DNA of 64,000 bases from Micromonospora sp. WMMD1120 (lineage in GTDB: Bacteria; Actinomycetota; Actinomycetes; Mycobacteriales; Micromonosporaceae). Shown piece by piece: positions 1-64,000 of the stretch (position 1 is the stretch's first letter; each line of letters starts with the position of its first letter). The position numbers and the translations under genes were made by a program. The notes under the pieces are model-generated. The model had not been told where the DNA came from and made no database searches. It worked only from the letters and a program-made list of their open reading frames with translations. The stretch lies in NCBI RefSeq assembly GCF_029626235.1, contig NZ_JARUBO010000005.1, forward strand, positions 2,078,501-2,142,500, in the 5' to 3' direction.

Positions 1-416
1 TCCGGCTGGCCGGACGGGGTGAGCCGGGCGAGCGCGGCGGTCCGGCCGGTGATCTCTTCGTACACGTCAAGGTCCGACCGGACGAGCTGTTCGGGCGTAC
101 CGGAGACGACCTGACGCTGACCGTGCCGGTCACCTTCGCGGAGGCCGTGCTCGGCACGGACCTGCGGGTGCCCACGCTCGACGGCGCGGTGACCCTCCGG
201 GTCCCGCCGGGGACGCCGAGCGGGCGCGTGCTGCGGGCCCGGGGCAAGGGTGTGGCCCGCCGGGAGGGTCAGGTCGGTGACCTGCTGGTCACGTTGGACG
301 TGGTGGTGCCGGCCCGGTTGTCGGACGAGGCGCGGGCGGCGCTGGAGGCGTTCGCCGAGCAGAGTCCGCCGGCGGCCCGGGAACATCTCGACGCGCGGGT
401 GCGTCGGGTCAGCTAG
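1..416 (+). CDS. dnaJ: Chaperone DnaJ, C-terminal part (truncated by window edge)
   Basis: The frame is open from base 3 to the TAG at 414-416, so only the last 137 residues are visible. They form the C-terminal substrate-binding beta-domain of an Hsp40 co-chaperone: a glycine-rich loop (GEPGERGGPAGDLFV), then VRPDELFGRTGDDL and FAEAVLGTDLRVPTLDG, which are hallmark DnaJ segments. DnaJ delivers unfolded clients to DnaK and stimulates its ATPase in the cytoplasm. The J domain and any zinc finger would lie left of the window. The MerR-type gene 29 bases downstream fits the actinobacterial dnaK-grpE-dnaJ-hspR order, so this is probably the last chaperone gene of that operon. Confidence 0.93.
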   Translation, partial: RLAGRGEPGERGGPAGDLFVHVKVRPDELFGRTGDDLTLTVPVTFAEAVLGTDLRVPTLDGAVTLRVPPGTPSGRVLRARGKGVARREGQVGDLLVTLDVVVPARLSDEARAALEAFAEQSPPAAREHLDARVRRVS

Positions 417-445
417 TCCGGTGGAATGACGCGGAGGTGAGCGGG

Positions 446-886
446 ATGTCGGGCGAGTTCCTTGGTTCGGGTGACCCTGCCTACGAGGCCAAGGTGCTGA
501 TGATCTCTGTTGCCGCCCGGATGGCGGGGATGCATCCACAGACCCTGCGACAGTACGACCGGCTGGGGCTGGTGCAGCCCGGCCGGGCCGCGGGTGGTGG
601 GCGTCGGTACAGCGTCCGGGACGTGGTGCTGCTGCGCGAGGTGCAGCGGCTCAGTCAGGACGACGGGATCAACCTGGCCGGCGTCAAGCGGATCATCGGA
701 CTGGAGCGGTTGCTGGAGCAGGCGCAGCAGCGGGTGGCACGGCTGGAGGCGGAGCTTGACGCCGCGTACCGCCGGGTGGCCGAGTTGGAGTCGCTGGCCC
801 GCTTCCCGGGTCGCGACCTGGTGCCGACCAACCGCACCTCCACCGCGCTCGTGGTGTGGCGACCACGTCGTACCCCCGACCGCTGA
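446..886 (+). CDS. hspR: HspR, MerR-family heat-shock repressor
   Basis: 146-residue protein with an N-terminal MerR-type winged helix (ISVAARMAGMHPQTLRQYD, then LGLV and an RRYS wing) and a coiled coil rich in Glu, Arg and Ala at about residues 85-115. In actinobacteria HspR binds HAIR inverted repeats and represses the dnaK operon and clpB, with DnaK as co-repressor. Here it directly follows dnaJ, and a HAIR-like palindrome precedes clpB at 5922-5948, so both parts of the regulon are visible. I chose ATG 446 because GGAGGT at 433-438 is well spaced for it; the GTG at 437 overlaps that ribosome-binding site. Confidence 0.92.
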   Translation: MSGEFLGSGDPAYEAKVLMISVAARMAGMHPQTLRQYDRLGLVQPGRAAGGGRRYSVRDVVLLREVQRLSQDDGINLAGVKRIIGLERLLEQAQQRVARLEAELDAAYRRVAELESLARFPGRDLVPTNRTSTALVVWRPRRTPDR

Positions 887-904
887 CCCGCTGCTCGGTT
901 CTTC

Positions 905-944
905 GGCCCGGCCCGTGCTCCGGTTTTCCGGCGCGGGCCGGGCC
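905..944 (+). terminator. Hairpin terminator after hspR
   Basis: Perfect 11-bp stem GGCCCGGCCCG / CGGGCCGGGCC with a second internal stem CCGG-tttt-CCGG. It begins 18 bases after the hspR stop and has no clear U-tract, as is usual in high-GC actinobacteria. It probably ends the dnaK-operon transcript. Confidence 0.75.
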
Positions 945-1014
945 GCTTCCGTTAACCTGTCGATAAGGGTTCAACCGGCTTAATTCGGACCTACCGGCAT
1001 GGCGAGGGGGAGCG

Positions 1015-1188
1015 ATGGCGGAGCCGGCGAAGAAGGTCGCCCAGCAGACAGAGGAACGGTTGGAGAACCTGGCCGACACCATTCGCGCCAAGTTCGACAA
1101 GGTCACCAAGGGAACCTTCCGGGACCGGATCAAGGAGGGTCGGTTCGCCGAGCGGACCGATCAGACCCCGACCCGGGAGCGCGACTGA
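1015..1188 (+). CDS. Small charged hypothetical protein (57 aa)
   Basis: ATG 1015 follows the purine-rich stretch GAGGGGGA. The product is 57 residues and almost entirely hydrophilic helix: MAEPAKKVAQQTEERLENLA at the start and a basic/acidic tail ending TPTRERD. Alternating Lys/Arg and Glu/Asp suggest one or two amphipathic helices. The segment DKVTKGTFRDRIKEG loosely recalls small MT0933/Rv0909-type antitoxin-like proteins, but the similarity is too weak to assign a function. It stands alone between two hairpins, which supports a real single-gene transcript. Confidence 0.6.
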   Translation: MAEPAKKVAQQTEERLENLADTIRAKFDKVTKGTFRDRIKEGRFAERTDQTPTRERD

Positions 1189-1203
1189 CCGGTGACCGAC
1201 GTG

Positions 1204-1234
1204 CGGGCCGGGACCCACGGGGGGTCCCGGCCCG
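1204..1234 (+). terminator. Hairpin terminator after the 57-aa gene
   Basis: Perfect 13-bp stem CGGGCCGGGACCC / GGGTCCCGGCCCG with a 5-base loop, starting 16 bases after the stop at 1188. Confidence 0.75.
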
Positions 1235-1248
1235 TTCGCCGTCCCGCC

Positions 1249-1330
1249 GCGCTCCCCGCGCGCTCCCCGGCGCGCTCCCCCGCGCGCTCCCCGCGCGCTC
1301 CCCGCGCGCTCCCCGGCGCGCTCCCCGCGT
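1249..1330. repeat. Tandem degenerate CGCGCTCCCC repeat
   Basis: About eight head-to-tail copies of a 10-11 base unit (CGCGCTCCCC with one-base indels) fill the gap between the terminator and the palindrome at 1331. The stretch is C-rich on the plus strand and is the left flank of that palindrome. No gene is visible in it. Confidence 0.8.
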
Positions 1331-1400
1331 CGATCTTGCAGTTTGGGATGACGAAATGTCCCGCTTAGCACGTTATGTCGGTGCAGGAAGTGCAAGATCG
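1331..1400. repeat. Long-loop palindromic repeat, family B copy 1
   Basis: Outer arms CGATCTTGCA (1331-1340) and TGCAAGATCG (1391-1400) are perfect inverted repeats enclosing about 50 bases that contain GGGA...TCCC. The same outer sequence bounds a 69-base element at 57715-57783, so this is an interspersed repeat family. It sits between a plus gene and the convergent minus gene at 1436. Confidence 0.8.
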
Positions 1401-1435
1401 GCGATGACGAGAGCAGGAAGTGGGGGCGGTTTCGG

Positions 1436-1867
1436 TCAGCCGAGGCGGCGGTTCTCGCGGACCAGGCCGCCCTCGCACCAGTCCCGGTAGACGAAGAGGT
1501 CCGGTCGGGCCAACAGCACCCGGCCGTTGTGCGCCCAGACCTTCATCAGCTCGTCGCCCTCACGCTCGGCCTGCTCCACGAGCTTGCGGAATCGGCGCTT
1601 GGGGTGGGCGCGGAAGTTCGTCCGGATGCCGTCCGCCGCGTAGATGTAGAGACAGTGCAGCGCGAAGCGCCGGGCCGGGCAGGTCGGGTCCATCGCCAAC
1701 GCGAACAGGGTCAGCACCAGTCGGTCGCCGGAGACCAGCAGGTCCCAGTCGGGAGGCATCGACGCCAACGGCACCGAATCCGGCTTGTACGCCCAAGCTC
1801 GCAACTCCGCCGGAGTCGGATCGACGGGGTTGGCGAAGCCGTGGAACGTCGACTCCTGCACGCTCAC
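1436..1867 (-). CDS. Conserved-looking hypothetical protein (143 aa)
   Basis: I do not recognise the family. The chosen GTG at 1867 has GGAAGG seven to eight bases upstream; an upstream start at 1900 would add MPARAQAEGWP, which looks non-native. The protein begins VSVQESTFHGFANPVDPTP, has an aromatic/hydrophobic core (WDLLVSGDRLVLTLFALAMD, then LHCLYIYAADG) and a basic helical stretch HPKRRFRKLVEQAEREGDEL, and ends near VYRDWCEGGLVRENRRLG. There is no signal peptide or clear membrane span, so it is probably a soluble alpha/beta protein. It is transcribed toward family B repeat copy 1. Confidence 0.7.
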   Translation of the reverse strand: MSVQESTFHGFANPVDPTPAELRAWAYKPDSVPLASMPPDWDLLVSGDRLVLTLFALAMDPTCPARRFALHCLYIYAADGIRTNFRAHPKRRFRKLVEQAEREGDELMKVWAHNGRVLLARPDLFVYRDWCEGGLVRENRRLG

Positions 1868-2010
1868 CGGCCAACCTTCCGCTTGCGCCCGCGCTGGCAC
1901 TGGCTGCCCTGCGGACCGTGGCTGCTGGGGCGAAACGGTAACCCGCCGCCGGGTGCTGCGGTAGTCCCCGTGCGGCGCAATTCAGCAACCGTTGGTCGGG
2001 CCGACGCGGT

Positions 2011-3216
2011 TCAGTCGTGGACCGGAATCGGCGCCGGTCGCTGGGCGGCCGCGCGGCTGCGCAGCCACCGCTTGAACCACGGGAAGTCCGGCAGCCGCGC
2101 CAGAATCGGCCCGGTCACCACCGTGATCAGGACGTATGTCGCGGCCAGCGCCGCCAACCGCGGCTCGACACTGCCGGCGGCGACCGCGAGCCCGGCGATG
2201 ACGATGGAGAACTCACCCCGGGGTACGAGCGCCAGGCCGGCCCGCCACCGGCCAGGCTCCGCGATGCCGACCCGCCGCGCCGCGAGATAGCCGGTGAGGG
2301 TCTTCGTCCCCATGGTGACCACCGCCAACGCGAGCGCCGGCAACAGCACCGGTGGGATGTCCGACGGGTCGGTGGTCAGGCCGAAGAACACGAAGAACAC
2401 GGCCGCGAACAGGTCCCGCAGTGGGGAGAGCAGTTCGGTCGCGTGGTGCGCGACCGGGCCGGAGAGTGCGATGCCGACCAGGAACGCGCCGACCGCCGCC
2501 GACACCTGGAGCGACGCCGCGATGCCGGCGATCAGCAGGGTCAGACCGAGTACACCGAGCAGCAGCGCCTCCGGGTCCTTCGCCGACAGGGCGGACGAGA
2601 TGAGGTGGCCGTACCGGATGGCGACGACCAGCACGATCAGCACCGTGGCCACCGCGACGGAGAGCGCGATGCCGCCGCCGAGCAGGCCGGTGCCGGCCAG
2701 CACTGCGGTGACCAGCGGCAGGTAGAGGGCCATCGCCAGGTCCTCGATGACCAGCACCGACAGGATCACCGGGGTTTCCCGGTTACCGAGCCGGCCCAGG
2801 TCGGCGAGGACCTTGGCGATCACTCCGGACGAGGAGACCCAGGTGATGCCGCCGAGCACCAGGGCGGCGACCCAGTCCCAGCCGAGCAGCAGGGCGAACC
2901 CCGCGCCGGGCAGCGCGTTGAGGACGCCGTCGATCAGCCCCGCCGGTGCCGCCGAGCGGAGGTTGCCGACCAGTTCGTTGGCGGAGTATTCCAGGCCCAG
3001 CATCACCAGCAGCAGGATGACACCGATCTCGGCGCCGACCGCGAAGAACTCCTCGCTGGCGTCCAGCGGCAGCAGCCCGCCGTGCCCGAACGCGAGCCCG
3101 GCGAGCAGGTAGAGGGGAATGGGAGAGAGACCGAAGCGTCGGCTGAGTCGACTCAGCAGCCCGAGCAGCAGGAGGAGCGCACCGACCTCGATGAGCAGCG
3201 TGGTGAAATCGTGCAT
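2011..3216 (-). CDS. khtU: CPA2-type cation/proton antiporter, KhtU-like
   Basis: 401-residue polytopic membrane protein with roughly 11-12 hydrophobic spans of the Kef/CPA2 fold. It starts MHDFTTLLIEVGALLLLLGL and contains the family motifs GLSPIPLYLLAGLAFG, the discontinuous-helix sequence WVSSSGVIAKVLADLG and the acidic VLVIEDLAMALYLP. It lacks the cytosolic TrkA-N domain of KefB/KefC. Instead the gene upstream encodes a separate TrkA-C protein five bases away, the arrangement of Bacillus KhtTU, which exports K+ or NH4+ in exchange for H+ at alkaline pH. Substrate and pH response are inferred from this pairing. Confidence 0.88.
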   Translation of the reverse strand: MHDFTTLLIEVGALLLLLGLLSRLSRRFGLSPIPLYLLAGLAFGHGGLLPLDASEEFFAVGAEIGVILLLVMLGLEYSANELVGNLRSAAPAGLIDGVLNALPGAGFALLLGWDWVAALVLGGITWVSSSGVIAKVLADLGRLGNRETPVILSVLVIEDLAMALYLPLVTAVLAGTGLLGGGIALSVAVATVLIVLVVAIRYGHLISSALSAKDPEALLLGVLGLTLLIAGIAASLQVSAAVGAFLVGIALSGPVAHHATELLSPLRDLFAAVFFVFFGLTTDPSDIPPVLLPALALAVVTMGTKTLTGYLAARRVGIAEPGRWRAGLALVPRGEFSIVIAGLAVAAGSVEPRLAALAATYVLITVVTGPILARLPDFPWFKRWLRSRAAAQRPAPIPVHD

Positions 3217-3221
3217 CCGCC

Positions 3222-3722
3222 TCAGCCGTCCGGGTCACTGTCGGCGAGGATGGCGGACACGCCGTCGAGACCCCGTCGGGTCCCGACGACCACCACCACG
3301 TCGCCGGCTGCGAAGCGGAAGGAGGGGAGGGGTGAGACGATCACTTCGCCTTCGCGCAGCACCGCCACGATGGAGGCGCTGGTGCGGGTACGCGCCTTGG
3401 TGTCGGCCAGCCTCCGGTTGACGTATCGGGACCCGGCCGGGATGGCGATCTGCTCGGTGAGCAGACCGGCGGCCTGTTCCCGGAGCCCGGAGAGCTGACC
3501 GAGCATCAGCGACGCCCCGAGGATGTCGGCGAGCGCCTCGGCCTCGTCGTCGGTCAGCGGGATGTCCGCCTGGCACGAATCCGGATCGTCGGGATCGTAG
3601 AAGACGAGATCACGGCGACCGTTGCGGTGGGAGACGACACCGAGGCGGCGTCCGGACTCCGTCACCAGATCGTGACGTACCCCGATCCCGGGTAGGGCGG
3701 TCTGCTCGACACGTACTCGCAC
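3222..3722 (-). CDS. khtT: KhtT-like TrkA-C regulatory subunit
   Basis: 166 residues in two parts. The N-terminal half (MRVRVEQTALPGIGVRHDLV, GRRDLVFYDPDDPD) resembles the KhtT N-domain. A C-terminal TrkA-C/RCK_C domain spans about residues 85-160 (IAIPAGSRYVNRRLADTKAR, EGEVIVSPLPSFRFAAGDVV). In KhtTU this subunit gates the antiporter by binding a nucleotide ligand such as c-di-AMP. The antiporter gene begins five bases after this stop, so the two are surely co-transcribed. The c-di-AMP role comes from the family and cannot be read from the sequence. Confidence 0.87.
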   Translation of the reverse strand: MRVRVEQTALPGIGVRHDLVTESGRRLGVVSHRNGRRDLVFYDPDDPDSCQADIPLTDDEAEALADILGASLMLGQLSGLREQAAGLLTEQIAIPAGSRYVNRRLADTKARTRTSASIVAVLREGEVIVSPLPSFRFAAGDVVVVVGTRRGLDGVSAILADSDPDG

Positions 3723-3731
3723 GCGCCAAGG

Positions 3732-3926
3732 CTACCGCTTCGTTAACAACCGGCAGATGTGGAGCGACCGCCACGACTGGGGGTCGGCCACGTAGGTGTC
3801 CGTGCCCTGGTGGTCCTCGATCAGCCTTTCGGCTCGGGGGATCAGCGCCGCCGAGCGGATCGGCTCGGCCGCCACGCCCCGTTCAGCCCGGCTTGATCGA
3901 CTCGGTTTCCGTGGAAGTCGGGCCAT
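3732..3926 (-). other. Possible gene remnant or spurious small ORF
   Basis: A 64-codon frame starts inside the palindrome at 3891 and ends ten bases from khtT. Its C-terminal half (PRAERLIEDHQGTDTYVADP, then QSWRSLHICRLLTKR) has protein-like composition, but there is no ribosome-binding site and no recognised family. It may be the tail of a gene cut off when the palindrome was inserted, or chance. Confidence 0.15.
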
Positions 3927-3974
3927 CCCGGCTTGGGGAAAGGCCCGACTTCCGGGAAGCCGAGTCGATCAAGC
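3891..3974. repeat. 84-bp double-stem palindrome, family C
   Basis: Outer arms GCTTGATCGACTCGG (3891-3905) / CCGAGTCGATCAAGC (3960-3974) and inner arms GGAAGTCGGGCC (3913-3924) / GGCCCGACTTCC (3942-3953) are perfect inverted repeats separated by a 17-base apex. It lies seven bases beyond the epoxide hydrolase stop and could act as its terminator. It is longer and more regular than the simple terminators in this window. Confidence 0.85.
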
Positions 3975-3980
3975 GCCGGG

Positions 3981-5165
3981 TCAGGTGAGGCTGGCAAAGA
4001 AGGCGCGGATGTCGCTCACCAGCACGTCGGTGGCCTGGTGCGCGGCGTAGTGACCGCCGTCGGCGCCGCCTGCGCCGCGCCCGTCCGCGCCGCGCCCGCC
4101 TGCGCCGCGCCCGTCCGCGCCGTCGGCGTCCGTTCCGTACGCGGTCCAGCGGACGATGTTCGCGTGGTCCCGGTCGGCGAAGCGCCGGATGGACTGGAAG
4201 TCGCCGGGGAGCATCGCCAGCGCGGTCGGTACGGTGGTCGGCTCGGTGGGTGGCTGCTCGGCATGCGCGTCCTCCCAGTAGAGCCGGATCGCTGACGCGG
4301 CGGTGCCGGTGAACCAGTAGAGCGCCACGTTCGCCAGGACGAACTCGGCGTCCAGGCTCTCGTCGAAGAGTTGCGCGTGCCAGGCGAGCAGTCCCACCGG
4401 CGAGTCGGCCAGCCCGAAGGCCAGGGTCTGCGGCTGCTGGCTGTGCACCTGGTTGAAGGAGAACTTGTTTTCGTAGAACCACTGGAGGTGGGCGAGCGCC
4501 GCCTGGTCCGCCTCGGAGAGCCCGGCGAACTCGGCCGGGTCGCCGGAGGGGAACGAGAAGAGTTGGGTGACGTGGACGCCCCGGACGTGTTCGCCGTCGA
4601 TCCGCCCCAACTCCGGCGAGATCATCGAACCGGCGTCGTTGCCGACAGCGCCGTAGCTGTCGTACCCCAGTCGGTTCATCAGCTCGGCCCAGGCGCGGGC
4701 GATGCGGAACCGGTTCCAGCCGGCGCTGCGGGTCGGCCCGGAGAAGCCGAAGCCGGGCAGCGACGGGATGACCAGGTGGAAGGCCGGCGCGTCCGGGTCG
4801 GTCGGCTCGGTGAGCGGACCGATCACGTCGAGGTATTCCAGCACCGACCCGGGCCAGCCGTGGGTGAGCACCAGTGCGGTGGCGTCCGACCGGGAGGACC
4901 GGACGTGCAGGAAGTGGATGCGCCCGCCGTCGATCTCGGTGACGAACTGTGGGTGGGCGTTCAGCCGGGCCTCGACCGACCGCCAGTCGAACCCGTCGCG
5001 CCAGTGCTTGGCGAGGGTGCGGACCCGGTCGGCGCTGATCCCGTAGTCGTCGCCGGCGCCGGGCAGTTCGGCGGGCCAGCCGGTGCGGTCCAGCCGTGCG
5101 GCCAGGTCGTCGAGGGCGGTCTGCGGGATCTCGACGCGGAACGGACTGATGGCGGCGTCGGCCAT
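3981..5165 (-). CDS. Epoxide hydrolase (alpha/beta-hydrolase with EHN domain)
   Basis: 394 residues. An epoxide-hydrolase N-terminal domain (about 5-110; PFRVEIPQTALDDLAARLD) precedes an alpha/beta-hydrolase core. The oxyanion HGWPGS is at 102-107, the nucleophile elbow GNDAGS at 175-180 with Asp177, and the catalytic His372 is in GGHYAAHQ. Family members open epoxides through an Asp-alkyl ester. A Gly/Ala/Asp/Arg low-complexity insert at about residues 346-370 sits just before the catalytic histidine and is built from near-identical DNA repeats. The TetR gene is divergent 87 bases away, with a palindrome between them, which suggests local control by substrate. The physiological substrate is unknown. 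Confidence 0.9.
   Translation of the reverse strand: MADAAISPFRVEIPQTALDDLAARLDRTGWPAELPGAGDDYGISADRVRTLAKHWRDGFDWRSVEARLNAHPQFVTEIDGGRIHFLHVRSSRSDATALVLTHGWPGSVLEYLDVIGPLTEPTDPDAPAFHLVIPSLPGFGFSGPTRSAGWNRFRIARAWAELMNRLGYDSYGAVGNDAGSMISPELGRIDGEHVRGVHVTQLFSFPSGDPAEFAGLSEADQAALAHLQWFYENKFSFNQVHSQQPQTLAFGLADSPVGLLAWHAQLFDESLDAEFVLANVALYWFTGTAASAIRLYWEDAHAEQPPTEPTTVPTALAMLPGDFQSIRRFADRDHANIVRWTAYGTDADGADGRGAGGRGADGRGAGGADGGHYAAHQATDVLVSDIRAFFASLT
4056..4130. repeat. In-frame GC-rich tandem repeat inside the epoxide hydrolase gene
   Basis: Imperfect 15-18 base units of the type CCCGTCCGCGCCGCG / CCCGCCTGCGCCGCG are repeated about four times in frame. They encode alternating ADGRG / AGGRG runs at residues 347-370 of the hydrolase. 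Confidence 0.75.
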
Positions 5166-5220
5166 GATGGCTCCTCAAGCTGGAACGGAATGCTTCGCTC
5201 TGTTGCGACAATAGCAGACC

Positions 5221-5235
5221 GGAATGGTCCGTTCC
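5221..5235. promoter_or_regulatory. Putative TetR operator
   Basis: GGAATGG-T-CCGTTCC is a 15-base inverted repeat with one mismatch in the 87-base divergent region, 17 bases upstream of the TetR ATG. Placement and symmetry fit an autoregulatory site also controlling the epoxide hydrolase gene. Confidence 0.5.
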
Positions 5236-5252
5236 GCTGTTAGGATGGACCC

Positions 5253-5906
5253 ATGCCGAGTTCTTCCCACAGGACAGCCGCGCCGCTGGCCGGCCGCCGC
5301 GCCCAGGCCGCCCGCAACGACGGCGTCATCCTCGACGCCGCCCGCGCGGTCTTCCTGGATGACCCGAAGGCGCCGATCGCCGCCGTCGCCGACCGCGCGG
5401 GCGTCGGCATCAGCGCGCTCTATCGGCGGTACGCGGGCAAGGAGGACCTGCTGCGCCAGCTCTGCCACGACGGGCTGCGCCGGTACGTCGCCGAGGCCGA
5501 GGAGGCCCTCGCCGAGCCGGACGACTGGACCGCCTTCACCACCTTCCTGGCCCGGGTGGTCGACGCCGACGTGCACTCGCTCACCGTGCACCTGGCCGGC
5601 ACCTTCACCCCGACCGAGGAGATGGGGCGGGACGCGCGCCGCGCCGGGGAGCTGGCTACCGCCCTGTTCGACCGGGCGCGGGCCAGTGGGCGACTGCGCC
5701 CCGATGCCGTCGTACCGGATCTGGGGTTGCTGTTGGAGGCGTGCGCCGCGGTGCGCGTACCCGATCCGGAGCGCACCCGGGAACTGCGCCGCCGGCAGCT
5801 CGCGGTGTTGCTGGCCGGGCTGTCGACGGCGTCGGACGCGGACCCGCTGCCCGGCCCGCCGCCGGCGGCCGGGGAGTTCGACTGGCGGTGGCGGCGCTCG
5901 GAGTGA
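5253..5906 (+). CDS. TetR/AcrR-family transcriptional regulator
   Basis: 217 residues with the N-terminal TetR helix-turn-helix at about residues 24-65: ILDAARAVFLDD, AAVADRAGVGISALYRRYAG, KEDLL. The rest is an all-helical ligand domain without a recognisable effector signature, ending in a proline-rich PLPGPPPAAGEFDWRWRRSE. It is divergent from the epoxide hydrolase, so repression of that gene and induction by an epoxide or related compound is a reasonable inference. ATG 5253 gives a normal-length N-terminus. Confidence 0.87.
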   Translation: MPSSSHRTAAPLAGRRAQAARNDGVILDAARAVFLDDPKAPIAAVADRAGVGISALYRRYAGKEDLLRQLCHDGLRRYVAEAEEALAEPDDWTAFTTFLARVVDADVHSLTVHLAGTFTPTEEMGRDARRAGELATALFDRARASGRLRPDAVVPDLGLLLEACAAVRVPDPERTRELRRRQLAVLLAGLSTASDADPLPGPPPAAGEFDWRWRRSE

Positions 5907-5921
5907 TGGGCGTCACGCGGT

Positions 5922-5948
5922 AGAGTTGAGCGGAATACGCTCAACTCT
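5922..5948. promoter_or_regulatory. HAIR-type HspR operator of clpB
   Basis: A perfect 27-base palindrome: AGAGTTGAGCG, gaata, CGCTCAACTCT. Its core TTGAGC-N7-GCTCAA matches the known HAIR consensus CTTGAGT-N7-ACTCAAG in spacing and in most bases. It lies 44 bases before the clpB ATG and hspR is present at 446, so HspR repression of clpB is strongly supported. Confidence 0.88.
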
Positions 5949-5991
5949 GGTTGTGTCCAATCCAGTGGACAACGCCGATCCGGGGGAGCCC

Positions 5992-8577
<2,586 letters not shown>

Positions 8578-8652
8578 CCCCACCCCACCCCACCCGGTCC
8601 GCACCGACACCCGCACGCGTTGATCATGAAGTTATGGCCCGGCCGCGCGGCT
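8578..8652. repeat. C-rich tract and left half of a split family A palindrome
   Basis: Directly after the clpB stop comes a G-poor run of CCCCACCCC motifs, then from 8619 the family A arm GTTGATCATGAAGTTATG and part of its variable loop. The matching right arm is at 9814-9831 on the far side of the IS30 element, so one palindrome has been interrupted. Confidence 0.85.
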
Positions 8653-9797
8653 TGGGGTCAAGGGGTGAGTGCAATCGTTAGGCGGCGATGAGGTGGTCTA
8701 GGCGTTCGGCTGGGGTTGCCCAGTCGAGTGTTTGGCGGGGGCGGGTGTTCAGTTCGTGGGCGATCTCGTCGAGGCCGCTCTGGTTGATGCTGCGGAAGTC
8801 GTAGCTGCCTTTGGGGAAGTACTGGCGTAGCAGGCCGTTGGTGTTCTCGTTGCTGCCGCGTTGCCAGGGGCTGTGGGGGTCGCAGAAGTAGACCGGGCAG
8901 CCGGTGGCGACGGTGAAGACCGCGTGGGCGGCCATCTCGCTGCCTTGGTCCCAGGTCAGTGAGCGGCGTAGGTGCGTCGGTAGTCGGGCGGTGAGGTCGG
9001 TGAGCACGCCGATGACGGCTTCGGTGTCACGCCCGTGCGGCAGCGCGCCGAGCATCACGTAGCGGGTGGCGCGTTCGACCAGTGTCACGATCGCCGAGCG
9101 GCCGCCCTTGCCGATGACCAGATCACCTTCCCAGTGACCCGGCACGGCCCGGTCGGTGGCCTCGGCGGGCCGGTTACTGATGTGCAGGTCCCCGATCCAG
9201 GGGCGGCGGCCCCGATCCGCTGCCGCCAGCCGCGACTGGGCACGCCGGTCGGCGCGTCCCGAGCGCAGAGCGACCTGCCGAGTCAACTCCTCCCGCAGGC
9301 TGCCCCGCGACTGAACGTAGATCGCCTGGTAGATCGTCTCGTGAGACACCTGCAACTCCGGCCGGTCAGCGAACATGGCCCGCAGCCACGCGGCGATCTG
9401 CGTCGGAGACCACCTACGCGCCAGTCTGCCCCGCACCACCTGCCGCAGCCGCGTCCCGGCCCCCAACTTCGTCGCCTTCGGCCGACGCCGCGCCGCGTCA
9501 GCACGCCGCTGCGCCCACTGCGCCTGATACCCCCACCGATACGGCGCCCGAGCCCGCCCCGACGGCAACGACCGCCCCAACGGGTTCTTCGTCCCATGCC
9601 GGGCACTGTGATACCGGCCCACCTCCCGCGAGACCGTGCTCACCGACACCCCGAGCACACCCGCGATCTGCGAAATCGTCCGCCCTGCCCCCCACAGATG
9701 CTCCAACACCTGCCGATGCCCAAACGTCACCACACCCGGCCTCGCCACCAGCACCCCCAGCCCAACCAAGATCAGTTGCACTGAAGCCTAGAAACCA
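8653..9797 (-). mobile_element. IS30-family insertion sequence inside a palindromic repeat
   Basis: About 1.1 kb: one intact transposase gene with short flanks. Imperfect terminal inverted repeats of about 22 bases share the pattern TGGnnTCnAGGnnTnAGTGCAA (left 8653-8674, right 9776-9797 read on the opposite strand). Exact ends and target duplication could not be fixed because the flanks are loop sequence of a repeat whose loop varies between copies. IS30 elements are known to prefer palindromic targets, which fits this position. Confidence 0.82.
8678..9781 (-). CDS. IS30-family transposase
   Basis: 367 residues, apparently intact. An N-terminal helix-turn-helix (GRTISQIAGVLGVSVSTVSR) precedes a DDE integrase core with the first Asp in GHWEGDLVIG, the second in LTWDQGSEM and the Glu in PWQRGSNENTNGLLRQYFPK, all typical of IS30 enzymes. 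The reading frame has no stop or frameshift, so the element may still be mobile. The GTG at 9781 lies within the right terminal repeat; an internal GTG (VVTFGHRQV) is an alternative. Codon use matches the host, so it is not a recent import from a low-GC donor. Confidence 0.95.
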   Translation of the reverse strand: MQLILVGLGVLVARPGVVTFGHRQVLEHLWGAGRTISQIAGVLGVSVSTVSREVGRYHSARHGTKNPLGRSLPSGRARAPYRWGYQAQWAQRRADAARRRPKATKLGAGTRLRQVVRGRLARRWSPTQIAAWLRAMFADRPELQVSHETIYQAIYVQSRGSLREELTRQVALRSGRADRRAQSRLAAADRGRRPWIGDLHISNRPAEATDRAVPGHWEGDLVIGKGGRSAIVTLVERATRYVMLGALPHGRDTEAVIGVLTDLTARLPTHLRRSLTWDQGSEMAAHAVFTVATGCPVYFCDPHSPWQRGSNENTNGLLRQYFPKGSYDFRSINQSGLDEIAHELNTRPRQTLDWATPAERLDHLIAA

Positions 9798-9868
9798 CCC
9801 GGCGTGTCGTGGCAATAACTTCATGATCAACAGGGTCGGGGCCGGGTGGGCGGGGAAAAGGTGGAGGC
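9798..9868. repeat. Right half of the split family A palindrome with G-rich flank
   Basis: The variable loop (CCCGGCGTGTCGTGG) is followed by the arm AATAACTTCATGATCAAC ending at 9831, then a G-rich stretch (GGGTCGGGGCCGGGTGGGCG) leading to the next gene's AGGTGGAGG ribosome-binding site. It completes the element begun at 8619. Confidence 0.85.
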
Positions 9869-10252
9869 ATGTTTGGTTTCGAAAGAAGGCAGTGGGAGCG
9901 GGATCTCGCCACCGCCGTCGACGAGGTGCGGACGGCTGACACCCTCGCCTTCGGCGGGGTCGGCATCGCGGGTTCGGTACTGCCCGTGACGCAGGCGTAC
10001 GAGCGGATCTCCGCAGCGCTCGACGAGCACCCGGACGAGGTTCGCAGACACCTCGACCGGGTGCTGGCCGACGGCACCCCGGCCGGCCGGGCGTACGCGG
10101 CCACCCTGCTGGAGCGCGTCGACCCGGAGGCGGCCCGGGCGGCCTGGACGTCGCTGCGCGACGACCCGGGCGAGCTGACCACCTTCGTCGGCTGCGTCAT
10201 GGACCGGGAAACCCTCGGCAACTACGCCAGCCAGCGCCTCGCCGCTGCCTGA
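9869..10252 (+). CDS. Hypothetical protein, helical (127 aa)
   Basis: The start ATG has a strong AGGTGGAGG seven bases upstream. The 127-residue product is soluble and mostly helical (AVDEVRTADTLAFGGVGIAG, PAGRAYAATLLERVDPEAAR, AWTSLRDDPGELTTFVGC) and resembles short HEAT-like repeats of actinobacterial unknown proteins. No catalytic motif is visible. Its leader is the G-rich right flank of the palindrome, so the IS insertion upstream could have altered its promoter. Confidence 0.72.
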   Translation: MFGFERRQWERDLATAVDEVRTADTLAFGGVGIAGSVLPVTQAYERISAALDEHPDEVRRHLDRVLADGTPAGRAYAATLLERVDPEAARAAWTSLRDDPGELTTFVGCVMDRETLGNYASQRLAAA

Positions 10253-10356
10253 GTCGTCCCCGGCGGCGTCGGTGGCTGAGCTGTCGGTCACGGTACGGGT
10301 CCCGCAGGCGCCGGAGGTTGTTACCGTTCGCGCCGACGAACCTGGGGAGGTGGTCG

Positions 10357-10944
10357 GTGGACGCGCTGGTGGCGGTGCTTGCCGTACTCGCGTTGGTCGT
10401 GCTCCTGACCGTCGTCGTGCGGGCCCGGCGGCGGGCGATGGTCCGGCCGGGCGGCGTGCCGCCCGCCACGGAGGTGCTGCGCGCGGGCCTGCGCCGCCTG
10501 GCCCCGGCTGACCGCGTGCGGATCCGCGAGCGGGAGTACGCGGTGCGCGCCACCATCCGACTGGTCGAGGGGGACTGGAGCTGGGTGCAGCACCTGCTCG
10601 ACGACGACTCCGGCGCGCAGTACCGGCTCTCCGTCGAGGACGGCCCGGAGCTGGAGTTGGTGCTGTGGACCCCCGAACCGACAGCGACAGTCACCCCCGG
10701 CGCCCCGACCATCGACAGCGGCGGGCGGCGCTACACCTGGGTGGAGAGCGGGCAGGCACGCTACACCGCCACCGGGGAGACCGAGCTGCCCCCGGCCGGC
10801 ACCATGCGCTATCACGACTACGAGGCCGGCGGCGGCGCGCGGCTCTCGTTCGAGGCGTACGGCGAGGACGGTTGGCGGATCGCCGGCGGCGACCTGCTCG
10901 ACCCCGCCGACGTGGCGATCCGCGTGACGCCCGACGCGTCCTGA
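10357..10944 (+). CDS. DUF4178-type membrane-anchored protein
   Basis: 195 residues. An N-terminal single membrane span (VDALVAVLAVLALVVLLTVV) with a basic stop-transfer RARRR is followed by a beta-rich domain containing LRRLAPADRVRIREREYAV and the DUF4178-like pattern GDWSWVQHLLDD, then YEAGGGARLSFEAYGEDGW. GTG 10357 has GGGGAGG six bases upstream, so it is preferred over the TTG at 10318. The domain is common in actinobacterial envelope loci but its biochemical role is unknown. Confidence 0.75.
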   Translation: MDALVAVLAVLALVVLLTVVVRARRRAMVRPGGVPPATEVLRAGLRRLAPADRVRIREREYAVRATIRLVEGDWSWVQHLLDDDSGAQYRLSVEDGPELELVLWTPEPTATVTPGAPTIDSGGRRYTWVESGQARYTATGETELPPAGTMRYHDYEAGGGARLSFEAYGEDGWRIAGGDLLDPADVAIRVTPDAS

Positions 10945-11033
10945 GGACCCGCCGGGCGCGCCGGGCCTGCCACGGCATGCCGAACTGGCTGGTTGTCGAT
11001 ACGGTGTGGGCGCGATCTTAGGGAAGGAGAATC

Positions 11034-11798
11034 GTGGTCGATTCCCAGAGCACGCCGGCCCGTCAGCGGCCATCCATTGTGTCGATTTCCAGCTATCTGC
11101 TCTTCCTGTTCCTGGCGTGCCAGGTGATCAGTCTGATCATCACGCTCAGCACCATCGGTAAGACCCGGGACGCCCTGCGTGACGCGTACGCGAACAGCAC
11201 CATCGAGAACGCCGACCAGGTGGCGGACGTCTTCGTCGCCGTCGGCATCGGCAGCGCCATCCTGCTGGTGCTGCTCGCGGTCGTGCTGGCGGTGCTGGCC
11301 CTCTTCAACAACCAGGGCCGTAACGGTGCCCGCATCACCACCTGGATCATCGGCGGAATCATGGTCTGCTGCACGGGTGGTGGCCTGCTCAGCAGCGCGG
11401 CCGGCGGCCTGGCCACCGGTGGGAACACCGGCGGCGACGGGCCGAGCGCGGAGGAGATCCAGCGCCGGATGGAGGAGGCCCTGCCCTCCTGGGCCACCCC
11501 GGTCAGCCTGCTGCTCGGCGTGGTCAGCCTGATCGCGCTGGTCACGGCGCTGATCCTGCTGGCGCTGCCCAAGGCCAACCCGTTCTTCCGCAAGCAGGCG
11601 GCGGTCTGGGAGCCGCCGACCCCGGGAGCCAGCTACCCGGGGCAGGCTCCCGGCCAGCCGGGCTACCCGCAGGCGTCCGGTGAGCCGGGGTACCCGTCGA
11701 GCGGCGAGCCGGGCTACCCCCCGCCGCCGGCAGCGGGCCGGCCGGACGACACGCCGCCCACGGACCGACCCGGGTCGACCCCGCCGTCGACGAGTTGA
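11034..11798 (+). CDS. Four-span membrane protein with proline-rich tail
   Basis: 254 residues with about four hydrophobic segments (SYLLFLFLACQVISLIITLS; ILLVLLAVVLAVLALF; WIIGGIMVCCTGGGLLSSAA; LLLGVVSLIALVTALILLAL). The C-terminal 55 residues are cytoplasmic and low-complexity, with repeated GEPGYP / GQPGYP units. GTG 11034 follows GGAAGGAGAA. The next gene encodes a protein of the same architecture, so the two are probably an old tandem duplication. No enzymatic motif is visible; proline-rich tails of this kind often mediate protein contacts. Confidence 0.78.
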   Translation: MVDSQSTPARQRPSIVSISSYLLFLFLACQVISLIITLSTIGKTRDALRDAYANSTIENADQVADVFVAVGIGSAILLVLLAVVLAVLALFNNQGRNGARITTWIIGGIMVCCTGGGLLSSAAGGLATGGNTGGDGPSAEEIQRRMEEALPSWATPVSLLLGVVSLIALVTALILLALPKANPFFRKQAAVWEPPTPGASYPGQAPGQPGYPQASGEPGYPSSGEPGYPPPPAAGRPDDTPPTDRPGSTPPSTS

Positions 11799-11870
11799 CA
11801 GCTCGATAACCACGACGCCGACGATCCCTCCGAGTAGGTTGCAACCCGACGCCTACCGGAGGGATTCGTC

Positions 11871-12512
11871 GTGTCGTACCCCCAACCGGCACCGCCCCGC
11901 CGGCCCGCCGTGGTGCTGTCGGCCGCGGTCGTGTTGCTGGTGATGGCTGTCGGCGCGCTCGCGTACACCGTCATCGACCTGGTGGTGCTGCGCGGCACGA
12001 TCGACGCCTTCCGCTCCGCGGCCCGCGACACCTCGGCGGGCCAGCAGGAGATCGACGACGTGGTGACCCTGCTCCGCGCGTCCGCGCTGTTGTCGGCGGT
12101 GGTGGCGGCGCTGTCCGCGCCGGTGCTCGCCGGCCTCGCCCTCGGACTGCTGGCCGGTCGCAACGGCGTCCGGGTGGCCACCTGGGTGGTGAGCGGGCTC
12201 GGCCTGCTCGCCGGTTGTTGCAGTGTCGCGGTGCTCGTCGGCGAACGGGCCGCGCCCCTGCGGCTGGGCGCCGACGAGCGGGCGCTCGCCGAGTTGCTGG
12301 GCCTCGTCGGCGACGCCTACCCCTCCTGGTGGATCCCGCTCAACGCCGGGCTTTCCGTCGCGCAGGGGCTCGGTTACCTTGTAGTAGCTTCGCTGCTGGC
12401 CCTGCCCGCGGCGAACATCTGGTTCGGTCGCCGCCACTCGACCGCGCCGCCCGTACCGCCCACGTTCACGTCCGCACCGCACCAGCCGATGTCCCCGTAC
12501 CCGCCCAGGTAA
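11871..12512 (+). CDS. Four-span membrane protein, paralogue of the preceding gene
   Basis: 213 residues. A short proline-rich N-terminus (SYPQPAPPRRP) precedes four hydrophobic segments in the same order as the upstream protein, including a matching extracytoplasmic loop with DTSAGQQEIDDVV and a conserved (Y/L)PSW motif (GDAYPSWWIPLNAGLSVAQG against EALPSWATPVSLLLG). The proline-rich part has largely moved from the C- to the N-terminus. GTG 11871 is preceded by GGAGGGATTC. Function unknown. Confidence 0.77.
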   Translation: MSYPQPAPPRRPAVVLSAAVVLLVMAVGALAYTVIDLVVLRGTIDAFRSAARDTSAGQQEIDDVVTLLRASALLSAVVAALSAPVLAGLALGLLAGRNGVRVATWVVSGLGLLAGCCSVAVLVGERAAPLRLGADERALAELLGLVGDAYPSWWIPLNAGLSVAQGLGYLVVASLLALPAANIWFGRRHSTAPPVPPTFTSAPHQPMSPYPPR

Positions 12513-12521
12513 GGATCGCCA

Positions 12522-13331
12522 GTGCCGCTCGACCCCGCGACTGCCGAGCGTCGCGCTCTGATCACCGGGGCCACCGCCGGAATCGGGGCCGCGTTCACCC
12601 GCCGGCTGGCCGCCGACGGTTGGCATCTGGTGCTGGTCGCCCGGGACGCGACGCGGCTGTCCGACCTGGCCGCCGAACTGGGTTCCGCGTACGGCAACGA
12701 GGTCGAGACAATTCCGGCGGATCTGTCCACGGACGACGGCTGTGCCCTCGTCGAGCGACGGCTCACCGCCGGCAGTCCGGTGCGGCTGCTGGTCAACAAT
12801 GCGGGGATCAGCCTGAACAAACCGTTCCTCCGCTCCACGGCCGAGGATGAGGCGCGCCTGCTGCGTCTCAACGTGCACGCGGTCATGCGACTGACCCTGG
12901 CGGCGCTGCGACCCATGACCGAACGGCGGAATGGGGCAGTGATAAATGTCTCTTCCGTAGCCGGTTTCGGAACGGTGATGCCCGGCTCGACCTACTCGGC
13001 CAGCAAGGCCTGGGTCACGAACTTCAGCGAGTCCGTGGGGCAATCCGTACGACCTCTCGGTGTTCGGGTGATGGCTCTCTGTCCCGGCTACACCCGCACG
13101 GAATTCCACCAGCGAGCCGGCATCAACATGACCAAGACGCCGGAGTGGCTGTGGCTGCGGGCCGAGGATGTGGTCGATGAAGCCCTGCGTGACCTGCGCA
13201 AAGGCAAGATGGTCAGCGTTCCGGCGTGGAAGTACAAGGTGGCTGTTGCCGGCCTGCGGCACACGCCACGGTGGCTGCTCCAGGCGGTCGCGCGAGACAC
13301 CCGCGGTCGCATCGGTCGCGACGAACACTGA
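12522..13331 (+). CDS. Short-chain dehydrogenase/reductase
   Basis: 269-residue classical SDR of the Rossmann fold. The cofactor motif TGATAGIG is at 15-22, the structural NNAG at 92-95, the catalytic Ser144/145 in NVSS and YSASK with Tyr158 and Lys162. It should reduce or oxidise a carbonyl/alcohol with NAD(P)(H). The C-terminal basic region (KGKMVSVPAWKYKVAVAGLR) is like SDRs of the YqjQ/DltE type that act on lipids or long-chain substrates. Nine bases separate it from the membrane-protein gene upstream, so co-transcription is likely. Substrate unknown. Confidence 0.88.
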   Translation: MPLDPATAERRALITGATAGIGAAFTRRLAADGWHLVLVARDATRLSDLAAELGSAYGNEVETIPADLSTDDGCALVERRLTAGSPVRLLVNNAGISLNKPFLRSTAEDEARLLRLNVHAVMRLTLAALRPMTERRNGAVINVSSVAGFGTVMPGSTYSASKAWVTNFSESVGQSVRPLGVRVMALCPGYTRTEFHQRAGINMTKTPEWLWLRAEDVVDEALRDLRKGKMVSVPAWKYKVAVAGLRHTPRWLLQAVARDTRGRIGRDEH

Positions 13332-13499
13332 CCGCCGAACGGCTCGCCGGTCGCCCCGCTCGGTATGACAACGTTGGCGCGCCGCTGTCCTGCCGGTCGC
13401 GCAGCGTAGTCGAACATAGTCAACCATCGGTCCCTCCCGAGGCTGATCAGGGTGGACCCCGCACGCGGCGTCCAGACTTGCGCAGTAACCTCTATCGCC

Positions 13500-14039
13500 A
13501 TGGGGGACCACGACGACCTGCGTAAATTCATTACCGACCTGGCCGTGGTCCACGGACGGGTCGTGCTCTCGTCGGGGCGTGAGGCGGACTGGTACGTGGA
13601 TCTGCGCCGCGTCACGCTCCATCACCAGGCCGCTCCACTCGTCGGCCGGGTGCTGCTCGACCTCACCGCCGACTGGGAGTACGACGCTGTCGGCGGCCTC
13701 ACCCTGGGCGCGGACCCTGTCGCGCTCGCGATGCTGCACGCCGCCGCGCCGAACGGCCGAGCCCTGGACGCCTTCGTGGTGCGCAAGGAGGGCAAGGCCC
13801 ACGGTCTGCAGCGGCGGATCGAGGGACCGGAGGTGGCCGGCCGGCGGGTGCTGGCGGTGGAGGACACGTCGACGACCGGCGGAAGCGTTCTGACCGCTGT
13901 CGAGGCGCTCCGTGAGGCCGGAGCGGAAGTCGTGGGCGTCGTGGTTATTGTTGATCGAGGCGCCGGCGACGCGGTGCGAGCCGCCGGATTGCCGTACCGG
14001 GCGGCCTATACGTTGGCTGACCTCGGCCTTGTGGCGTAA
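13500..14039 (+). CDS. pyrE: Orotate phosphoribosyltransferase-like protein
   Basis: 179 residues with the type I PRTase fold. A PRPP-binding loop LAVEDTSTTGGS is at 118-129, the flexible-loop region contains VVRKEGKAHGLQRRIEGP, and the start HGRVVLSSGREADWYVDLRR matches OPRTases. OPRTase makes OMP from orotate and PRPP in UMP synthesis. The PRPP loop has Ser where many have Thr (VEDTSTTGG), a mild variation. It is not in a pyr operon here, as is common for pyrE in actinobacteria. ATG 13500 was chosen because the codons before it are intergenic in character. Confidence 0.88.
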   Translation: MGDHDDLRKFITDLAVVHGRVVLSSGREADWYVDLRRVTLHHQAAPLVGRVLLDLTADWEYDAVGGLTLGADPVALAMLHAAAPNGRALDAFVVRKEGKAHGLQRRIEGPEVAGRRVLAVEDTSTTGGSVLTAVEALREAGAEVVGVVVIVDRGAGDAVRAAGLPYRAAYTLADLGLVA

Positions 14040-14057
14040 AAGTCTGCCGATTCGGAT

Positions 14058-14071
14058 CTGCTGATATGCAG
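14058..14071. promoter_or_regulatory. Weak candidate ArsR-family operator
   Basis: CTGC-TGATAT-GCAG is a short inverted repeat 35 bases upstream of the ArsR-family start. Only four bases per arm match, so this is a tentative autoregulatory site. Confidence 0.25.
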
Positions 14072-14105
14072 GCGGATCGATGCTGCTGGTGGAAGGATGG
14101 AATAC

Positions 14106-14474
14106 GTGGGAACTGCGTTGGCCGAAATGACTATGCCTCAGATCTCGCCGCTAAACGGCGAGCCGATCGAACGTGCCGATGCCGAGCGCCTCGCCGGGGT
14201 CCTCAAGGCCCTTGCTGATCCTGCTCGGTTGCGGCTGCTCAGCCTGATCCAGTCGGCCCCCGAGGGCGAGGCGTGCGTCTGTGACCTGACCGCGCCGCTC
14301 GGCCTCTCCCAGCCGACGGTCAGTCACCACCTGCGCATCCTCACCGAGGCTGGCTTGTTGCAGCGGGAGAAGCGCGGTGTCTGGGCGTACTACAGCCTCG
14401 TTCCGAGTGCGATCGCGACGATCGCCGACCTGCTGACCCCGCCGCGCAAGCGAGCCACCAAGAAGGCTCGCTGA
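14106..14474 (+). CDS. ArsR/SmtB-family metalloregulator
   Basis: 122 residues from GTG 14106, which has GGAAGG nine bases upstream; the ATG at 14097 sits directly on that site. The core is a winged helix (LKALADPARLRLLSLI, LGLSQPTVSHHLRILTEAGL, REKRGVWAYYSL). Cys57 and Cys59 form a CVC motif at the start of the recognition-helix region, the arrangement of arsenite/antimonite-sensing ArsR. A basic tail (RKRATKKAR) follows. No arsenic-resistance gene is adjacent in the window, so its target is unclear and may be itself or a distant locus. Confidence 0.87.
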   Translation: MGTALAEMTMPQISPLNGEPIERADAERLAGVLKALADPARLRLLSLIQSAPEGEACVCDLTAPLGLSQPTVSHHLRILTEAGLLQREKRGVWAYYSLVPSAIATIADLLTPPRKRATKKAR

Positions 14475-14598
14475 CGTAGGCGGTACACGCCGTCCCGCGC
14501 CGGGGCGGTGTCCGATGGCGAACCAGGGGTGGCGCCATCGGTGGGTGACACCTGTGCTCGTCCCCGGTCGCACCACCGGAGGCCGGGTCCGACATGCC

Positions 14599-14632
14599 GA
14601 CGGCCGACCCCCGTTCCAGGGGGCCGGCCGTC
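14599..14632. terminator. Bidirectional terminator between arsR-type and dedA genes
   Basis: Stem GACGGCCGACCCCC / GGGGGCCGGCCGTC with one mismatch and a 6-base loop lies between two convergent genes. Confidence 0.75.
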
Positions 14633-14642
14633 GTCGTAGCTG

Positions 14643-15467
14643 TCAGCGGTCCTGCCCGTGCTCCGGGCGCGCGTGGCCGCCGTGCTGGTGCCGGTCGTGG
14701 TCGAACGCCTCGCGGGCCGCCTCCACGGCGCCAGCGGCACTGGCTGCCGCGACCACCGCCACCGCCTCGCCGCGCTTGCGGGCCCGCCGGTCGCGGAGGA
14801 ACTCGAAGAAGATCGGCAGCACCGAGATCACGATGATCAGGGCGACCACCGGCAGGATGTAGTGGTCGATCTTGTCGCCGATGGCCTGGTAGATCTGCTC
14901 GGCCAGCAGGTAGCCGATCAGCAGGATGCCGTCCACCCAGAGCAACGCGCCGACGATGTTCCAGAGCAGGAACTTGCGGGCCGGCATGCCGAGCGCGCCG
15001 GCGACCGGGTTGAGGAACGTCCGGACGATCGGAATGAAGCGCGCCAACACCACGGCCTTCGCCGGGCCGAACTTCTGGAAGTAGTACTCGGCCTTCTCCA
15101 CGTACTCCTTCTTGAAGAGCCGGGAGTTCGGCCGCTCGAACATCGGACGGCCGTACCGCGCGCCGAGCCAGTGCCCCAGCTGGGCGCCGACGATCGCGCA
15201 GATCGGCCCGCCGATCAGCAGGCCGGCGAGCGAGAGGCGGGTGCCGTCGCCGAAGATCGCGTCAGCCACCGGCGACGAGGCGACCCCGGCGAGGAACAGC
15301 AGCGAGTCACCGGGGAAGAAGAAGCCCACCAGCAGACCGGTCTCGGCGAAGAGGATCACCCACACGCCGATCAACCCGAAGGTCTGCAACAACTCCTTGG
15401 GGTCGAGCGGGTTCAGGGCGACGCTCTCCACGAGAGCGCGAGTCGTCTCAGCTGTGTCCACGGCCAC
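14643..15467 (-). CDS. DedA/SNARE-associated family membrane protein
   Basis: 274 residues. DedA signatures include GVWVILFAETGLLVGFFFPG, the re-entrant GDSLLFLAG, and RFIPIVRTFLNPVAGALGMP with the conserved arginine region, plus several membrane spans. DedA proteins are putative proton-coupled lipid transporters (C55-P or phospholipid flippases). The C-terminus is a His-rich cytoplasmic tail (DHDRHQHGGHARPEHG), not typical of the family. I chose GTG 15467 (VAVDTAETT); upstream codons look non-coding and no clear ribosome-binding site is present, so the mRNA may be leaderless. It shares only family-level features with the two short DedA proteins at 37385 and 40032. Confidence 0.85.
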   Translation of the reverse strand: MAVDTAETTRALVESVALNPLDPKELLQTFGLIGVWVILFAETGLLVGFFFPGDSLLFLAGVASSPVADAIFGDGTRLSLAGLLIGGPICAIVGAQLGHWLGARYGRPMFERPNSRLFKKEYVEKAEYYFQKFGPAKAVVLARFIPIVRTFLNPVAGALGMPARKFLLWNIVGALLWVDGILLIGYLLAEQIYQAIGDKIDHYILPVVALIIVISVLPIFFEFLRDRRARKRGEAVAVVAAASAAGAVEAAREAFDHDRHQHGGHARPEHGQDR

Positions 15468-15594
15468 AAAGGGTACCGAAGCCCAGGTGCCGCACCACGC
15501 CGGACCGGCCCCCACCACTCCCCGGCGCAGCGGGGGTGAAAGGACGGCGCCCCGCCGACCGGACGGTCGACGGGGCACCGGTGGTGCGGGTGGG

Positions 15595-17157
15595 TCAGGC
15601 GACGAAGCGGGTTCGGCGACGCCTGGCCACCAGGTAGCCGCCGACGCCCGCGGCGAGCAGCAGCGCGCCGAGGCCGGCGATCAGGCCGGTGGACTGACCG
15701 GTGATCGGCAGGGCGCCACCGTCACCGCCGCCGCCCTGGCCTCCATCCCCGCCGCTGTTCACCAGGATCTGCGCGGTGTCGTTGGCCGGGTTCAGGTCCT
15801 TGATCTCGGTCTCCTCGCGCCCGGTTCGCAGCGTGACCTCGCCGGCCTGCTCGCCGGCCTTGTCGATCCGCACCTGGAACGCGTAGTCGACCTTGTCGCC
15901 CTTCTTGCTCGAGCCGTCCACGTAGCAGTAGTAGACCCGCGCGCCGGGCTTGCCCGGCTCCCACTCGTCGTCCTCGGAGTCGAAGCAGTTCTCCGGAGCG
16001 CGGACGGCGGTCACGCCGTTCGGCAGCGTGACAGTGGTGCCGATCCAGGGGGACTCGCCGCCACCCGTGTTGACGGCCGCCGGCCCGTTGTTGACGTAGC
16101 CAACCGTGAGCGCGACGGTGGTGCCGACGTCACCGGTCACCGTCGCGCCGCGCGCTACCACGTCGGCCCGCTGGTTGCCGGTCACCCGAAGGTCGATCCA
16201 GGTCGAGTTGTCTATCGGGTTGACGTCGGTCTGCCCGGAGCGCCGCGCGTCGACGACCGGCTCGAGCTTCAACTCACCCTCGGTGCCGGTCGGCCCGAGC
16301 TTGGCCGGGAGTTCGGCCTCGGACCTGTACTCGTCCCAGTCGGCGGGTGTGAACCAGGTGGAGAACCCGCCGAAGGTGTTCGGCGCCCAGGTGTCGGCGG
16401 GCACGGTGAACCCGAAGCTGTCGTCGAGGCGGAAGCTGCTGTTCGTGCCGATGGTGGTGTCGAAGCGGCAAACGAACGCGAAGTCGTGCGGCGTGCCCTC
16501 GGTGTACTCGCAGTTCTCGTAGCGCTTCGACGGCTGAAGACCGTCCGCGCCGACGACGTAGAGAACCGCGTCCTCCGCTGGGACCTCGCCCCGGTTCGTC
16601 ACCCGGAGCGGGGCCTTCAGCGTCGCGCCGGGCGTGCCCTTGAGCTCCAGGGACTCGTTGGTGGTGAGGTCGACGCCCTCGCCGACTTCGACCGTCGAGC
16701 TGTAGGACACGGATCCGGACTTGCCGTTCGGCGTCACCGTGAAAGTCAGCTCGCCCCTCTGGTCGGGCTTGGCGTCGGCCTTCGCGCGAACGAGGAGCGA
16801 GACGAAATTCAGGTACGTGCCGTCGTCGTCCCGGTCCTCGACCTTGCAGGTCAGGATCGCACCGGCCTCGGTGCAGTCGTCCCCGGTGTTCTCGACGTCG
16901 GCGAAATCGTCGATCTTGCTCCGGTCCACCTTGACCGAGTAGTCGCCGGGCTGCCGCTCGGTGGTGAGCGAGAAGAGGTTGACCCACTTCTCGGTGCCGC
17001 CGGGAGCGACGATCACGCTGTTGGCGTACAGGTCGAGATTCTCCGCCCGTGGGGCGGGGGCCGCCGGTGCGGCGAAGGTAGGGGTGGCGGAGGCGGCGAC
17101 GAACGCGCCTGCGACGCCCAGTCCGGCCAGCCAGCGCCGGGTGGAGTGCTTGAGCAT
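15595..17157 (-). CDS. Secreted cell-wall-anchored protein with LPXTG-type sorting signal
   Basis: 520 residues. A signal peptide covers about residues 1-29 (basic MLKHSTRRW, hydrophobic core, TPTFAAPAA). A long beta-rich extracellular region follows, with repeated Ig-like/DUF11-like patterns (LRVTNRGEVPAEDAVLYVVG and LTVGYVNNGPAAVNTGG). A Gly/Asp-rich spacer leads to the sortase signal LPITG at 483-487, a hydrophobic span and a terminal RRRRTRFVA. A sortase should cleave between Thr and Gly and attach the protein to the wall. Several Cys pairs may be disulfides. No sortase gene is in the window. The role, perhaps surface adhesion, is unknown. Confidence 0.85.
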   Translation of the reverse strand: MLKHSTRRWLAGLGVAGAFVAASATPTFAAPAAPAPRAENLDLYANSVIVAPGGTEKWVNLFSLTTERQPGDYSVKVDRSKIDDFADVENTGDDCTEAGAILTCKVEDRDDDGTYLNFVSLLVRAKADAKPDQRGELTFTVTPNGKSGSVSYSSTVEVGEGVDLTTNESLELKGTPGATLKAPLRVTNRGEVPAEDAVLYVVGADGLQPSKRYENCEYTEGTPHDFAFVCRFDTTIGTNSSFRLDDSFGFTVPADTWAPNTFGGFSTWFTPADWDEYRSEAELPAKLGPTGTEGELKLEPVVDARRSGQTDVNPIDNSTWIDLRVTGNQRADVVARGATVTGDVGTTVALTVGYVNNGPAAVNTGGGESPWIGTTVTLPNGVTAVRAPENCFDSEDDEWEPGKPGARVYYCYVDGSSKKGDKVDYAFQVRIDKAGEQAGEVTLRTGREETEIKDLNPANDTAQILVNSGGDGGQGGGGDGGALPITGQSTGLIAGLGALLLAAGVGGYLVARRRRTRFVA

Positions 17158-17336
17158 GGGGTTCCCTCGTGTCGGGGGACGGAAGGTGAAGCCAGCGGAT
17201 CTTAAGAAACAGCTAAGGTTCCCGCCGCCCGTCCCGGCCGGCGAGCTCGCATTGTGGCCGAACGGTTGATCAATATCGCCGCAATGTTTCGCCAGCCCGC
17301 TCCCGTCATCTGAGGCAGGGAGCCCCGGGAGGTGCA

Positions 17337-17816
17337 GTGACGTACGAGGAGTTCGCCGATGCGCGGCTGGCCCCGCTACTGCGGTACGCGGTGATGCTGA
17401 CCGGCGATCCGCACCAGGCCCAGGATCTGGTCCAGGAGACCATGGTCCGGGTCCAGCTCAACTGGCGTCGGGTCGCCCGGGCGGACTCACCCGAGCGGTA
17501 CGTGCGCCGCATGCTCACGAATCAGTACGTCGACTGGAAGCGCGGCTCCTGGATGCGTCGGGTGCTGCTCCGTGGCGAACCCGACGCGACGGTGCCGGTG
17601 TCCAGCGACCACGCGCAGTCGGCGGTGGACCGGGACCAGATCTGGTCCTGGCTGTCCCGGCTGCCGCGCCGGCAGCGCGCCGTCCTGGTGCTGCGCTACT
17701 ACGAGGACCTGCCGGACGCCGAGATCGCCGACATCCTCGGCTGCGCCGTCGGGACGGTCCGTTCGTCCATCTCCCGGGCACTGGCGACGCTCCGGACCGA
17801 GTACGTGGAGGCGTGA
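17337..17816 (+). CDS. ECF RNA polymerase sigma factor, SigE family
   Basis: 159 residues with sigma region 2 (TYEEFADARLAPLLRYAVML, DLVQETMVRVQLNW) and region 4 (LSRLPRRQRAVLVLRYYEDL, DAEIADILGCAVGTVRSSIS). This is the short SigE-family layout abundant in actinobacteria. GTG 17337 has GGGAGG four to nine bases upstream. The stop overlaps the next start by four bases, coupling it to an LCP protein with an N-terminal cytoplasmic segment. Such membrane proteins often act in the same envelope-stress circuit or as an anti-sigma factor, so regulation of wall synthesis is inferred. Confidence 0.9.
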   Translation: MTYEEFADARLAPLLRYAVMLTGDPHQAQDLVQETMVRVQLNWRRVARADSPERYVRRMLTNQYVDWKRGSWMRRVLLRGEPDATVPVSSDHAQSAVDRDQIWSWLSRLPRRQRAVLVLRYYEDLPDAEIADILGCAVGTVRSSISRALATLRTEYVEA

Positions 17817-18886
17817 ACATGATCGAGGACGACCTGCGTGCCGCGTTCGCCCGGCACGAGCCGTTGACACCGTCGACCGGCCCGCTGCGGGCCGCCATCG
17901 ACCGGCTGGCGGTACGTCGCCGTCGCCGGCGCCACCGCTGGCGGGCCGGCGGCGCGGCCCTGGCCGTGCTCGGCGTACTCGGAGTCGGGGTCCCGCTGTT
18001 CACCCCGGATCACGCCGGGCCGCCGCCGGCCGCCGAGTTGGCCGGCGAGTCGGGTCGGCCGGCGGCGGGCGCGGTGAACGTCCTGCTGCTCGGGGTGGAC
18101 GGCTTCGGCGCCGATCCGTCCCACCGACTGGCGGACTCCGTCCTGTTGGTGCACATCCCGGCCGACCGCAGCCGGCCGTACCTCATCTCGCTGCCGCGCG
18201 ACCTGGAGGTGTCGGTCCCGGGCCGGGGTTTCGACAAGCTCAACTCCGCGTTCTATTCCGGTACGGGCGAGGCCCGGCCCGACCTGGAGGCCGGCTACGA
18301 CCTGACCCGCCAGGTGGTCGCCGACCTGACCGGGGTACGCGTCGACGCCGGCGCGGTGCTGACGTTCACCGGGCTGCGTCGGCTCACCGAGGCGGTCGAC
18401 GGGGTCGACGTCTGTCTGCCGGATGCGGTCCGGTCCTGGCACACCCGGCGGACCTATCCGGCCGGCTGTCAGCGGCTCGACGGAGCCGCCTCCGTCGACC
18501 TGCTGCGGCAGCGGCGGTACCTGGCCGCAGGTGCGTTGGAGCGCGACGTGAACGCCCAGCGCTACGTGGTCGGGCTGATCCAGCGGGTGACCGCGCGGGA
18601 CGTGGTGACCGACCCGGCCAGGCTCGCCGCGCTGTTGTCGGCTGCCGGGACCGGCCTGCGGGTCGACGATGGCGGCCTGTCGTTGGCCAGGTTGATGGCG
18701 TTGCTGCCGGAACTGCAAAGTGTCGACCCGGTGGGGCTCAGCCTTCCGGTCGGGCCGCCGGTCGACGACCGCACCCGGCTGCCGCTGGACCCGGCGCGTG
18801 CCCCGGCGTTCCTCGCCGCGCTCCGCGAGGACCGGATGGCCCAGTGGGTGACGCGGCACCCGGAACAGGTCAACCGCCTGCGGTGA
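17813..18886 (+). CDS. LytR-CpsA-Psr (LCP) family protein
   Basis: 357 residues: a cytoplasmic N-terminus of about 45 residues (RAAFARHEPLTPSTGPLRAA, then a very basic RRRRRRHRWR), one membrane span (AALAVLGVLGVGVPLF), and an extracellular LCP domain from about residue 85. Conserved LCP features are NVLLLGVD, the Asp of RLADSVLLVHI, ISLPRDLEV with its arginine, and a distal R-D motif (ERDVNAQRYVVGL). LCP enzymes transfer glycopolymers from polyprenol-PP to peptidoglycan. The GTG start overlaps the ECF sigma stop (4 bases). The N-terminal segment is unusual for LCP proteins and could contact the sigma factor. Confidence 0.85.
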   Translation: MNMIEDDLRAAFARHEPLTPSTGPLRAAIDRLAVRRRRRRHRWRAGGAALAVLGVLGVGVPLFTPDHAGPPPAAELAGESGRPAAGAVNVLLLGVDGFGADPSHRLADSVLLVHIPADRSRPYLISLPRDLEVSVPGRGFDKLNSAFYSGTGEARPDLEAGYDLTRQVVADLTGVRVDAGAVLTFTGLRRLTEAVDGVDVCLPDAVRSWHTRRTYPAGCQRLDGAASVDLLRQRRYLAAGALERDVNAQRYVVGLIQRVTARDVVTDPARLAALLSAAGTGLRVDDGGLSLARLMALLPELQSVDPVGLSLPVGPPVDDRTRLPLDPARAPAFLAALREDRMAQWVTRHPEQVNRLR

Positions 18887-18898
18887 CGCGCGGGTGGT

Positions 18899-19111
18899 TC
18901 AGCGGTAGTCGTCCTCGTCCCCGGTGACCACCCGGGCCTGCTCCATCGCGTCCCAGTCGTCGACCTCCAGGCCGCGGTGCGGCTCACCGTCGACGTCGGC
19001 CGGCGCGACCACCGTGGCCTGCTCGACGGCGTCGGCCGGCTCGGCCTCGAGGTCGCGTTCGTCCGGGTCGAGGTGGTCGCCGGGGGTGAAGTCCTCAACG
19101 GGCTGACCCAC
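18899..19111 (-). CDS. Small acidic hypothetical protein (70 aa)
   Basis: GTG 19111 has GGGAGGA five bases upstream and starts VGQPVEDFTPGDHLDPDERD. The product is 70 residues, strongly acidic and probably disordered. It contains two related motifs, ADAVEQATVV and WDAMEQARVV, about 28 residues apart, and ends DEDDYR. I do not recognise a family with certainty; similar short acidic proteins occur in other actinobacteria. It converges on the LCP gene with only 12 bases between stops. Confidence 0.7.
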   Translation of the reverse strand: MGQPVEDFTPGDHLDPDERDLEAEPADAVEQATVVAPADVDGEPHRGLEVDDWDAMEQARVVTGDEDDYR

Positions 19112-19236
19112 AATTCCTCCCTGGTGTCTCGGGGCACGGCTCCTCACCCACCGTACGGGCTGGGCCGGCACCGCGCCGGGAGGCCGAGTAGCCGGAATCA
19201 GCCCTCGTGCACGCGGGGCGGTGCCAGGATGGTGTC

Positions 19237-19620
19237 GTGGGCTTCCTCATCAGACTGGCGATCACCGCCGTCGCGTTGTGGATAACCACGCTGATCGTGC
19301 CCGGCGTCGACGTGCACGCCCGCTCAGGTGGCAACACCGTTCTCACCCTGATCGTGGTGGCGCTGATCTTCGGTGTGATCAACGCGGTGCTCAAGCCGGT
19401 GATCCGGGTCGTCGGCTGCGTGTTCTACCTGTTGACGCTGGGGCTGTTCGCGCTCGTCGTCAACGCGCTGCTGTTCCTGCTCACCGATCGGATCGCCCGC
19501 GGTCTCGACCTGCCGTTCCAGGTGGACGGTTTCTGGGCGGCGTTCTGGGGCGCCATCGTGATGACAGTGGTCACCTGGCTGATCAGCGTCATCGTGCCGG
19601 ACCGCCTGGACCGCCGATGA
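19237..19620 (+). CDS. Phage-holin-like four-span membrane protein (DUF360 type)
   Basis: 127 residues with four membrane spans: VGFLIRLAITAVALWITTLI, the stretch LTLIVVALIFGVINAVLKPV, LLTLGLFALVVNALLFLL, and a final span near GAIVMTVVTWLISVIV. INAVLKPV and the LTLGLFALVVNA pattern are typical of the mycobacterial four-TMS holin superfamily IV. These chromosomal proteins are not proven holins and their role is unknown. GTG 19237 was chosen because translation then begins at the first span. Confidence 0.82.
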   Translation: MGFLIRLAITAVALWITTLIVPGVDVHARSGGNTVLTLIVVALIFGVINAVLKPVIRVVGCVFYLLTLGLFALVVNALLFLLTDRIARGLDLPFQVDGFWAAFWGAIVMTVVTWLISVIVPDRLDRR

Positions 19621-19755
19621 ACGGCCGGCACCCGGGTCGGTTGTTCCGGCGCACCTCACCTACGGGATACTGCCGGCGGAGGACAGCGCGGTCCGGCGCA
19701 GACATGAAGAGCAGCGGCCAGCACGGCCGAGAGTGGTAACTAAGGAGCGCATCCC

Positions 19756-20781
<1,026 letters not shown>

Positions 20782-20793
20782 CAACGGTCCACC

Positions 20794-20827
20794 GACGGCC
20801 GGCTCCCCGCGCGGGGAGCCGGCCGTC
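20794..20827. terminator. Perfect terminator hairpin between fbaA and LOG gene
   Basis: GACGGCCGGCTCCCC-gcgc-GGGGAGCCGGCCGTC is a perfect 15-bp stem between convergent genes, starting 13 bases after the fbaA stop. Confidence 0.88.
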
Positions 20828-20832
20828 GCCGT

Positions 20833-22026
20833 TCACGTCGTCAGCAGGCGGACCGCCGCACGGACGTCGTCGGTGAGGTGGATCGTCGACGACAGGTCAC
20901 CGAAGGGAGACGCGGCCAGCAGCGGACGCAGCAACGCCTCCACCGGCAGCTCCCGGGTCCAGTACGCCCGGTCCAGGAAGATGTACGCGCCGCTGGCCCC
21001 GTCGGTGCCGTAGTACGTCTTGGTGGCCGCCTGGAACACCTCCTGCACGGTGCCCGCCCGTCCCGGGGCGAAGACGATGCCGCCCCGGGCGAGCCGCAGG
21101 ATGGTGTCCTCCCGGATCGCGTTCGAGAAGTACTTCGCGATCCGCCCCGCGAAGAGGTTCGCCGGCTCGTGCCCGTACAGCCAGGTCGGGATCGCCAGAC
21201 CACCGGCACGCGCCCAGCCCGACTCGTCGCCACGTTGCCGGGGCACCCCCGCGTACCGCTGCCGCACCGTCAGCGCCGTGGCCGTGTACCGCTCGTGGTC
21301 GGTGAAGTCGGGGGCGGTGGCCAGCAGGTCGATCGCGGCCGTCACGTCCGTCGCCGGTCGGTCCGCCAGGTAGGCGCCGAGATTCGCCGCCTCCATCACA
21401 CCCGGACCGCCGCCGGTCACCACCAACCGGTCGGCCCGCGCCAGCTCCCACCCCAGCACGGCAGCCATCCGGTACGCCGGACTACCGCGCCGTACCGCGT
21501 GGCCGCCCATGATGCCCACCACCGACTGCGGCCCGTACCCGGCCAGCCAGTCCCGGGTGGCGTCGGCCAGCGCGTTGTCCACGCCGTGGTCGTGCAGCCG
21601 TTGACCGAGCGCCTCCTTGACGTCCGGCAACGCGCCGCCGTGCGCCCGGTAGTGCTCGTACACGCGGGTGTCGTACATCCCGGCGAACCCGCCCTCGGCG
21701 AACCCGGCGGCCAGCTCCTCGGGGGTGTAGAGGTGCGTCGGCTGCGTCGGGTACGGCAGCCCGGAGAAGGGTGGCACCACGTTCGCGCCGCGCCGAACCA
21801 GGTCGGCGCCCACGTCCCGGGACGCGAACCGGCAACCGACGAAGAGGGTGCCGGCGACCTCGACGTCCGTCAGGTCGGGAACCGGCGCGAGGTCGAGACG
21901 CAGGCCCTGCACCGTCAATCCGGTCAGTCGGCCGGTCGCCAACTGCTGGTCGAACTCGGCCCGGGTCTGGATCTCACCGGCGTGCAGGTGCGGCTCGATG
22001 ACGTCCGCGGGAGGTGGGGTCGGCAC
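20833..22026 (-). CDS. LOG-family Rossmann protein (large form)
   Basis: 397 residues. The LOG core lies in the C-terminal two thirds, with the nucleotide motif GGGPGVMEAAN at 205-215 and PGRAGTVQE at 321-329, a variant of the canonical PGGxGTxxE in which one Gly is Arg. The LOG fold hydrolyses nucleoside 5'-monophosphates to the base plus ribose-5-phosphate. Small LOG proteins activate cytokinins, and larger ones are related to PpnN-like nucleotide 5'-monophosphate nucleosidases. The N-terminal 160 residues (GLTVQGLRLDLAPVPDLTDV) are an extra domain seen in actinobacterial homologues. A nucleotide-salvage role near purine genes is only an inference. Confidence 0.82.
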   Translation of the reverse strand: MPTPPPADVIEPHLHAGEIQTRAEFDQQLATGRLTGLTVQGLRLDLAPVPDLTDVEVAGTLFVGCRFASRDVGADLVRRGANVVPPFSGLPYPTQPTHLYTPEELAAGFAEGGFAGMYDTRVYEHYRAHGGALPDVKEALGQRLHDHGVDNALADATRDWLAGYGPQSVVGIMGGHAVRRGSPAYRMAAVLGWELARADRLVVTGGGPGVMEAANLGAYLADRPATDVTAAIDLLATAPDFTDHERYTATALTVRQRYAGVPRQRGDESGWARAGGLAIPTWLYGHEPANLFAGRIAKYFSNAIREDTILRLARGGIVFAPGRAGTVQEVFQAATKTYYGTDGASGAYIFLDRAYWTRELPVEALLRPLLAASPFGDLSSTIHLTDDVRAAVRLLTT

Positions 22027-22084
22027 CGGGCCATCCTGCCCGTCCGCCGGGGCGGGTCAAACCTCGGGCCGGCCCGGGGACCGA

Positions 22085-22118
22085 CAGGAGCCCGGTGGTC
22101 GTGGCCACCGGGCTCCTG
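22085..22118. promoter_or_regulatory. Perfect hairpin in a divergent intergenic region
   Basis: CAGGAGCCCGGTGG-tcgtgg-CCACCGGGCTCCTG is a perfect 14-bp stem with a 6-base loop. It lies between the divergent starts of the LOG gene (22026) and DUF3151 gene (22276), where a terminator is not expected. It may be an operator or a leader structure in one 5' UTR. Confidence 0.6.
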
Positions 22119-22275
22119 CGTTACCGGTTCCTGGGGAGGCTCCGGACCAATAGTTGTAACGGAAAACACCTGGTGGCGGCATAGGCCGCAGGCGTGACCA
22201 ACTCCTCAGCCGTTCAGCGGAACGCGTCGGCCGACCCGCTCGCGTGTCGCGCCGTGCAGCGGGTTGAATGGGGCG

Positions 22276-22704
22276 ATGCAGAACCTCTTGCCAGAGCCAC
22301 CGGCCACCCGCCTGCCGGGCAACGACGAGGCGGACGCGGCCCTGGCTGCCGCGAACGAGACCGGCACCGACGAGGCGTTCGCCAGCGTGGCGGCCGGCTT
22401 CCCGACGTACAGCGCGGCCTGGGCGGAGCTCGCGGCCCGGGCGTTCGCGCGGGACCAGGTCGTGACCGCGTACGCGTACGCGCGCACCGGCTACCACCGG
22501 GGCCTCGACCAGTTGCGCCGCAGTGGCTGGAAGGGGCACGGTCCGGTGCCGTGGGGGCACGAGCCGAACCGGGGCTTCCTCCGCTGCCTGTACGTGCTGT
22601 CCCGCGCCGCCGACGAGATCGGCGAGGCCGACGAGGCGGCCCGGTGCGCCCAGTTCCTGCGCGACTGCGACCCGGAGGCGGCCGACGCGCTGGCCAGCAA
22701 CTGA
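22276..22704 (+). CDS. DUF3151 family protein
   Basis: 142 residues beginning MQNLLPEPPATRLPGNDEAD and containing the conserved DUF3151 features YAYARTGYHRGLDQLRRSGW and GPVPWGHEPNRGFLRCLYVL, with helical Ala/Glu-rich ends. The family is nearly confined to actinobacteria and often lies close to the fructose-bisphosphate aldolase and purA genes, as here. The fold is helical and tetratricopeptide-like. No biochemical function is known. ATG 22276 gives the family's usual N-terminus. Confidence 0.88.
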   Translation: MQNLLPEPPATRLPGNDEADAALAAANETGTDEAFASVAAGFPTYSAAWAELAARAFARDQVVTAYAYARTGYHRGLDQLRRSGWKGHGPVPWGHEPNRGFLRCLYVLSRAADEIGEADEAARCAQFLRDCDPEAADALASN

Positions 22705-22711
22705 CAGCGGT

Positions 22712-22745
22712 CCGACGGCCGGCCCGACACCGGGCCGGCCGTCGG
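22712..22745. terminator. Bidirectional terminator after DUF3151
   Basis: CCGACGGCCGGCCCG-acac-CGGGCCGGCCGTCGG is a perfect 15-bp stem between convergent stops at 22704 and 22750. Confidence 0.88.
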
Positions 22746-22749
22746 TCGG

Positions 22750-25032
22750 TCAGAGCCCTTCGGCGACCGCGGCGGCGATCTTCAGCCAGGCGTCCCGGGT
22801 GGCCGAGGAGAGTCCGCCGTACCGGATCGGCTCGCCACTGTCGATGAGCCGCTCGTAGGGGGCCAGCAGCACCGCCCGGGTGCGGGCCGCGAAGTGTTCC
22901 TGGATGGCCGGCAGATCGATTTCCTTGCGCGACGGCGGCATCGACACCACGGTCACGGCCTGCCGGACCAGCCGTTGCCGGCCGCTCTGCTCCAGGTGGT
23001 CGAGCATCCGGGCGGCGGTCTCCGCCGAGTCGTTACGGGCCGACATGGTCACCACCAACTGGTCGGTGGCGTCCATCGCGGCCTGCCAGTTCTGCGCCCG
23101 GACGTTGTTGCCGGTGTCCACGAAGATCAGCTTGTAGAACCGGCTGACCACCTCGCGGATCTCCGCGAACGCGGCAGCGGTCAGCATCTCGCCACCGGTG
23201 GCCGACTCGTCCGACGCCAACACGTCGAACATGCCCTCGCCCTGTGAGCGGACGTACTGCGACAGGTCGCCGACCCGCCCGTGCGCCCCCTGGAACTGAC
23301 CGAGGTCCCGCAGCATGTCCCGGACGGTGCGGGAGTGGAAGTCCTGTTGGGCGCGCATCCCGAGGGTGCCCTGGGTCTCGTTGTTGTCCCAGGCCAGCAC
23401 GTAGCCGCCGCGCTTCTGGCCGAACGTCATCGCGAGCAGCAGGATCGCCACGGTCTTGCCCGCGCCGCCCTTCGGGTTGACCACCGTCACCTGGCGCAGC
23501 CCGCCGAAGTTGCGGCGCACCATCTCGATGTCCCGCTTCAGCTCCTGCTCGTGCCGTCCCGGCGACAGCCGGAGCAGCCCGATCTTGTTGACCACTGCCC
23601 GTACGCCCATGGTCGCCACCGGCTCGGCGGGCCGGACCTGCCGGCGGCGGGCGAAGTCCTCGGCGGTCGGCGCCGCGCTGGCATCCGGCGTCCAGCTCGC
23701 GTCCGGGTAGCCGGTCGCGTCCGGGTAACCCGGGGCGGGCGTCCGGGCTTGCCCGTCGGCCTCCTGGTACGGCTGTCCGGGCGTGCCCTGCTGCCAGGGC
23801 GGCGGGTACCAGCCCGGCGAGGGCGGGAACGGGCCGGGCGGTGGCGTCGGCGGGCCCGCCTGCTGCGGTGTGTGGCCCATCGGCGGCGGACCGCCGAACT
23901 GCGCCAGCTCCGGCGGAGGCGGCATCTGCGCCGGACCGGCCTGGCCGGGGATCGCCGGCGGGAACGGCTGCGCCGGGTGCGCCGGCGCGGGATCGGTGGC
24001 CTGCGGCGGGGGCGGTGGTGGCGGGATCGGGGGCGGGGGAGCGGCGCCGTGGTCCGGGCTGACGGCGGTCGGCGCGGTTGGGCGCTGCGGCGGATGCGCC
24101 CAGGGCGAGTCCGCTGGTGGCCGGGGCGGCGCTCCGGCCGAAGCGTTCTCCCCGGCTCCGGCTCCGGCCCCGGCCCCGGCCCCAGCTCCGGCTCCGGCGG
24201 CCTGCGGGGTCGGGCGGGTCGCCGGGGGCTCGGCCACCGCTGGCGCGCCTGCCGTCGAGGCGGCGGCAGCGGCATCGGCCGGGGCCGCCGCGGCTGCCGA
24301 CCGGATGGGCGGGACGCTGGCAGTCGTGCTGGTCGGTGCGGCGCTGGTGGGCGGGGCGCTGGGGGGTGCGGCGTTGGTGGGCGGGGCGCTGGCCGTCGTG
24401 CTGGTGGGCGCGGCGGGGCGGTCGGTGGGCGCGGCGCCGGCGGTCGGGTCCAGGGTGAAGGGCAGATCGAGGTCCACTCCACCCGGTGTGTTCGGCGTGC
24501 CGGGTGCTGCCGTACCCCGGTCACCGGCCTGGGTCGTTCCCGCCCCGCCTGCGCCGTTCACCGCCCCGCTGGCGGTGTCCGGACGGCCGTTCACCGCCGC
24601 AGAGTTCGGCGGTGCCGGGTGGGTGCCCGCCGCCGGCGGAGGCGCGGCGGCCGGATCGGTCGGCGGCGGCCAGCTCGGCTGTGCCGGTGCCCAGGGCGAT
24701 GCGGCGCCGGACGGCCCGTTGGCTGCCCAACCACCGGGTGCCGGGACCGCCCCGGTCAGCGAGGGGTAGTCCGACGGTGAGGGCGGCGGCAGGGCCGGGG
24801 CGCCGGGTTGTCCGGGGACCGGCGGTCGTCCGATCGGCGGCGCGGCCACCGGGGGTGTCACCGGCGGCGGAACCGACGGGGGTCCACCCGGCTGCTCGGC
24901 TACCGCAGCCCAGGGCGGGACGGCACCGCCCGCGCCCCGCTCGCCCTGATCCGGCGGCCACAGTGGTTCGATGTCCCGCTCCGGCACCGGCTGCTGGCCG
25001 GGCACCTGAGCCCGGTCGGCGTTCTCGTCCAT
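22750..25032 (-). CDS. Proline-rich MinD/ParA-like ATPase (EspI-like)
   Basis: 760 residues. ATG 25032 has GGGGAGGG upstream. Residues 1-455 are disordered and rich in Pro/Ala/Gly, with runs such as (GA)8 and PPPPIPPPPPPPP. The C-terminal 270 residues form a MinD/ParA ATPase: a linker LRLSPGRHEQELKRDIEMVR, the deviant Walker A KGGAGKT at 521-527, and FVDTGNN as the switch/Walker B region. The layout matches EspI (Rv3876) and other T7SS-linked Pro-rich ATPases, which localise or regulate ESX secretion. No Ecc core genes or WXG100 pairs are in the window, so this is an orphan. Its gene partner, a DAGK-like protein, is just upstream. Confidence 0.82.
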   Translation of the reverse strand: MDENADRAQVPGQQPVPERDIEPLWPPDQGERGAGGAVPPWAAVAEQPGGPPSVPPPVTPPVAAPPIGRPPVPGQPGAPALPPPSPSDYPSLTGAVPAPGGWAANGPSGAASPWAPAQPSWPPPTDPAAAPPPAAGTHPAPPNSAAVNGRPDTASGAVNGAGGAGTTQAGDRGTAAPGTPNTPGGVDLDLPFTLDPTAGAAPTDRPAAPTSTTASAPPTNAAPPSAPPTSAAPTSTTASVPPIRSAAAAAPADAAAAASTAGAPAVAEPPATRPTPQAAGAGAGAGAGAGAGAGENASAGAPPRPPADSPWAHPPQRPTAPTAVSPDHGAAPPPPIPPPPPPPQATDPAPAHPAQPFPPAIPGQAGPAQMPPPPELAQFGGPPPMGHTPQQAGPPTPPPGPFPPSPGWYPPPWQQGTPGQPYQEADGQARTPAPGYPDATGYPDASWTPDASAAPTAEDFARRRQVRPAEPVATMGVRAVVNKIGLLRLSPGRHEQELKRDIEMVRRNFGGLRQVTVVNPKGGAGKTVAILLLAMTFGQKRGGYVLAWDNNETQGTLGMRAQQDFHSRTVRDMLRDLGQFQGAHGRVGDLSQYVRSQGEGMFDVLASDESATGGEMLTAAAFAEIREVVSRFYKLIFVDTGNNVRAQNWQAAMDATDQLVVTMSARNDSAETAARMLDHLEQSGRQRLVRQAVTVVSMPPSRKEIDLPAIQEHFAARTRAVLLAPYERLIDSGEPIRYGGLSSATRDAWLKIAAAVAEGL

Positions 25033-25112
25033 TACGGCCCTCCCCAGTCCTCCTGCGAGGATAGGCCCATTCGCCTGAAGCGACCGGTCGGCGCAGCCAG
25101 GTGGTGGCCGGG

Positions 25113-27544
<2,432 letters not shown>

Positions 27545-27690
27545 CCCCACCCCACCCCTGCCCCCTCCCCCGCCCCGCCCCGCCCCCGCCCCGCCCCCGC
27601 CCCGCCCCCGTTGATCATGAAGTTATGACCACTCGCGTCGGCGTGTCCTGGCCATAACTTCATGATCAACCGGGTTGGGGTCTGTTTGGG
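27545..27690. repeat. C-rich tract, family A palindrome (27610-27670) and G-rich flank
   Basis: From the purA stop to 27609 the plus strand is nearly G-free except for CCCCG units. Then comes a 61-base palindrome with perfect 18-bp arms GTTGATCATGAAGTTATG / CATAACTTCATGATCAAC around a 25-base loop, followed by a G-rich stretch. Other copies are at 28737 and 51548, with a split copy at 8619/9831. Confidence 0.9.
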
Positions 27691-27719
27691 TTATCCACAG
27701 GGGGCGGTGGTTATCCACA
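27691..27719 (+). repeat. Two DnaA-box-like direct repeats upstream of the AbiEi/DUF559 gene
   Basis: TTATCCACA occurs at 27691-27699 and 27711-27719, inside the longer direct repeat GGTTATCCACAGGGGG with a 20-base period. Both copies match the classic DnaA box exactly. They lie 40-70 bases before the start of the AbiEi/DUF559 gene and may be a regulatory site. Confidence 0.8.
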
Positions 27720-27759
27720 GGGGGTTTCGGGTGGTTCCTCGGTGCTTCAGGGTGGCTGG

Positions 27760-28692
27760 GTGGACGCCTTGGATGTGGTGCGGCGGGTTGCGGCCGCGCG
27801 GGACGGGATCGTGACACTCGCCCAGGCGCGGTCTGCCGGTCTGAGCGTGTACGACGTGCGGCGGCTCTGCCGCGCTGGCCGTTGGCGGGCGGTGGCGCGG
27901 AACAGCTATCTGGTGGATGCCGACCGGTACGACGGCGTACCCCGTCGCGCGAAGATCAGGGCGGTGGTGGCGTCGTTCGGCCCGGGGGCGACCGCCGTGC
28001 TGTCGACCGCCGCCGAGCTGCACGGTCTGGCCGGTCTGCCTGTGACGAATCGGATTCACCTGTCGGTTCCCGGTCCACTCTCCAGGCCGGCCCGCCCCGC
28101 CCAGCCGGAGGTGCTGGTCCACCAGTTCGTCATCCCGCCGGAGCAGGTCGTACGGCTGGACGGGATCAGCGTCAGCGCGCCTGTTCGTACCCTTGCCGAC
28201 CTGTGTCTGTGGGCGGACCGCTACTCGGCGGTGAGCGTGCTGGACTCCGCGCTGAACCGTCGGGTCGTGGACGTCGACGACCTGTTGGCTGTCCCGCGCC
28301 TCATCCGTGGGCGTCGCGGTGCGGTCGCGGCTCGTGGCTATCTCGCCGAGGTTGATGGCCGTGCCCAGTCGCCGCTGGAGACGCGTGCCCGCCTCCGCTG
28401 TGTCGACGGCGGTGTGCCGCCCGACGTGTTGCAGCTCGAGGTCCGCGACGATGACGGGTATCTCGTTGGCGTCGGTGATCTCGGTTGGCGCGGGCCGCGG
28501 GTCATCGCTGAGGCCGACGGTCGTGGCCCGCACGGCGCTCCCGCGGCAGTCTTCGCCGACCGACGTCGGCAGAACCAGCTGGTGAACGCCGGCTGGACCG
28601 TCCTCCGCTTCACCTGGTCGGACACCCTCCGCCCCGACTACATCCCGTGGACCGTCCGCCAGGCGATAACCACCGCCACCCGCCGCCGCTAA
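27760..28692 (+). CDS. AbiEi-type winged-helix protein with DUF559 (Vsr-like) nuclease domain
   Basis: 310 residues from GTG 27760. The N-terminal half is the AbiEi-antitoxin-like winged helix: ARDGIVTLAQARSAGLSVYD, then VRRLCRAGRWRAVARNSYLV and a middle domain with RTLADLCLW. The C-terminal half is a DUF559/VSR-type restriction-fold domain: QSPLETRARLRCVDGG, VGVGDLGWRGPRVIAEADGR and QNQLVNAGWTVLRFTWSD, with candidate catalytic acidic residues E-D-E. Such proteins are highly multiplied in actinobacterial genomes and annotated as type IV TA antitoxin-like, with no proven partner. It stands alone between purA and purD, framed by two 61-base palindromes, which suggests an inserted cassette. Confidence 0.83.
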   Translation: MDALDVVRRVAAARDGIVTLAQARSAGLSVYDVRRLCRAGRWRAVARNSYLVDADRYDGVPRRAKIRAVVASFGPGATAVLSTAAELHGLAGLPVTNRIHLSVPGPLSRPARPAQPEVLVHQFVIPPEQVVRLDGISVSAPVRTLADLCLWADRYSAVSVLDSALNRRVVDVDDLLAVPRLIRGRRGAVAARGYLAEVDGRAQSPLETRARLRCVDGGVPPDVLQLEVRDDDGYLVGVGDLGWRGPRVIAEADGRGPHGAPAAVFADRRRQNQLVNAGWTVLRFTWSDTLRPDYIPWTVRQAITTATRRR

Positions 28693-28797
28693 CAGACCCC
28701 ACCCACCCCGCCCACCTCCACCCACCCCCCCGCAGCGTTGATCATGAGGTTGTGCTCACGACACGCCGCGACAACTGGCGATAACTTCATGATCAAC
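28693..28797. repeat. C-rich tract and family A palindrome (28737-28797)
   Basis: The gene stop is followed by about 40 bases of CCCACC-type sequence with almost no G, then a 61-base palindrome whose right arm is ATAACTTCATGATCAAC and whose left arm GTTGATCATGAGGTTGTG has diverged at two positions. Length and orientation equal those of the copy at 27610. Confidence 0.88.
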
Positions 28798-28800
28798 CAA

Positions 28801-28858
28801 GGCGGGGCGGGGCAGGGGCGGGGCAGGGGCGGGGCGGGGGCGGGTGGGGGCGGGGGAC
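28801..28858 (+). repeat. G-run tract in the purD leader
   Basis: About 58 bases made of GGGGC / GGGCAG units contain roughly ten runs of three or more G on the plus strand and end about 16 bases before the purD start. This satisfies a G-quadruplex pattern several times over in the likely 5' UTR. It is the right flank of the palindrome. Confidence 0.8.
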
Positions 28859-28873
28859 AGTAGGATCTCGGGC

Positions 28874-30124
28874 GTGCGGGTTCTCTTGGTTGGTGGGGGT
28901 GGGCGGGAGCACGCGCTCGCCCTTGGTCTGGTGGCGGATCCGGCTGTCGACGCGCTCCTCGCCGCGCCCGGTAATCCGGGCATCGCCGGGGTTGCCGAGG
29001 TGCGGGCCGTCAACGCCTCCGACCCGTCCGCGGTGGCGGCGCTGGCCGTGGAGACGGCGGCTGACCTGGTGGTGATCGGGCCCGAGGCGCCGTTGGTCGC
29101 CGGTGTGGCCGACGCCGTACGCGCGAAGGGCATCGCGGTGTTCGGTCCGTCCGGCGCGGCCGCGCAGTTGGAGGGCTCCAAGGCGTTCGCCAAGGACGTG
29201 ATGACCGCCGCCGCTGTGCCGACCGCCCGCGCGTACGTCTGCACGGACGAGGAGAGCGCAGCGCGGGCGCTGGACGAGTTCGGCGCGCCGTACGTGGTGA
29301 AGGACGACGGGCTCGCCGCCGGCAAGGGCGTGGTGGTGACCGACGACCGGTCCGCCGCGCTGGCGCACGCACGGGAGTGTGGTCGGGTGGTGGTCGAGGA
29401 GTTCCTCGACGGCCCGGAGGTCAGCCTCTTCGTGGTCACCGACGGCGAGGCGGCGCTGCCGCTGCTGCCGGCACAGGACTTCAAGCGGCTCGGCGACGGG
29501 GACACCGGGCCGAACACCGGCGGTATGGGCGCGTACACGCCGCTGCCCTGGGCTCCACCCGGCCTGGTCGACGACGTGCTGCGGGACGTGGTGCACCCGA
29601 CGCTCGCGGAGATGCGTCGGCGGGGCACGCCGTTCGCCGGGTTGCTCTACGTCGGGCTCGCGATCACCGCCGCCGGCCCCCGGGTGATCGAGTTCAACGC
29701 CCGCTTCGGCGACCCGGAGACCCAGGTGGTGCTGGCGTTGCTGGAGACACCGCTGGGCGGGCTGCTGCACGCTGCGGCCACCGGCACGTTGGCCGAGCAT
29801 CCGCCGCTGCGGTGGCGGGACGGCAGCGCCGTCACTGTGGTGCTCGCCTCCCAGGGCTATCCCGCCGCGCCGCGCACCGGCGACGTGATCACCGGCGCGG
29901 ACGGTCCGGGCATCATCCACGCCGGCACCGCCCGACGGGCTGACGACGGCGCGTTGCTCTCCGCCGGCGGCCGTGTGCTCTGCGGTACGGCCACCGGCGT
30001 CGACCTGACCGCCGCGCGGGAAGCCGCGTATGCGCTGGTGGAGGGTGTGGAGTTGGCCGGCTCGCAGTACCGCACCGACATCGCCGCCGCCGCGATCGAC
30101 GGCCGGATCACGATTCCCGGCTGA
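28874..30124 (+). CDS. purD: Phosphoribosylamine-glycine ligase (GARS)
   Basis: 416 residues. It makes GAR from 5-phosphoribosylamine, glycine and ATP (second step of purine synthesis). Start [19 protein letters not shown] with the family motif GGGGREHA; the ATP-grasp core has [35 protein letters not shown] and the signature RFGDPETQ preceded by EFNA. GTG 28874 is preferred because upstream codons fall in the G-run tract. There is no strong ribosome-binding site (only AGGATC) and the leader is the G-rich flank of a palindrome, so translation or transcription may be affected by structure. Confidence 0.96.
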
Positions 30125-30163
30125 CCACGCCGGTCGGGGCCGGTGTGCCCACGCCGGGGAGTG

Positions 30164-31243
30164 TCAGTCCGCGGCGGTGACCGCGGTCGACGACTCGGCG
30201 CTCCGCCGCCGGATCGGGGCGCGCCGCCACCACGTCAGGCACCGCCACGCCCACTCGACCGGGCCGTACCGGAACGACCGGAGCCACAGCACGCTCCACA
30301 CCGCCTGCACGATGATGATGCCGATGGTCAGGCCCACGATCCGGGGAAGGTCGTCGGTGCTGTCGATGCCCAACGCCGGGCCGGCGAGCAGGAACAGCGC
30401 CGTGGCGCTCAGGTAGTTCGTCAGGGCCATCCGACCCAGCGGCGAGAACACCGCGGACAGCGCCGGTCCGGCCGGCGTCCGGAGCAGGAGCAGCAGGCCG
30501 CAGCAGTACGCGAGGCCGGTGGCGATGCCGGCGAGCGGGGGCAGCAGGCTCACACCCCCACCCGGTCCCCCGAGGACGTTCAGGAACGGCAACTCCACCT
30601 CGCTGATGGTCAGCACGATCCAGGTCACCGTGAGCGTGGTGCAGACGGCGAACACGATCGCCACCCGACCGACGCGACGCTCGAGCGCGTCCGGCACGCC
30701 CAGCGCCGCCAGCGCGTAGCCGAGGGCGAGTAGGCCCGGGATGGGCCCGTAACCGACGACGAGTTGCGCGCCGACGAGCAACAACACGACCGCGACGACG
30801 AGAGCCGTGCGCCCACCGAGGTAACTCAGCGGCAGCAGCACCACCAGACCGGCCAGCGCGTACGCGGTCAGCGCCTCCCCGGGGTGGACGACGAAGTGCG
30901 CGGCGCCGATCAGCAGGAGGAACACGAGTCGCCGGGTGAGCACCATCCGGGGCCGGCTGGTCCGGGTCGCGGCGCGCCGGAGGAAGATGCCGAAACCGAT
31001 GCCGAACAGGATCGAGAAGATCGGATAGAACCGCTCGTAGAAGAGCAGTCGCACCGCCTCGGGAAGCTGCGTGGACGTGCCGGCCGCCTCGCCACCGAAG
31101 ACGACCTGCTGATAGATGTTGATGATCAGGATGCCGCAGAGCGCGAAGCCGCGTAGCGCGTCCAGCGCGCCGATCCGCGGTCCGACAGTGGACACGTCGG
31201 TCGGTGCCGGTGGTCGGTCAGTCGTCCGTACCGATTCGGTCAT
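30164..31243 (-). CDS. DUF418-domain multi-pass membrane protein
   Basis: 359 residues with about nine to ten membrane spans. It opens RIGALDALRGFALCGILIIN, the typical DUF418/acyltransferase-3-like start, and has RFYPIFSILFGIGFGIFLRR. The C-terminal DUF418 domain contains SPLGRMALTNYLSATALFLL and ends near RYGPVEWAWRCLTWWRRAPI. Members such as YeiB are uncharacterised and may modify or move envelope components. The protein is convergent with purD (39 bases between stops) and divergent from the sensor kinase gene, whose response regulator could control it. Confidence 0.87.
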   Translation of the reverse strand: MTESVRTTDRPPAPTDVSTVGPRIGALDALRGFALCGILIINIYQQVVFGGEAAGTSTQLPEAVRLLFYERFYPIFSILFGIGFGIFLRRAATRTSRPRMVLTRRLVFLLLIGAAHFVVHPGEALTAYALAGLVVLLPLSYLGGRTALVVAVVLLLVGAQLVVGYGPIPGLLALGYALAALGVPDALERRVGRVAIVFAVCTTLTVTWIVLTISEVELPFLNVLGGPGGGVSLLPPLAGIATGLAYCCGLLLLLRTPAGPALSAVFSPLGRMALTNYLSATALFLLAGPALGIDSTDDLPRIVGLTIGIIIVQAVWSVLWLRSFRYGPVEWAWRCLTWWRRAPIRRRSAESSTAVTAAD

Positions 31244-31404
31244 CCGTCGATCCCACAGGGCGTCCGCCGCGCGTCGTCAGCGGAGAAAGTCGTGACCGCA
31301 CCCTCCTTTCGTCGTACGGCGGTGGGGGGTTCGTCGGGTCTGACCACGCGTGGCGGGCCGTTTCCCGCAGGCCCGGTTACTGTGCTGCCATAGGCCGAGG
31401 CCGG

Positions 31405-32535
31405 GTGCTCCGGGTCGCCGTGGACGTGCTGCTCGCGCTCGTGGCGACGGCGGTCGGCGGTGGTCTGGAACTGGCCGACCCGGACGTCGACACCAAGCTG
31501 ATCGCGGCGCCCACCTGGGCCTACCTGGCCGCGCAGGCCACCGCCGCGGCCATGTTGCTGGTCCGGCGGCAGCGCCCGTACCCGGCCGCGCTGGCCATCG
31601 CCGGGATCAGCCTCTTCGCGCCGGCCTGGGCCGCTCTGCTCGTCCCCTATGCCGTCACGGCGTACGGCCGGGGCCGGCGGTGGCGACAGTGGACGGTGAT
31701 CGCGGTGCTGACGGTGGCGTTCCTGGTGGGGGCGAGCGCCTGGTCGATCGGCGATCCGTTCACCGCTCCGACGGTCATCCTCGTCGCGGGGCTGTTGGGC
31801 ATGTACGTCCGGGCCCGGCGCAGCCTGCTGGCGGAGTTGACCGACCGGGCGGAGCGGGCCGAGCGGGAGCGGTTGCTCCTTGCCGATCAGGCCCGCGCCG
31901 ACGAGCGGGTGCGGCTCGCCGCCGAGATGCACGACGTGGTCACCCACCGGATCAACCTGATGGTGTTGCAGGCGGGCGCGTTGGGGGTCACCACCACCGA
32001 TCCGACGGTCCGGGCGGCGGCCGAGGAGCTGCGGGCGACGGGTTGCCAGGCTCTGACGGAGCTGCGCGACCTGGTCGGGGTGTTGCGTGGCGAGGACCGG
32101 TCCGCGCCGGTCGATCGGGTCCCGGACGACGCACCCGAGCTGGTCCGGTTGGTGGACGATTCCCGCGCGGTCGGCCTGCCTGTGCGACTGACCGAGGTGG
32201 GCGAGCCGGAGGGGGTCGCGCCGACGGTGCGGAGGACGCTGTTCCGGCTGGTCCAGGAGTCGCTGACGAACGTGCGCAAGCACGCTCCGGGCGCCGCCGC
32301 CACCGTGTCGATCGAGTACGGCAGGCGCACGGTGTCCGTCACGGTGTCGAACACCCCGGCCGGCCGGTCACCCGACGCCGTCCTGGCTGCCGCCGGTGGT
32401 GGCACCGGCCTGGCCGGGTTGCGGCACCGCGTCGAGGTGCTGGGCGGAACGTTCACGGCCGGACCGACGGCGGACTGCGGCTTCGCCGTGCACGCGGTGC
32501 TGCCGGCGCGGGTGTCGATGGCGGTGCGGTCGTGA
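31405..32535 (+). CDS. Sensor histidine kinase, NarL/DesK type
   Basis: 376 residues from GTG 31405. About five membrane spans (residues 1-130) carry only short loops, so the signal is probably sensed in the membrane. A coiled coil (LLAELTDRAERAERERLLL) leads to the HisKA_3 box RLAAEMHDVVTHR with phospho-acceptor His176, and a HATPase_c domain with QESLTNVRKHAPGAAA and GGGTGLAGLRHRVEVLGG. The start is uncertain because earlier codons are open but lack a ribosome-binding site. The stop overlaps the response regulator start by four bases. Signal unknown. Confidence 0.88.
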   Translation: MLRVAVDVLLALVATAVGGGLELADPDVDTKLIAAPTWAYLAAQATAAAMLLVRRQRPYPAALAIAGISLFAPAWAALLVPYAVTAYGRGRRWRQWTVIAVLTVAFLVGASAWSIGDPFTAPTVILVAGLLGMYVRARRSLLAELTDRAERAERERLLLADQARADERVRLAAEMHDVVTHRINLMVLQAGALGVTTTDPTVRAAAEELRATGCQALTELRDLVGVLRGEDRSAPVDRVPDDAPELVRLVDDSRAVGLPVRLTEVGEPEGVAPTVRRTLFRLVQESLTNVRKHAPGAAATVSIEYGRRTVSVTVSNTPAGRSPDAVLAAAGGGTGLAGLRHRVEVLGGTFTAGPTADCGFAVHAVLPARVSMAVRS

Positions 32536-33173
32536 TCCGGGTCCTCGTCGTCGACGACGAGCGGATGGTCTGTGCCCACCTGTGCACGATCCTCGGGTCC
32601 GCGCCGGACCTGGAGGTGGTCGGCGAGGCGTACGACGGCGCGGACGCCGTGGAGGCCGCGGTGCGGCTACGGCCCGACGTGGTGCTGATGGACCTGCGGA
32701 TGCCGGGTGTCGACGGGATCGGGGCCACCGAGCGGATCATGACCCTGCCCGCGCCACCACGGGTGCTGGCTCTCACCACGTTCGACCTGGACGACTACGT
32801 CACCGGCGCGCTCCGGGCCGGCGCGGCCGGTTTCCTGCTCAAGTCGACGCCGCCCGATGACCTGCTCGCTTTGGTACGCGTGGCGGCTGCCGGACACACG
32901 GTGCTCTCCGCGGTGGCGGCCGACCGGCTCGTCGCCCAGACCGGGCGTAGCCGGCGTGCCCGTGACCTGGTCCTGTCGCTCACCGATCGCGAGGTGGAGG
33001 TGCTGGAGTGCCTCGGGGCCGGGCGCTCCAACCAGCAGATCGCCCGTCGCCTGCACCTGTCCGAGGCCACCGTCAAGGGCTACGTCTCACGGCTTCTGGT
33101 CAAGCTCGGGTGCGCCAACCGGACCCAGGCGGCGCTGTTGGCGCGGGAGGCGGGTCTGGATCAACGTCGGTGA
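32532..33173 (+). CDS. Response regulator, NarL/FixJ (LuxR-type HTH)
   Basis: 213 residues. The receiver domain has Asp9/Asp10, the phosphorylation site Asp54 in VLMDLRMPGVDG, and Lys in FLLKSTPPDDLL. A LuxR-type helix-turn-helix follows: LTDREVEVLECLGAGRSNQQ, then IARRLHLSEATVKGYVSRLL. GTG 32532 overlaps the kinase stop in the GTGA arrangement, so the two are translationally coupled partners. It is closely similar in layout to the response regulator at 39366. Targets are unknown; the divergent DUF418 gene is the nearest candidate. Confidence 0.93.
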   Translation: MIRVLVVDDERMVCAHLCTILGSAPDLEVVGEAYDGADAVEAAVRLRPDVVLMDLRMPGVDGIGATERIMTLPAPPRVLALTTFDLDDYVTGALRAGAAGFLLKSTPPDDLLALVRVAAAGHTVLSAVAADRLVAQTGRSRRARDLVLSLTDREVEVLECLGAGRSNQQIARRLHLSEATVKGYVSRLLVKLGCANRTQAALLAREAGLDQRR

Positions 33174-33187
33174 GGTCCCGCGCGGTT

Positions 33188-34750
33188 TCAGCCGTAGTAG
33201 CGGCGCAGCTCGCGGGCGAGGACCTTGCCGGTGGCGTTGCGGGGCAGGTACTTCACGAAGACCACGTCCCGGGGGACGCTGAAGCGCGCCAGGTAGTGCC
33301 GGACGTACTCGCGTACCGCCTCGGGGTCCAGCGTCTCGCCGGGGTGCAGGGCGAGGAACGCGGAGAGGCGCTGGCCGTACTCGTCGTCGGGTACCCCGAT
33401 CACGGCGGCCTCGCGGACCTGCGGCAGTTGCGCGAGCAGGTCCTCGACCTCGGACGGGAAGACGTTCTCCCCACCGGAGACGATCATGTCGTCCGCCCGG
33501 CCGTCGACGAAGAGCAGCCCGTCGGCGTTGAGCCGGCCGAGGTCGCCGGTGTCCAGCAGGCCGTCGTGGCTCTCCCGGGTGGCGCCGGAGGTGTAGCCCT
33601 CGAAGAGCATCTCGTTGCCGACGAAGATCCGCCCGACCCGCCCGTCCGGCACCGCCTGGCCGTTGTCGTCGAGCATCGCCAGTCGGGTGCCGTGCGGCGG
33701 CCGGCCGGCGGTGGTCGGTGCCTGGCGCAGATCCTCGGGGCCGGCGATGGAGGCCCAGGAGACCTCGGTGGAGCCGTAGAGGTTGTAGAGAACGTCCCCG
33801 TAGACGTCCATGAACTTCGGGGCGAGGCCGCCGGGCAGGGCGGACCCGCTGACCGCGACGACGGTGAGCGGGGGGCGCGGCTCGGGCGGGGGAACCTCCA
33901 GCAGCCGTTGCAGCATCACCGGTACGGCGAACAGCGCGTTGCAGCGGTGTGTGGTCAGGGCGGTGAGCGTGGCGGCCGGGTCGAAGCGACGGTGCAGCAC
34001 GATGGTGGCCCGCAGCGCCAGGCAGACCTGGAGGGCGGCGAGTCCCCAGGTGTGGAAGATCGGGGCGGCGATCAGCACCCGGTCCCGCACGTGCAGCGGG
34101 ATGCGGTCGATGATGGACACCAGCGGACCGAAGCCGCCGGGCGTCGGTCGGCGGGCGCCCTTGGGGGTGCCGGTGGTGCCCGACGTCAGCACGATGATCC
34201 GGCCGTCGCGCTCCGGCGGGTGCAGGTCACCGGGCAGCGCGCCGGCCACCAGCTCCTCGCGGGCACGTTCGTCGACCCGGGGCAGCTCGGCGGGGAGGCC
34301 GAGGACCCGATCGGCGAACTCGTCGTCGTGCACCAGGACGCGCAGCCCCTGCTCCTCGGCGACGGTGCCCAGTTGGGCCGCGGAGAGCCCGGTGTTGACC
34401 AGCACCGCGTCGACACCGAGCACAGTGGCGGCGACGATCGTCTCGATCAGTCCGTGGTGGTTGCGGCAGAGCACGCCGATCCGGTCCCCGGCCTGTACGC
34501 CGAGCCCGGCACGCATCGACCGGGCCATCCGTTCGGCCCGATCGAGCAGCTCGTGGTAGGTCAGCTCGACGCCGTTCTCGTCGATGACGGCCGCGCGACC
34601 GGGGTCCCGCGCGGCTGCCTGGCGTAGCTCGCCGGCCAGACTCCACCCCCAGTTGCGCAGCGCGTTGAGCTGCGAGGCGATCCGGATCGGGCTTCCTGGG
34701 GTGAGCAGTCCGCGACGGGTCAGCGTGGCGACCATGAACGGCAGGTCCAT
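33188..34750 (-). CDS. Acyl-CoA synthetase (AMP-forming)
   Basis: 520 residues of the ANL superfamily. The phosphate loop LTSGTTGTPKGARRP, the adenine-binding YNLYGSTEVSWA, the hinge LLDTGDLGRLNADGLLFVDGR, and the C-terminal catalytic lysine region LPRNATGKVLARELRRYY are all present. It activates a carboxylic acid as acyl-AMP and transfers it to CoA. ATG 34750 is preceded by GAGGAGG; the open frame continues upstream but without coding character. It lies 248 bases downstream of the acyl-CoA dehydrogenase gene on the same strand, so it may belong to the same fatty-acid degradation set. Chain length unknown. Confidence 0.9.
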   Translation of the reverse strand: MDLPFMVATLTRRGLLTPGSPIRIASQLNALRNWGWSLAGELRQAAARDPGRAAVIDENGVELTYHELLDRAERMARSMRAGLGVQAGDRIGVLCRNHHGLIETIVAATVLGVDAVLVNTGLSAAQLGTVAEEQGLRVLVHDDEFADRVLGLPAELPRVDERAREELVAGALPGDLHPPERDGRIIVLTSGTTGTPKGARRPTPGGFGPLVSIIDRIPLHVRDRVLIAAPIFHTWGLAALQVCLALRATIVLHRRFDPAATLTALTTHRCNALFAVPVMLQRLLEVPPPEPRPPLTVVAVSGSALPGGLAPKFMDVYGDVLYNLYGSTEVSWASIAGPEDLRQAPTTAGRPPHGTRLAMLDDNGQAVPDGRVGRIFVGNEMLFEGYTSGATRESHDGLLDTGDLGRLNADGLLFVDGRADDMIVSGGENVFPSEVEDLLAQLPQVREAAVIGVPDDEYGQRLSAFLALHPGETLDPEAVREYVRHYLARFSVPRDVVFVKYLPRNATGKVLARELRRYYG

Positions 34751-34998
34751 GCCGCAGACCTCCTCGGGGTGGTGCGCGGGCGGGGCGACGCGGCTCCCCA
34801 CCCAGCAGGGCTTCTTCCCTTGATCATGCACCGGGCGTGGTCAGGGGCCCAGTCGGCGTCGGCACGGGGTGACGAAGACAGCACAGGTCGTGGATTGCCG
34901 CCGGCCGGGTCCGACCGGGCGCGGGTGTGCCACGCCCGGCCGCCGACCGACGGGCGGGAGCCCGACGACGGACGACCGGGCGGGCCGGGCCCGCGAAC

Positions 34999-36213
34999 TC
35001 AGCGGATCTGCATTCCGGAGACCGCCCGGGAGATGACCAGTCGCTGGATCTCGGAGGTGCCCTCGAAGATGGTGTAGATCTTGGCGTCCCGGTACCAGCG
35101 CTCGACCGGGTGGTCGCGCAGGAAGCCGGCCCCGCCGAGCAGTTGCACCGCCTTCTCGGTGACCGACACCGCCACCTCGCCGGCCTTGAGCTTCGACATC
35201 GATCCCTCGCCGGCGGTGAACGGGCGGTTGTTGCGGCCCATCCACGAGGCGCGCCACACCAGCAGCCGCGCCGCGTCGATCTCCATCCGCATGTCGGCCA
35301 GCGCGAACGCGACAGCCTGGTTCTCGATGATCGGGCGTCCGAACTGGACGCGTTCCTTCGCGTAGTCCAGGGCGTACTCGTAGGCGGCCCGGGCCACGCC
35401 GAGCGCCTGCGCGCCGACCGTGGGTCGGGACAGCTCGAAGGTGCGCATCGCGGCCTGCCCGCTGGCCCGTTGACCGGAGCGGGCCCGGGACAACCGCTCG
35501 TCCAGCGCGTCCTTGCCGCCGAGCAGGCAACGGCCGGGTACGCGTACCCCGTCGAGGAAGACGTCGGCGGTGTGCGACGCGCGCAGGCCGAGTTTGCGCA
35601 GCTTGCGGGTGGCGGCCAGGCCGGGGGTGCCGGGCGGTACGACGAACGCGGCCTGGCCGCGCGAGCCGAGCGCGGGATCGACGGAGGCGGTGACCACGTG
35701 CACGCCGGCGATGCCGCCGTTGGTGGCGTACGCCTTCTGCCCGGTCAGCACCCACTCGTCGGTGGCCTCGTCGTAGACGGCCCGGGTGCGCATGGCGCCG
35801 ACGTCGGAGCCGGCCTCGGGCTCGCTGGTGCAGAACGCGGCGACCGCTGGCGAGTCGACGTCGCCGAAGCACTGCGGCACCCACTCGACCATCTGGTCGG
35901 GCGTGCCGGCGCCGTAGATGGCGGCGACGGCGAGCGAGGTGCCGAAGATGCTGAGGCCGATGCCGGCGTCACCCCAGAACAGTTCCTCGCTGGCGATCGG
36001 CAGGGAGAGCCCGGTCGGGTCGGCCCAGCAGGTGGCGAGGAACTCGAAGCCGTAGAGGCCGACCTTGGCGGCCTCCTGGATGACCGGCCACGGGGTGTCC
36101 TCGCGCTCGTCCCACTCGGCCGCGGCCGGGCGCACGACCTCGGCGGCGAAGCCGTGCACCCAGTCGCGGAGATCCCGCTGTTCCTCGTTCAGGTCGAGCG
36201 AGAACTCGGCCAT
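34999..36213 (-). CDS. Acyl-CoA dehydrogenase
   Basis: 404 residues, FAD-dependent acyl-CoA dehydrogenase fold: N-terminal helical domain (SLDLNEEQRDLRDWVHGFAA), the beta-domain FCTSEPEAGSDVGAMRTRAV with GQKAYATNGG, and the C-terminal helical domain with LGGAGFLRDHPVERWYRDAK and the FEGTSEIQ segment that carries the catalytic base in many members. It introduces the alpha-beta double bond of acyl-CoA with electrons passed to ETF. One base separates it from the SCP2 gene upstream, and the TetR gene is divergent with a strong palindrome between, so this pair is probably TetR-controlled. Confidence 0.93.
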   Translation of the reverse strand: MAEFSLDLNEEQRDLRDWVHGFAAEVVRPAAAEWDEREDTPWPVIQEAAKVGLYGFEFLATCWADPTGLSLPIASEELFWGDAGIGLSIFGTSLAVAAIYGAGTPDQMVEWVPQCFGDVDSPAVAAFCTSEPEAGSDVGAMRTRAVYDEATDEWVLTGQKAYATNGGIAGVHVVTASVDPALGSRGQAAFVVPPGTPGLAATRKLRKLGLRASHTADVFLDGVRVPGRCLLGGKDALDERLSRARSGQRASGQAAMRTFELSRPTVGAQALGVARAAYEYALDYAKERVQFGRPIIENQAVAFALADMRMEIDAARLLVWRASWMGRNNRPFTAGEGSMSKLKAGEVAVSVTEKAVQLLGGAGFLRDHPVERWYRDAKIYTIFEGTSEIQRLVISRAVSGMQIR

Positions 36214-36214
36214 G

Positions 36215-36667
36215 TCAGGCCTTGGGGATGTCGAACAGGTTGGCGATGTTGGCAGCGAGGCCCAGGTCGCCCTTCGCCTTCAGCTTGCCCGTCATGAACA
36301 TCATCACCGGGTTCGCGCCACCGGAGACGATCTTCAGGAACTCGACCGGGCCCATGGTGAGGCTGAGCTTCGGGTCGTGCTGCGGGGTCTCGTTGACCAC
36401 GCAGGTGCCGTCGGCGATGACCACCTCGTAGGTGTCGTTGCCGCCGTCGGGGCGACCGGTGATGATCCAGTGGATGACCGCGTTTGTGGAACCGGCCCGG
36501 TCCGCGCGGAACAGCGACGGCATCCGGCCGAACACCTCACCGAGGATCTTGCCGCGCAGGTCACCGGACATCACCTTGGCGATCTTGTCGTCCGGGGTGG
36601 ACTTGACCAACTGGGCGAACTCCTTGGGGCCGACGCTGGCGAAGGTGGCCGGGTCGAAGTCAGTCAT
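36215..36667 (-). CDS. SCP2 sterol-transfer-domain protein
   Basis: 150 residues consisting of one SCP2 domain: FAQLVKSTPDDKIAKVMSGD, IHWIITGRPDGGNDTYEVVI, PQHDPKLSLTMGPVEFLKIV and GKLKAKGDLGLAANIANLF. SCP2 domains bind lipids or acyl-CoA in a hydrophobic tunnel. It is the first gene after the divergent TetR operator region and its stop is one base before the acyl-CoA dehydrogenase start, which suggests it presents substrate to that enzyme. Confidence 0.9.
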   Translation of the reverse strand: MTDFDPATFASVGPKEFAQLVKSTPDDKIAKVMSGDLRGKILGEVFGRMPSLFRADRAGSTNAVIHWIITGRPDGGNDTYEVVIADGTCVVNETPQHDPKLSLTMGPVEFLKIVSGGANPVMMFMTGKLKAKGDLGLAANIANLFDIPKA

Positions 36668-36692
36668 CAGGTGCGCCTTCCGGAAGTTTTGG

Positions 36693-36722
36693 CTACTCGC
36701 GCGTAACCCTACGCACGAGTAG
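36693..36722. promoter_or_regulatory. 30-bp TetR operator, two overlapping half-palindromic sites
   Basis: CTACTCG(c)GCGTA-accc-TACGC(a)CGAGTAG is an almost perfect inverted repeat in the 68-base divergent region between the SCP2 and TetR genes. It can also be read as two tandem degenerate copies of CTACTnGCGAGTAG with centres 16 bases apart. A single good copy of that motif lies at 48663-48676. Confidence 0.75.
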
Positions 36723-36735
36723 GTATGCTCGCAAG

Positions 36736-37374
36736 GTGTCCACCGCCCCCGCCTTCAAACGCCTGCCCCGGGCCGTCCGCGAGCAGCAGATGCTCGACGC
36801 GGCGGTGCGGGTCTTCTCCCGGCGCGGCTACCACGCCGCCAGCATGGACGAGATCGCGGAGGACGCCGGCATCTCCAAACCCATGGTCTACGCGTACCTG
36901 GGCACCAAGGAGGAGCTGTTCGTCGCCTGCCTGCACCGCGAGGCCACCCGGATGATGCAGGCCATCGCCGGCGCGGCGGCCCCCGAGCTACCGGCCGACG
37001 AGCGGTTGTGGCGCGGGCTGCGGGCGTTCTTCGGCTTCGTCGGCGCGTACCGGGACGGTTGGGCGGTGCTCTACCGGCAGGCCCGGGGCGAGCAGCCGTT
37101 CGCCGGTGAGCTGGCCGCCATGCGCGCCCGGCTGGTCGAGGTGGTCGCCGGGATGCTCGATGACGCGCTGCGCGCCGAGGGTCGCGAGATCAGCGCGGTC
37201 GACCTGGAGGTCGTCGCGTACGCCCTGGTCGGCGCGAGTGAGTCGCTCGCCGACTGGCTCGCGGACCACCCGGAGGCCGACCCGGAGAAGACCGCCACCC
37301 GGATGATGAACGTGGCGTGGCTCGGCGCGGCCCAGCTCCTGCACGGCGCGACCTGGCGTCCACCGGCGCACTGA
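36736..37374 (+). CDS. TetR-family regulator of acyl-CoA metabolism
   Basis: 212 residues. The N-terminal HTH runs REQQMLDAAVRVFSRRGYHA, then SMDEIAEDAGISKPMVYAYL and GTKEELF. The C-terminal region is a helical ligand domain of the kind seen in fatty-acid regulators. It starts at GTG 36736, fourteen bases after the large palindrome. Divergence from the SCP2/acyl-CoA dehydrogenase pair argues for control of lipid catabolism with an acyl-CoA ligand, an inference. The same DNA motif upstream of the thiolase/FabG4 module at 48.66 kb suggests a wider regulon. Confidence 0.9.
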   Translation: MSTAPAFKRLPRAVREQQMLDAAVRVFSRRGYHAASMDEIAEDAGISKPMVYAYLGTKEELFVACLHREATRMMQAIAGAAAPELPADERLWRGLRAFFGFVGAYRDGWAVLYRQARGEQPFAGELAAMRARLVEVVAGMLDDALRAEGREISAVDLEVVAYALVGASESLADWLADHPEADPEKTATRMMNVAWLGAAQLLHGATWRPPAH

Positions 37375-37384
37375 CCGCCCGCCG

Positions 37385-38029
37385 TCACCGCGCCACGCCT
37401 CGAACCGCCGGCTCGACCACCGGAGCCGGCCGGGCGGAGCGCCGACGGTTGCGCAGCCAGCGGACCACCTCGACGACGAGCGTCACGGTCAGGGCGAGGC
37501 CCAGGCCGAGCAGGAGACCGCGCAGCGGGTTCTGCTCGAAGGCCAGCCCGCCGAGGTAGCCGACCAGCGCCGAGTAGAGCCCCCACGAGCCGGCGGCGAG
37601 CGCGTCGAAGGCCAGGAAACGTCGCCGGGGATACCGCACCGCCCCCATGGTCAGGGTGACGGCGGTCCGGCCGCCCGGCACGTAGCGGGCCACCGTGAGG
37701 ATCAGGCCGCCCCGGGTCGCGATCCCCCTGCGGGCCCAGTCGACGGCGGCCCGGCGACGCCCGTCGGGCGGCAGCCGGTCGAGCAGTCGCGTGCCACCCC
37801 TGCGCCCGATGGCGTACGAGATGTGGTCACCGACCAGCGCGCCGGCGGCCGCCACCACGATCACCAACGGGAGGTACGGCGCGCCGGAGGCCGCGAACAC
37901 CCCCGCGGTGATCACCGCCGTCTCGCTCGGCACCACCGGGAAGAAGCCGTCGAGCACCGCGATCGCGAAGATCGCCAGGTACACCCAGGGCGAGGACATC
38001 GTCTCGTGCAGCAGGTCGAGCACTTCCAT
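37385..38029 (-). CDS. DedA-family membrane protein, short form 1
   Basis: 214 residues with DedA hallmarks: PWVYLAIFAIAVLDGFFPVV and PSETAVITAG, then the GDHISYAIGRRGG loop and RYVPGGRTAVTLTMGAV with the conserved arginine pair, and a basic C-terminus. It is a close paralogue of the protein at 40032: SPWVYL, GDHISYAIGR and ARYVPGGRTAVTLTMGAV are shared almost word for word. The two flank a sensor kinase/response regulator pair and face it from both sides. ATG 38029 is used; an in-frame upstream ATG adds only a short unconserved leader. Confidence 0.88.
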   Translation of the reverse strand: MEVLDLLHETMSSPWVYLAIFAIAVLDGFFPVVPSETAVITAGVFAASGAPYLPLVIVVAAAGALVGDHISYAIGRRGGTRLLDRLPPDGRRRAAVDWARRGIATRGGLILTVARYVPGGRTAVTLTMGAVRYPRRRFLAFDALAAGSWGLYSALVGYLGGLAFEQNPLRGLLLGLGLALTVTLVVEVVRWLRNRRRSARPAPVVEPAVRGVAR

Positions 38030-38199
38030 GATCCTGATGCTGCTGTGCGGGGCGGTTCCCGCCATCGGCCAGTGGTCAGGCGGGCGGCACTACTTAGGTA
38101 GCGACCCGCCCGGAGGATGGCTCAGGGTCTTCCCCCACAGCACCCCGGTCCGGTGACGCGCGGCGGGCCGGGCGGTCCGCGAGGACCTACGCTCACTGC

Positions 38200-39369
38200 G
38201 TGGCCTCCACCGCCGTCGCCGTCCAGCGGTACGCCTCGGTGCGGCTCGCCGTCCAGCGGTACGCCTCGCCGCTGCTCGCGACAGTGGTCGCCGCGGCGGT
38301 GTGGGCCAGCGCGACCGGTGACATCGGGGTCCGCTCTCCGTTGCCCGGCGTCGTCCCGCTGGTCCTCGCTGTCGCCTCCGGGTGGGCCGCCGGCGTCGTC
38401 CGCACCCGCCGCTGGCCGTTGTTCCTGGTCGCGGCGGTCGGTTGGCTGGTGCTCGCCGCCGCGGCGGCCGGGGTGGTCGCCTCGTACCAGGCGGGCCTGC
38501 GGATGCGTGGTCGGCGACTCGCCGGCTACCTCGCCGGTGTGGCAGTGGTGCTGGCCGGCGGGGTGCTGGTCGGGCTGGCCGTGGGCGACCCCCGTCGGAT
38601 CACCACCGCCACTCCCGCCAATGTCCTGCTGCTCGCCGCCTGCCTGGTCGGGCTTCCCCTGGTCCTCGGCCTCTGGGTGCGGGCACGCCGGGACACCCTC
38701 GCCGCGCTGCGGGACCGGGCGCGGCGGCTGGAACGCGAGCGGGAGGCGCACGCCGACCGGGTCCGCGCCGAGGAGCGGACGCGGATCGCCCGGGAGATGC
38801 ACGACGTGGTGGCGCACCGGGTCTCGCTCATGGTGGTGCACGCCGGGGCGCTGGAGGTGACCGCCGCCGATCCGGCGACCGTCGAGGCCGCTGCGCTGAT
38901 CAGGGCGACCGGCCGGCAGGCGCTCACCGATCTGCGCGAGGTGCTGGGCGTCCTGCGACAGGAGGGTCCGGCCGGGTCGCCGGAGCGGGGGATCGAAGCG
39001 GTGGACGAGTTGATCGCGGAGTCCCGTACCGCCGGCCTGCGGGTCCGCCGGCAGGACGAGGGGGCGCCGACAGCGGTACCGGAGACGCTGGGGCGCACCG
39101 CGTACCGGGTGGTCCGGGAGGCGTTGACGAACGTCCGTAAGCACGCCGCCGACGCCGACACGGTCGTCTGTCTGCGCTACCTCCCGGATGGGTTGGAGGT
39201 GGTGGTCCGTAACGGGCCGTCCGACGGTGGCTCGACGCTGCCCGGGTCCGGGCAGGGACTGCTCGGGCTGCGCGAGCGGGTGGAGTTGCTCGGCGGCCGG
39301 CTGGAGTCGACCGCCGTGGACGGTGGCTTCCTGGTCCGCGCCCTGCTTCCGTTGAAGGGGGCGGCGTGA
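38200..39369 (+). CDS. Sensor histidine kinase, NarL/DesK type
   Basis: 389 residues. Four to five membrane spans occupy residues 20-160, then a helical linker (LAALRDRARRLEREREAHAD), HisKA_3 box RIAREMHDVVAHR with His201, and a HATPase_c domain with REALTNVRKHAADADT and GSGQGLLGLRERVELLGG. Residues 6-23 contain a duplicated AVQRYAS, produced by a 21-bp direct DNA repeat at 38218 and 38248. The stop overlaps the response regulator start by four bases. The two DedA paralogues on either side are possible targets; DesK-like kinases often sense membrane state. Confidence 0.9.
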   Translation: MASTAVAVQRYASVRLAVQRYASPLLATVVAAAVWASATGDIGVRSPLPGVVPLVLAVASGWAAGVVRTRRWPLFLVAAVGWLVLAAAAAGVVASYQAGLRMRGRRLAGYLAGVAVVLAGGVLVGLAVGDPRRITTATPANVLLLAACLVGLPLVLGLWVRARRDTLAALRDRARRLEREREAHADRVRAEERTRIAREMHDVVAHRVSLMVVHAGALEVTAADPATVEAAALIRATGRQALTDLREVLGVLRQEGPAGSPERGIEAVDELIAESRTAGLRVRRQDEGAPTAVPETLGRTAYRVVREALTNVRKHAADADTVVCLRYLPDGLEVVVRNGPSDGGSTLPGSGQGLLGLRERVELLGGRLESTAVDGGFLVRALLPLKGAA

Positions 39370-40007
39370 TCCGGGTGGTGGTGGTCGACGACGAGCAGTT
39401 GGTCCGCGCCGGCCTACGGCTGATCCTCGAGGCGGCCGAGGACATCGCCGTCGTCGGCGAGGCGGCGGACGGCGTCGCCGCGCTGGAACAGGTGCGCCGG
39501 TTGTGCCCCGACGTGGTGCTGCTCGACGTGCGGATGCCGGGCGTCGACGGGCTGACCGTCGCGCCCGAGGTGGTCGCCGCCGGCCCGAAGGTGATCATGC
39601 TGACCACCTTCGACCTCGACGAGTACGTGCACCGGGCGCTGCGGGCGGGCGCTGTCGGCTTCCTGCTCAAGGACACCCCGCCCCGCGAGTTGGCCGCTGC
39701 CGTCAGGACGGTGGCCGCCGGTCACGCGATGCTGGCCCCGACGGTGACCCGCCGACTCATCAGCTCGTTCGCCGAGCGGGGTCCGGCCCGCCGGGACGCG
39801 GCCCGTGCACGGCTGCGGACGCTCACCGAACGGGAACTGGAGATCGTCCGGGAGGTGGCGCACGGGCACGGCAACGCGGAGATCGCCCGGCGGCTGACGA
39901 TGAGCGAGGCCACCGTGAAGGGACATGTCAGCAGGGCGCTGGCGAAACTGCACGCGGACAACCGGGTGCAGTTGGCGATCCTGGTGTACGACGCCGACCT
40001 GCTGTGA
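39366..40007 (+). CDS. Response regulator, NarL/FixJ (LuxR-type HTH)
   Basis: 213 residues: receiver domain with Asp9/Asp10 and phospho-acceptor Asp54 in VLLDVRMPGVDG, Lys in FLLKDTPPRELA, and a LuxR-type HTH (LTERELEIVREVAHGHGNAE, IARRLTMSEATVKGHVSRAL). GTG 39366 overlaps the kinase stop, so kinase and regulator are coupled. It is related to the regulator at 32532 and the two operons may derive from one duplication. Regulation of the neighbouring DedA genes is a testable inference. Confidence 0.93.
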   Translation: MIRVVVVDDEQLVRAGLRLILEAAEDIAVVGEAADGVAALEQVRRLCPDVVLLDVRMPGVDGLTVAPEVVAAGPKVIMLTTFDLDEYVHRALRAGAVGFLLKDTPPRELAAAVRTVAAGHAMLAPTVTRRLISSFAERGPARRDAARARLRTLTERELEIVREVAHGHGNAEIARRLTMSEATVKGHVSRALAKLHADNRVQLAILVYDADLL

Positions 40008-40031
40008 CGCGACCCGGGCCGGTCGCGCCGG

Positions 40032-40652
40032 TCAGCGGCGGGAGGCGGCGCGACGGTGTGCCCGGCGGCGCAGCCACCGAATCCCCTCCAGGCCGAAAGT
40101 GATCACCACCGAGAGCCCCACGCCGACCAGCACCCCCTTGACCGGCTCCTGTTCGAAGGCCAGCCCGCCGAAGTAGCCCAGCAGCCCGCAGTAGAGCGCC
40201 CAGGTGACCGTCGCGATGCTGTCGTACAGCAGGAACGCCCGGCGCGGATAGCCCACCGCGCCCATGGTGAGGGTGACGGCGGTCCGGCCGCCGGGCACGT
40301 AGCGGGCGGTCGTCAAAATGATCCCGCCGCGCCGGTCCACAGCGCGGCGGGCCCAGTCGGAGCTGGCCCGGCGGCGGCTGCCGTCCGGCAACCGCGCCAG
40401 CCGGTGCGCCCCTCCACCCCGCCCGATGGCGTACGAGATGTGGTCACCCACCAGCGCGCCGAGTGCGGCGCTGACGATCACCAGGGTCAGGCTGGGATGT
40501 CCCGCGCTGGCCGACAGCACCCCGGCGGTGATCACGGCCGCCTCGCCCGGCACCGCGGGAAAGAACGCGTCGACAGCGGTGAGGCCGAAGATCACCAGGT
40601 ACACCCATGGCGAGGTGACCGTCCCACGCAGGAGGTCGAGCAGGGCGTCCAT
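40032..40652 (-). CDS. DedA-family membrane protein, short form 2
   Basis: 206 residues: PWVYLVIFGLTAVDAFFPAV, PGEAAVITAG, GDHISYAIGRGGG, RYVPGGRTAVTLTMGAVGYP, GLLGYFGGLAFEQEPVKGVL and a basic C-terminus RRRAHRRAASRR. It is a paralogue of the protein at 37385 and converges on the response regulator with 24 bases between stops. DedA proteins are implicated in lipid flipping or membrane potential maintenance. Conservation between the two copies extends along the whole length, so this is probably a duplication inside the lineage. Confidence 0.88.
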   Translation of the reverse strand: MDALLDLLRGTVTSPWVYLVIFGLTAVDAFFPAVPGEAAVITAGVLSASAGHPSLTLVIVSAALGALVGDHISYAIGRGGGAHRLARLPDGSRRRASSDWARRAVDRRGGIILTTARYVPGGRTAVTLTMGAVGYPRRAFLLYDSIATVTWALYCGLLGYFGGLAFEQEPVKGVLVGVGLSVVITFGLEGIRWLRRRAHRRAASRR

Positions 40653-40665
40653 GCCCCCATGCTCG

Positions 40666-40848
40666 GTGGCTCGACGACGGTCGGTGGCGCTTCACGGACA
40701 TTGCGTCGACCGGTCAGCCCTGCGCCGCCTCAATCGCCCTCGTCAACCGGTACTGCCGGGACTGCTGGTGTTCGGCGCCTGCGCGATCGCGGCCGTCGTG
40801 TTGCTCATCGCCTCTCGCCGCCAGCCTCCGGATAGCGGGCGCCGTTGA
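40666..40848 (+). CDS. Possible small single-span membrane protein (60 aa)
   Basis: GTG 40666 opens a 60-codon frame with a basic N-terminus (VARRRSVALHGHCVDRSALR), one good membrane span ([20 protein letters not shown]) and a basic tail ending [10 protein letters not shown]. Composition looks like a real small membrane protein, and it fills the gap between two minus-strand genes. Against it, there is no ribosome-binding site and the last 44 bases overlap the convergent gluconolactonase gene. Confidence 0.3.
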   Translation: MARRRSVALHGHCVDRSALRRLNRPRQPVLPGLLVFGACAIAAVVLLIASRRQPPDSGRR

Positions 40849-41773
40849 AGGTGACCCGCAACGCGTACACCGACGTGCCGGCGGTGATGAACAGGTGGTT
40901 GCGTTTCGGGCCACCGAATGTGAGGTTGGCAACCGGCTCGGGCAGCAACAGCTTGCCGATGAGGGTGCCGTCCGGATCGAAGCAGTGCACACCGTCCCAG
41001 GCCGCGGCCCACACACGTCCGGCGTCGTCGAGACGGAGGCCGTCGAATCGGCCGAAGTCACACTCGGCGAAAATTTTCCCCTGGTCGAGGGTGCCGTCGC
41101 TCAGGACGTCGAAGACGCGGATGTGACTGGGGTTCTGCCGCGTATCCACGATGTAGAGCTGCCGCTCGTCCGCAGAGAACGCCAGGCCGTTGGGGCGGCA
41201 GAAGTCGGTCGCCACGATGCGCAGGTCGCCGCTGGCCGGGTCCAGGCGGAACACGTAGCAGGCCCCGCCGAACTCGCTGTCGCCCTTGTTGCCCTCGTAG
41301 TCGCCCTGGATGCCGTAGATCGGGTCGGTGAACCAGATCGTGCCGTCGGCGCGGACGACAACGTCGTTGGGACTGTTGAGCCGTTTGCCGTCGAAGCGGT
41401 CGGCGAGCACGGTGATCGTGCCGTCGTGCTCGGTCCGGGTGACCCGCCGGTTGCCCTGCTCGCACGTGACGAGCCGGCCCTGACGGTCTACCGTGTTGCC
41501 GTTGGCGTAGCCCGAGCCGTGGCGGTAGACGCCGACGGCGCCGGTGGTTTCCTCCCAGCGCAGCAGCCGGTCATTGGGGATGTCGCTCCACACCAGGTAG
41601 CGGCCGGCCGGGAAGTACGCCGGCCCTTCGGTCTTACGCGCGCCGGTGTGCAGCCGTTCGACCACGAAGTCGCCGTCGCAGGTGCGGAACCGCTCGTCGA
41701 GAAGGTGGAACTCGGCGGGAAGAGTGTCGACCATCCGTGCCTCCAGTCTCGGATCAACGTTCGGTTGAACCAT
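40805..41773 (-). CDS. SMP-30/gluconolactonase/LRE-family hydrolase
   Basis: 322 residues forming a six-bladed beta-propeller of the SMP-30/gluconolactonase family: [80 protein letters not shown] and [19 protein letters not shown]. The metal-binding Glu, Asn and Asp of the family are present (EGP, SPNDV, PNGLAF). Such enzymes open sugar or other lactones. ATG 41773 overlaps a GTTC-GGTT-GAAC palindrome; ATG 41734 is an alternative start. It is divergent from an Lrp-type regulator 62 bases away, its probable controller. Confidence 0.9.
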
Positions 41774-41835
41774 CTTTATGCAGAACCTAGTATGGTCAGC
41801 ACGTCAATAGCTGAACCACATTCGAGGATGCGCGA

Positions 41836-42330
41836 GTGGTAGACGACGTCGACCGGGCGCTGCTGGCACACCTGCAGCACGACGCCACCCAGTCCTACGC
41901 GGCGCTGGGCAAGGCGGTCGGGCTGTCCGCCGGCTCGGCCCACGACCGGGTACGCAAGCTGCGCGAACGTGGCGTGATCCGGCGGACCACCGTCGACGTC
42001 GATCCGGCGGCCGTGAACCGGGGTGTCTCGGCCTTCGTGATGGTCAGCGCGAACTCGTGGATGGGGGACGCTCCCACCCGCGACGGGCTTGCTGCCATCC
42101 CGGAGATCCAGGAAGCACACGTCATCGCCGGTTCGGCATCGCTGCTGCTGAAGATCCGTACCGCGACCACCGAAGACCTGCAAGCGGCGCTGCGCCGCAT
42201 CTTCGGCATCGACGGGGTGACCGGCACCCAGGCCATCGTGGTGTTGGAGACGTTCTTCGAACGTTCGGTGAGCGTGCTCGACCAGGACACCGAACCGGAT
42301 CAGGCGGACGTCGACACGCCACCGCGGTGA
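41836..42330 (+). CDS. Lrp/AsnC-family transcriptional regulator
   Basis: 164 residues: AsnC-type HTH (VDDVDRALLAHLQHDATQSY, AALGKAVGLSAGSAHDRVRK) and a RAM ligand-binding domain (IPEIQEAHVIAGSASLLLKI, GIDGVTGTQAIVVLETFFER). These regulators form octamers and respond to amino acids or related metabolites. It is divergent from the gluconolactonase gene, which is its likely target. The 3' end overlaps the convergent PurA-like gene by 31 bases. Confidence 0.9.
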   Translation: MVDDVDRALLAHLQHDATQSYAALGKAVGLSAGSAHDRVRKLRERGVIRRTTVDVDPAAVNRGVSAFVMVSANSWMGDAPTRDGLAAIPEIQEAHVIAGSASLLLKIRTATTEDLQAALRRIFGIDGVTGTQAIVVLETFFERSVSVLDQDTEPDQADVDTPPR

Positions 42331-43583
42331 GACGCCAGGGCCGGTGAGGTGAGCAGCGGCCCGTACGGGCGCTTGTCGTCTGCGGTGGGCCCGTGCGAGG
42401 TCAGCACGACGGGCGTGCCCAGCTCCACGCCGACCGTGGTCACCCAGTCGGCGGGCGGGTCGTCGTAGACCGGACGCGAGCGCAGCAGGCGGGCGGTCAG
42501 CGCGGCCTGCCGGTCCAGGTCGCCGGGCGGGCCGGGGACGAGCCGGTCGGTGCTGTCGTAGTGCCGGCAGATCCGCAGGTCGGGCCCGGCGAGATCGAGG
42601 TGGGTCAGGGCCAGGCCGTCGACGCCACCGGCCACGTCGAGGGCGTACCGGTGGGCGACGGCGTCGAAGTGACCGAACCGGAACGCGCCCTGCCACTGGT
42701 TCGTCGGGTTGTGCCGGTCCAGAAACGGCAGGGCCGGGTCCTCGGTCACCAGCGGACCGGGTCCGTGTCGGGTGGTGATCACGCGCAGCACCCCGATCCG
42801 GGTCACCTCCCCGGGCAGACCCGCCTCGGCGAGCAGCGCGTCGACGTTGGCGAACGTGGTGGTGCTCCAGGTGGTGTACGGGTGGAAGCCGTGCCACTCG
42901 TCGAGCAGCACCCCCTGGGCGCCCTCGAAGACGCAGGTCCCGGCGCGTAGCGCCCCGGCGAGCCAGCCGCCGTCGACGATCTCCACCCGTTCGGCGAACC
43001 CGGTGAACGCGGGCAGGCAGTCCTCGACCGGCGGCGCGTCCAGCGGGCCCAGCTCGGCGGTCAGCCGGTCGCGCAGATTCGTCAACCGGCGACGCAGCGC
43101 GGCCCTGTCGTGGCAGTCGGCGACCCGGGGCGCGTCGGCGGGGTGGGCGAGGCCGTACGCGACGGCCTCGCCCACCCCCAGCCCGCAGGAGCCGTGCCGG
43201 TCGGCTCCCCGGCCGATCTCCCGGGCCCGGTTGGCGGCCCGGTGGTACGGGGTGGCGAGCAGCGCCCGCCCGTCGACTGTCAGCCGGTCCAGCGCGTCGG
43301 TCACCCCCACCGTGGCGAGATGGTCGGCCTCGGCGGCCAACGCCAGCGGGTCCACCACCACGTGCCGCGTCAGGTGCGTACCGACGCCAGGGTGGAACGT
43401 GCCGGCGCCGAACTGCGCGAACGTGTGGTGCCGCCCGTCGCGCAGCACGACGTTGTGTGCCGCCTGCGCGCCCCCGTTGAAGCGGACCACCGTGTGCACC
43501 GGGCGGGTGGCGCAGAGCCAGTCCACGACCGTGCCCTTGCCCGCGTCGCCGTACCCGAGGTCGACCACCGCCACGTGGTTCAC
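42300..43583 (-). CDS. Divergent adenylosuccinate-synthetase-like protein
   Basis: 427 residues with a PurA fold but clearly distinct from the housekeeping PurA at 26255. The N-terminal motif is VVDLGYGDAGKGTVVDWL: the catalytic-type Asp and the GKG loop are kept, but the usual GDEGKGK has become GDAGKGT. The IMP/His segment GGHNAGHT is GGAQAAHN, keeping one His. RIGVLRVITTRHGPGPLVTE and NQWQGAFRFGHFDAV parallel PurA segments for GTP and substrate binding. It may ligate a different amine or nucleotide. GTG 43583 overlaps the vWA gene's stop by four bases, and it is the last gene of a four-gene operon. Function unproven. Confidence 0.8.
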   Translation of the reverse strand: MNHVAVVDLGYGDAGKGTVVDWLCATRPVHTVVRFNGGAQAAHNVVLRDGRHHTFAQFGAGTFHPGVGTHLTRHVVVDPLALAAEADHLATVGVTDALDRLTVDGRALLATPYHRAANRAREIGRGADRHGSCGLGVGEAVAYGLAHPADAPRVADCHDRAALRRRLTNLRDRLTAELGPLDAPPVEDCLPAFTGFAERVEIVDGGWLAGALRAGTCVFEGAQGVLLDEWHGFHPYTTWSTTTFANVDALLAEAGLPGEVTRIGVLRVITTRHGPGPLVTEDPALPFLDRHNPTNQWQGAFRFGHFDAVAHRYALDVAGGVDGLALTHLDLAGPDLRICRHYDSTDRLVPGPPGDLDRQAALTARLLRSRPVYDDPPADWVTTVGVELGTPVVLTSHGPTADDKRPYGPLLTSPALASHRGGVSTSA

Positions 43584-44539
43584 AGCCGGGTCACCCCGCC
43601 GGTGGTGTCCCGGAACGCCGGCAGCGTGGACACCTCGGCCCGCCGCCCCCGGCCGAGCCGGGCCAGCGCCCTGGACACGGTGCCGGTGGCGCCGGAGCCG
43701 GCGCGGTCCAGCTGACGCAGGCCCTCGTCCAGGTCGATGGCCTGCTCGCCGAGGCCGATGGTGAGCGCGATGGTCTCGCAGACCGCGTCCAGGTCGTCGA
43801 GCACGACGGCGTTCTGGCCGAGCAGGTCCCGCCAGAAGTCGAGCACCGTCGCGTTGCCGGCGTGGCTGCTGCCGGCGGGTAGCAGGTAGTAGGTGTCCCA
43901 ACGACGGGTGACCTCGTCGACGACCTGCCGCAGCGACACGTCCTCGGCCAGCTCGTCGCCGATCAGCCGGGCCACCTCCCGGGCCTTCACCCGCTGGTAC
44001 GCCAACTCGTCGCCGATGATGAACAGGTAGCCCCGCCGGCCGCGCTTCTCCCAGCTGTCGGTGACGGTGTGCCGGGCCATGAAGTACATGGCCAACTCGT
44101 ACGACTCGGTCATCTGTCCGCCACCACCGCCTTCCAGGACGATCCGGCCGAGGTCGTCGTCCATCCGGTTGTCCGACTCGAACTGGCCCACCTGCAACGG
44201 CACCCGGTCGCAGGTGGCGTCCCCGATCGCGCCGAACATGATCTGCGGGTCGCTGGCGTAGCCCTGCCGTTGCAGCAGCCCGAGCAGTTGCGGCAGCTTG
44301 GTCTGCAGGACCCGGGGAACAGTGCGCATCGAGCCGGTCACGTCGAAGAGCACAGCGATCGGCGTCGACCGGGGGTGCTCGGCGGAGTCACGGCTCTCCC
44401 GGCTCGCGCCCCGGGGGTCGAGCGCGGGGTGCACGGTGCGCGCCCCGCTGTCGCTGTAGGAGAACGCGCTGCGACCGGTGGAGCGCCGGTAGCGGTCGGC
44501 GGCGTCGTACACGTCGGTGGACCAGATTCCACTGCCCAT
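43580..44539 (-). CDS. von Willebrand factor A-domain protein
   Basis: 319 residues with a vWA domain from about residue 60: IAVLFDVTGSM is a MIDAS-type metal site (Asp66, Thr68, Ser70), then GDATCDRVPLQVGQFESDNR, the Gly-rich metal loop VLEGGGGGQMTESYELAMY and FIIGDELAY. Residues 1-58 are a Ser/Arg-rich disordered leader. There is no signal peptide, so it acts in the cytosol, probably as a Mg2+-dependent protein-binding module. It lies nine bases after the J-domain kinase gene and overlaps the PurA-like gene by four bases. The set resembles TerY-like vWA/kinase cassettes in general layout only. Confidence 0.85.
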   Translation of the reverse strand: MGSGIWSTDVYDAADRYRRSTGRSAFSYSDSGARTVHPALDPRGASRESRDSAEHPRSTPIAVLFDVTGSMRTVPRVLQTKLPQLLGLLQRQGYASDPQIMFGAIGDATCDRVPLQVGQFESDNRMDDDLGRIVLEGGGGGQMTESYELAMYFMARHTVTDSWEKRGRRGYLFIIGDELAYQRVKAREVARLIGDELAEDVSLRQVVDEVTRRWDTYYLLPAGSSHAGNATVLDFWRDLLGQNAVVLDDLDAVCETIALTIGLGEQAIDLDEGLRQLDRAGSGATGTVSRALARLGRGRRAEVSTLPAFRDTTGGVTRL

Positions 44540-44548
44540 GACAGCTCC

Positions 44549-45520
44549 TTAGGGGGTGAGGGTGAAGGGTCGGAAGGTGCGTGGCCCGTAGAGCCGGTCC
44601 AGCACCTGGTCGAGGTCGCGCAGCAGGGCCCAGGCGTCGTCGGGCCGGGCGTCCAGGGCCCGTTGCTGGCAGCCCTGCGCGAAGGCGTGCAGCTCACCGG
44701 GTGCGCGCGAGCCCATCAGCCAACTCATGCAGCGGCTGGCCAGCGCGATGTCGGTGCCCGGCCCGCACTGCCGCTTCCGGACGACCTCCGGCGGGTACCA
44801 GTCCTCGTGGCCGGGCACCAGCGCCGGGACCGTGCTGCCGACCGGGGTGGAGAAACACCAGTCGACAAGCACCACGCCGTGGGCGTCCGGCTCGATCAGC
44901 ACGTGTCGCGGCAGGACCGCGCCGTGCACGATGCCCGCGCGGTGGGCCAGGCCGAGCACCACCAGCAGCCGCCGCCACATCCAGGCCACGTCCCGGGCGT
45001 CCAACCCGTCGGGGTACGCCCGCCGCACCTCGTCGAGATCGTGCAGGTTCGGCGCGGTGGCGAGCACCGTGACCCGCCGTTGCGCGCCGGTCGCGGCGTC
45101 ACGGTGCGGGAACTCGTCGACGAGCCGGGGCACGTACGGCAGGTAGCGCGGGTCGCCGCGCTCGGCGATCGTGTGCAGGGCGTGCGCCTCGCGGGCCATC
45201 AGGTCGTTGTCGGTGGGTCGCCGGGGGAGCTTGAGCAGCCGGTCGTCGCCCACGTCGTAGAGGTCGGCCAGGTCGCCCGAGTGGGCGGGCGCGCCGATCC
45301 GGTAGTCGCCGAGGACGGTGACCTGGCGGGCCCGCCACCGGGTGGTGACGTGGACGAACGCGTCGAGGGCTTCGGCGCGTACCCCTGCATCGGCCGGCAG
45401 GCGGTCGGGGTGCAGGGCCGCGACCAGCTCGCGGTAGCGGTGGGCCGGCTGGTCCGTGCCGAACAGGTCGGCGTCGGTGCGGGCCGCGGCGACCACGCCG
45501 ATGGCCTCCGCCGCCCTCAC
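44549..45520 (-). CDS. J-domain-like fusion to a degenerate protein kinase
   Basis: 323 residues from GTG 45520, which overlaps the Nudix gene's stop by four bases. Residues 15-65 look like a J domain: ADLFGTDQPAHRYRELVAAL followed by HPDR with the diagnostic HPD at 37-39. A kinase fold follows: Lys97 in RLLKLPR, Glu111 in MAREAHAL, then a catalytic loop IVHGAVLPRHVLIE where HRD is HGA and the usual Asn is His, and DWC instead of DFG (Asp220). The changes suggest a pseudokinase or an atypical phosphotransferase. DELHAF-like helices close the C-lobe. It probably works with the vWA protein encoded next. Confidence 0.78.
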   Translation of the reverse strand: MRAAEAIGVVAAARTDADLFGTDQPAHRYRELVAALHPDRLPADAGVRAEALDAFVHVTTRWRARQVTVLGDYRIGAPAHSGDLADLYDVGDDRLLKLPRRPTDNDLMAREAHALHTIAERGDPRYLPYVPRLVDEFPHRDAATGAQRRVTVLATAPNLHDLDEVRRAYPDGLDARDVAWMWRRLLVVLGLAHRAGIVHGAVLPRHVLIEPDAHGVVLVDWCFSTPVGSTVPALVPGHEDWYPPEVVRKRQCGPGTDIALASRCMSWLMGSRAPGELHAFAQGCQQRALDARPDDAWALLRDLDQVLDRLYGPRTFRPFTLTP

Positions 45521-46272
45521 CGCACCGTCTCCTCGCGGGCGGGGCGCAGCAGCGCCGGGTGCAGCAGCCGGGCGTCGCCGGCCCGGTAGAGCCGGGCGCG
45601 CGGGCCGCCCCGGCTGCCACCGCGCTCGGTGTGGGCGCCGGTGCTCTCCACGAAGCCCGGCACCGAGAGCACCTTGCGGTGGAAGTTGCCGGCGTGCAGC
45701 GGGTGACCCCACACCGTCTCGTAGACGTCGCGCAGCTCGCTGACGGTGAACTCGGCGGCCAGGAAGCGGGTGGCGAGCGGCGTGTACTCCAGCTTGGACC
45801 GGGCCCGCTCCAGCGCGTCGTCGATGATCCGGCCGTGGTCGAAGGCGAGCTGCCGGCTGGTCAACGCGGTGACCGGCAGCCACATCGCCTCGTCGGCGTC
45901 GCTGCCGGCGGCCGTGTCGGGCAGGTCCGGGGCGAACGCGAGGTGGGCGACCGAGACGACGCGCATCCGCGGGTCGCGGTCCGGAGCGCCGTAACTGCCC
46001 AACTGCTCGAGGTGTACGCGGCGCAGCTGCTCGCCGCCGAGCCCGGTCTCCTCGGCCAGCTCCCGCCGCGCGCCGGTGGTCAGGTCCTCGTCGGGGCGGA
46101 CGAAGCCGCCGGGCAGAGCCCAGTGCCCCACGAAGGGTGCCTGACCACGCCGGATCAGCAGCAGGTGCAGTGCGCCCTCGCGGATGGTCAGCGCGACAAC
46201 GTCGACGGTCACCGCGACCGCCGGATAGTCCCGCGGGTCGTACGCGGCCAGGAACTCCTGCTCGTTCAGCAT
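45517..46272 (-). CDS. NrtR-like Nudix-domain transcriptional regulator
   Basis: 251 residues. The N-terminal Nudix domain contains an intact box (GX5EX7REUXEEXGU) starting at Gly56: GGFVRPDEDLTTGARRELAE then ETGL. A C-terminal winged helix at about 165-230 (FTVSELRDVYETVWG, HPLHAGNFHRKVL) is the DNA-binding part of NrtR-type regulators, which sense ADP-ribose or related metabolites and often control NAD metabolism. The intact box means it may also hydrolyse its ligand. It is the first gene of a four-gene operon and its start is overlapped by TCTCA inverted repeats, so autoregulation is likely. The actual ligand is unknown. Confidence 0.85.
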   Translation of the reverse strand: MLNEQEFLAAYDPRDYPAVAVTVDVVALTIREGALHLLLIRRGQAPFVGHWALPGGFVRPDEDLTTGARRELAEETGLGGEQLRRVHLEQLGSYGAPDRDPRMRVVSVAHLAFAPDLPDTAAGSDADEAMWLPVTALTSRQLAFDHGRIIDDALERARSKLEYTPLATRFLAAEFTVSELRDVYETVWGHPLHAGNFHRKVLSVPGFVESTGAHTERGGSRGGPRARLYRAGDARLLHPALLRPAREETVR

Positions 46273-46277
46273 GTCGC

Positions 46278-46310
46278 TCTCATTCTGAGAATATCTCTTG
46301 GTGAGAACAA
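46278..46310. promoter_or_regulatory. Candidate operator of the Nudix-regulator operon
   Basis: TCTCA-ttc-TGAGA (46278-46290) lies 6-18 bases before the Nudix ATG and covers its ribosome-binding region. A second half-site, TTGGTGAGAACAA, lies at 46298-46310. The TGAGA units repeat on both strands in this AT-richer 33-base stretch. Confidence 0.5.
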
Positions 46311-46350
46311 CTTAGCGTACGACGATGCCGCTGCCAACCCCGGGAACGCG

Positions 46351-47310
46351 TCAGCGCAGCAGACCCGCCAGATGCGGTCGACCGCGGGAGTCGTGCAGCG
46401 CGAACCCGCCCTCCGGCAGCAGGGCGAAGTTCACCGTGCTCGGCAGCGGCACGGGCAGCTTGAACGCCACCTCGACCGTGTACGCGTCCGGCAGTCGACT
46501 CTCCAGCGCGGCCAGGCAGCGCGCCTTGCTCCACATGCCGTGCGCGATCGGCCGGCGGAACCCGAACAGCCGCGCCCCGAGCCGAGAGGTGTGGATCGGG
46601 TTGTGGTCACCGGAGACCCGCGCGTACCGCGTGCCGACGCTGGGTTCCACCCGCCAGCGGGCGGTGCCGGCCGGCGCCTCGGGGCGATCCCCCCGCGCAC
46701 CGCCGCCGGACGTGCCGTCCCGACCCAGGTACGTCGAGACGCCGCGCCAGACCTCCTCCCCGTCGACCGAGGCGGTCAGCACCACGTCCACCTGCCGCCC
46801 CCGGTCGTGCGGGCGCAGGTTCTCCGCGTACGTGCCGAAGTCGAGGACCTCGTCGGCGGTGATCGGGCGGTGCACGGTGATCCGGTTGCCCACGTGCACC
46901 AGGCCGGTGAGGGGCAGCGGGAACGCCGGAAGAGTCATCAGCCGCAGGGCCAGCGGAAATCCCAGGACGTGCGGGAAGGTCCCCGGCAGTCGATCGGTGA
47001 GCCGGAACCCGCACACCCGGTCGTAGTCCGCCAGGCGTGCCCGGTCGACAGTCACCCCGCCGACCGCCAGCCGGACCGCCGGCAGGCCGGAACCGCGCCG
47101 CCGACCGCCGAGCCCCGGTAGCGCGCCGAGCAACGCCCGCCGGTTGAGCGCCCCGACCGCCGGCATTCGCGGCACGTCGATCCGGGTCCGGCCGTCCGCC
47201 GCCGGGTCGACAGCCGCGGCCAGGGTCTCCGCCGTCAGCGTCTCGGTCGGGCCGTCGATCAGCTCGTGCAGGGAAAGGTCGTCATCCGGCTCCCGCGCTT
47301 CCCGCATCAC
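46351..47310 (-). CDS. MaoC-like (R)-specific acyl dehydratase, HtdX-like
   Basis: 319 residues with a double hot-dog layout. The N-half contains LTGLVHVGNRITVHRPITAD; the C-half has the hydratase motif YARVSGDHNPIHTSRLGARL with Asp235 and His240, then RRPIAHGMWSKARCLAALES. These enzymes hydrate or dehydrate 3-hydroxyacyl thioesters. The gene order with the FabG4-like and FadA2-like genes equals mycobacterial Rv0241c-Rv0242c-Rv0243 (htdX-fabG4-fadA2). The start overlaps the FabG4-like stop by four bases, so the two are coupled. Confidence 0.9.
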   Translation of the reverse strand: MMREAREPDDDLSLHELIDGPTETLTAETLAAAVDPAADGRTRIDVPRMPAVGALNRRALLGALPGLGGRRRGSGLPAVRLAVGGVTVDRARLADYDRVCGFRLTDRLPGTFPHVLGFPLALRLMTLPAFPLPLTGLVHVGNRITVHRPITADEVLDFGTYAENLRPHDRGRQVDVVLTASVDGEEVWRGVSTYLGRDGTSGGGARGDRPEAPAGTARWRVEPSVGTRYARVSGDHNPIHTSRLGARLFGFRRPIAHGMWSKARCLAALESRLPDAYTVEVAFKLPVPLPSTVNFALLPEGGFALHDSRGRPHLAGLLR

Positions 47311-48653
47311 GCCCCCAGCAGGCTCTGGCCGCAGACCCGGATCACGTTGCCGCTGACCGCGCCGGACGCCGGCCAGGCCAGCCAGCTGATCGTCTCGGCC
47401 ACGTCCACCGGCAACCCGCCCTGGGCCAGGCTGTTCATCCGCCGGCCCGCCTCGCGGACCACCAGCGGGATGCGCGCGGTCAGCCGGGTCTCGATGAAGC
47501 CGGGAGCGACGGCGTTGACGCTGATCTTCCGCTCGCGCAGGGCCGGCGCGAGGGCGTCGACCAGCCCGATCACGCCGGCCTTGCTGGTGGCGTAGTTGGT
47601 CTGCCCCCGGTTCCCGGCGATCCCGGCGATCGAGGAGACCGACACGATCCGCCCTCCGGCCGGGATCAGGTCCCGTTCCAGCAGGACGTCGTTGATCCGC
47701 TCCTGACTGGAGAGGTTGACGTCGATCACCTGGTCCCAGCGGTCGGCGTCCATCCGGCCGAGCGTCTTGTCCCTGGTGATGCCGGCGTTGTGCACCACCA
47801 CGTCGACCCGGCCGTGCCGGCTCGCCAGGTGCTCGGCGAGCCGGGTCGGCGCGTCCGGCGCGGTCAGGTCGAGCTGGAGGGCGGTGCCGCCGATGTCGTT
47901 CGCCACCGCCGCGAGGGCGTCCCCGGCGGCCGGGACGTCCAGCGCCACCACCCGCGCGCCGTCCCGGGCGAGCACCGCCGCCAGCGCCGCGCCGATGCCC
48001 CGCGCCGCCCCGGTGACCAGCACGACCTGGCCGTCCAGCGGGCGGTCCCAGTCCGCCGGAACTGTCGCCGCGCCCGCGCCGACCCGGACGACCTGCCCCG
48101 AGACGTACGCGGACCGGCCGGAGAGCAGGAACCGTAGCGTCGACTCCAGGCTCGTGTGGCTGCCGTCCCCGGCGCGACTGACGTGGACGAGCTGCGCGGT
48201 GACGCCCCGACCGAACTCCTTGCCGATGCTGCGGACCAACCCTTCGAGGGCACGCTGGGCGGTCGCCTCACGCGGGGTGGGGCACTCCTCGGGCGGAGTG
48301 CCCAGCACGATCACCCGACCGCTGGGCAGCACCGAGCGGGCGTGCGGGTGGAAGAAGTCGTAGAGCTGGCGGAGCTGGCTGGATTCGGTGATGCCGCTGG
48401 CGTCGTACACCAGGGCTCCGAAGCGGTCCTCCGCGCGGGCGTCGTCGCGCAGCTCGACACCGGCGGAGGTCAGGATCGCGGCGGCCGGTTCGGCGAGCCG
48501 GCCGCCGGTTGCCGCGCCGAGCAGGGCGGGCCCCGGCAGCAACGGGTCGCCGGGGTGGTGCCGACGCAGCCTGGGCGGATCGGGCAGCCCGAGGCGCTTG
48601 ACCAGCGCGCGGCCGGCGGCCGATTGGACGAAGCTCGCGTACCTGTCGGTCAT
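47307..48653 (-). CDS. fabG4: FabG4-like two-domain 3-oxoacyl reductase
   Basis: 448 residues, the high-molecular-weight FabG form. Residues 1-200 form a degenerate Rossmann/flavodoxin-like domain. The C-terminal SDR domain has TGAARGIG at 214-221, HNAG near 288, Ser340/341 in VSVSS and Tyr354-Ala-Thr-Ser-Lys358. It should reduce 3-oxoacyl thioesters with NAD(P)H. It is followed by the MaoC-like gene (4-base overlap) and is divergent from the FadA2-like gene 56 bases away, matching the mycobacterial fabG4 locus. Confidence 0.92.
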   Translation of the reverse strand: MTDRYASFVQSAAGRALVKRLGLPDPPRLRRHHPGDPLLPGPALLGAATGGRLAEPAAAILTSAGVELRDDARAEDRFGALVYDASGITESSQLRQLYDFFHPHARSVLPSGRVIVLGTPPEECPTPREATAQRALEGLVRSIGKEFGRGVTAQLVHVSRAGDGSHTSLESTLRFLLSGRSAYVSGQVVRVGAGAATVPADWDRPLDGQVVLVTGAARGIGAALAAVLARDGARVVALDVPAAGDALAAVANDIGGTALQLDLTAPDAPTRLAEHLASRHGRVDVVVHNAGITRDKTLGRMDADRWDQVIDVNLSSQERINDVLLERDLIPAGGRIVSVSSIAGIAGNRGQTNYATSKAGVIGLVDALAPALRERKISVNAVAPGFIETRLTARIPLVVREAGRRMNSLAQGGLPVDVAETISWLAWPASGAVSGNVIRVCGQSLLGA

Positions 48654-48661
48654 GGGCGTAG

Positions 48662-48677
48662 CCTACTGGCGAGTAGG
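48662..48677. promoter_or_regulatory. Palindromic operator CCTACT-GGCG-AGTAGG
   Basis: A perfect 6+6 inverted repeat with a 4-base centre in the 56-base divergent gap between fabG4- and fadA2-like genes. Its core CTACTGGCGAGTAG is the same motif seen twice, degenerately, in the TetR palindrome at 36693-36722. Confidence 0.65.
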
Positions 48678-48709
48678 GTCTGAGCAAACACATCTCCAGG
48701 AGGCGGATC

Positions 48710-50002
48710 GTGCAGAGCATCCGGCGCGTCGCGGTCATCGGGGGCAACCGCATCCCCTTCGCCCGGTCGAACTCCCGCTACGCCGACGCGTCGAACGCCG
48801 ACCTGCTCGGCGCCGCCCTGGACGGCCTGATCGCCCGGTACGGGCTGGCCGGGCAGCGGATGGGTGAGGTGGTCACCGGCGCGGTGCTCAAGCACTCCCG
48901 GGACTTCAACCTCACCCGCGAGGTGGTCCTCGGCTCCCGGCTCGACCCGCACACCCCGGCGTACGACATCCAGCAGGCCTGCGGCACCGGACTGGAGGCG
49001 ACCATCCTGGTCGCCAACAAGATCGCGCTCGGTCAGCTCGACGTCGGCATCGCCGGTGGCGTCGACACCACCTCGGACGCCCCGCTCGCGGTCAACGAGG
49101 AGATGCGACGCACGCTGCTCAAGCTCAACTCGGCCCGGACGCTCGGCGAACGACTCAGGATCGCGGCGAAGCTGCGCCCGCTCCAGCCGTTCCAGCCGGA
49201 GATCCCCCGCAACGCCGAGCCACGGACCGGCCTCTCCATGGGCGACCACGCCGCCCGCACCGCTCTGCGCTGGCAGATCGGCCGCCGCGCCCAGGACGAG
49301 CTGGCCCTACGCTCACACCAGCGGCTCGCCGCCGCCTACGACAGGGGTTTCTTCGACGACCTGATGACCCCGTACCTCGGGCTGACCCGCGACCAGAACC
49401 TGCGCCCGGACACCAGCGTGGAGAAGCTCGGCGCGCTGAAGCCGGTCTTCGGCACCCGCGGCCCGGACGCCGAGCAGGCCACCATGACCGCCGGCAACTC
49501 GTCACCGCTCACCGACGGCGCGTCCACCGTGCTGCTGGCCAGCGAGGAGTGGGCCGCCGCGCACCAGCTCCCGGTGCTGGCCTGGTTCACCTGGTCGGAG
49601 ACGGCGGCGGTGGACTTCGTGCACGGCGACGAAGGGCTGCTGATGGCACCCGCGTACGCGGTGCCCCGGATGCTGGCCCGGGCCGGGCTGACGTTGCAGG
49701 ACTTCGACTACTACGAGATTCACGAGGCGTTCGCCTCACAGGTGCTGGCCACCCTCGCCGCCTGGGAGTCACCGGAGTTCTGCGAGGACCGACTCGGCCT
49801 GGACGCCCCGCTCGGCGCGATCGACACCGACCGGCTCAACGTCAACGGGTCGTCGCTGGCCGCCGGGCACCCGTTCGCCGCCACCGGCGGGCGGATCGTG
49901 GCGACGCTGGCCAAGCTGCTCTCGGAGAAGGGCAGCGGGCGCGGGCTGATCTCGATCTGCGCGGCGGGTGGCCAGGGCGTGACGGCGATCCTGGAGCGCT
50001 GA
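48710..50002 (+). CDS. fadA2: Acetyl-CoA acetyltransferase (FadA2-like thiolase)
   Basis: 430 residues of the thiolase family. The nucleophile Cys91 is in QQACGTGLEATI, the His motif in NVNGSSLAAGHPFAATGGR, and the second Cys in SICAAGGQG near the C-terminus. It catalyses thiolytic cleavage or condensation of acyl-CoA. GTG 48710 follows AGGAGG. The gene is divergent from the FabG4/MaoC pair, and together they can carry a beta-oxidation or elongation half-cycle. A TetR-type palindrome lies in the shared promoter region. Confidence 0.93.
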   Translation: MQSIRRVAVIGGNRIPFARSNSRYADASNADLLGAALDGLIARYGLAGQRMGEVVTGAVLKHSRDFNLTREVVLGSRLDPHTPAYDIQQACGTGLEATILVANKIALGQLDVGIAGGVDTTSDAPLAVNEEMRRTLLKLNSARTLGERLRIAAKLRPLQPFQPEIPRNAEPRTGLSMGDHAARTALRWQIGRRAQDELALRSHQRLAAAYDRGFFDDLMTPYLGLTRDQNLRPDTSVEKLGALKPVFGTRGPDAEQATMTAGNSSPLTDGASTVLLASEEWAAAHQLPVLAWFTWSETAAVDFVHGDEGLLMAPAYAVPRMLARAGLTLQDFDYYEIHEAFASQVLATLAAWESPEFCEDRLGLDAPLGAIDTDRLNVNGSSLAAGHPFAATGGRIVATLAKLLSEKGSGRGLISICAAGGQGVTAILER

Positions 50003-50047
50003 ACCGCGCCGGCCCTCCTGACCGGGCCGTTCGCGGGGTGCGGGACA

Positions 50048-51481
50048 ATGAGGTACGTGACGACGATCCCCAACGTGCTGGCCAGCCGGTACGCCTCGCC
50101 CGAATTGGTCGCCCTCTGGTCTCCGGAGGAGAAGGTGCGGATGGAGCGGCGGCTCTGGCTCGCCGTGCTGCGCGCGCAGCGCGACCTGGGCGTGCCGGTC
50201 CCGGACGGGGTGGTCGAGGCGTACGAGCGGGTGCTCGACCAGGTCGACCTGGCCTCGATCGCGGAGCGCGAGCGGGTCACCCGGCACGACGTGAAGGCCC
50301 GGATCGAGGAGTTCAGCGCGCTCGCCGGGCACGAGCACGTGCACAAGGGGATGACCTCGCGGGACCTCACCGAGAACGTCGAGCAGCTCCAGGTGCGCGC
50401 CTCGCTGGAGCTGATCCGGGACCGCGTGGTGGCCACCCTCGCCCGGTTGGCCTGGCTGGCGTACGAGCACTCCGAGCTGGTCATGACCGGTCGCTCGCAC
50501 AACGTGGCGGCGCAGGCCACCACGCTGGGCAAGCGCTTCGCGTCGGCGGCGGAGGAGCTGCTGATCGCGTACCAGCGGCTGGAGGAGTTGATCGCCCGCT
50601 ACCCGCTGCGCGGCATCAAGGGACCGGTCGGCACCGCCGCCGACCAGCTCGACCTCTTCGACGGCGACGCCGACAAGGTGGCCGAGCTGGAGCGTCGGGT
50701 CGCCGAGCACCTCGGCTTCTCCCGGGTGCTGGACAGCGTCGGGCAGGTCTACCCGCGCTCACTGGACTTCGACGTGCTGGCCGCGCTGGCCCAGACCGCC
50801 GCCGCGCCGTCGTCGCTGGCCACCACGATCCGGCTGATGGTCGGCCAGGAGTTGGCGACCGAGGGCTTCAAGCCGGGCCAGGTCGGCTCCAGCGCGATGC
50901 CGCACAAGATGAACACCCGCTCGTCGGAGCGGGTGAACGGCTTCGCGGTGATCATCCGGGGCTACCTGTCGATGGTCGGCGAGCTGGCCGGCGACCAGTG
51001 GAACGAGGGGGACGTGTCCTGCTCGGTGGTCCGTCGGGTGGCCCTGCCGGACGCCTTCTTCGCCGCCGACGGCCTCTTCCAGACCTTCCTCACCGTGCTG
51101 GACGAGTTCGGCGCGTACCCGGCGGTGATCAACCGGGAGCTGGAGCGGTTCCTGCCGTTCCTCGCCACCACGAAGATCCTGGTGGCGGCGGTCCGGCGGG
51201 GTGTCGGCCGGGAGGTGGCCCACGAGGTGATCAAGGAGCACGCCGTCGCGGTGGCCCTGGCGATGCGGGAGAAGGGCAACCCGGAGAACGACCTCTTCGA
51301 CCGGCTGGCGGCGGACGGCCGGCTCGGCCTGTCCCGGGCCGACATCGACACCCTGGTCGCCGACCGCAGCGCCTTCGTGGGCGCCGCCCAGGCCCAGGTG
51401 GCCGCGATCACCAGCCGCATCACCAAGGTAGTAGAAACCCACCCCAACGCCGCAACCTACACCCCACCCCCCATCCTCTAA
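50048..51481 (+). CDS. purB: Adenylosuccinate lyase
   Basis: 477 residues of the fumarase/aspartase superfamily. It releases fumarate from SAICAR and from adenylosuccinate, acting twice in purine synthesis. The superfamily signature GSSAMPHKMN lies at 280-289 with catalytic Ser on a mobile loop, and the His-containing TSRDLTENVEQLQ and TGRSHNVAAQATTLGKRF motifs are clear. ATG 50048 has a GGGGTG-type site; GTG 50057 is an alternative that gives the VTTIPNVLASRYASPE start common in relatives. The last 17 codons switch to A- and C-ending, G-poor codons (VVETHPNAATYTPPPIL). Confidence 0.95.
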   Translation: MRYVTTIPNVLASRYASPELVALWSPEEKVRMERRLWLAVLRAQRDLGVPVPDGVVEAYERVLDQVDLASIAERERVTRHDVKARIEEFSALAGHEHVHKGMTSRDLTENVEQLQVRASLELIRDRVVATLARLAWLAYEHSELVMTGRSHNVAAQATTLGKRFASAAEELLIAYQRLEELIARYPLRGIKGPVGTAADQLDLFDGDADKVAELERRVAEHLGFSRVLDSVGQVYPRSLDFDVLAALAQTAAAPSSLATTIRLMVGQELATEGFKPGQVGSSAMPHKMNTRSSERVNGFAVIIRGYLSMVGELAGDQWNEGDVSCSVVRRVALPDAFFAADGLFQTFLTVLDEFGAYPAVINRELERFLPFLATTKILVAAVRRGVGREVAHEVIKEHAVAVALAMREKGNPENDLFDRLAADGRLGLSRADIDTLVADRSAFVGAAQAQVAAITSRITKVVETHPNAATYTPPPIL

Positions 51482-51645
51482 CCCCACCCCACCCCACCCC
51501 CGGCCCACCCCACCCCCACCCCCGCCCCACCCCCCAGCTCCGGCCGGGTTGATCATGAAGTTATGACCACTCCGCCCGGCGTGTCTTGGTCATAACTTCA
51601 TGATCAACCGGACGAGACCGGGCTGGGAGGTGCCGGGCCTGGGTG
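51482..51645. repeat. C-rich tract, family A palindrome (51548-51608) and G-rich flank
   Basis: About 60 bases of CCCCACCCC-type sequence follow purB, then a 61-base palindrome with perfect 18-bp arms GTTGATCATGAAGTTATG / CATAACTTCATGATCAAC, then a G-rich stretch that is the C-rich 3' flank of the convergent YbjQ gene. Both converging genes therefore run into a C-rich segment before the same hairpin. Confidence 0.9.
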
Positions 51646-51648
51646 GGG

Positions 51649-52107
51649 TTAGTCGCCGGTGGGGGTTTCGGCTGCGGTTCTCAGGGTGGGGGCGCTGGCC
51701 GGTTCGGCGATGGCGCCGGGCGATCCGGTGAAGCCCGCCTCGTGCGTGCTGTCCGCGGCGACCGCGGGCTGGTCGGGCGGCATGACTTCGGGCATCTTGG
51801 GTACGGCGACCACCGCTGTCCCGTACGCGCAGATCTCCATCCACATCTCGCCGCAGTCCCGGCTGTCGAAGCGCATGCCGATCACCGCGTTCGCGCCGAG
51901 TCGGAGGGCCTCCTCGCCGAGGCGGGCCACCGAGTCGGTGCGCCACCGGGTGAGGTTGTCCGGCGCCATCGGGTCGTACGCGCCACCGCGCAGGTTCTTC
52001 ACGCCCTCGCGGTACGGGTTGCGCGTCCTGGCCATCGATGACACCACCTCACCGAGAACCTGGCGGATCTCGTAACCGGGTAGTTGCTCCGTCGTCACGA
52101 CCAGCAC
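51649..52107 (-). CDS. YbjQ/DUF74 family protein
   Basis: 152 residues from GTG 52107 (VLVVTTEQLPGYEIRQVLGE). The YbjQ fold is shown by RQVLGEVVSSMARTRNPYRE, RLGEEALRLGANAVIGMRFD and MEICAYGTAVVAV. Members form homopentameric barrels and may bind heavy metals or nucleic acid; their function is unsettled. The C-terminal 40 residues are a low-complexity Ala/Pro/Thr tail. The open frame continues far upstream through the protease gene but is not coding there. Confidence 0.87.
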   Translation of the reverse strand: MLVVTTEQLPGYEIRQVLGEVVSSMARTRNPYREGVKNLRGGAYDPMAPDNLTRWRTDSVARLGEEALRLGANAVIGMRFDSRDCGEMWMEICAYGTAVVAVPKMPEVMPPDQPAVAADSTHEAGFTGSPGAIAEPASAPTLRTAAETPTGD

Positions 52108-52235
52108 GTTTCCGATGCTGTCAGGAGTTGCGTGACCCGATCGGGTGGCGTGTTCACCTGATCGGATGCTGCAAAACGGCGCGGCGCGGACGGCCGGCGC
52201 GGGGCCGGCCATCCGCGCCAGTGTGGCGCTAACCG

Positions 52236-52919
52236 TCAGACACCGGCCGTCGAGGTGATCCAGGCCCGGTTGTACGCGACACTGCCGTAGTTCTGGATGC
52301 TCGACCCGTCGGCGGTGGAGGCGACGCCGACCTGCTGGCCGTTGTAGAACTGGGGGCCACCGGAGTCGCCCCGCCAGGCGTTGCCGTTGATCCGGGTGCT
52401 GCGGATCGCCTGCCCCCCGTACGCGTCGGTCACGCTGTTGCTGGTCACCCGGACGGTGGCGGTCTTCAGCACTGTCGACGCGGAGCAGCCGCTGTAGCAG
52501 GTCATGCCCCACCCGTAGATCGAGTTCGTGGAGTTGATCGGCGGGTTGCTGTTGGCCAGGGTCACCGTCGAGGTGCTGACCGTGCTGGAGAGCCGCATGA
52601 GCGCGAGGTCGCTGCGGGTGTAGGTGGCGCTGACCGTACGGGTGACCCCGCCGGAGGTGCGGTACACGCTGCCGATCCGGACGGACATGGTGCCGCTGAT
52701 GCAGTGCCGGGCGGTGAGCACCCACTGCGGGGCGATGACGCTCCCCGAGCAGGTGAACGAGCCGTTGCTGAACACCGCGGCGGCCCAGGGGGCTGACGAG
52801 ACGGTTTCGCCGCCGATGATGGGTTGCGGGCCGGCGGGGGCGGCGACAGCGCCGGACGAGGCGCCGAGGACGCCGATCATCGCGGTGCCGAGCAGGGCGA
52901 GCAGGGGGCGGATGCGCAT
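52236..52919 (-). CDS. Secreted trypsin-like serine protease (S1)
   Basis: 227 residues. A Sec signal peptide covers 1-27 (MRIRPLLALLGTAMIGVLGA, ending AVAA). A short propeptide is followed by the activation start IIGGETVSSAPWAAAVF. The catalytic triad is His72 in LTARHC, Asp104 in SDLALM and Ser186 in GDSGGP. Disulfide pairs are likely at CSGS...RHC and at CYSGC. It is a small extracellular chymotrypsin-fold protease of the Streptomyces type. Its promoter region has an ATCGAC-ttac-GTCGAT inverted repeat at 53000-53015. Confidence 0.93.
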   Translation of the reverse strand: MRIRPLLALLGTAMIGVLGASSGAVAAPAGPQPIIGGETVSSAPWAAAVFSNGSFTCSGSVIAPQWVLTARHCISGTMSVRIGSVYRTSGGVTRTVSATYTRSDLALMRLSSTVSTSTVTLANSNPPINSTNSIYGWGMTCYSGCSASTVLKTATVRVTSNSVTDAYGGQAIRSTRINGNAWRGDSGGPQFYNGQQVGVASTADGSSIQNYGSVAYNRAWITSTAGV

Positions 52920-53274
52920 CGGGGGGGCTCCTTGGACGGGGCGGGCCCGGGGTCGCCGGGTGCGGAAAGGAGCGGCAGCGGGGTTCCCGCTGACGCTGGA
53001 TCGACTTACGTCGATGTACAGTAGGGTCCGGCGCTGCCGATATCAAGGACTCTATCGAGATCAGCCTATGTAACGATTCGGCCACCCGCTGCGCCATGAA
53101 TGCCCTGCTGGGGGCACTTGTCGCGGCTTGCACACCCTTCCCGGGGTCGGTAATGTTGATCACTGTCTGAACTGCGGCCGGCCGGTGCGTCCGTGGCGGT
53201 ATCTGCCAGGTAGGCTGGCTGCGCTCGCCCGTTGTGGGTCGGCACCCAACTGCGTACACAGTCAGGAGTGCCCA
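52920..53274. promoter_or_regulatory. 355-base divergent intergenic region (protease / purSQL)
   Basis: No gene was found. It should hold the protease promoter and the purS promoter. A 16-base inverted repeat ATCGAC-ttac-GTCGAT (53000-53015) is about 80 bases before the protease start. The middle part is AT-richer than its surroundings (for example GATATCAAGGACTCTATC), which suits promoters, but no convincing -35/-10 pair or riboswitch could be assigned. Confidence 0.4.
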
Positions 53275-53538
53275 GTGCCTCGCGTCGTCGTCGACGTCAT
53301 GCTCAAGCCCGAGATCCTCGATCCTCAGGGCCAGGCCGTCGCAAACGCGCTGCCCCGGCTCGGCGTCAGTGATGTCGCCTCGGTTCGGATCGGCAGGCGG
53401 ATCGAGATCGAGTTCACCGGTGAACCGGACCTGGACCGCGCTCGGGAGATCGCCGACAAGCTGCTCGCCAACCCGGTCATCGAGGACTTCACCGTCCGCC
53501 TGGTCGAGGCCGACGAGACCGCGGGCGCCCGCTCGTGA
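53275..53538 (+). CDS. purS: FGAM synthase subunit PurS
   Basis: 87 residues from GTG 53275, preceded by AGGAG. PurS is the small dimer that docks the glutaminase PurQ onto PurL in formylglycinamidine ribonucleotide synthase. It shows the PurS pattern: [40 protein letters not shown] and [15 protein letters not shown]. The stop overlaps the purQ start (GTGA), so the two are translationally coupled. The open frame extends upstream to 53128, but that part is not conserved in type. Confidence 0.93.
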
Positions 53539-54218
53539 CCGCCCGGGTCGGAGTGGTCACCTTCCCCGGCTCGCTCGACGACGGGGACGCGGCCCGGGCC
53601 GTGCGGATCGCCGGCGCCGAGCCGGTCCGGCTCTGGCACGGCGACCCGGACCTGCACGGCGTGGACGCTGTCGTCCTGCCCGGCGGGTTCTCCTACGGTG
53701 ACTACCTGCGGTGTGGTGCCATCGCCCGGTTCGCCCCGGTGATGGAGACGATCGTGGACGCCGCCCAGGGCGGGCTGCCGGTGCTCGGCATCTGCAACGG
53801 CTTCCAGATCCTGTGCGAGGCGCACCTGCTGCCCGGCGCGCTCACCCGCAACCAGCACCTGCACTTCCGCAACCGGGACCAGGTCCTGCGCATCGAGTCG
53901 GCCGGGACCGCGTGGACCAACGCGTTCCAGCCCGGCCAGGAGGTGCTGATCCCGGTCAAGAACGGCGAGGGGTGCTACGTCGCGGACACCACGACGCTGG
54001 ACCAGCTCGAAGCCGAGGGTCGGGTGGTGGCCCGGTACGTCGGCGGCAACCCGAACGGCTCGCAGCGTGACATCGCCGCGATCACCAACGCCGCCGGCAA
54101 CGTGGTCGGCATCATGCCGCACCCCGAGCACGCGGTGGAGGCGCTCACCGGCCCCTCGCTCGACGGTCTCGGCTTCTTCACGTCGGCCCTCAAGCACCTG
54201 GTTGGGGCGCCGGCATGA
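53535..54218 (+). CDS. purQ: FGAM synthase glutaminase subunit PurQ
   Basis: 227 residues of the class I glutamine amidotransferase fold. The nucleophile Cys87 is in GICNGFQIL, and the His/Glu pair in MPHPEHAVE near residue 195 completes the triad; [18 protein letters not shown] is the PurQ oxyanion strand. It supplies ammonia to PurL for the FGAR to FGAM step. GTG 53535 overlaps purS by four bases; purL starts 47 bases downstream. Confidence 0.96.
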
Positions 54219-54264
54219 GCGCGAGCAGCGGCTCCGGCGGGCACCAGCGCAGCGAGGAGAGGTC

Positions 54265-56925
54265 ATGACCACCCATCCGGATCCGGTGCGGGACGCCCCG
54301 GAGGCATACTCCGGCCCGACGCGGCCGGCCGAGCCCAACCCGGCGCAGCCGGTCGCACCGGCGAACCCGCCGGCTGCCGCCGTCTGGGCGGAGGGCGTGG
54401 ACACCGTCCCGCGCGCCGGCGGCACCCCCGGTGAGCTCCAGCCGTACACCGAGCTGGGTCTGCGTGACGACGAGTACGACCGGATCCGACAGATCCTCGG
54501 CCGTCGTCCCACGCAGTCCGAGCTGGCGATGTATTCGATCATGTGGAGCGAGCACTGCTCCTACAAGTCGAGCAAGGTGCACCTGCGCCAGTTCGGTGAG
54601 AAGGCGCCGCACAGCGACCGCCTGCTCGCCGGCATCGGCGAGAACGCCGGTGTCGTGCGGGTCTCCGAGGACCTGGCGGTGACCTTCAAGGTCGAGTCGC
54701 ACAACCACCCGAGCTTCGTCGAGCCGTACCAGGGTGCGGCCACCGGCGTCGGCGGCATCGTCCGGGACATCCTCGCCATGGGCGCGCGCCCGGTCGCGGT
54801 GATGGACCCGCTGCGGTTCGGCGCCGCGGACCACCCGGACACCGCCCGGGTCCTCACCGGCGTGGTGGCCGGTGTCGGCGGCTACGGCAACTGCCTCGGC
54901 CTGCCCAACATCGGTGGCGAGTTGGTCTTCGACCCCTCCTACCAGGGCAACCCGCTGCTCAACGCGCTCTGCGTGGGCGTGCTCCCGGTCGACCGGTTGC
55001 AGAACAAGGCGGCCGCCGGGCCGGGCAACGTTGTCGTCCTGATGGGCGCCAAGACCGGCCGCGACGGCATCGGCGGCGTCTCGGTGCTGGCGAGCGCCAC
55101 CTTCGACGAGGCCAGCGAGCAGCGGCGTCCCGCCGTGCAGGTCGGCGACCCGTTCACCGAGAAGCTGCTCATCGAGGCGTGCCTGGAGCTGTACGACGGG
55201 CAACTGGTCGTCGGCATCCAGGATCTCGGCGGCGCCGGTCTGACCTGCGCGCTCACCGAGACGGCCGCCGCCGCCGGCACCGGCATGCGGGTCTGGCTGG
55301 AGCGGGTGCCGCTGCGGGAGCCCTCGATGGAGCCGCACGAGATCCTGGCCAGCGAGTCGCAGGAGCGGATGCTGCTGGTCGTCGAGCCGGAGAAGCTCGA
55401 AGCGGTGCTCAAGACCTGCGAGAAGTGGGGCGTCCTCGGCACCGCGATCGGTGAGGTCACCGCACCGGAGCCGGACGGCCGCCCGGGTCGACTGCTGATC
55501 ACCTGGCAGGACCACCTGGTCGTGGACGTGCCGCCGGGTTCGCTCGTCGACGACGGCCCGGTCTACGCCCGGCCGATGCGGGAGCCGGCCGACCTGATCC
55601 TGCTCCAGGCGGACCGGGCCGAGACGCTGCCCCGCCCGGCCGACCCGCAGGCTCTGCGGGACACCGTGCTGCGCATGATCGCGTCGCCCAACCTGGCCGA
55701 CAAGACCTGGGTCACCGAGCAGTACGACCGCTACGTGCTGGGCAACACGGTGCTCGCCCAGCCGGAGGACGGCGGCGTGATCCGGATCGACGAGCGCACC
55801 GGCCTCGGTGTGGCGCTGTCGGTGGACGGCAACGGCCGGTACGCCCGACTGGACCCGTACAACGGCACCAAGCTCGCCCTCGCCGAGGCGTACCGGAACG
55901 TGGCGGTGACCGGCGCGAAGCCGATCGCCGTGACCAACTGCCTCAACTTCGGCTCGCCGGAGGACCCGGGCGTGATGTGGCAGTTCGCCGAGGCCGTGCG
56001 CGGCCTGGCGGACGGCTGCCTCGAGCTGGGCATCCCGGTGACCGGCGGCAACGTCAGCTTCTACAACCAGACCGGCGCGGCGGCCATCCACCCGACCCCG
56101 GTGGTCGGCGTGCTGGGTGTGCTGGACAACGTCGCCGACCGGGTGCCGATGGGCTTCGTGCCGCGTCCCGGTGGTGACCACGACCAGCTCTACCTGCTCG
56201 GTGAGACCAACGTGGAGCTGTCCGGCTCGGAGTGGGCCTGGGTGGCGCACGAGCACCTCGGCGGCATCCCGCCGCAGGTCGACCTCGGCCGGGAGAAGGC
56301 GCTCGCCGACCTGCTGGCCGAGGCTGCCCGGGTGGGCCACCTCAGCTCGGCGCACGACCTCTCCGACGGCGGGCTCGCGCAGAGCCTTGTCGAGTCCTGC
56401 CTGCGTCGTGGCGTCGGCGCCCGGATCGCGGTGCCGGAGCAGTTCGCCGAGGGTTCGATGCCGTTCGTCTACCTCTTCAGCGAGTCCGCCACCCGGGCGC
56501 TGGTGTCGGTGCCGCGCGGTCACGACAAGGCGTTCGCGGCGCTCTGCGCCGAGCGGGGCGTGCCGTTCGAGCTGATCGGCGTCACCGACCCGTCCGGCGG
56601 TGCGCTGGAGGTGCACGGTCAGTTCCGGATCGAGCTGGACGAGCTGCGCGCCGCCCACAGCGAGACGCTGCCGCGCCTGTTCGGTGGCTCGGCGGCCGTC
56701 GAGGTGCCCGCGCCGGCTGCCGGCGTGGCGGGTGCGGTCGAGGCCGTTCCGCTGCCGGGCGAGCCGGCCACGCCGGTCGACCCGGCCGAGGTGGTCTCGG
56801 AGCCGATCGCCTCGTCGGGGCCCTCCCCGGAGACCGGCGCGGTCGAGCCGATCGCTGCCGAGCGCTCCGACGGGGCGTCCGAGTCTGACTCCGGTGCCGA
56901 CGAACCGGCGCCTGACCAGCGCTGA
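54265..56925 (+). CDS. purL: FGAM synthase large subunit PurL
   Basis: 886 residues. It converts FGAR to FGAM using ATP and ammonia from PurQ. Typical small-type PurL features are [40 protein letters not shown], the repeated AIRS-like domain with GMGGAGL-type loop ([16 protein letters not shown]) and [14 protein letters not shown]. It is longer than the usual 740-760 residues: about 65 extra N-terminal residues rich in Pro/Ala and a C-terminal tail of about 75 acidic Pro/Ala/Glu/Ser residues after [12 protein letters not shown] 54265 follows GAGGAGAGG. Confidence 0.94.
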
Positions 56926-56929
56926 GGCG

Positions 56930-57685
56930 GTGGCTGCCACCGTTTACGGCCAACCCGGTTCCGGTGCCCGGTTCGACTGGGGGCTGACCGGGGCAGCCGA
57001 ACTCGGTCGGGTGTGCGCCGCGCTGGTGGTGGTGGACGTGTTGTCGTTCACCACCGCCGTGGAGGTCGCGGTTGCCCGTGGCATGCGGGTGCACCCGTTC
57101 CCCTGGGGCGAGCAGGCCGCCGACTACGCGGTGCGGGTCGGCGCGGTCGCCGCCGTCGGTCGGCGCCAGGTGACAGCGGCGCATCCGTGGTCGCTGTCGC
57201 CCGCCGCGCTGAGCAGCGCACCGGTGGTCAGCGACCTGGTGCTGCCGTCACCGAACGGCTCCGCCATCAGCGCCGCCGCCAGCGCCACCGGTCTGCCGGT
57301 GGTGGCGGCGTGTCTGCGTAACGCACGCGCCGTCGGGCATTGGCTGCGCCGCCAGGGGTACGGGACGGCAGACGCGCCGATCGGCGTGGTCGCCTCGGGT
57401 GAGCGGTGGCCGGACGGGTCGCTGCGCCCGTCCGTGGAGGACCAGCTCGGCGCCGCCTCCGTCCTGGACGCCCTCTCCGGTGTGCCGGGTGGGCTCTCGG
57501 TGGAGGCGGCCATGGCGCTCGCCGCGCTGGCGAGCACGCCGGACGTCCCGGCGGCGGTGCGGGGCAGTGTCTCCGGGCGGGAGTTGACCGAGAGCGGCTT
57601 CGCCGCAGACGTGGAAATCGCGGTCCGGATCGGCGTGTCGAACGTCGTCCCCGTGCTGCGCCAAGGCGTCTTCTCCGCAGCCTGA
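56930..57685 (+). CDS. ComB-like 2-phosphosulfolactate phosphatase family protein
   Basis: 251 residues of the ComB fold: VYGQPGSGARFDWGLTGAAE, ALVVVDVLSFTTAVEVAVAR, LPSPNGSAISAAASATGLPV and the C-terminal VSGRELTESGFAADVEIAVR. ComB removes phosphate from phosphosulfolactate in coenzyme M synthesis; actinobacteria lack that pathway, so the real substrate is probably different. GTG 56930 is five bases after purL; GTG 56894 would overlap purL by 32 bases and is less likely by family length. It is co-directional with purSQL. Confidence 0.82.
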   Translation: MAATVYGQPGSGARFDWGLTGAAELGRVCAALVVVDVLSFTTAVEVAVARGMRVHPFPWGEQAADYAVRVGAVAAVGRRQVTAAHPWSLSPAALSSAPVVSDLVLPSPNGSAISAAASATGLPVVAACLRNARAVGHWLRRQGYGTADAPIGVVASGERWPDGSLRPSVEDQLGAASVLDALSGVPGGLSVEAAMALAALASTPDVPAAVRGSVSGRELTESGFAADVEIAVRIGVSNVVPVLRQGVFSAA

Positions 57686-57714
57686 CCCGCCCCTGACCCG
57701 CCCCTGACTCGCGC

Positions 57715-57783
57715 CGATCTTGCAGTTTCTGTCCCGGCATAGGGGACTTTCCGCGCGTAAAGGCCACCGAAACTGCAAGATCG
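57715..57783. repeat. Long-loop palindromic repeat, family B copy 2
   Basis: Arms CGATCTTGCAGTTTC (57715-57729) and GAAACTGCAAGATCG (57769-57783) are a perfect 15-bp inverted repeat around a 39-base loop. The left flank is a triplicated TGACCCGCCCC unit. The outer arms are shared with copy 1 at 1331-1400. It sits between the ComB-like stop and the convergent Tyr/Gly-rich protein gene. Confidence 0.88.
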
Positions 57784-57814
57784 ACGCGGAGGGTCGGGTT
57801 GGTCTTGTGAGAGA

Positions 57815-57852
57815 GCGACGCGGCCACCCGGAGATCCGGATGGCCGCGTCGC
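57815..57852. terminator. Hairpin terminator
   Basis: Stem GCGACGCGGCCA / TGGCCGCGTCGC with an additional inner CCGG pairing and a small loop, located 43 bases from the convergent minus-strand stop at 57895. Confidence 0.75.
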
Positions 57853-57860
57853 GGTGCTGT

Positions 57861-57893
57861 GGTGGGTGGGGTGGGTGGGGTGGGTGGGGGTGG
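57861..57893 (+). other. G-quadruplex-type tract
   Basis: GGTGGGTGGGGTGGGTGGGG and its continuation give about seven runs of three or more G with one-base loops on the plus strand, directly beyond the stop of the minus-strand gene. The minus strand is correspondingly C-rich. Confidence 0.75.
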
Positions 57894-57894
57894 G

Positions 57895-59871
57895 TCAGTC
57901 GTCCAGCCAGTCGAGGCGTCGACCGCCCCGCTCGGTCGGCGGGTTGTCCGGCCGGTTCCGGCCGCCCTGTTGGCCGTAGCCGCCCTGGTCGTAGCCGCGG
58001 TCGTCGTAGCCGCCGCGCTGTTGCGGGGGTTCCTGGCCGTAGCCGCCGCCCTGGTCGTACCCGCCGCCGGCCTGTTGGCCGTAGCCGCCCTGGTCGTAGC
58101 CGCGGTCGTCGTAGCCGCCGCGTTGCTGCGGGGGTTCCTGGCCGTAGCCGCCGCCCTGGTCGTACCCGCCGCCGGCCTGTTGGCCGTAGCCACCCTGGCC
58201 GTAGCCGCCGGACTCGCCAGCGCCGTAGCCGCCGGTCGACTCGGCCGCCCGACCGGCGTACGGAGTGGCGTCGGGCTGGCCGTACCCCTGCGCCTGCTCG
58301 GGCTGGTAGACCCCGGTCGCGTACGGGTCGGCGGGAGCCGGGTACTGCGTGTTGTCGCCGTTGTACCGACCGGTCGGCTCGTCGTACCGCTGCTCGCCGT
58401 AGCCCCCGGCGCCAGCGGGAGCCGGTGGGTAGGCGGCGGTCCCGGCCGGGGCGTCGTAGTCCCGGCCGCCGTAGCCACCACCGGAGGCCGGCTCGTTGCC
58501 GTAACCGCCACCGGAGGTCGGCGCGCCGCCGTAGCCGGCGCCGTAGGCACCGTCGGCGCCGGCCGGGGCGCCGTAGCCGCCGCCGGACGCGGGCGCGTTG
58601 CCGTAACCGCCGGCGCCGTAACCGCCGCCGGCCGGCTCGTCGCCGTAGCCGCCGCCGGCCCAGCCCTGCTGGCCCGCGCCGCCGTAGGTCGGGGCCGGCG
58701 CGCCGTACGGGTCCGGCGGGACGTCGTCGACCACCGGGCGGTGCATCATCGTCGGCGCCTCGCTCAGCGCCGCGCCACCGACCATCGTCGGGTCCGCGCC
58801 GCCGGGGCGGCCACCGACCACCCGGGTCTGGTCGTCGGCGCCGCGGAACCCGCCGCGCGCCGGAGGCACCACACCGCCGGCGCCGGTCGCCGCCGGAGCG
58901 TCGTCGTCGCCGTTCTCCCTGCGCTTCATCCAGAGCAGCACGATCGTGCCGACGCCGGCGGCCACCAGGAGACCGCCGAGCAGGATGATCAGGTACGAGC
59001 CGATGCCGCCGCCGCTGTCCTCGTTGTTCGAGGCGTTCGCCGGGGCGCCGGCGCTGGCCTCCTCGCTGGGCTGCTCCTCGGCACCCTCCTCGGCCACCTC
59101 CTCGGAGGGCGTGGCCTCCGGGGTGGCGGAGGGGGTGGCGCTCGGCGTCGTCTCGACCCTGAGCGCCAGGCTGATCCGCTGGCCGCTGATGGACTGTCCG
59201 GCGGCGGCGTTGATGGACTTGGTGGCCACCACGCTGTCGAAGGAGGCGCCCAGGTCGATGCGGCCGGGCGCGATCCGCCGGTCGGACGTCCCGTTGAACC
59301 GGAAGTCGCCGCTGCCGTTGCTCGTGGTGTCGTACCGCCGGCCGGTGCTGTCCTGGAGCATGACCACCGCGTTCGCGACGGGCCTGCTGTCGGCCTGCGA
59401 GATCACCTTGCCGGAGATCGACCGCACTGTCTCGTTCTGTGGCGGCGGCGGAGCGGCGGCCTTTGCCTTCACGGTCAGCGCGACGGTGGCGGTGTCCGGT
59501 CCCGACTCGGCCTCGACGGCCACCGTGGCCGTCGCGGTGGCGTCGCCGGCGTTGTCGGCGGCGGCGATCCGGACCAGCACCGACTTCGTCGGGTTGCCCA
59601 ACCCCTGGAGGTCGACCTCGCCGCAACCACTCGCGCAGCGGACGCCCGAGGGGAGGCCGGCGAGACTGATCGTGGCTTTCTCGTCACCGTTACCCGCCGT
59701 GACGCGCACGGTGATCGTGGCGTCGCTGCCGGCGTTCACGGTGACCGAGCCGGGCGAGACCTCGACGTCTGCGGCCATTGCCGGTGTGGCGGGGACGGCG
59801 AGCAGAGCGCCGGCAACCAGCGCTACGACCACACCGGCCCGCTGCTTCCAGGCACGTCGGTGTGTTGACAC
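57895..59871 (-). CDS. Secreted-domain membrane protein with long Tyr/Gly/Gln-rich cytoplasmic tail
   Basis: 658 residues. A signal peptide covers about 1-34 (THRRAWKQRAGVVVALVAGA, then PAMA). Two extracellular beta-domains follow: an Ig-like/DUF11-type domain (VEVSPGSVTVNAGSDATITV) and a carboxypeptidase-regulatory-like domain (GKVISQADSRPVANAVVMLQ). A Pro/Thr/Ser/Glu linker leads to a membrane span near 288-310 (YLIILLGGLLVAAGVGTIVL) with KRR stop. The rest, about 345 residues, is disordered and rich in Gly, Tyr, Gln and Asp, with two exact 35-residue repeats near the C-terminus. GTG 59871 has GGAAGG eight bases upstream. Function unknown; the tail resembles condensate-forming low-complexity domains. 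Confidence 0.8.
   Translation of the reverse strand: MSTHRRAWKQRAGVVVALVAGALLAVPATPAMAADVEVSPGSVTVNAGSDATITVRVTAGNGDEKATISLAGLPSGVRCASGCGEVDLQGLGNPTKSVLVRIAAADNAGDATATATVAVEAESGPDTATVALTVKAKAAAPPPPQNETVRSISGKVISQADSRPVANAVVMLQDSTGRRYDTTSNGSGDFRFNGTSDRRIAPGRIDLGASFDSVVATKSINAAAGQSISGQRISLALRVETTPSATPSATPEATPSEEVAEEGAEEQPSEEASAGAPANASNNEDSGGGIGSYLIILLGGLLVAAGVGTIVLLWMKRRENGDDDAPAATGAGGVVPPARGGFRGADDQTRVVGGRPGGADPTMVGGAALSEAPTMMHRPVVDDVPPDPYGAPAPTYGGAGQQGWAGGGYGDEPAGGGYGAGGYGNAPASGGGYGAPAGADGAYGAGYGGAPTSGGGYGNEPASGGGYGGRDYDAPAGTAAYPPAPAGAGGYGEQRYDEPTGRYNGDNTQYPAPADPYATGVYQPEQAQGYGQPDATPYAGRAAESTGGYGAGESGGYGQGGYGQQAGGGYDQGGGYGQEPPQQRGGYDDRGYDQGGYGQQAGGGYDQGGGYGQEPPQQRGGYDDRGYDQGGYGQQGGRNRPDNPPTERGGRRLDWLDD
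57985..58194. repeat. 105-bp tandem duplication coding identical 35-residue repeats
   Basis: Two head-to-tail 105-base copies (57985-58089 and 58090-58194) differ at only three bases, all synonymous, inside the gene for the Tyr/Gly/Gln-rich protein. The repeated peptide contains GGYDQGGGYGQEPPQQRGG and YDDRGYDQ. Confidence 0.88.
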
Positions 59872-60032
59872 GTCCACCGCCTTCCGGGCTGACTTCCCTC
59901 TGACCGGCGGGGCGCCGGGCCGGGGATCATCACGGTACGAATACGCCGTCGGCAACTATGCCTTGTCCGACTGCGTCAGCGCGACCCAGGGCCAGCGTCG
60001 GGTGTCCGGCCTGGGAGTCGTATCGTCCCGTC

Positions 60033-60386
60033 GTGTCCTCTCCGCACAGTAAGTCCGCCGCCGTTGTGGCGGCGTTGTCGGCGCTCGACGAGGGGCGTAC
60101 GCCCGAACGGCCGGTGTTCCGAGAGGCGGTCCGGTCGTTGTTGGCCGTCCTCGCGGAGCGCGCCCCCGGCCGATCGGTGGAGGTGCGCGTTCCACCATAC
60201 GGTGCGATCCAGTGCGTACCCGGGCCTCGACACACCAGAGGAAACCCGCCGAATGTGGTCGAGATGTCCCCGGATACCTGGTTGCGGGTGGCGACCGGGC
60301 TACTCGACTGGGATGTGGCGGTCACTGAGGGTCGCGTTCAGGTGAGCGGGAACCGGGCGGACCTCTCGGCCTACCTGCCGCTCTAG
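60033..60386 (+). CDS. Rv0807-like sterol-carrier-type protein upstream of purF
   Basis: 117 residues from GTG 60033. A helical first half ([40 protein letters not shown]) is followed by a beta-rich SCP2-like part with [40 protein letters not shown] and a closing [18 protein letters not shown]. Homologues are annotated as sterol carrier family proteins and lie directly upstream of purF in mycobacteria (Rv0807-purF-purM), the same order as here. A lipid-binding role is inferred only from the fold. Confidence 0.82.
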
Positions 60387-60460
60387 CGGACCGGATGTCC
60401 AACCTGTGGTGACTGTGAGTGACGAAATCGTGACTTACTGTGCCGACAGCGATTCGCGTA

Positions 60461-60481
60461 CACTGTCAGGCGATGACAGTG
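60461..60481. promoter_or_regulatory. Palindromic operator candidate at the purF promoter
   Basis: CACTGTCA-ggcga-TGACAGTG is a perfect 8+8 inverted repeat. Its left edge overlaps a -10-like TACACT (60459-60464), and it lies 74 bases before the purF start, so a bound protein would block transcription initiation. Confidence 0.5.
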
Positions 60482-60554
60482 GTCCCGGCAGCGGAGTGTG
60501 GATCGGCAAGTGATTCCCACCCGGCCGGTCCAGACCAGCATGAGGGAGCGGTAG

Positions 60555-62093
60555 GTGCCCCGAGGCGACGGCCGGCTGAGCCACGACCTTGACCCCCAAC
60601 GACCCGGCCCCCAGGACGCCTGTGGCGTCTTCGGCGTCTGGGCCCCCGGCGAAGAGGTCGCCAACCTGACCTACTTCGGCCTCTACGCCCTCCAGCACCG
60701 TGGTCAGGAGGCGGCGGGCATCGCCGTCAGCGACGGCTCCGGTGTGGTGGTCTACAAGGATCTCGGCCTGGTGGCCCAGGTCTTCGACGAGCCGACCCTG
60801 GCGAGCCTGCGCGGTCACGTGGCGATCGGGCACGCCCGCTACTCCACCACCGGCGCGTCAAACTGGGAAAACGCCCAGCCGACCATCCGCTCGACCACCT
60901 CGGGCACGACCATCGCGCTGGCCCACAACGGCAACCTGGTCAACACCGCCGAGCTGGAGAAGGAGGTCGCCGAGCGCGGCCTCATCGCCGACGGCTCGAC
61001 GAACGACACCTCTCTGGTGACGATGCTGCTCGCCGGCCGACCGGACCTGTCGGTCGAGGCGGCGGCGCTGGAGGTGCTGCCCCAACTGCGTGGCGCGTTC
61101 AGCTTCGTGTTCATGGACGAGTCGACGCTCTACGCGGCCCGCGACCCGCACGGTGTCCGTCCGCTGGTGCTCGGCCGCCTGGAGCGCGGTTGGGTGGTGG
61201 CCAGCGAGACTGCCGCACTGGACATCGTCGGCGCCAGCGTGGTGCGCGAGGTCGAGCCCGGTGAGCTGATTGCGATCGACGAGAACGGGCTGCGCTCGAC
61301 CCGCTTCGCCGCGCCGGAGCCGAAGGGCTGCCTCTTCGAGTACGTCTACATCGCCCGCCCGGACGCCACGATCGCCGGCCGCAACGTCCACGCGGCACGG
61401 GTGCAGATCGGCCGGCAGTTGGCCAAGGAGCACCCCGTCGAGGCCGACCTGGTGATTCCGGTGCCCGAGTCGGGCACCCCGGCCGCGATCGGCTACGCGG
61501 AGGCGTCCGGCATCACCTACGGCGCCGGCCTGATGAAGAACCCCTATGTCGGGCGCACCTTCATCCAACCGTCGCAGACCCTCCGGCAGCTCGGCATCCG
61601 GCTCAAGCTCAATCCGCTGCGGGAGAACGTCCGGGGCAAGCGGTTGGTGGTCGTGGACGACTCGATCGTGCGCGGCAACACCCAGCGCGCCATCGTGCGG
61701 ATGCTGCGCGAGGCGGGTGCGCTTGAGGTCCACGTCCGGATCTCCTCCCCGCCGGTCAGCTGGCCGTGCTTCTACGGCATCGACTTCGCCACCCGGGCGG
61801 AGCTGCTGGCCAACGGGTTGGACAACGACGGCATCCGGCGCTCCATCGGCGCCGACACGCTGGGTTACGTCTCGCTTCCCGGCCTGATCGCCGCGACCGA
61901 GCAGCCGAAGACCCGGCTGTGTCGGGCGTGTTTCGATGGTGAATACCCGATCGAGTTGCCGGCCGGCAACCTGATCGGCAAGCACGTGCTCGAAGGGGTG
62001 GGTCGACGGGTCGCCAACTCGACGCCGGAGGCCCCGCGCACCAACGGCTCGTCCGTCGCCACTCCGGGTGGCGTTACCGCAAACCGCCCGTAG
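60555..62093 (+). CDS. purF: Amidophosphoribosyltransferase
   Basis: 512 residues. It makes phosphoribosylamine from PRPP and glutamine, the committed step of purine synthesis. The nucleophile Cys23 in ACGVFGVWAPGEEV follows a 22-residue propeptide that is removed in this type of PurF. The Ntn glutaminase domain has YFGLYALQHRGQEAAGIAVS and GHARYSTTG. The PRTase domain has VVVDDSIVRGNTQRAIVRML as PRPP loop. The cluster Cys residues of the Fe-S type appear near the end (RLCRACFDG). GTG 60555 starts the gene; purM follows 74 bases downstream. Confidence 0.96.
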   Translation: MPRGDGRLSHDLDPQRPGPQDACGVFGVWAPGEEVANLTYFGLYALQHRGQEAAGIAVSDGSGVVVYKDLGLVAQVFDEPTLASLRGHVAIGHARYSTTGASNWENAQPTIRSTTSGTTIALAHNGNLVNTAELEKEVAERGLIADGSTNDTSLVTMLLAGRPDLSVEAAALEVLPQLRGAFSFVFMDESTLYAARDPHGVRPLVLGRLERGWVVASETAALDIVGASVVREVEPGELIAIDENGLRSTRFAAPEPKGCLFEYVYIARPDATIAGRNVHAARVQIGRQLAKEHPVEADLVIPVPESGTPAAIGYAEASGITYGAGLMKNPYVGRTFIQPSQTLRQLGIRLKLNPLRENVRGKRLVVVDDSIVRGNTQRAIVRMLREAGALEVHVRISSPPVSWPCFYGIDFATRAELLANGLDNDGIRRSIGADTLGYVSLPGLIAATEQPKTRLCRACFDGEYPIELPAGNLIGKHVLEGVGRRVANSTPEAPRTNGSSVATPGGVTANRP

Positions 62094-62167
62094 CACCAAC
62101 CGGCGCGGCCCGGCCACCGCCGGCGCGGCACCGAGAAACGCGGCACCGAGAAACAAAGGGGAGAACC

Positions 62168-63322
62168 GTGACGCACGTGTCCGAGCGCAGCGGCGCAGGA
62201 AGCAGCCCGACCGGCGCCGGTGGTGACCGCCAGCCCTGGACGGCCGGCGCTGGCCGCCAGCCGCGCAAGCGCTCGGTCTCGTACGCCGACGCCGGGGTCT
62301 CCATCGACGCGGGCGACCGCGCGGTGGAGCTGCTCAAGTCGAAGGTGCGCCAGACCCGCCGTCCCGAGGTGCTCGGTGACCTCGGTGGGTTCGCCGGTCT
62401 GTTCCGGCTGGACACGAAGAAGTACAAGAACCCGATCCTCGCGTCCTCCACTGACGGCGTGGGCACCAAGCTGGTGATCGCCCAGCAGATGGACATCCAC
62501 GACACGGTCGGCATCGACCTGGTCGCGATGGTCGTGGACGACCTGGTGGCCTGCGGCGCCGAGCCGCTGTTCCTGCTCGACTACATCGCCACCGGCGAGG
62601 TCGTTCCGGACAAGGTCGCCGAGATCGGCGCGGGCATCGCCGACGGCTGCCGCTACGCCGGCTGCGCCCTGCTGGGTGGGGAGACCGCCGAGCACCCCGG
62701 CGTGCTGCGCCCGGACGAGTACGACATCTCCGCGACCGGCGTCGGGGTGGTCGAGGAGGCAGACATCCTCAGCCCCGAGCGGGTCGAGGTGGGTGACGTG
62801 GTGATCGCCATGCGCTCGTCCGGTCTGCACTCCAACGGCTACTCGCTGGTGCGGCACGTGCTGCTCGGCGCGGCCCGGATGCGTCTGGACATCGTGATCG
62901 ACGACTTCGGCCGGCAGCGCACCCTGGGCGAGGAGCTGCTCACCCCGACCAAGATCTACGCCAAGGACTGCCTCAAGCTGATCGCCGAGGCCGAGGTGCG
63001 GGCGCTGTCGCACATCACCGGTGGCGGTATCCCCGGCAACCTGGTCCGGGTGCTGCCCGAGAACGTCGACGCGGTGGTCAACCGGTCCACCTGGAAGCCG
63101 CAGCCGATCTTCGACCTGATCCAGTCGAAGGGCCGCATCGACGACCAGGAGATGGAGTCGACCTTCAACATGGGCGTCGGCATGTTCGCGATCGTGTCGG
63201 CCGAGGACGCCGACCGGGCGCTGGCCACGCTGACCGGCCGTGGGGTCGAGGCGTGGCAGGCCGGCGAGATCATCGAGGGCACCGGCAACGTGCAGATGGT
63301 CGGCCAGCACACCCGAGGATGA
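62168..63322 (+). CDS. purM: Phosphoribosylformylglycinamidine cyclo-ligase (AIR synthetase)
   Basis: 384 residues. It closes the imidazole ring of AIR from FGAM with ATP. AIRS features: SYADAGVSIDAGDRAVELLK, SSTDGVGTKLVIAQQMDIHD, LVAMVVDDLVACGAEPLFLL, GGETAEHPGV and HITGGGIPGNLVRVLPENVD. The first 35 residues (Gly/Ser/Pro/Arg-rich) are an unconserved extension; GTG 62168 follows AAGGGGAGA. It is paired with purF on the same strand, as in mycobacteria. Confidence 0.95.
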   Translation: MTHVSERSGAGSSPTGAGGDRQPWTAGAGRQPRKRSVSYADAGVSIDAGDRAVELLKSKVRQTRRPEVLGDLGGFAGLFRLDTKKYKNPILASSTDGVGTKLVIAQQMDIHDTVGIDLVAMVVDDLVACGAEPLFLLDYIATGEVVPDKVAEIGAGIADGCRYAGCALLGGETAEHPGVLRPDEYDISATGVGVVEEADILSPERVEVGDVVIAMRSSGLHSNGYSLVRHVLLGAARMRLDIVIDDFGRQRTLGEELLTPTKIYAKDCLKLIAEAEVRALSHITGGGIPGNLVRVLPENVDAVVNRSTWKPQPIFDLIQSKGRIDDQEMESTFNMGVGMFAIVSAEDADRALATLTGRGVEAWQAGEIIEGTGNVQMVGQHTRG

Positions 63323-63381
63323 TCACTTTCTGGTGATCGTACGGGCACCTGATCAGGGCTTCACCCGAGTGGCTCATGCCG

Positions 63382-63411
63382 CCTAGCCTGAAGGGCACCC
63401 CTCAGGCTAGG
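63382..63411. promoter_or_regulatory. Near-perfect 30-bp palindrome before the radical SAM gene
   Basis: CCTAGCCTGA and TCAGGCTAGG are perfect 10-bp arms, and the 10-base centre AGGGCACCCC is itself almost symmetric, so the whole 30 bases read nearly the same on both strands. It ends 12 bases before the ATG, directly ahead of the GGAGGAGGG ribosome-binding site, a position suited to repression or to an RNA hairpin. Confidence 0.7.
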
Positions 63412-63423
63412 TGGAGGAGGGCG

Positions 63424-64000
63424 ATGGCTGCTCGGGGACAGTCGTTCAGCGGGATGCGCGGTCTGGCGGCCATCCCGTCGTACGTCGTCATGCAGCCCAC
63501 CACGCTCTGCAATCTCGACTGCGCCTACTGCTACCTGCCGTTTCGTGCGGACGACAGACCGATGCCGGTGGCGGTGGCCGAGGCGGTGGCGGCGACCGTC
63601 AACCCCTGGGCCAGGGCGGGCCGGTTCTCCGTGGTGTGGCACGGCGGCGAGCCGTTGGCGGCCGGTCGGGAGCACCTGGCCGCCCTGATGGCCCCGTTCG
63701 GGCCCGAGGTCGAGCACCACGTGCAGACGAACGCCACCCTGATCGACGACGACTGGTGCGATTTCTTCGATCGGCACCAGGTGCGGGTGAGCGTGAGCGT
63801 GGACGGGCCCCGGGCGCGCAACGGCGATCGGGTCAACCGTGCCGGCCGGCCGGCGTACGACCGGATCGTGCGCGGGGTGGCGGTGCTGCGCCGCCGTGGT
63901 CTGCCGTTCTCCGCGCTCGCTGTGGTGTCCCGGCCGCAGCCGGGGCTCGCCACCGAGCTGTACGACTACTTCCTCGACCTGGGCTGTGACGTGCTGGGCA
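63424..64000 (+). CDS. Radical SAM peptide-maturase-like protein (truncated by window edge)
   Basis: Open from ATG 63424 to the window end, 192 residues visible. The radical SAM cluster motif CNLDCAYC (CxxxCxxC) lies at residues 29-36 after IPSYVVMQPTTL. Further family features are VVWHGGEPLAAG, HHVQTNATLIDDDWCDFF and VRVSVSVDGPRARNGDRVNR. These are typical of the SPASM-type maturases of RiPPs (GrrM/FxsB and cyclophane-forming AmcB-like enzymes). It should bind a 4Fe-4S cluster and SAM and modify a precursor peptide by C-C or C-N crosslinks. The precursor is not in the 100-base upstream gap and may lie to the right. Confidence 0.85.
   Translation, partial: MAARGQSFSGMRGLAAIPSYVVMQPTTLCNLDCAYCYLPFRADDRPMPVAVAEAVAATVNPWARAGRFSVVWHGGEPLAAGREHLAALMAPFGPEVEHHVQTNATLIDDDWCDFFDRHQVRVSVSVDGPRARNGDRVNRAGRPAYDRIVRGVAVLRRRGLPFSALAVVSRPQPGLATELYDYFLDLGCDVLG

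Follow-up and report, generated by a model that had tools for sequence, protein, structure and literature searches.

Results

Organization of the operon

The window analysed here is a stretch of 64,000 nucleotides from Micromonospora sp. WMMD1120. Four genes lie together on its minus strand, encoding an NrtR-type Nudix regulator (45517..46272, 251 residues), a J-domain pseudokinase (44549..45520, 323 residues, GTG start), a vWA-type protein (43580..44539, 319 residues) and a PurA-like enzyme (42300..43583, 427 residues, GTG start). The Nudix/kinase and vWA/PurA-like junctions are both 4-base overlaps (GTGA), and a gap of 9 bases separates the kinase and vWA genes. These coordinates and junctions agree with the initial annotation of this DNA, and the layout argues for the single transcription unit proposed there. 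A candidate operator of two inverted repeats (46278..46307, minus strand) lies directly 5′ of the Nudix gene. As the unit recurs elsewhere and the upstream motif is conserved, the operon is more than a chance arrangement. The same window contains a canonical purA (26255–27544), 15 kb from the PurA-like gene, and purB (50048–51481). The flanking genes tested with Pfam were metabolic genes and one Lrp-type regulator.

Upstream motif and Nudix regulator

The candidate operator follows the pattern TTCTCA-N4-GAG-N3-TTCTCA-N3-TGAGA. Of 78 named actinobacterial loci, 63 carry this fixed-spacing motif 5′ of the Nudix gene with no more than one substitution and 74 with no more than three, against 0/3900 for mononucleotide shuffles. 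The exact sequence TTCTCANNNTGAGA occurs in the genome only at the candidate operator; when one mismatch is allowed, eight more genome sites match the operator core, and two of these lie at the operator itself.

The regulator matched Pfam NUDIX (4.7e-21) and NrtR_WHD (2.3e-11), which bears out its annotation as a Nudix regulator, and it scored below the NCBIfam NtrR equivalog cut-off (141.5 vs 400 bits). The winged helix was matched in two of nine distant Nudix relatives, and a viral relative also carries both domains. The Nudix box is intact in the window protein and in 88 of 119 distinct actinobacterial Nudix rows, and is degenerate in many relatives. An intact Nudix box is unusual among NrtR repressors; here it could point to a hydrolase function of the regulator. 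Like the NrtR family, the operon has a Nudix protein with an NrtR winged helix and an upstream inverted-repeat motif, and in some viral contigs the regulator gene adjoins NAMPT; it differs in the intact Nudix box of the window protein and in that the window operon is without any NAD gene. According to the available text of PMC4666351 and PMC6800001, NrtR proteins are responsive to ADP-ribose or to NAD.

J-domain pseudokinase

The J domain was assigned from the HPD motif, from Pfam, whose DnaJ model matched five of 15 relatives, and from a helical N-terminal domain in the predicted structure, which also matches a DnaJ-PKA chimera in the PDB. HPD is present in the window protein and in 111/111 actinobacterial rows that have letters at this site. 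The kinase part matched Pfam Pkinase at only 4.2e-4, under the Pfam cut-off. Its HRD catalytic Asp, Ala in the window protein, is replaced by Ala or His in all 117 aligned actinobacterial rows and is retained in two viral rows. Judged by this residue the kinase is catalytically impaired, and calling it a pseudokinase was apt.

The kinase gene was missing from six relatives' loci, and it is dispensable to the unit; the core is therefore the vWA protein with the PurA-like enzyme rather than a kinase complex. This revises the initial annotation, which had taken all four genes as the set. In two loci (L046 and L047) a diverged kinase upstream of the vWA gene was considered and ruled out, the genes there encoding an AFG1-type ATPase and a PLP enzyme.

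vWA-type protein

The name vWA rests on a MIDAS-type DxTGS motif (D in 209, T, G and S in 208 each, of 209 aligned rows) and a GDE motif downstream. No Pfam vWA model matched the window protein or 15 members of the family, and a PDB sequence search gave no support for vWA identity. The protein matched phrog_2971 (2.2e-75), to which no function is given. It begins with Met-Gly: Gly2 was present in 197/197 profile-aligned rows reaching that column, 12 of the 209 rows being N-terminally trimmed at column 2 and excluded. Among the trimmed rows looked at, most likewise begin with Met-Gly.

PurA-like enzyme

The enzyme has the PurA fold and matched Pfam Adenylsucc_synt at 2.1e-57. Catalytic Asp13, Lys16 and His41 were present in 170, 171 and 172 of 174 PurA-like rows, the remainder being gaps, and Gln224 and Thr239 are also retained. 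In contrast, the position of PurA Arg303 holds Gly in 163 of the 174 rows and Arg in two. The PurA loop TTGRxRR reads xWQGxFR in the clade, in an alignment that contains an indel and leaves exact residue equivalence within the loop uncertain. Val273 is replaced by His and Gly302 by Gln in every row (174/174), and R305 is replaced in nearly all. At R143, the arginine with which the second subunit of PurA reaches the 5′ phosphate, Arg was found in just 3/174 rows, with 21 gaps, in a stretch that aligns poorly. R303 of PurA contacts the O2′ of IMP and aspartate, as given in the accessible part of PMC8342488. The aligned residues show that the enzyme retains the phosphoryl-transfer residues of PurA but not its aspartate site. 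A putative reaction that makes or removes a modified nucleotide, as in the initial annotation, is plausible; the control by a chaperone-like complex also proposed there is hypothetical.

The enzyme scored below both NCBIfam PurA equivalog cut-offs (148.3 vs 402 and 118.5 vs 395.6 bits) and, with the PurZ profile, 38.7 for a cut-off of 300. Position 13 was Asp in 170/170 PurA-like rows with a letter there, and is Ser in phiVC8 PurZ. In a tree of 93 rows, from which most actinobacterial near-copies and rows of up to 280 residues were left out and whose bootstrap had not fully settled, the PurA-like rows formed their own clade (99/99) against PurA and PurZ, with PurZ outside it on a very long branch.

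Occurrence in bacteria and on plasmids

Among 296 class genomes, the vWA gene adjoined the PurA-like gene in all 28 PurA-like carriers; G507 and G533 each had two matches of PurA type, the better ones at E 6.5e-47 and 4.6e-51, and these were classed as canonical. Both genes were present in 126/126 actinobacterial loci (102 picked by vWA, including the best 80 of 501 vWA relatives, and 24 by PurA-like; some genomes occur twice, and loci L026–L047 and L048–L127 have some genomes in common). The vWA match was shortened in one locus (L175). Within Micromonospora some genomes have the block between the MaoC and DedA genes and others lack it there; its flanking genes differ between genera. The four genes are a real conserved block, recurring while the flanks change, which the initial annotation had named as the mark of a real unit. 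The refuting outcome named there, PurA-like genes scattered without the vWA and J-kinase genes, did not arise: the enzyme gene accompanies vWA in 28/28 class carriers.

The unit extends beyond actinobacteria, the group in which the initial annotation had suggested looking for it. It occurs on actinobacterial and proteobacterial plasmids, and phages and viral contigs carry its genes. One Rhodovulum plasmid (L237) has the Nudix, kinase and vWA genes without a PurA-like match. In phylum-wide vWA searches only two genomes (G000 and G015) were positive, 2/296 and 2/396 with at most seven and at most five candidates scored per genome, so that beyond the groups given here the unit is rare.

Phage copies and the NAD connection

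The unit takes the form kinase-vWA-PurA or vWA-PurA in viral contigs and in phages of mycobacteria, Rhizobium and Vibrio, and 188 mycobacteriophage records carry its genes. PHROGs covers the phage homologues as 2971 (vWA), 1211 (PurA-like) and 3043 (kinase). The PurA-like gene was present in 47 of 50 viral loci picked by vWA (absent in L202, L229 and L230). Conversely, vWA was present in 67 of 73 loci picked by PurA-like, a set of 74 of which L208 had already been mapped among the vWA-picked loci. In five of the six misses the stored stretch ends <0.9 kb from the enzyme gene; L350 is without vWA. These sets include near-copies (L199/L219, L216/L217, L222/L223 and L227/L228/L231). The viral status of the large contigs rests on IMG/VR, one terminase beside L192 and the isolate phages, terminase searches having given 1/15 and 2/14 weak matches. 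In bacteria, plasmids and phages alike, vWA and PurA-like form a near-constant pair.

In some viral contigs the unit lies inside an NrtR-NAMPT(-NMNAT) NAD-salvage cluster. NAMPT was found at seven of the 50 vWA-picked viral loci, with one partial match, and an NMNAT-like gene at two; NAMPT was also found at 10 of the 73 PurA-like-picked loci and not within the stored flank of the other 63. Profiles built from the viral NAMPT and NMNAT matched none of the actinobacterial or plasmid loci compared. In the Vibrio phage, the second gene upstream of vWA is a NADAR gene. The system had earlier been read as nucleotide-responsive; the link found, through the viral NAMPT and NMNAT neighbours, points to NAD metabolism. 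PRTase_3 and HAD genes lie near the Rhizobium phage copy, and a ribonucleotide reductase gene is nearby in some phage copies.

Discussion

We tentatively favour, at a little under even chances, an accessory, NrtR-repressed, NAD-linked nucleotide-modifying module in which the enzyme, paired with the vWA protein, would attach a purine activated by GTP to a non-aspartate amine. Repression by the Nudix protein would be lifted when a ligand resembling ADP-ribose or NAD accumulates. The PurA-like enzyme would then use GTP in the manner of PurA to activate a C6 carbonyl of the purine type and join it to an amine, though not to free aspartate. The vWA protein may bind the enzyme, probably through the Met-Gly segment at its N-terminus, and serve as an activator, a lid or the donor of the amine, with the J-pseudokinase as a non-essential scaffold able to recruit Hsp70. 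The product would help to keep nucleotides or NAD in balance during stress or phage infection. In a more specific and quite unlikely version, the amine is Gly2 of the vWA protein, which after Met removal would enter the PurA aspartate site and be joined by the enzyme to a GTP-activated purine nucleotide, yielding a nucleotide–protein conjugate.

An unlikely alternative is NAD repair or salvage, with the enzyme acting not on IMP but on a dinucleotide or NAD-derived nucleotide, for instance the hypoxanthine analogue of NAD, and the vWA protein as cofactor. Viral clusters of NrtR, NAMPT, vWA, PurA-like and kinase genes, in part with NMNAT, fit it, and the loss of R143 could free space for a pyrophosphate-linked group. 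However, most copies, including that of the window, have no adjoining NAD gene, and the R143 loss, in its poorly aligned stretch, is compatible with other ligands.

The operon resembles the TerY-P triad (vWA, PP2C and a kinase with zinc ribbon; available text of PMC11090510) in combining vWA and kinase-fold proteins. It differs in its impaired, J-domain kinase and near-constant PurA-like enzyme, and no PP2C gene was found among six window neighbours or ten flanking proteins of seven relatives. A stress or conflict module of the TerY-P kind is unlikely; in it, the vWA protein and the pseudokinase would act together as a switch, and the enzyme would produce a signalling nucleotide to set off a response against phages or other stress. 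The patchy presence of the unit, its precise block gain or loss, remnants, carriage on plasmids and the genes beside the Rhizobium phage copy would suit such a role, as would the theme of vWA, kinase and nucleotide enzyme in the accessible parts of PMC11090510 and PMC9503650. Yet no effector gene was conserved alongside in the loci compared, lytic phages are themselves carriers, and the window flanks tested are not of that kind. As a classical defence system the unit was rejected: vWA and PurA-like had no PADLOC match, and the kinase matched MkoA weakly (9.5e-11). The Nudix protein matched PDC-S07 at 6.7e-6.

PurZ (succino-aminodeoxyadenylate synthase) is likewise a diverged PurA-family enzyme of phages, and PurA-family enzymes in many phages, some near a ribonucleotide reductase, might suggest a PurZ-like maker of a modified deoxynucleotide for phage DNA. 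This is very unlikely given the Ser at position 13 of PurZ, its place outside the PurA-like clade, the low profile score and the presence of the unit on bacterial chromosomes; such a role would also predict no NAD link, and the available text of PMC12884076 and PMC8342488 mentions no vWA partner for PurZ. An ordinary second adenylosuccinate synthetase for purine shortage, although it would share the fold and D13, K16, H41, Q224 and T239, is highly improbable in view of the replaced aspartate-binding loop, R303, R305 and R143, the His and Gln at V273 and G302, scores far under the PurA equivalog cut-offs, the canonical purA nearby and the near-constant vWA partner.

The literature matches listed held no description of the four-gene system or its function, in line with the earlier view that this gene set was undescribed. 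PHROGs gives 2971 no function, names 1211 '2-aminooxy adenylosuccinate synthetase' and describes no system. Actinobacteria and proteobacterial plasmids have in common a purine enzyme clade whose amine site is rewritten, together with the near-constant vWA partner of the enzyme and a regulator of the NrtR type; lytic phages carry the enzyme–vWA pair. If the preferred reading of a nucleotide-modifying module is right, it would mean a new reaction in nucleotide or NAD metabolism, perhaps protein–nucleotide conjugation, and a role for genes in the mycobacteriophage records. A Gly2 conjugate, if true, would be a new post-translational modification drawn from purine biosynthesis chemistry under an NAD-sensing repressor.

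Organization of the four-gene block

The block occupies 46272–42300 on the minus strand, in the order Nudix, kinase, vWA and PurA-like. Overlaps of 4 bases join the Nudix gene to the kinase gene and the vWA gene to the PurA-like gene, while a spacing of 9 bases lies between kinase and vWA; both the genes and the junctions are those described in the initial annotation. The product of the first gene matched the Pfam NUDIX and NrtR winged helix models, the kinase product gave a Pfam protein kinase match under the model's cut-off, and the PurA-like protein matched Adenylsucc_synt (2.1e-57). For the vWA protein, the Pfam search returned no vWA match. As the genome holds two PF00709 matches, the canonical purA (26255–27544; 6.9e-183) and the gene of the operon (4.0e-57), the PurA-like enzyme is a second, diverged copy. 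The window that holds the PurA-like gene also contains the canonical purA and purB (50048–51481).

The block is flanked by a MaoC gene (46351–47310) and a DedA gene (40032–40652), and the same two genes flanked it in all seven Micromonospora carrier relatives examined. In six of seven Micromonospora non-carriers, MaoC and DedA were directly adjacent; one of these six (G098) retained short PurA-like fragments between them. The seventh (G084; locus L270) kept a whole Nudix gene, a kinase match ending at residue 138 and a PurA-like fragment, with no vWA match in this remnant. Since these two genomes keep remnants, the block was lost at least in them. Between the PurA-like gene and DedA, the window also carries genes for an Lrp/AsnC regulator and an SMP-30/gluconolactonase (40805–42330), for which no match was found within the compared stretches of the seven carriers.

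Recurrence of the block and its core

The vWA gene was present in 8 of the 15 same-genus genomes listed and in 23 of 150 genomes of the order. When 296 genomes of the class were searched with a PurA-like profile, 28 scored at least 283 bits and the rest at most 202.4 among the matches listed, a clean separation; in one carrier (the genome of L181) the match was split in two pieces. The vWA gene adjoined the PurA-like gene in all 28 (its match being shortened in L175), and the flanks differed across genera. In the loci of other genera compared, no further gene cluster consistently adjoined the block. Ten flanking proteins of seven relatives, with transporters, peptidases and reductases among them, were unrelated to it; another of the ten was an AMP-binding enzyme from a family that recurs at greater distance in the Micromonospora flanks.

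Across 126 actinobacterial loci, vWA and PurA-like were found in all, the kinase in 118 and the Nudix gene in 121. The kinase was missing from six loci (L035, L046, L047, L103, L122 and L179), and in two more a contig edge removed it. Of the five loci in which no Nudix gene was found, four were cut contigs and the fifth was L180. The four-gene block is a unit, and its core is vWA plus PurA-like, the kinase being absent from six actinobacterial loci.

Matches to vWA came from 21 plasmid records. All four genes were present on Rhodococcus opacus and Tsukamurella plasmids; on those of Agrobacterium vitis, Acetobacter persici and Rhizobium leguminosarum a divergent Nudix gene was followed by kinase, vWA and PurA-like, and a Variovorax plasmid had the latter three. 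A Rhodovulum plasmid (L237, 6104–9026) carried Nudix, kinase and vWA, and no PurA-like match was found there; its vWA gene is annotated 'TonB-dependent receptor'. The 13 plasmid PurA-like matches of at least 45% identity were in the same 13 records as the best vWA matches (among the matches listed, 40 of 91 records).

Of 50,697 phage records, 207 contained vWA, 188 of them Mycobacterium phages. Phage Ghost has the order kinase (gp260), vWA (gp261), gp262, PurA-like (gp263), where gp262 (L239, 11017–11283) is a small unknown gene. The Rhizobium and Vibrio phages examined had vWA and PurA-like, with no kinase match. At IMG/VR loci chosen by vWA, PurA-like was found in 47 of 50 and kinase in 37; at those chosen by PurA-like, vWA was found in 67 of 73 and kinase in 52. 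The pair lay on a single strand in the IMG/VR maps, in reversed order in L337 and L338. Annotations of the phage members of the enzyme family read either 'PurA-like adenylosuccinate synthetase' or else '2-aminooxy adenylosuccinate synthetase'; the latter (phrog_1211), a widespread label for the clade in phage records, was not found as a phrase in a literature search.

The kinase and vWA proteins

In the kinase, a J domain precedes the kinase fold (model pLDDT 89), and the PDB matches of the model were led by PknA/PknB, a DnaJ–PKA chimera being at rank 8. Every row with letters at the HPD motif had it, apart from two viral rows in which the Pro was altered. None of the 117 aligned actinobacterial rows kept the HRD Asp, which was Ala or His there; the 7 plasmid rows had Gly or Ala, and two viral rows retained the Asp. 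For the DFG Asp, 105 actinobacterial rows kept it and 12 had lost it, as had all 7 plasmid rows. We regard a pseudokinase scaffold as the best reading of this protein.

The MIDAS residues of vWA were near-constant (208 or 209 of 209 distinct rows). The protein starts with Met-Gly, and Gly2 occurred in all 197 rows reaching that column; no column surpassed it, and seven others, all within the domain, were equally exceptionless. The N-terminal tail beyond Met-Gly was variable. A Met-Gly start exposes the glycine once Met is removed. Such a Gly2, in a pair whose enzyme has lost PurA's aspartate site, raises the slim chance that it might be the amine which the PurA-like enzyme would conjugate to a nucleotide.

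Regulation and a possible NAD link

A motif of fixed spacing, TTCTCA-N4-GAG-N3-TTCTCA-N3-TGAGA, lies upstream of the Nudix gene at 46307–46278. Of 78 named loci, 63 carried it with no more than one substitution and 74 with no more than three, and 3900 mononucleotide shuffles gave 0 matches. The exact TTCTCANNNTGAGA occurred nowhere else in the genome. This position and uniqueness would fit an autoregulated repressor acting mainly on the operon of the block.

The window has an intact Nudix box, as do 88 of the 119 distinct actinobacterial rows, with seven more whose loop is one residue shorter; the box was degenerate in the other 24 and in all 6 plasmid and all 7 viral rows scored. In the accessible text of one report, NrtR regulators of NAD metabolism have an impaired Nudix box (PMC4666351). 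In 11 of 22 relatives the Nudix protein was a distant homologue (about 30%), encoded downstream or on the opposite strand.

The viral contig L204 has the order NrtR (winged helix 7.2e-23), NAMPT (8.8e-51), vWA, PurA-like, kinase and CTP_transf_like, the last of which we read as an NMN adenylyltransferase. NAMPT was close to the module at seven vWA-chosen viral loci (two being copies of one sequence) and a partial eighth, and at 10 of 73 PurA-like-chosen loci, some contigs being shared with the vWA-chosen set. A Vibrio phage had a NADAR gene two genes upstream of vWA. PRTase_3, HAD and NUDIX genes (L241, 3929–6265) lay within about 5 kb of the vWA/PurA-like copy of a Rhizobium phage and are reminiscent of the biosynthetic portion of Ter systems, which include PRTase and HAD parts in the accessible text of PMC7824862.

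Among the papers listed by literature searches, none described the gene set, in agreement with the initial annotation; the accessible texts of PMC9503650, PMC7159879, PMC7824862 and PMC11090510 report conflict systems with modules of the vWA, Nudix and kinase types, in other combinations. At most loci no NAD gene was seen, and NAMPT/NMNAT profiles built from viral sequences found none at the bacterial loci, so the NAD-gene neighbourhood is a lead, a pointer to function short of proof. With the chemistry, ligand and role of the module inferred, the nucleotide-responsive system first proposed is right in outline, its core narrowed to vWA and PurA-like and its link specified as NAD.
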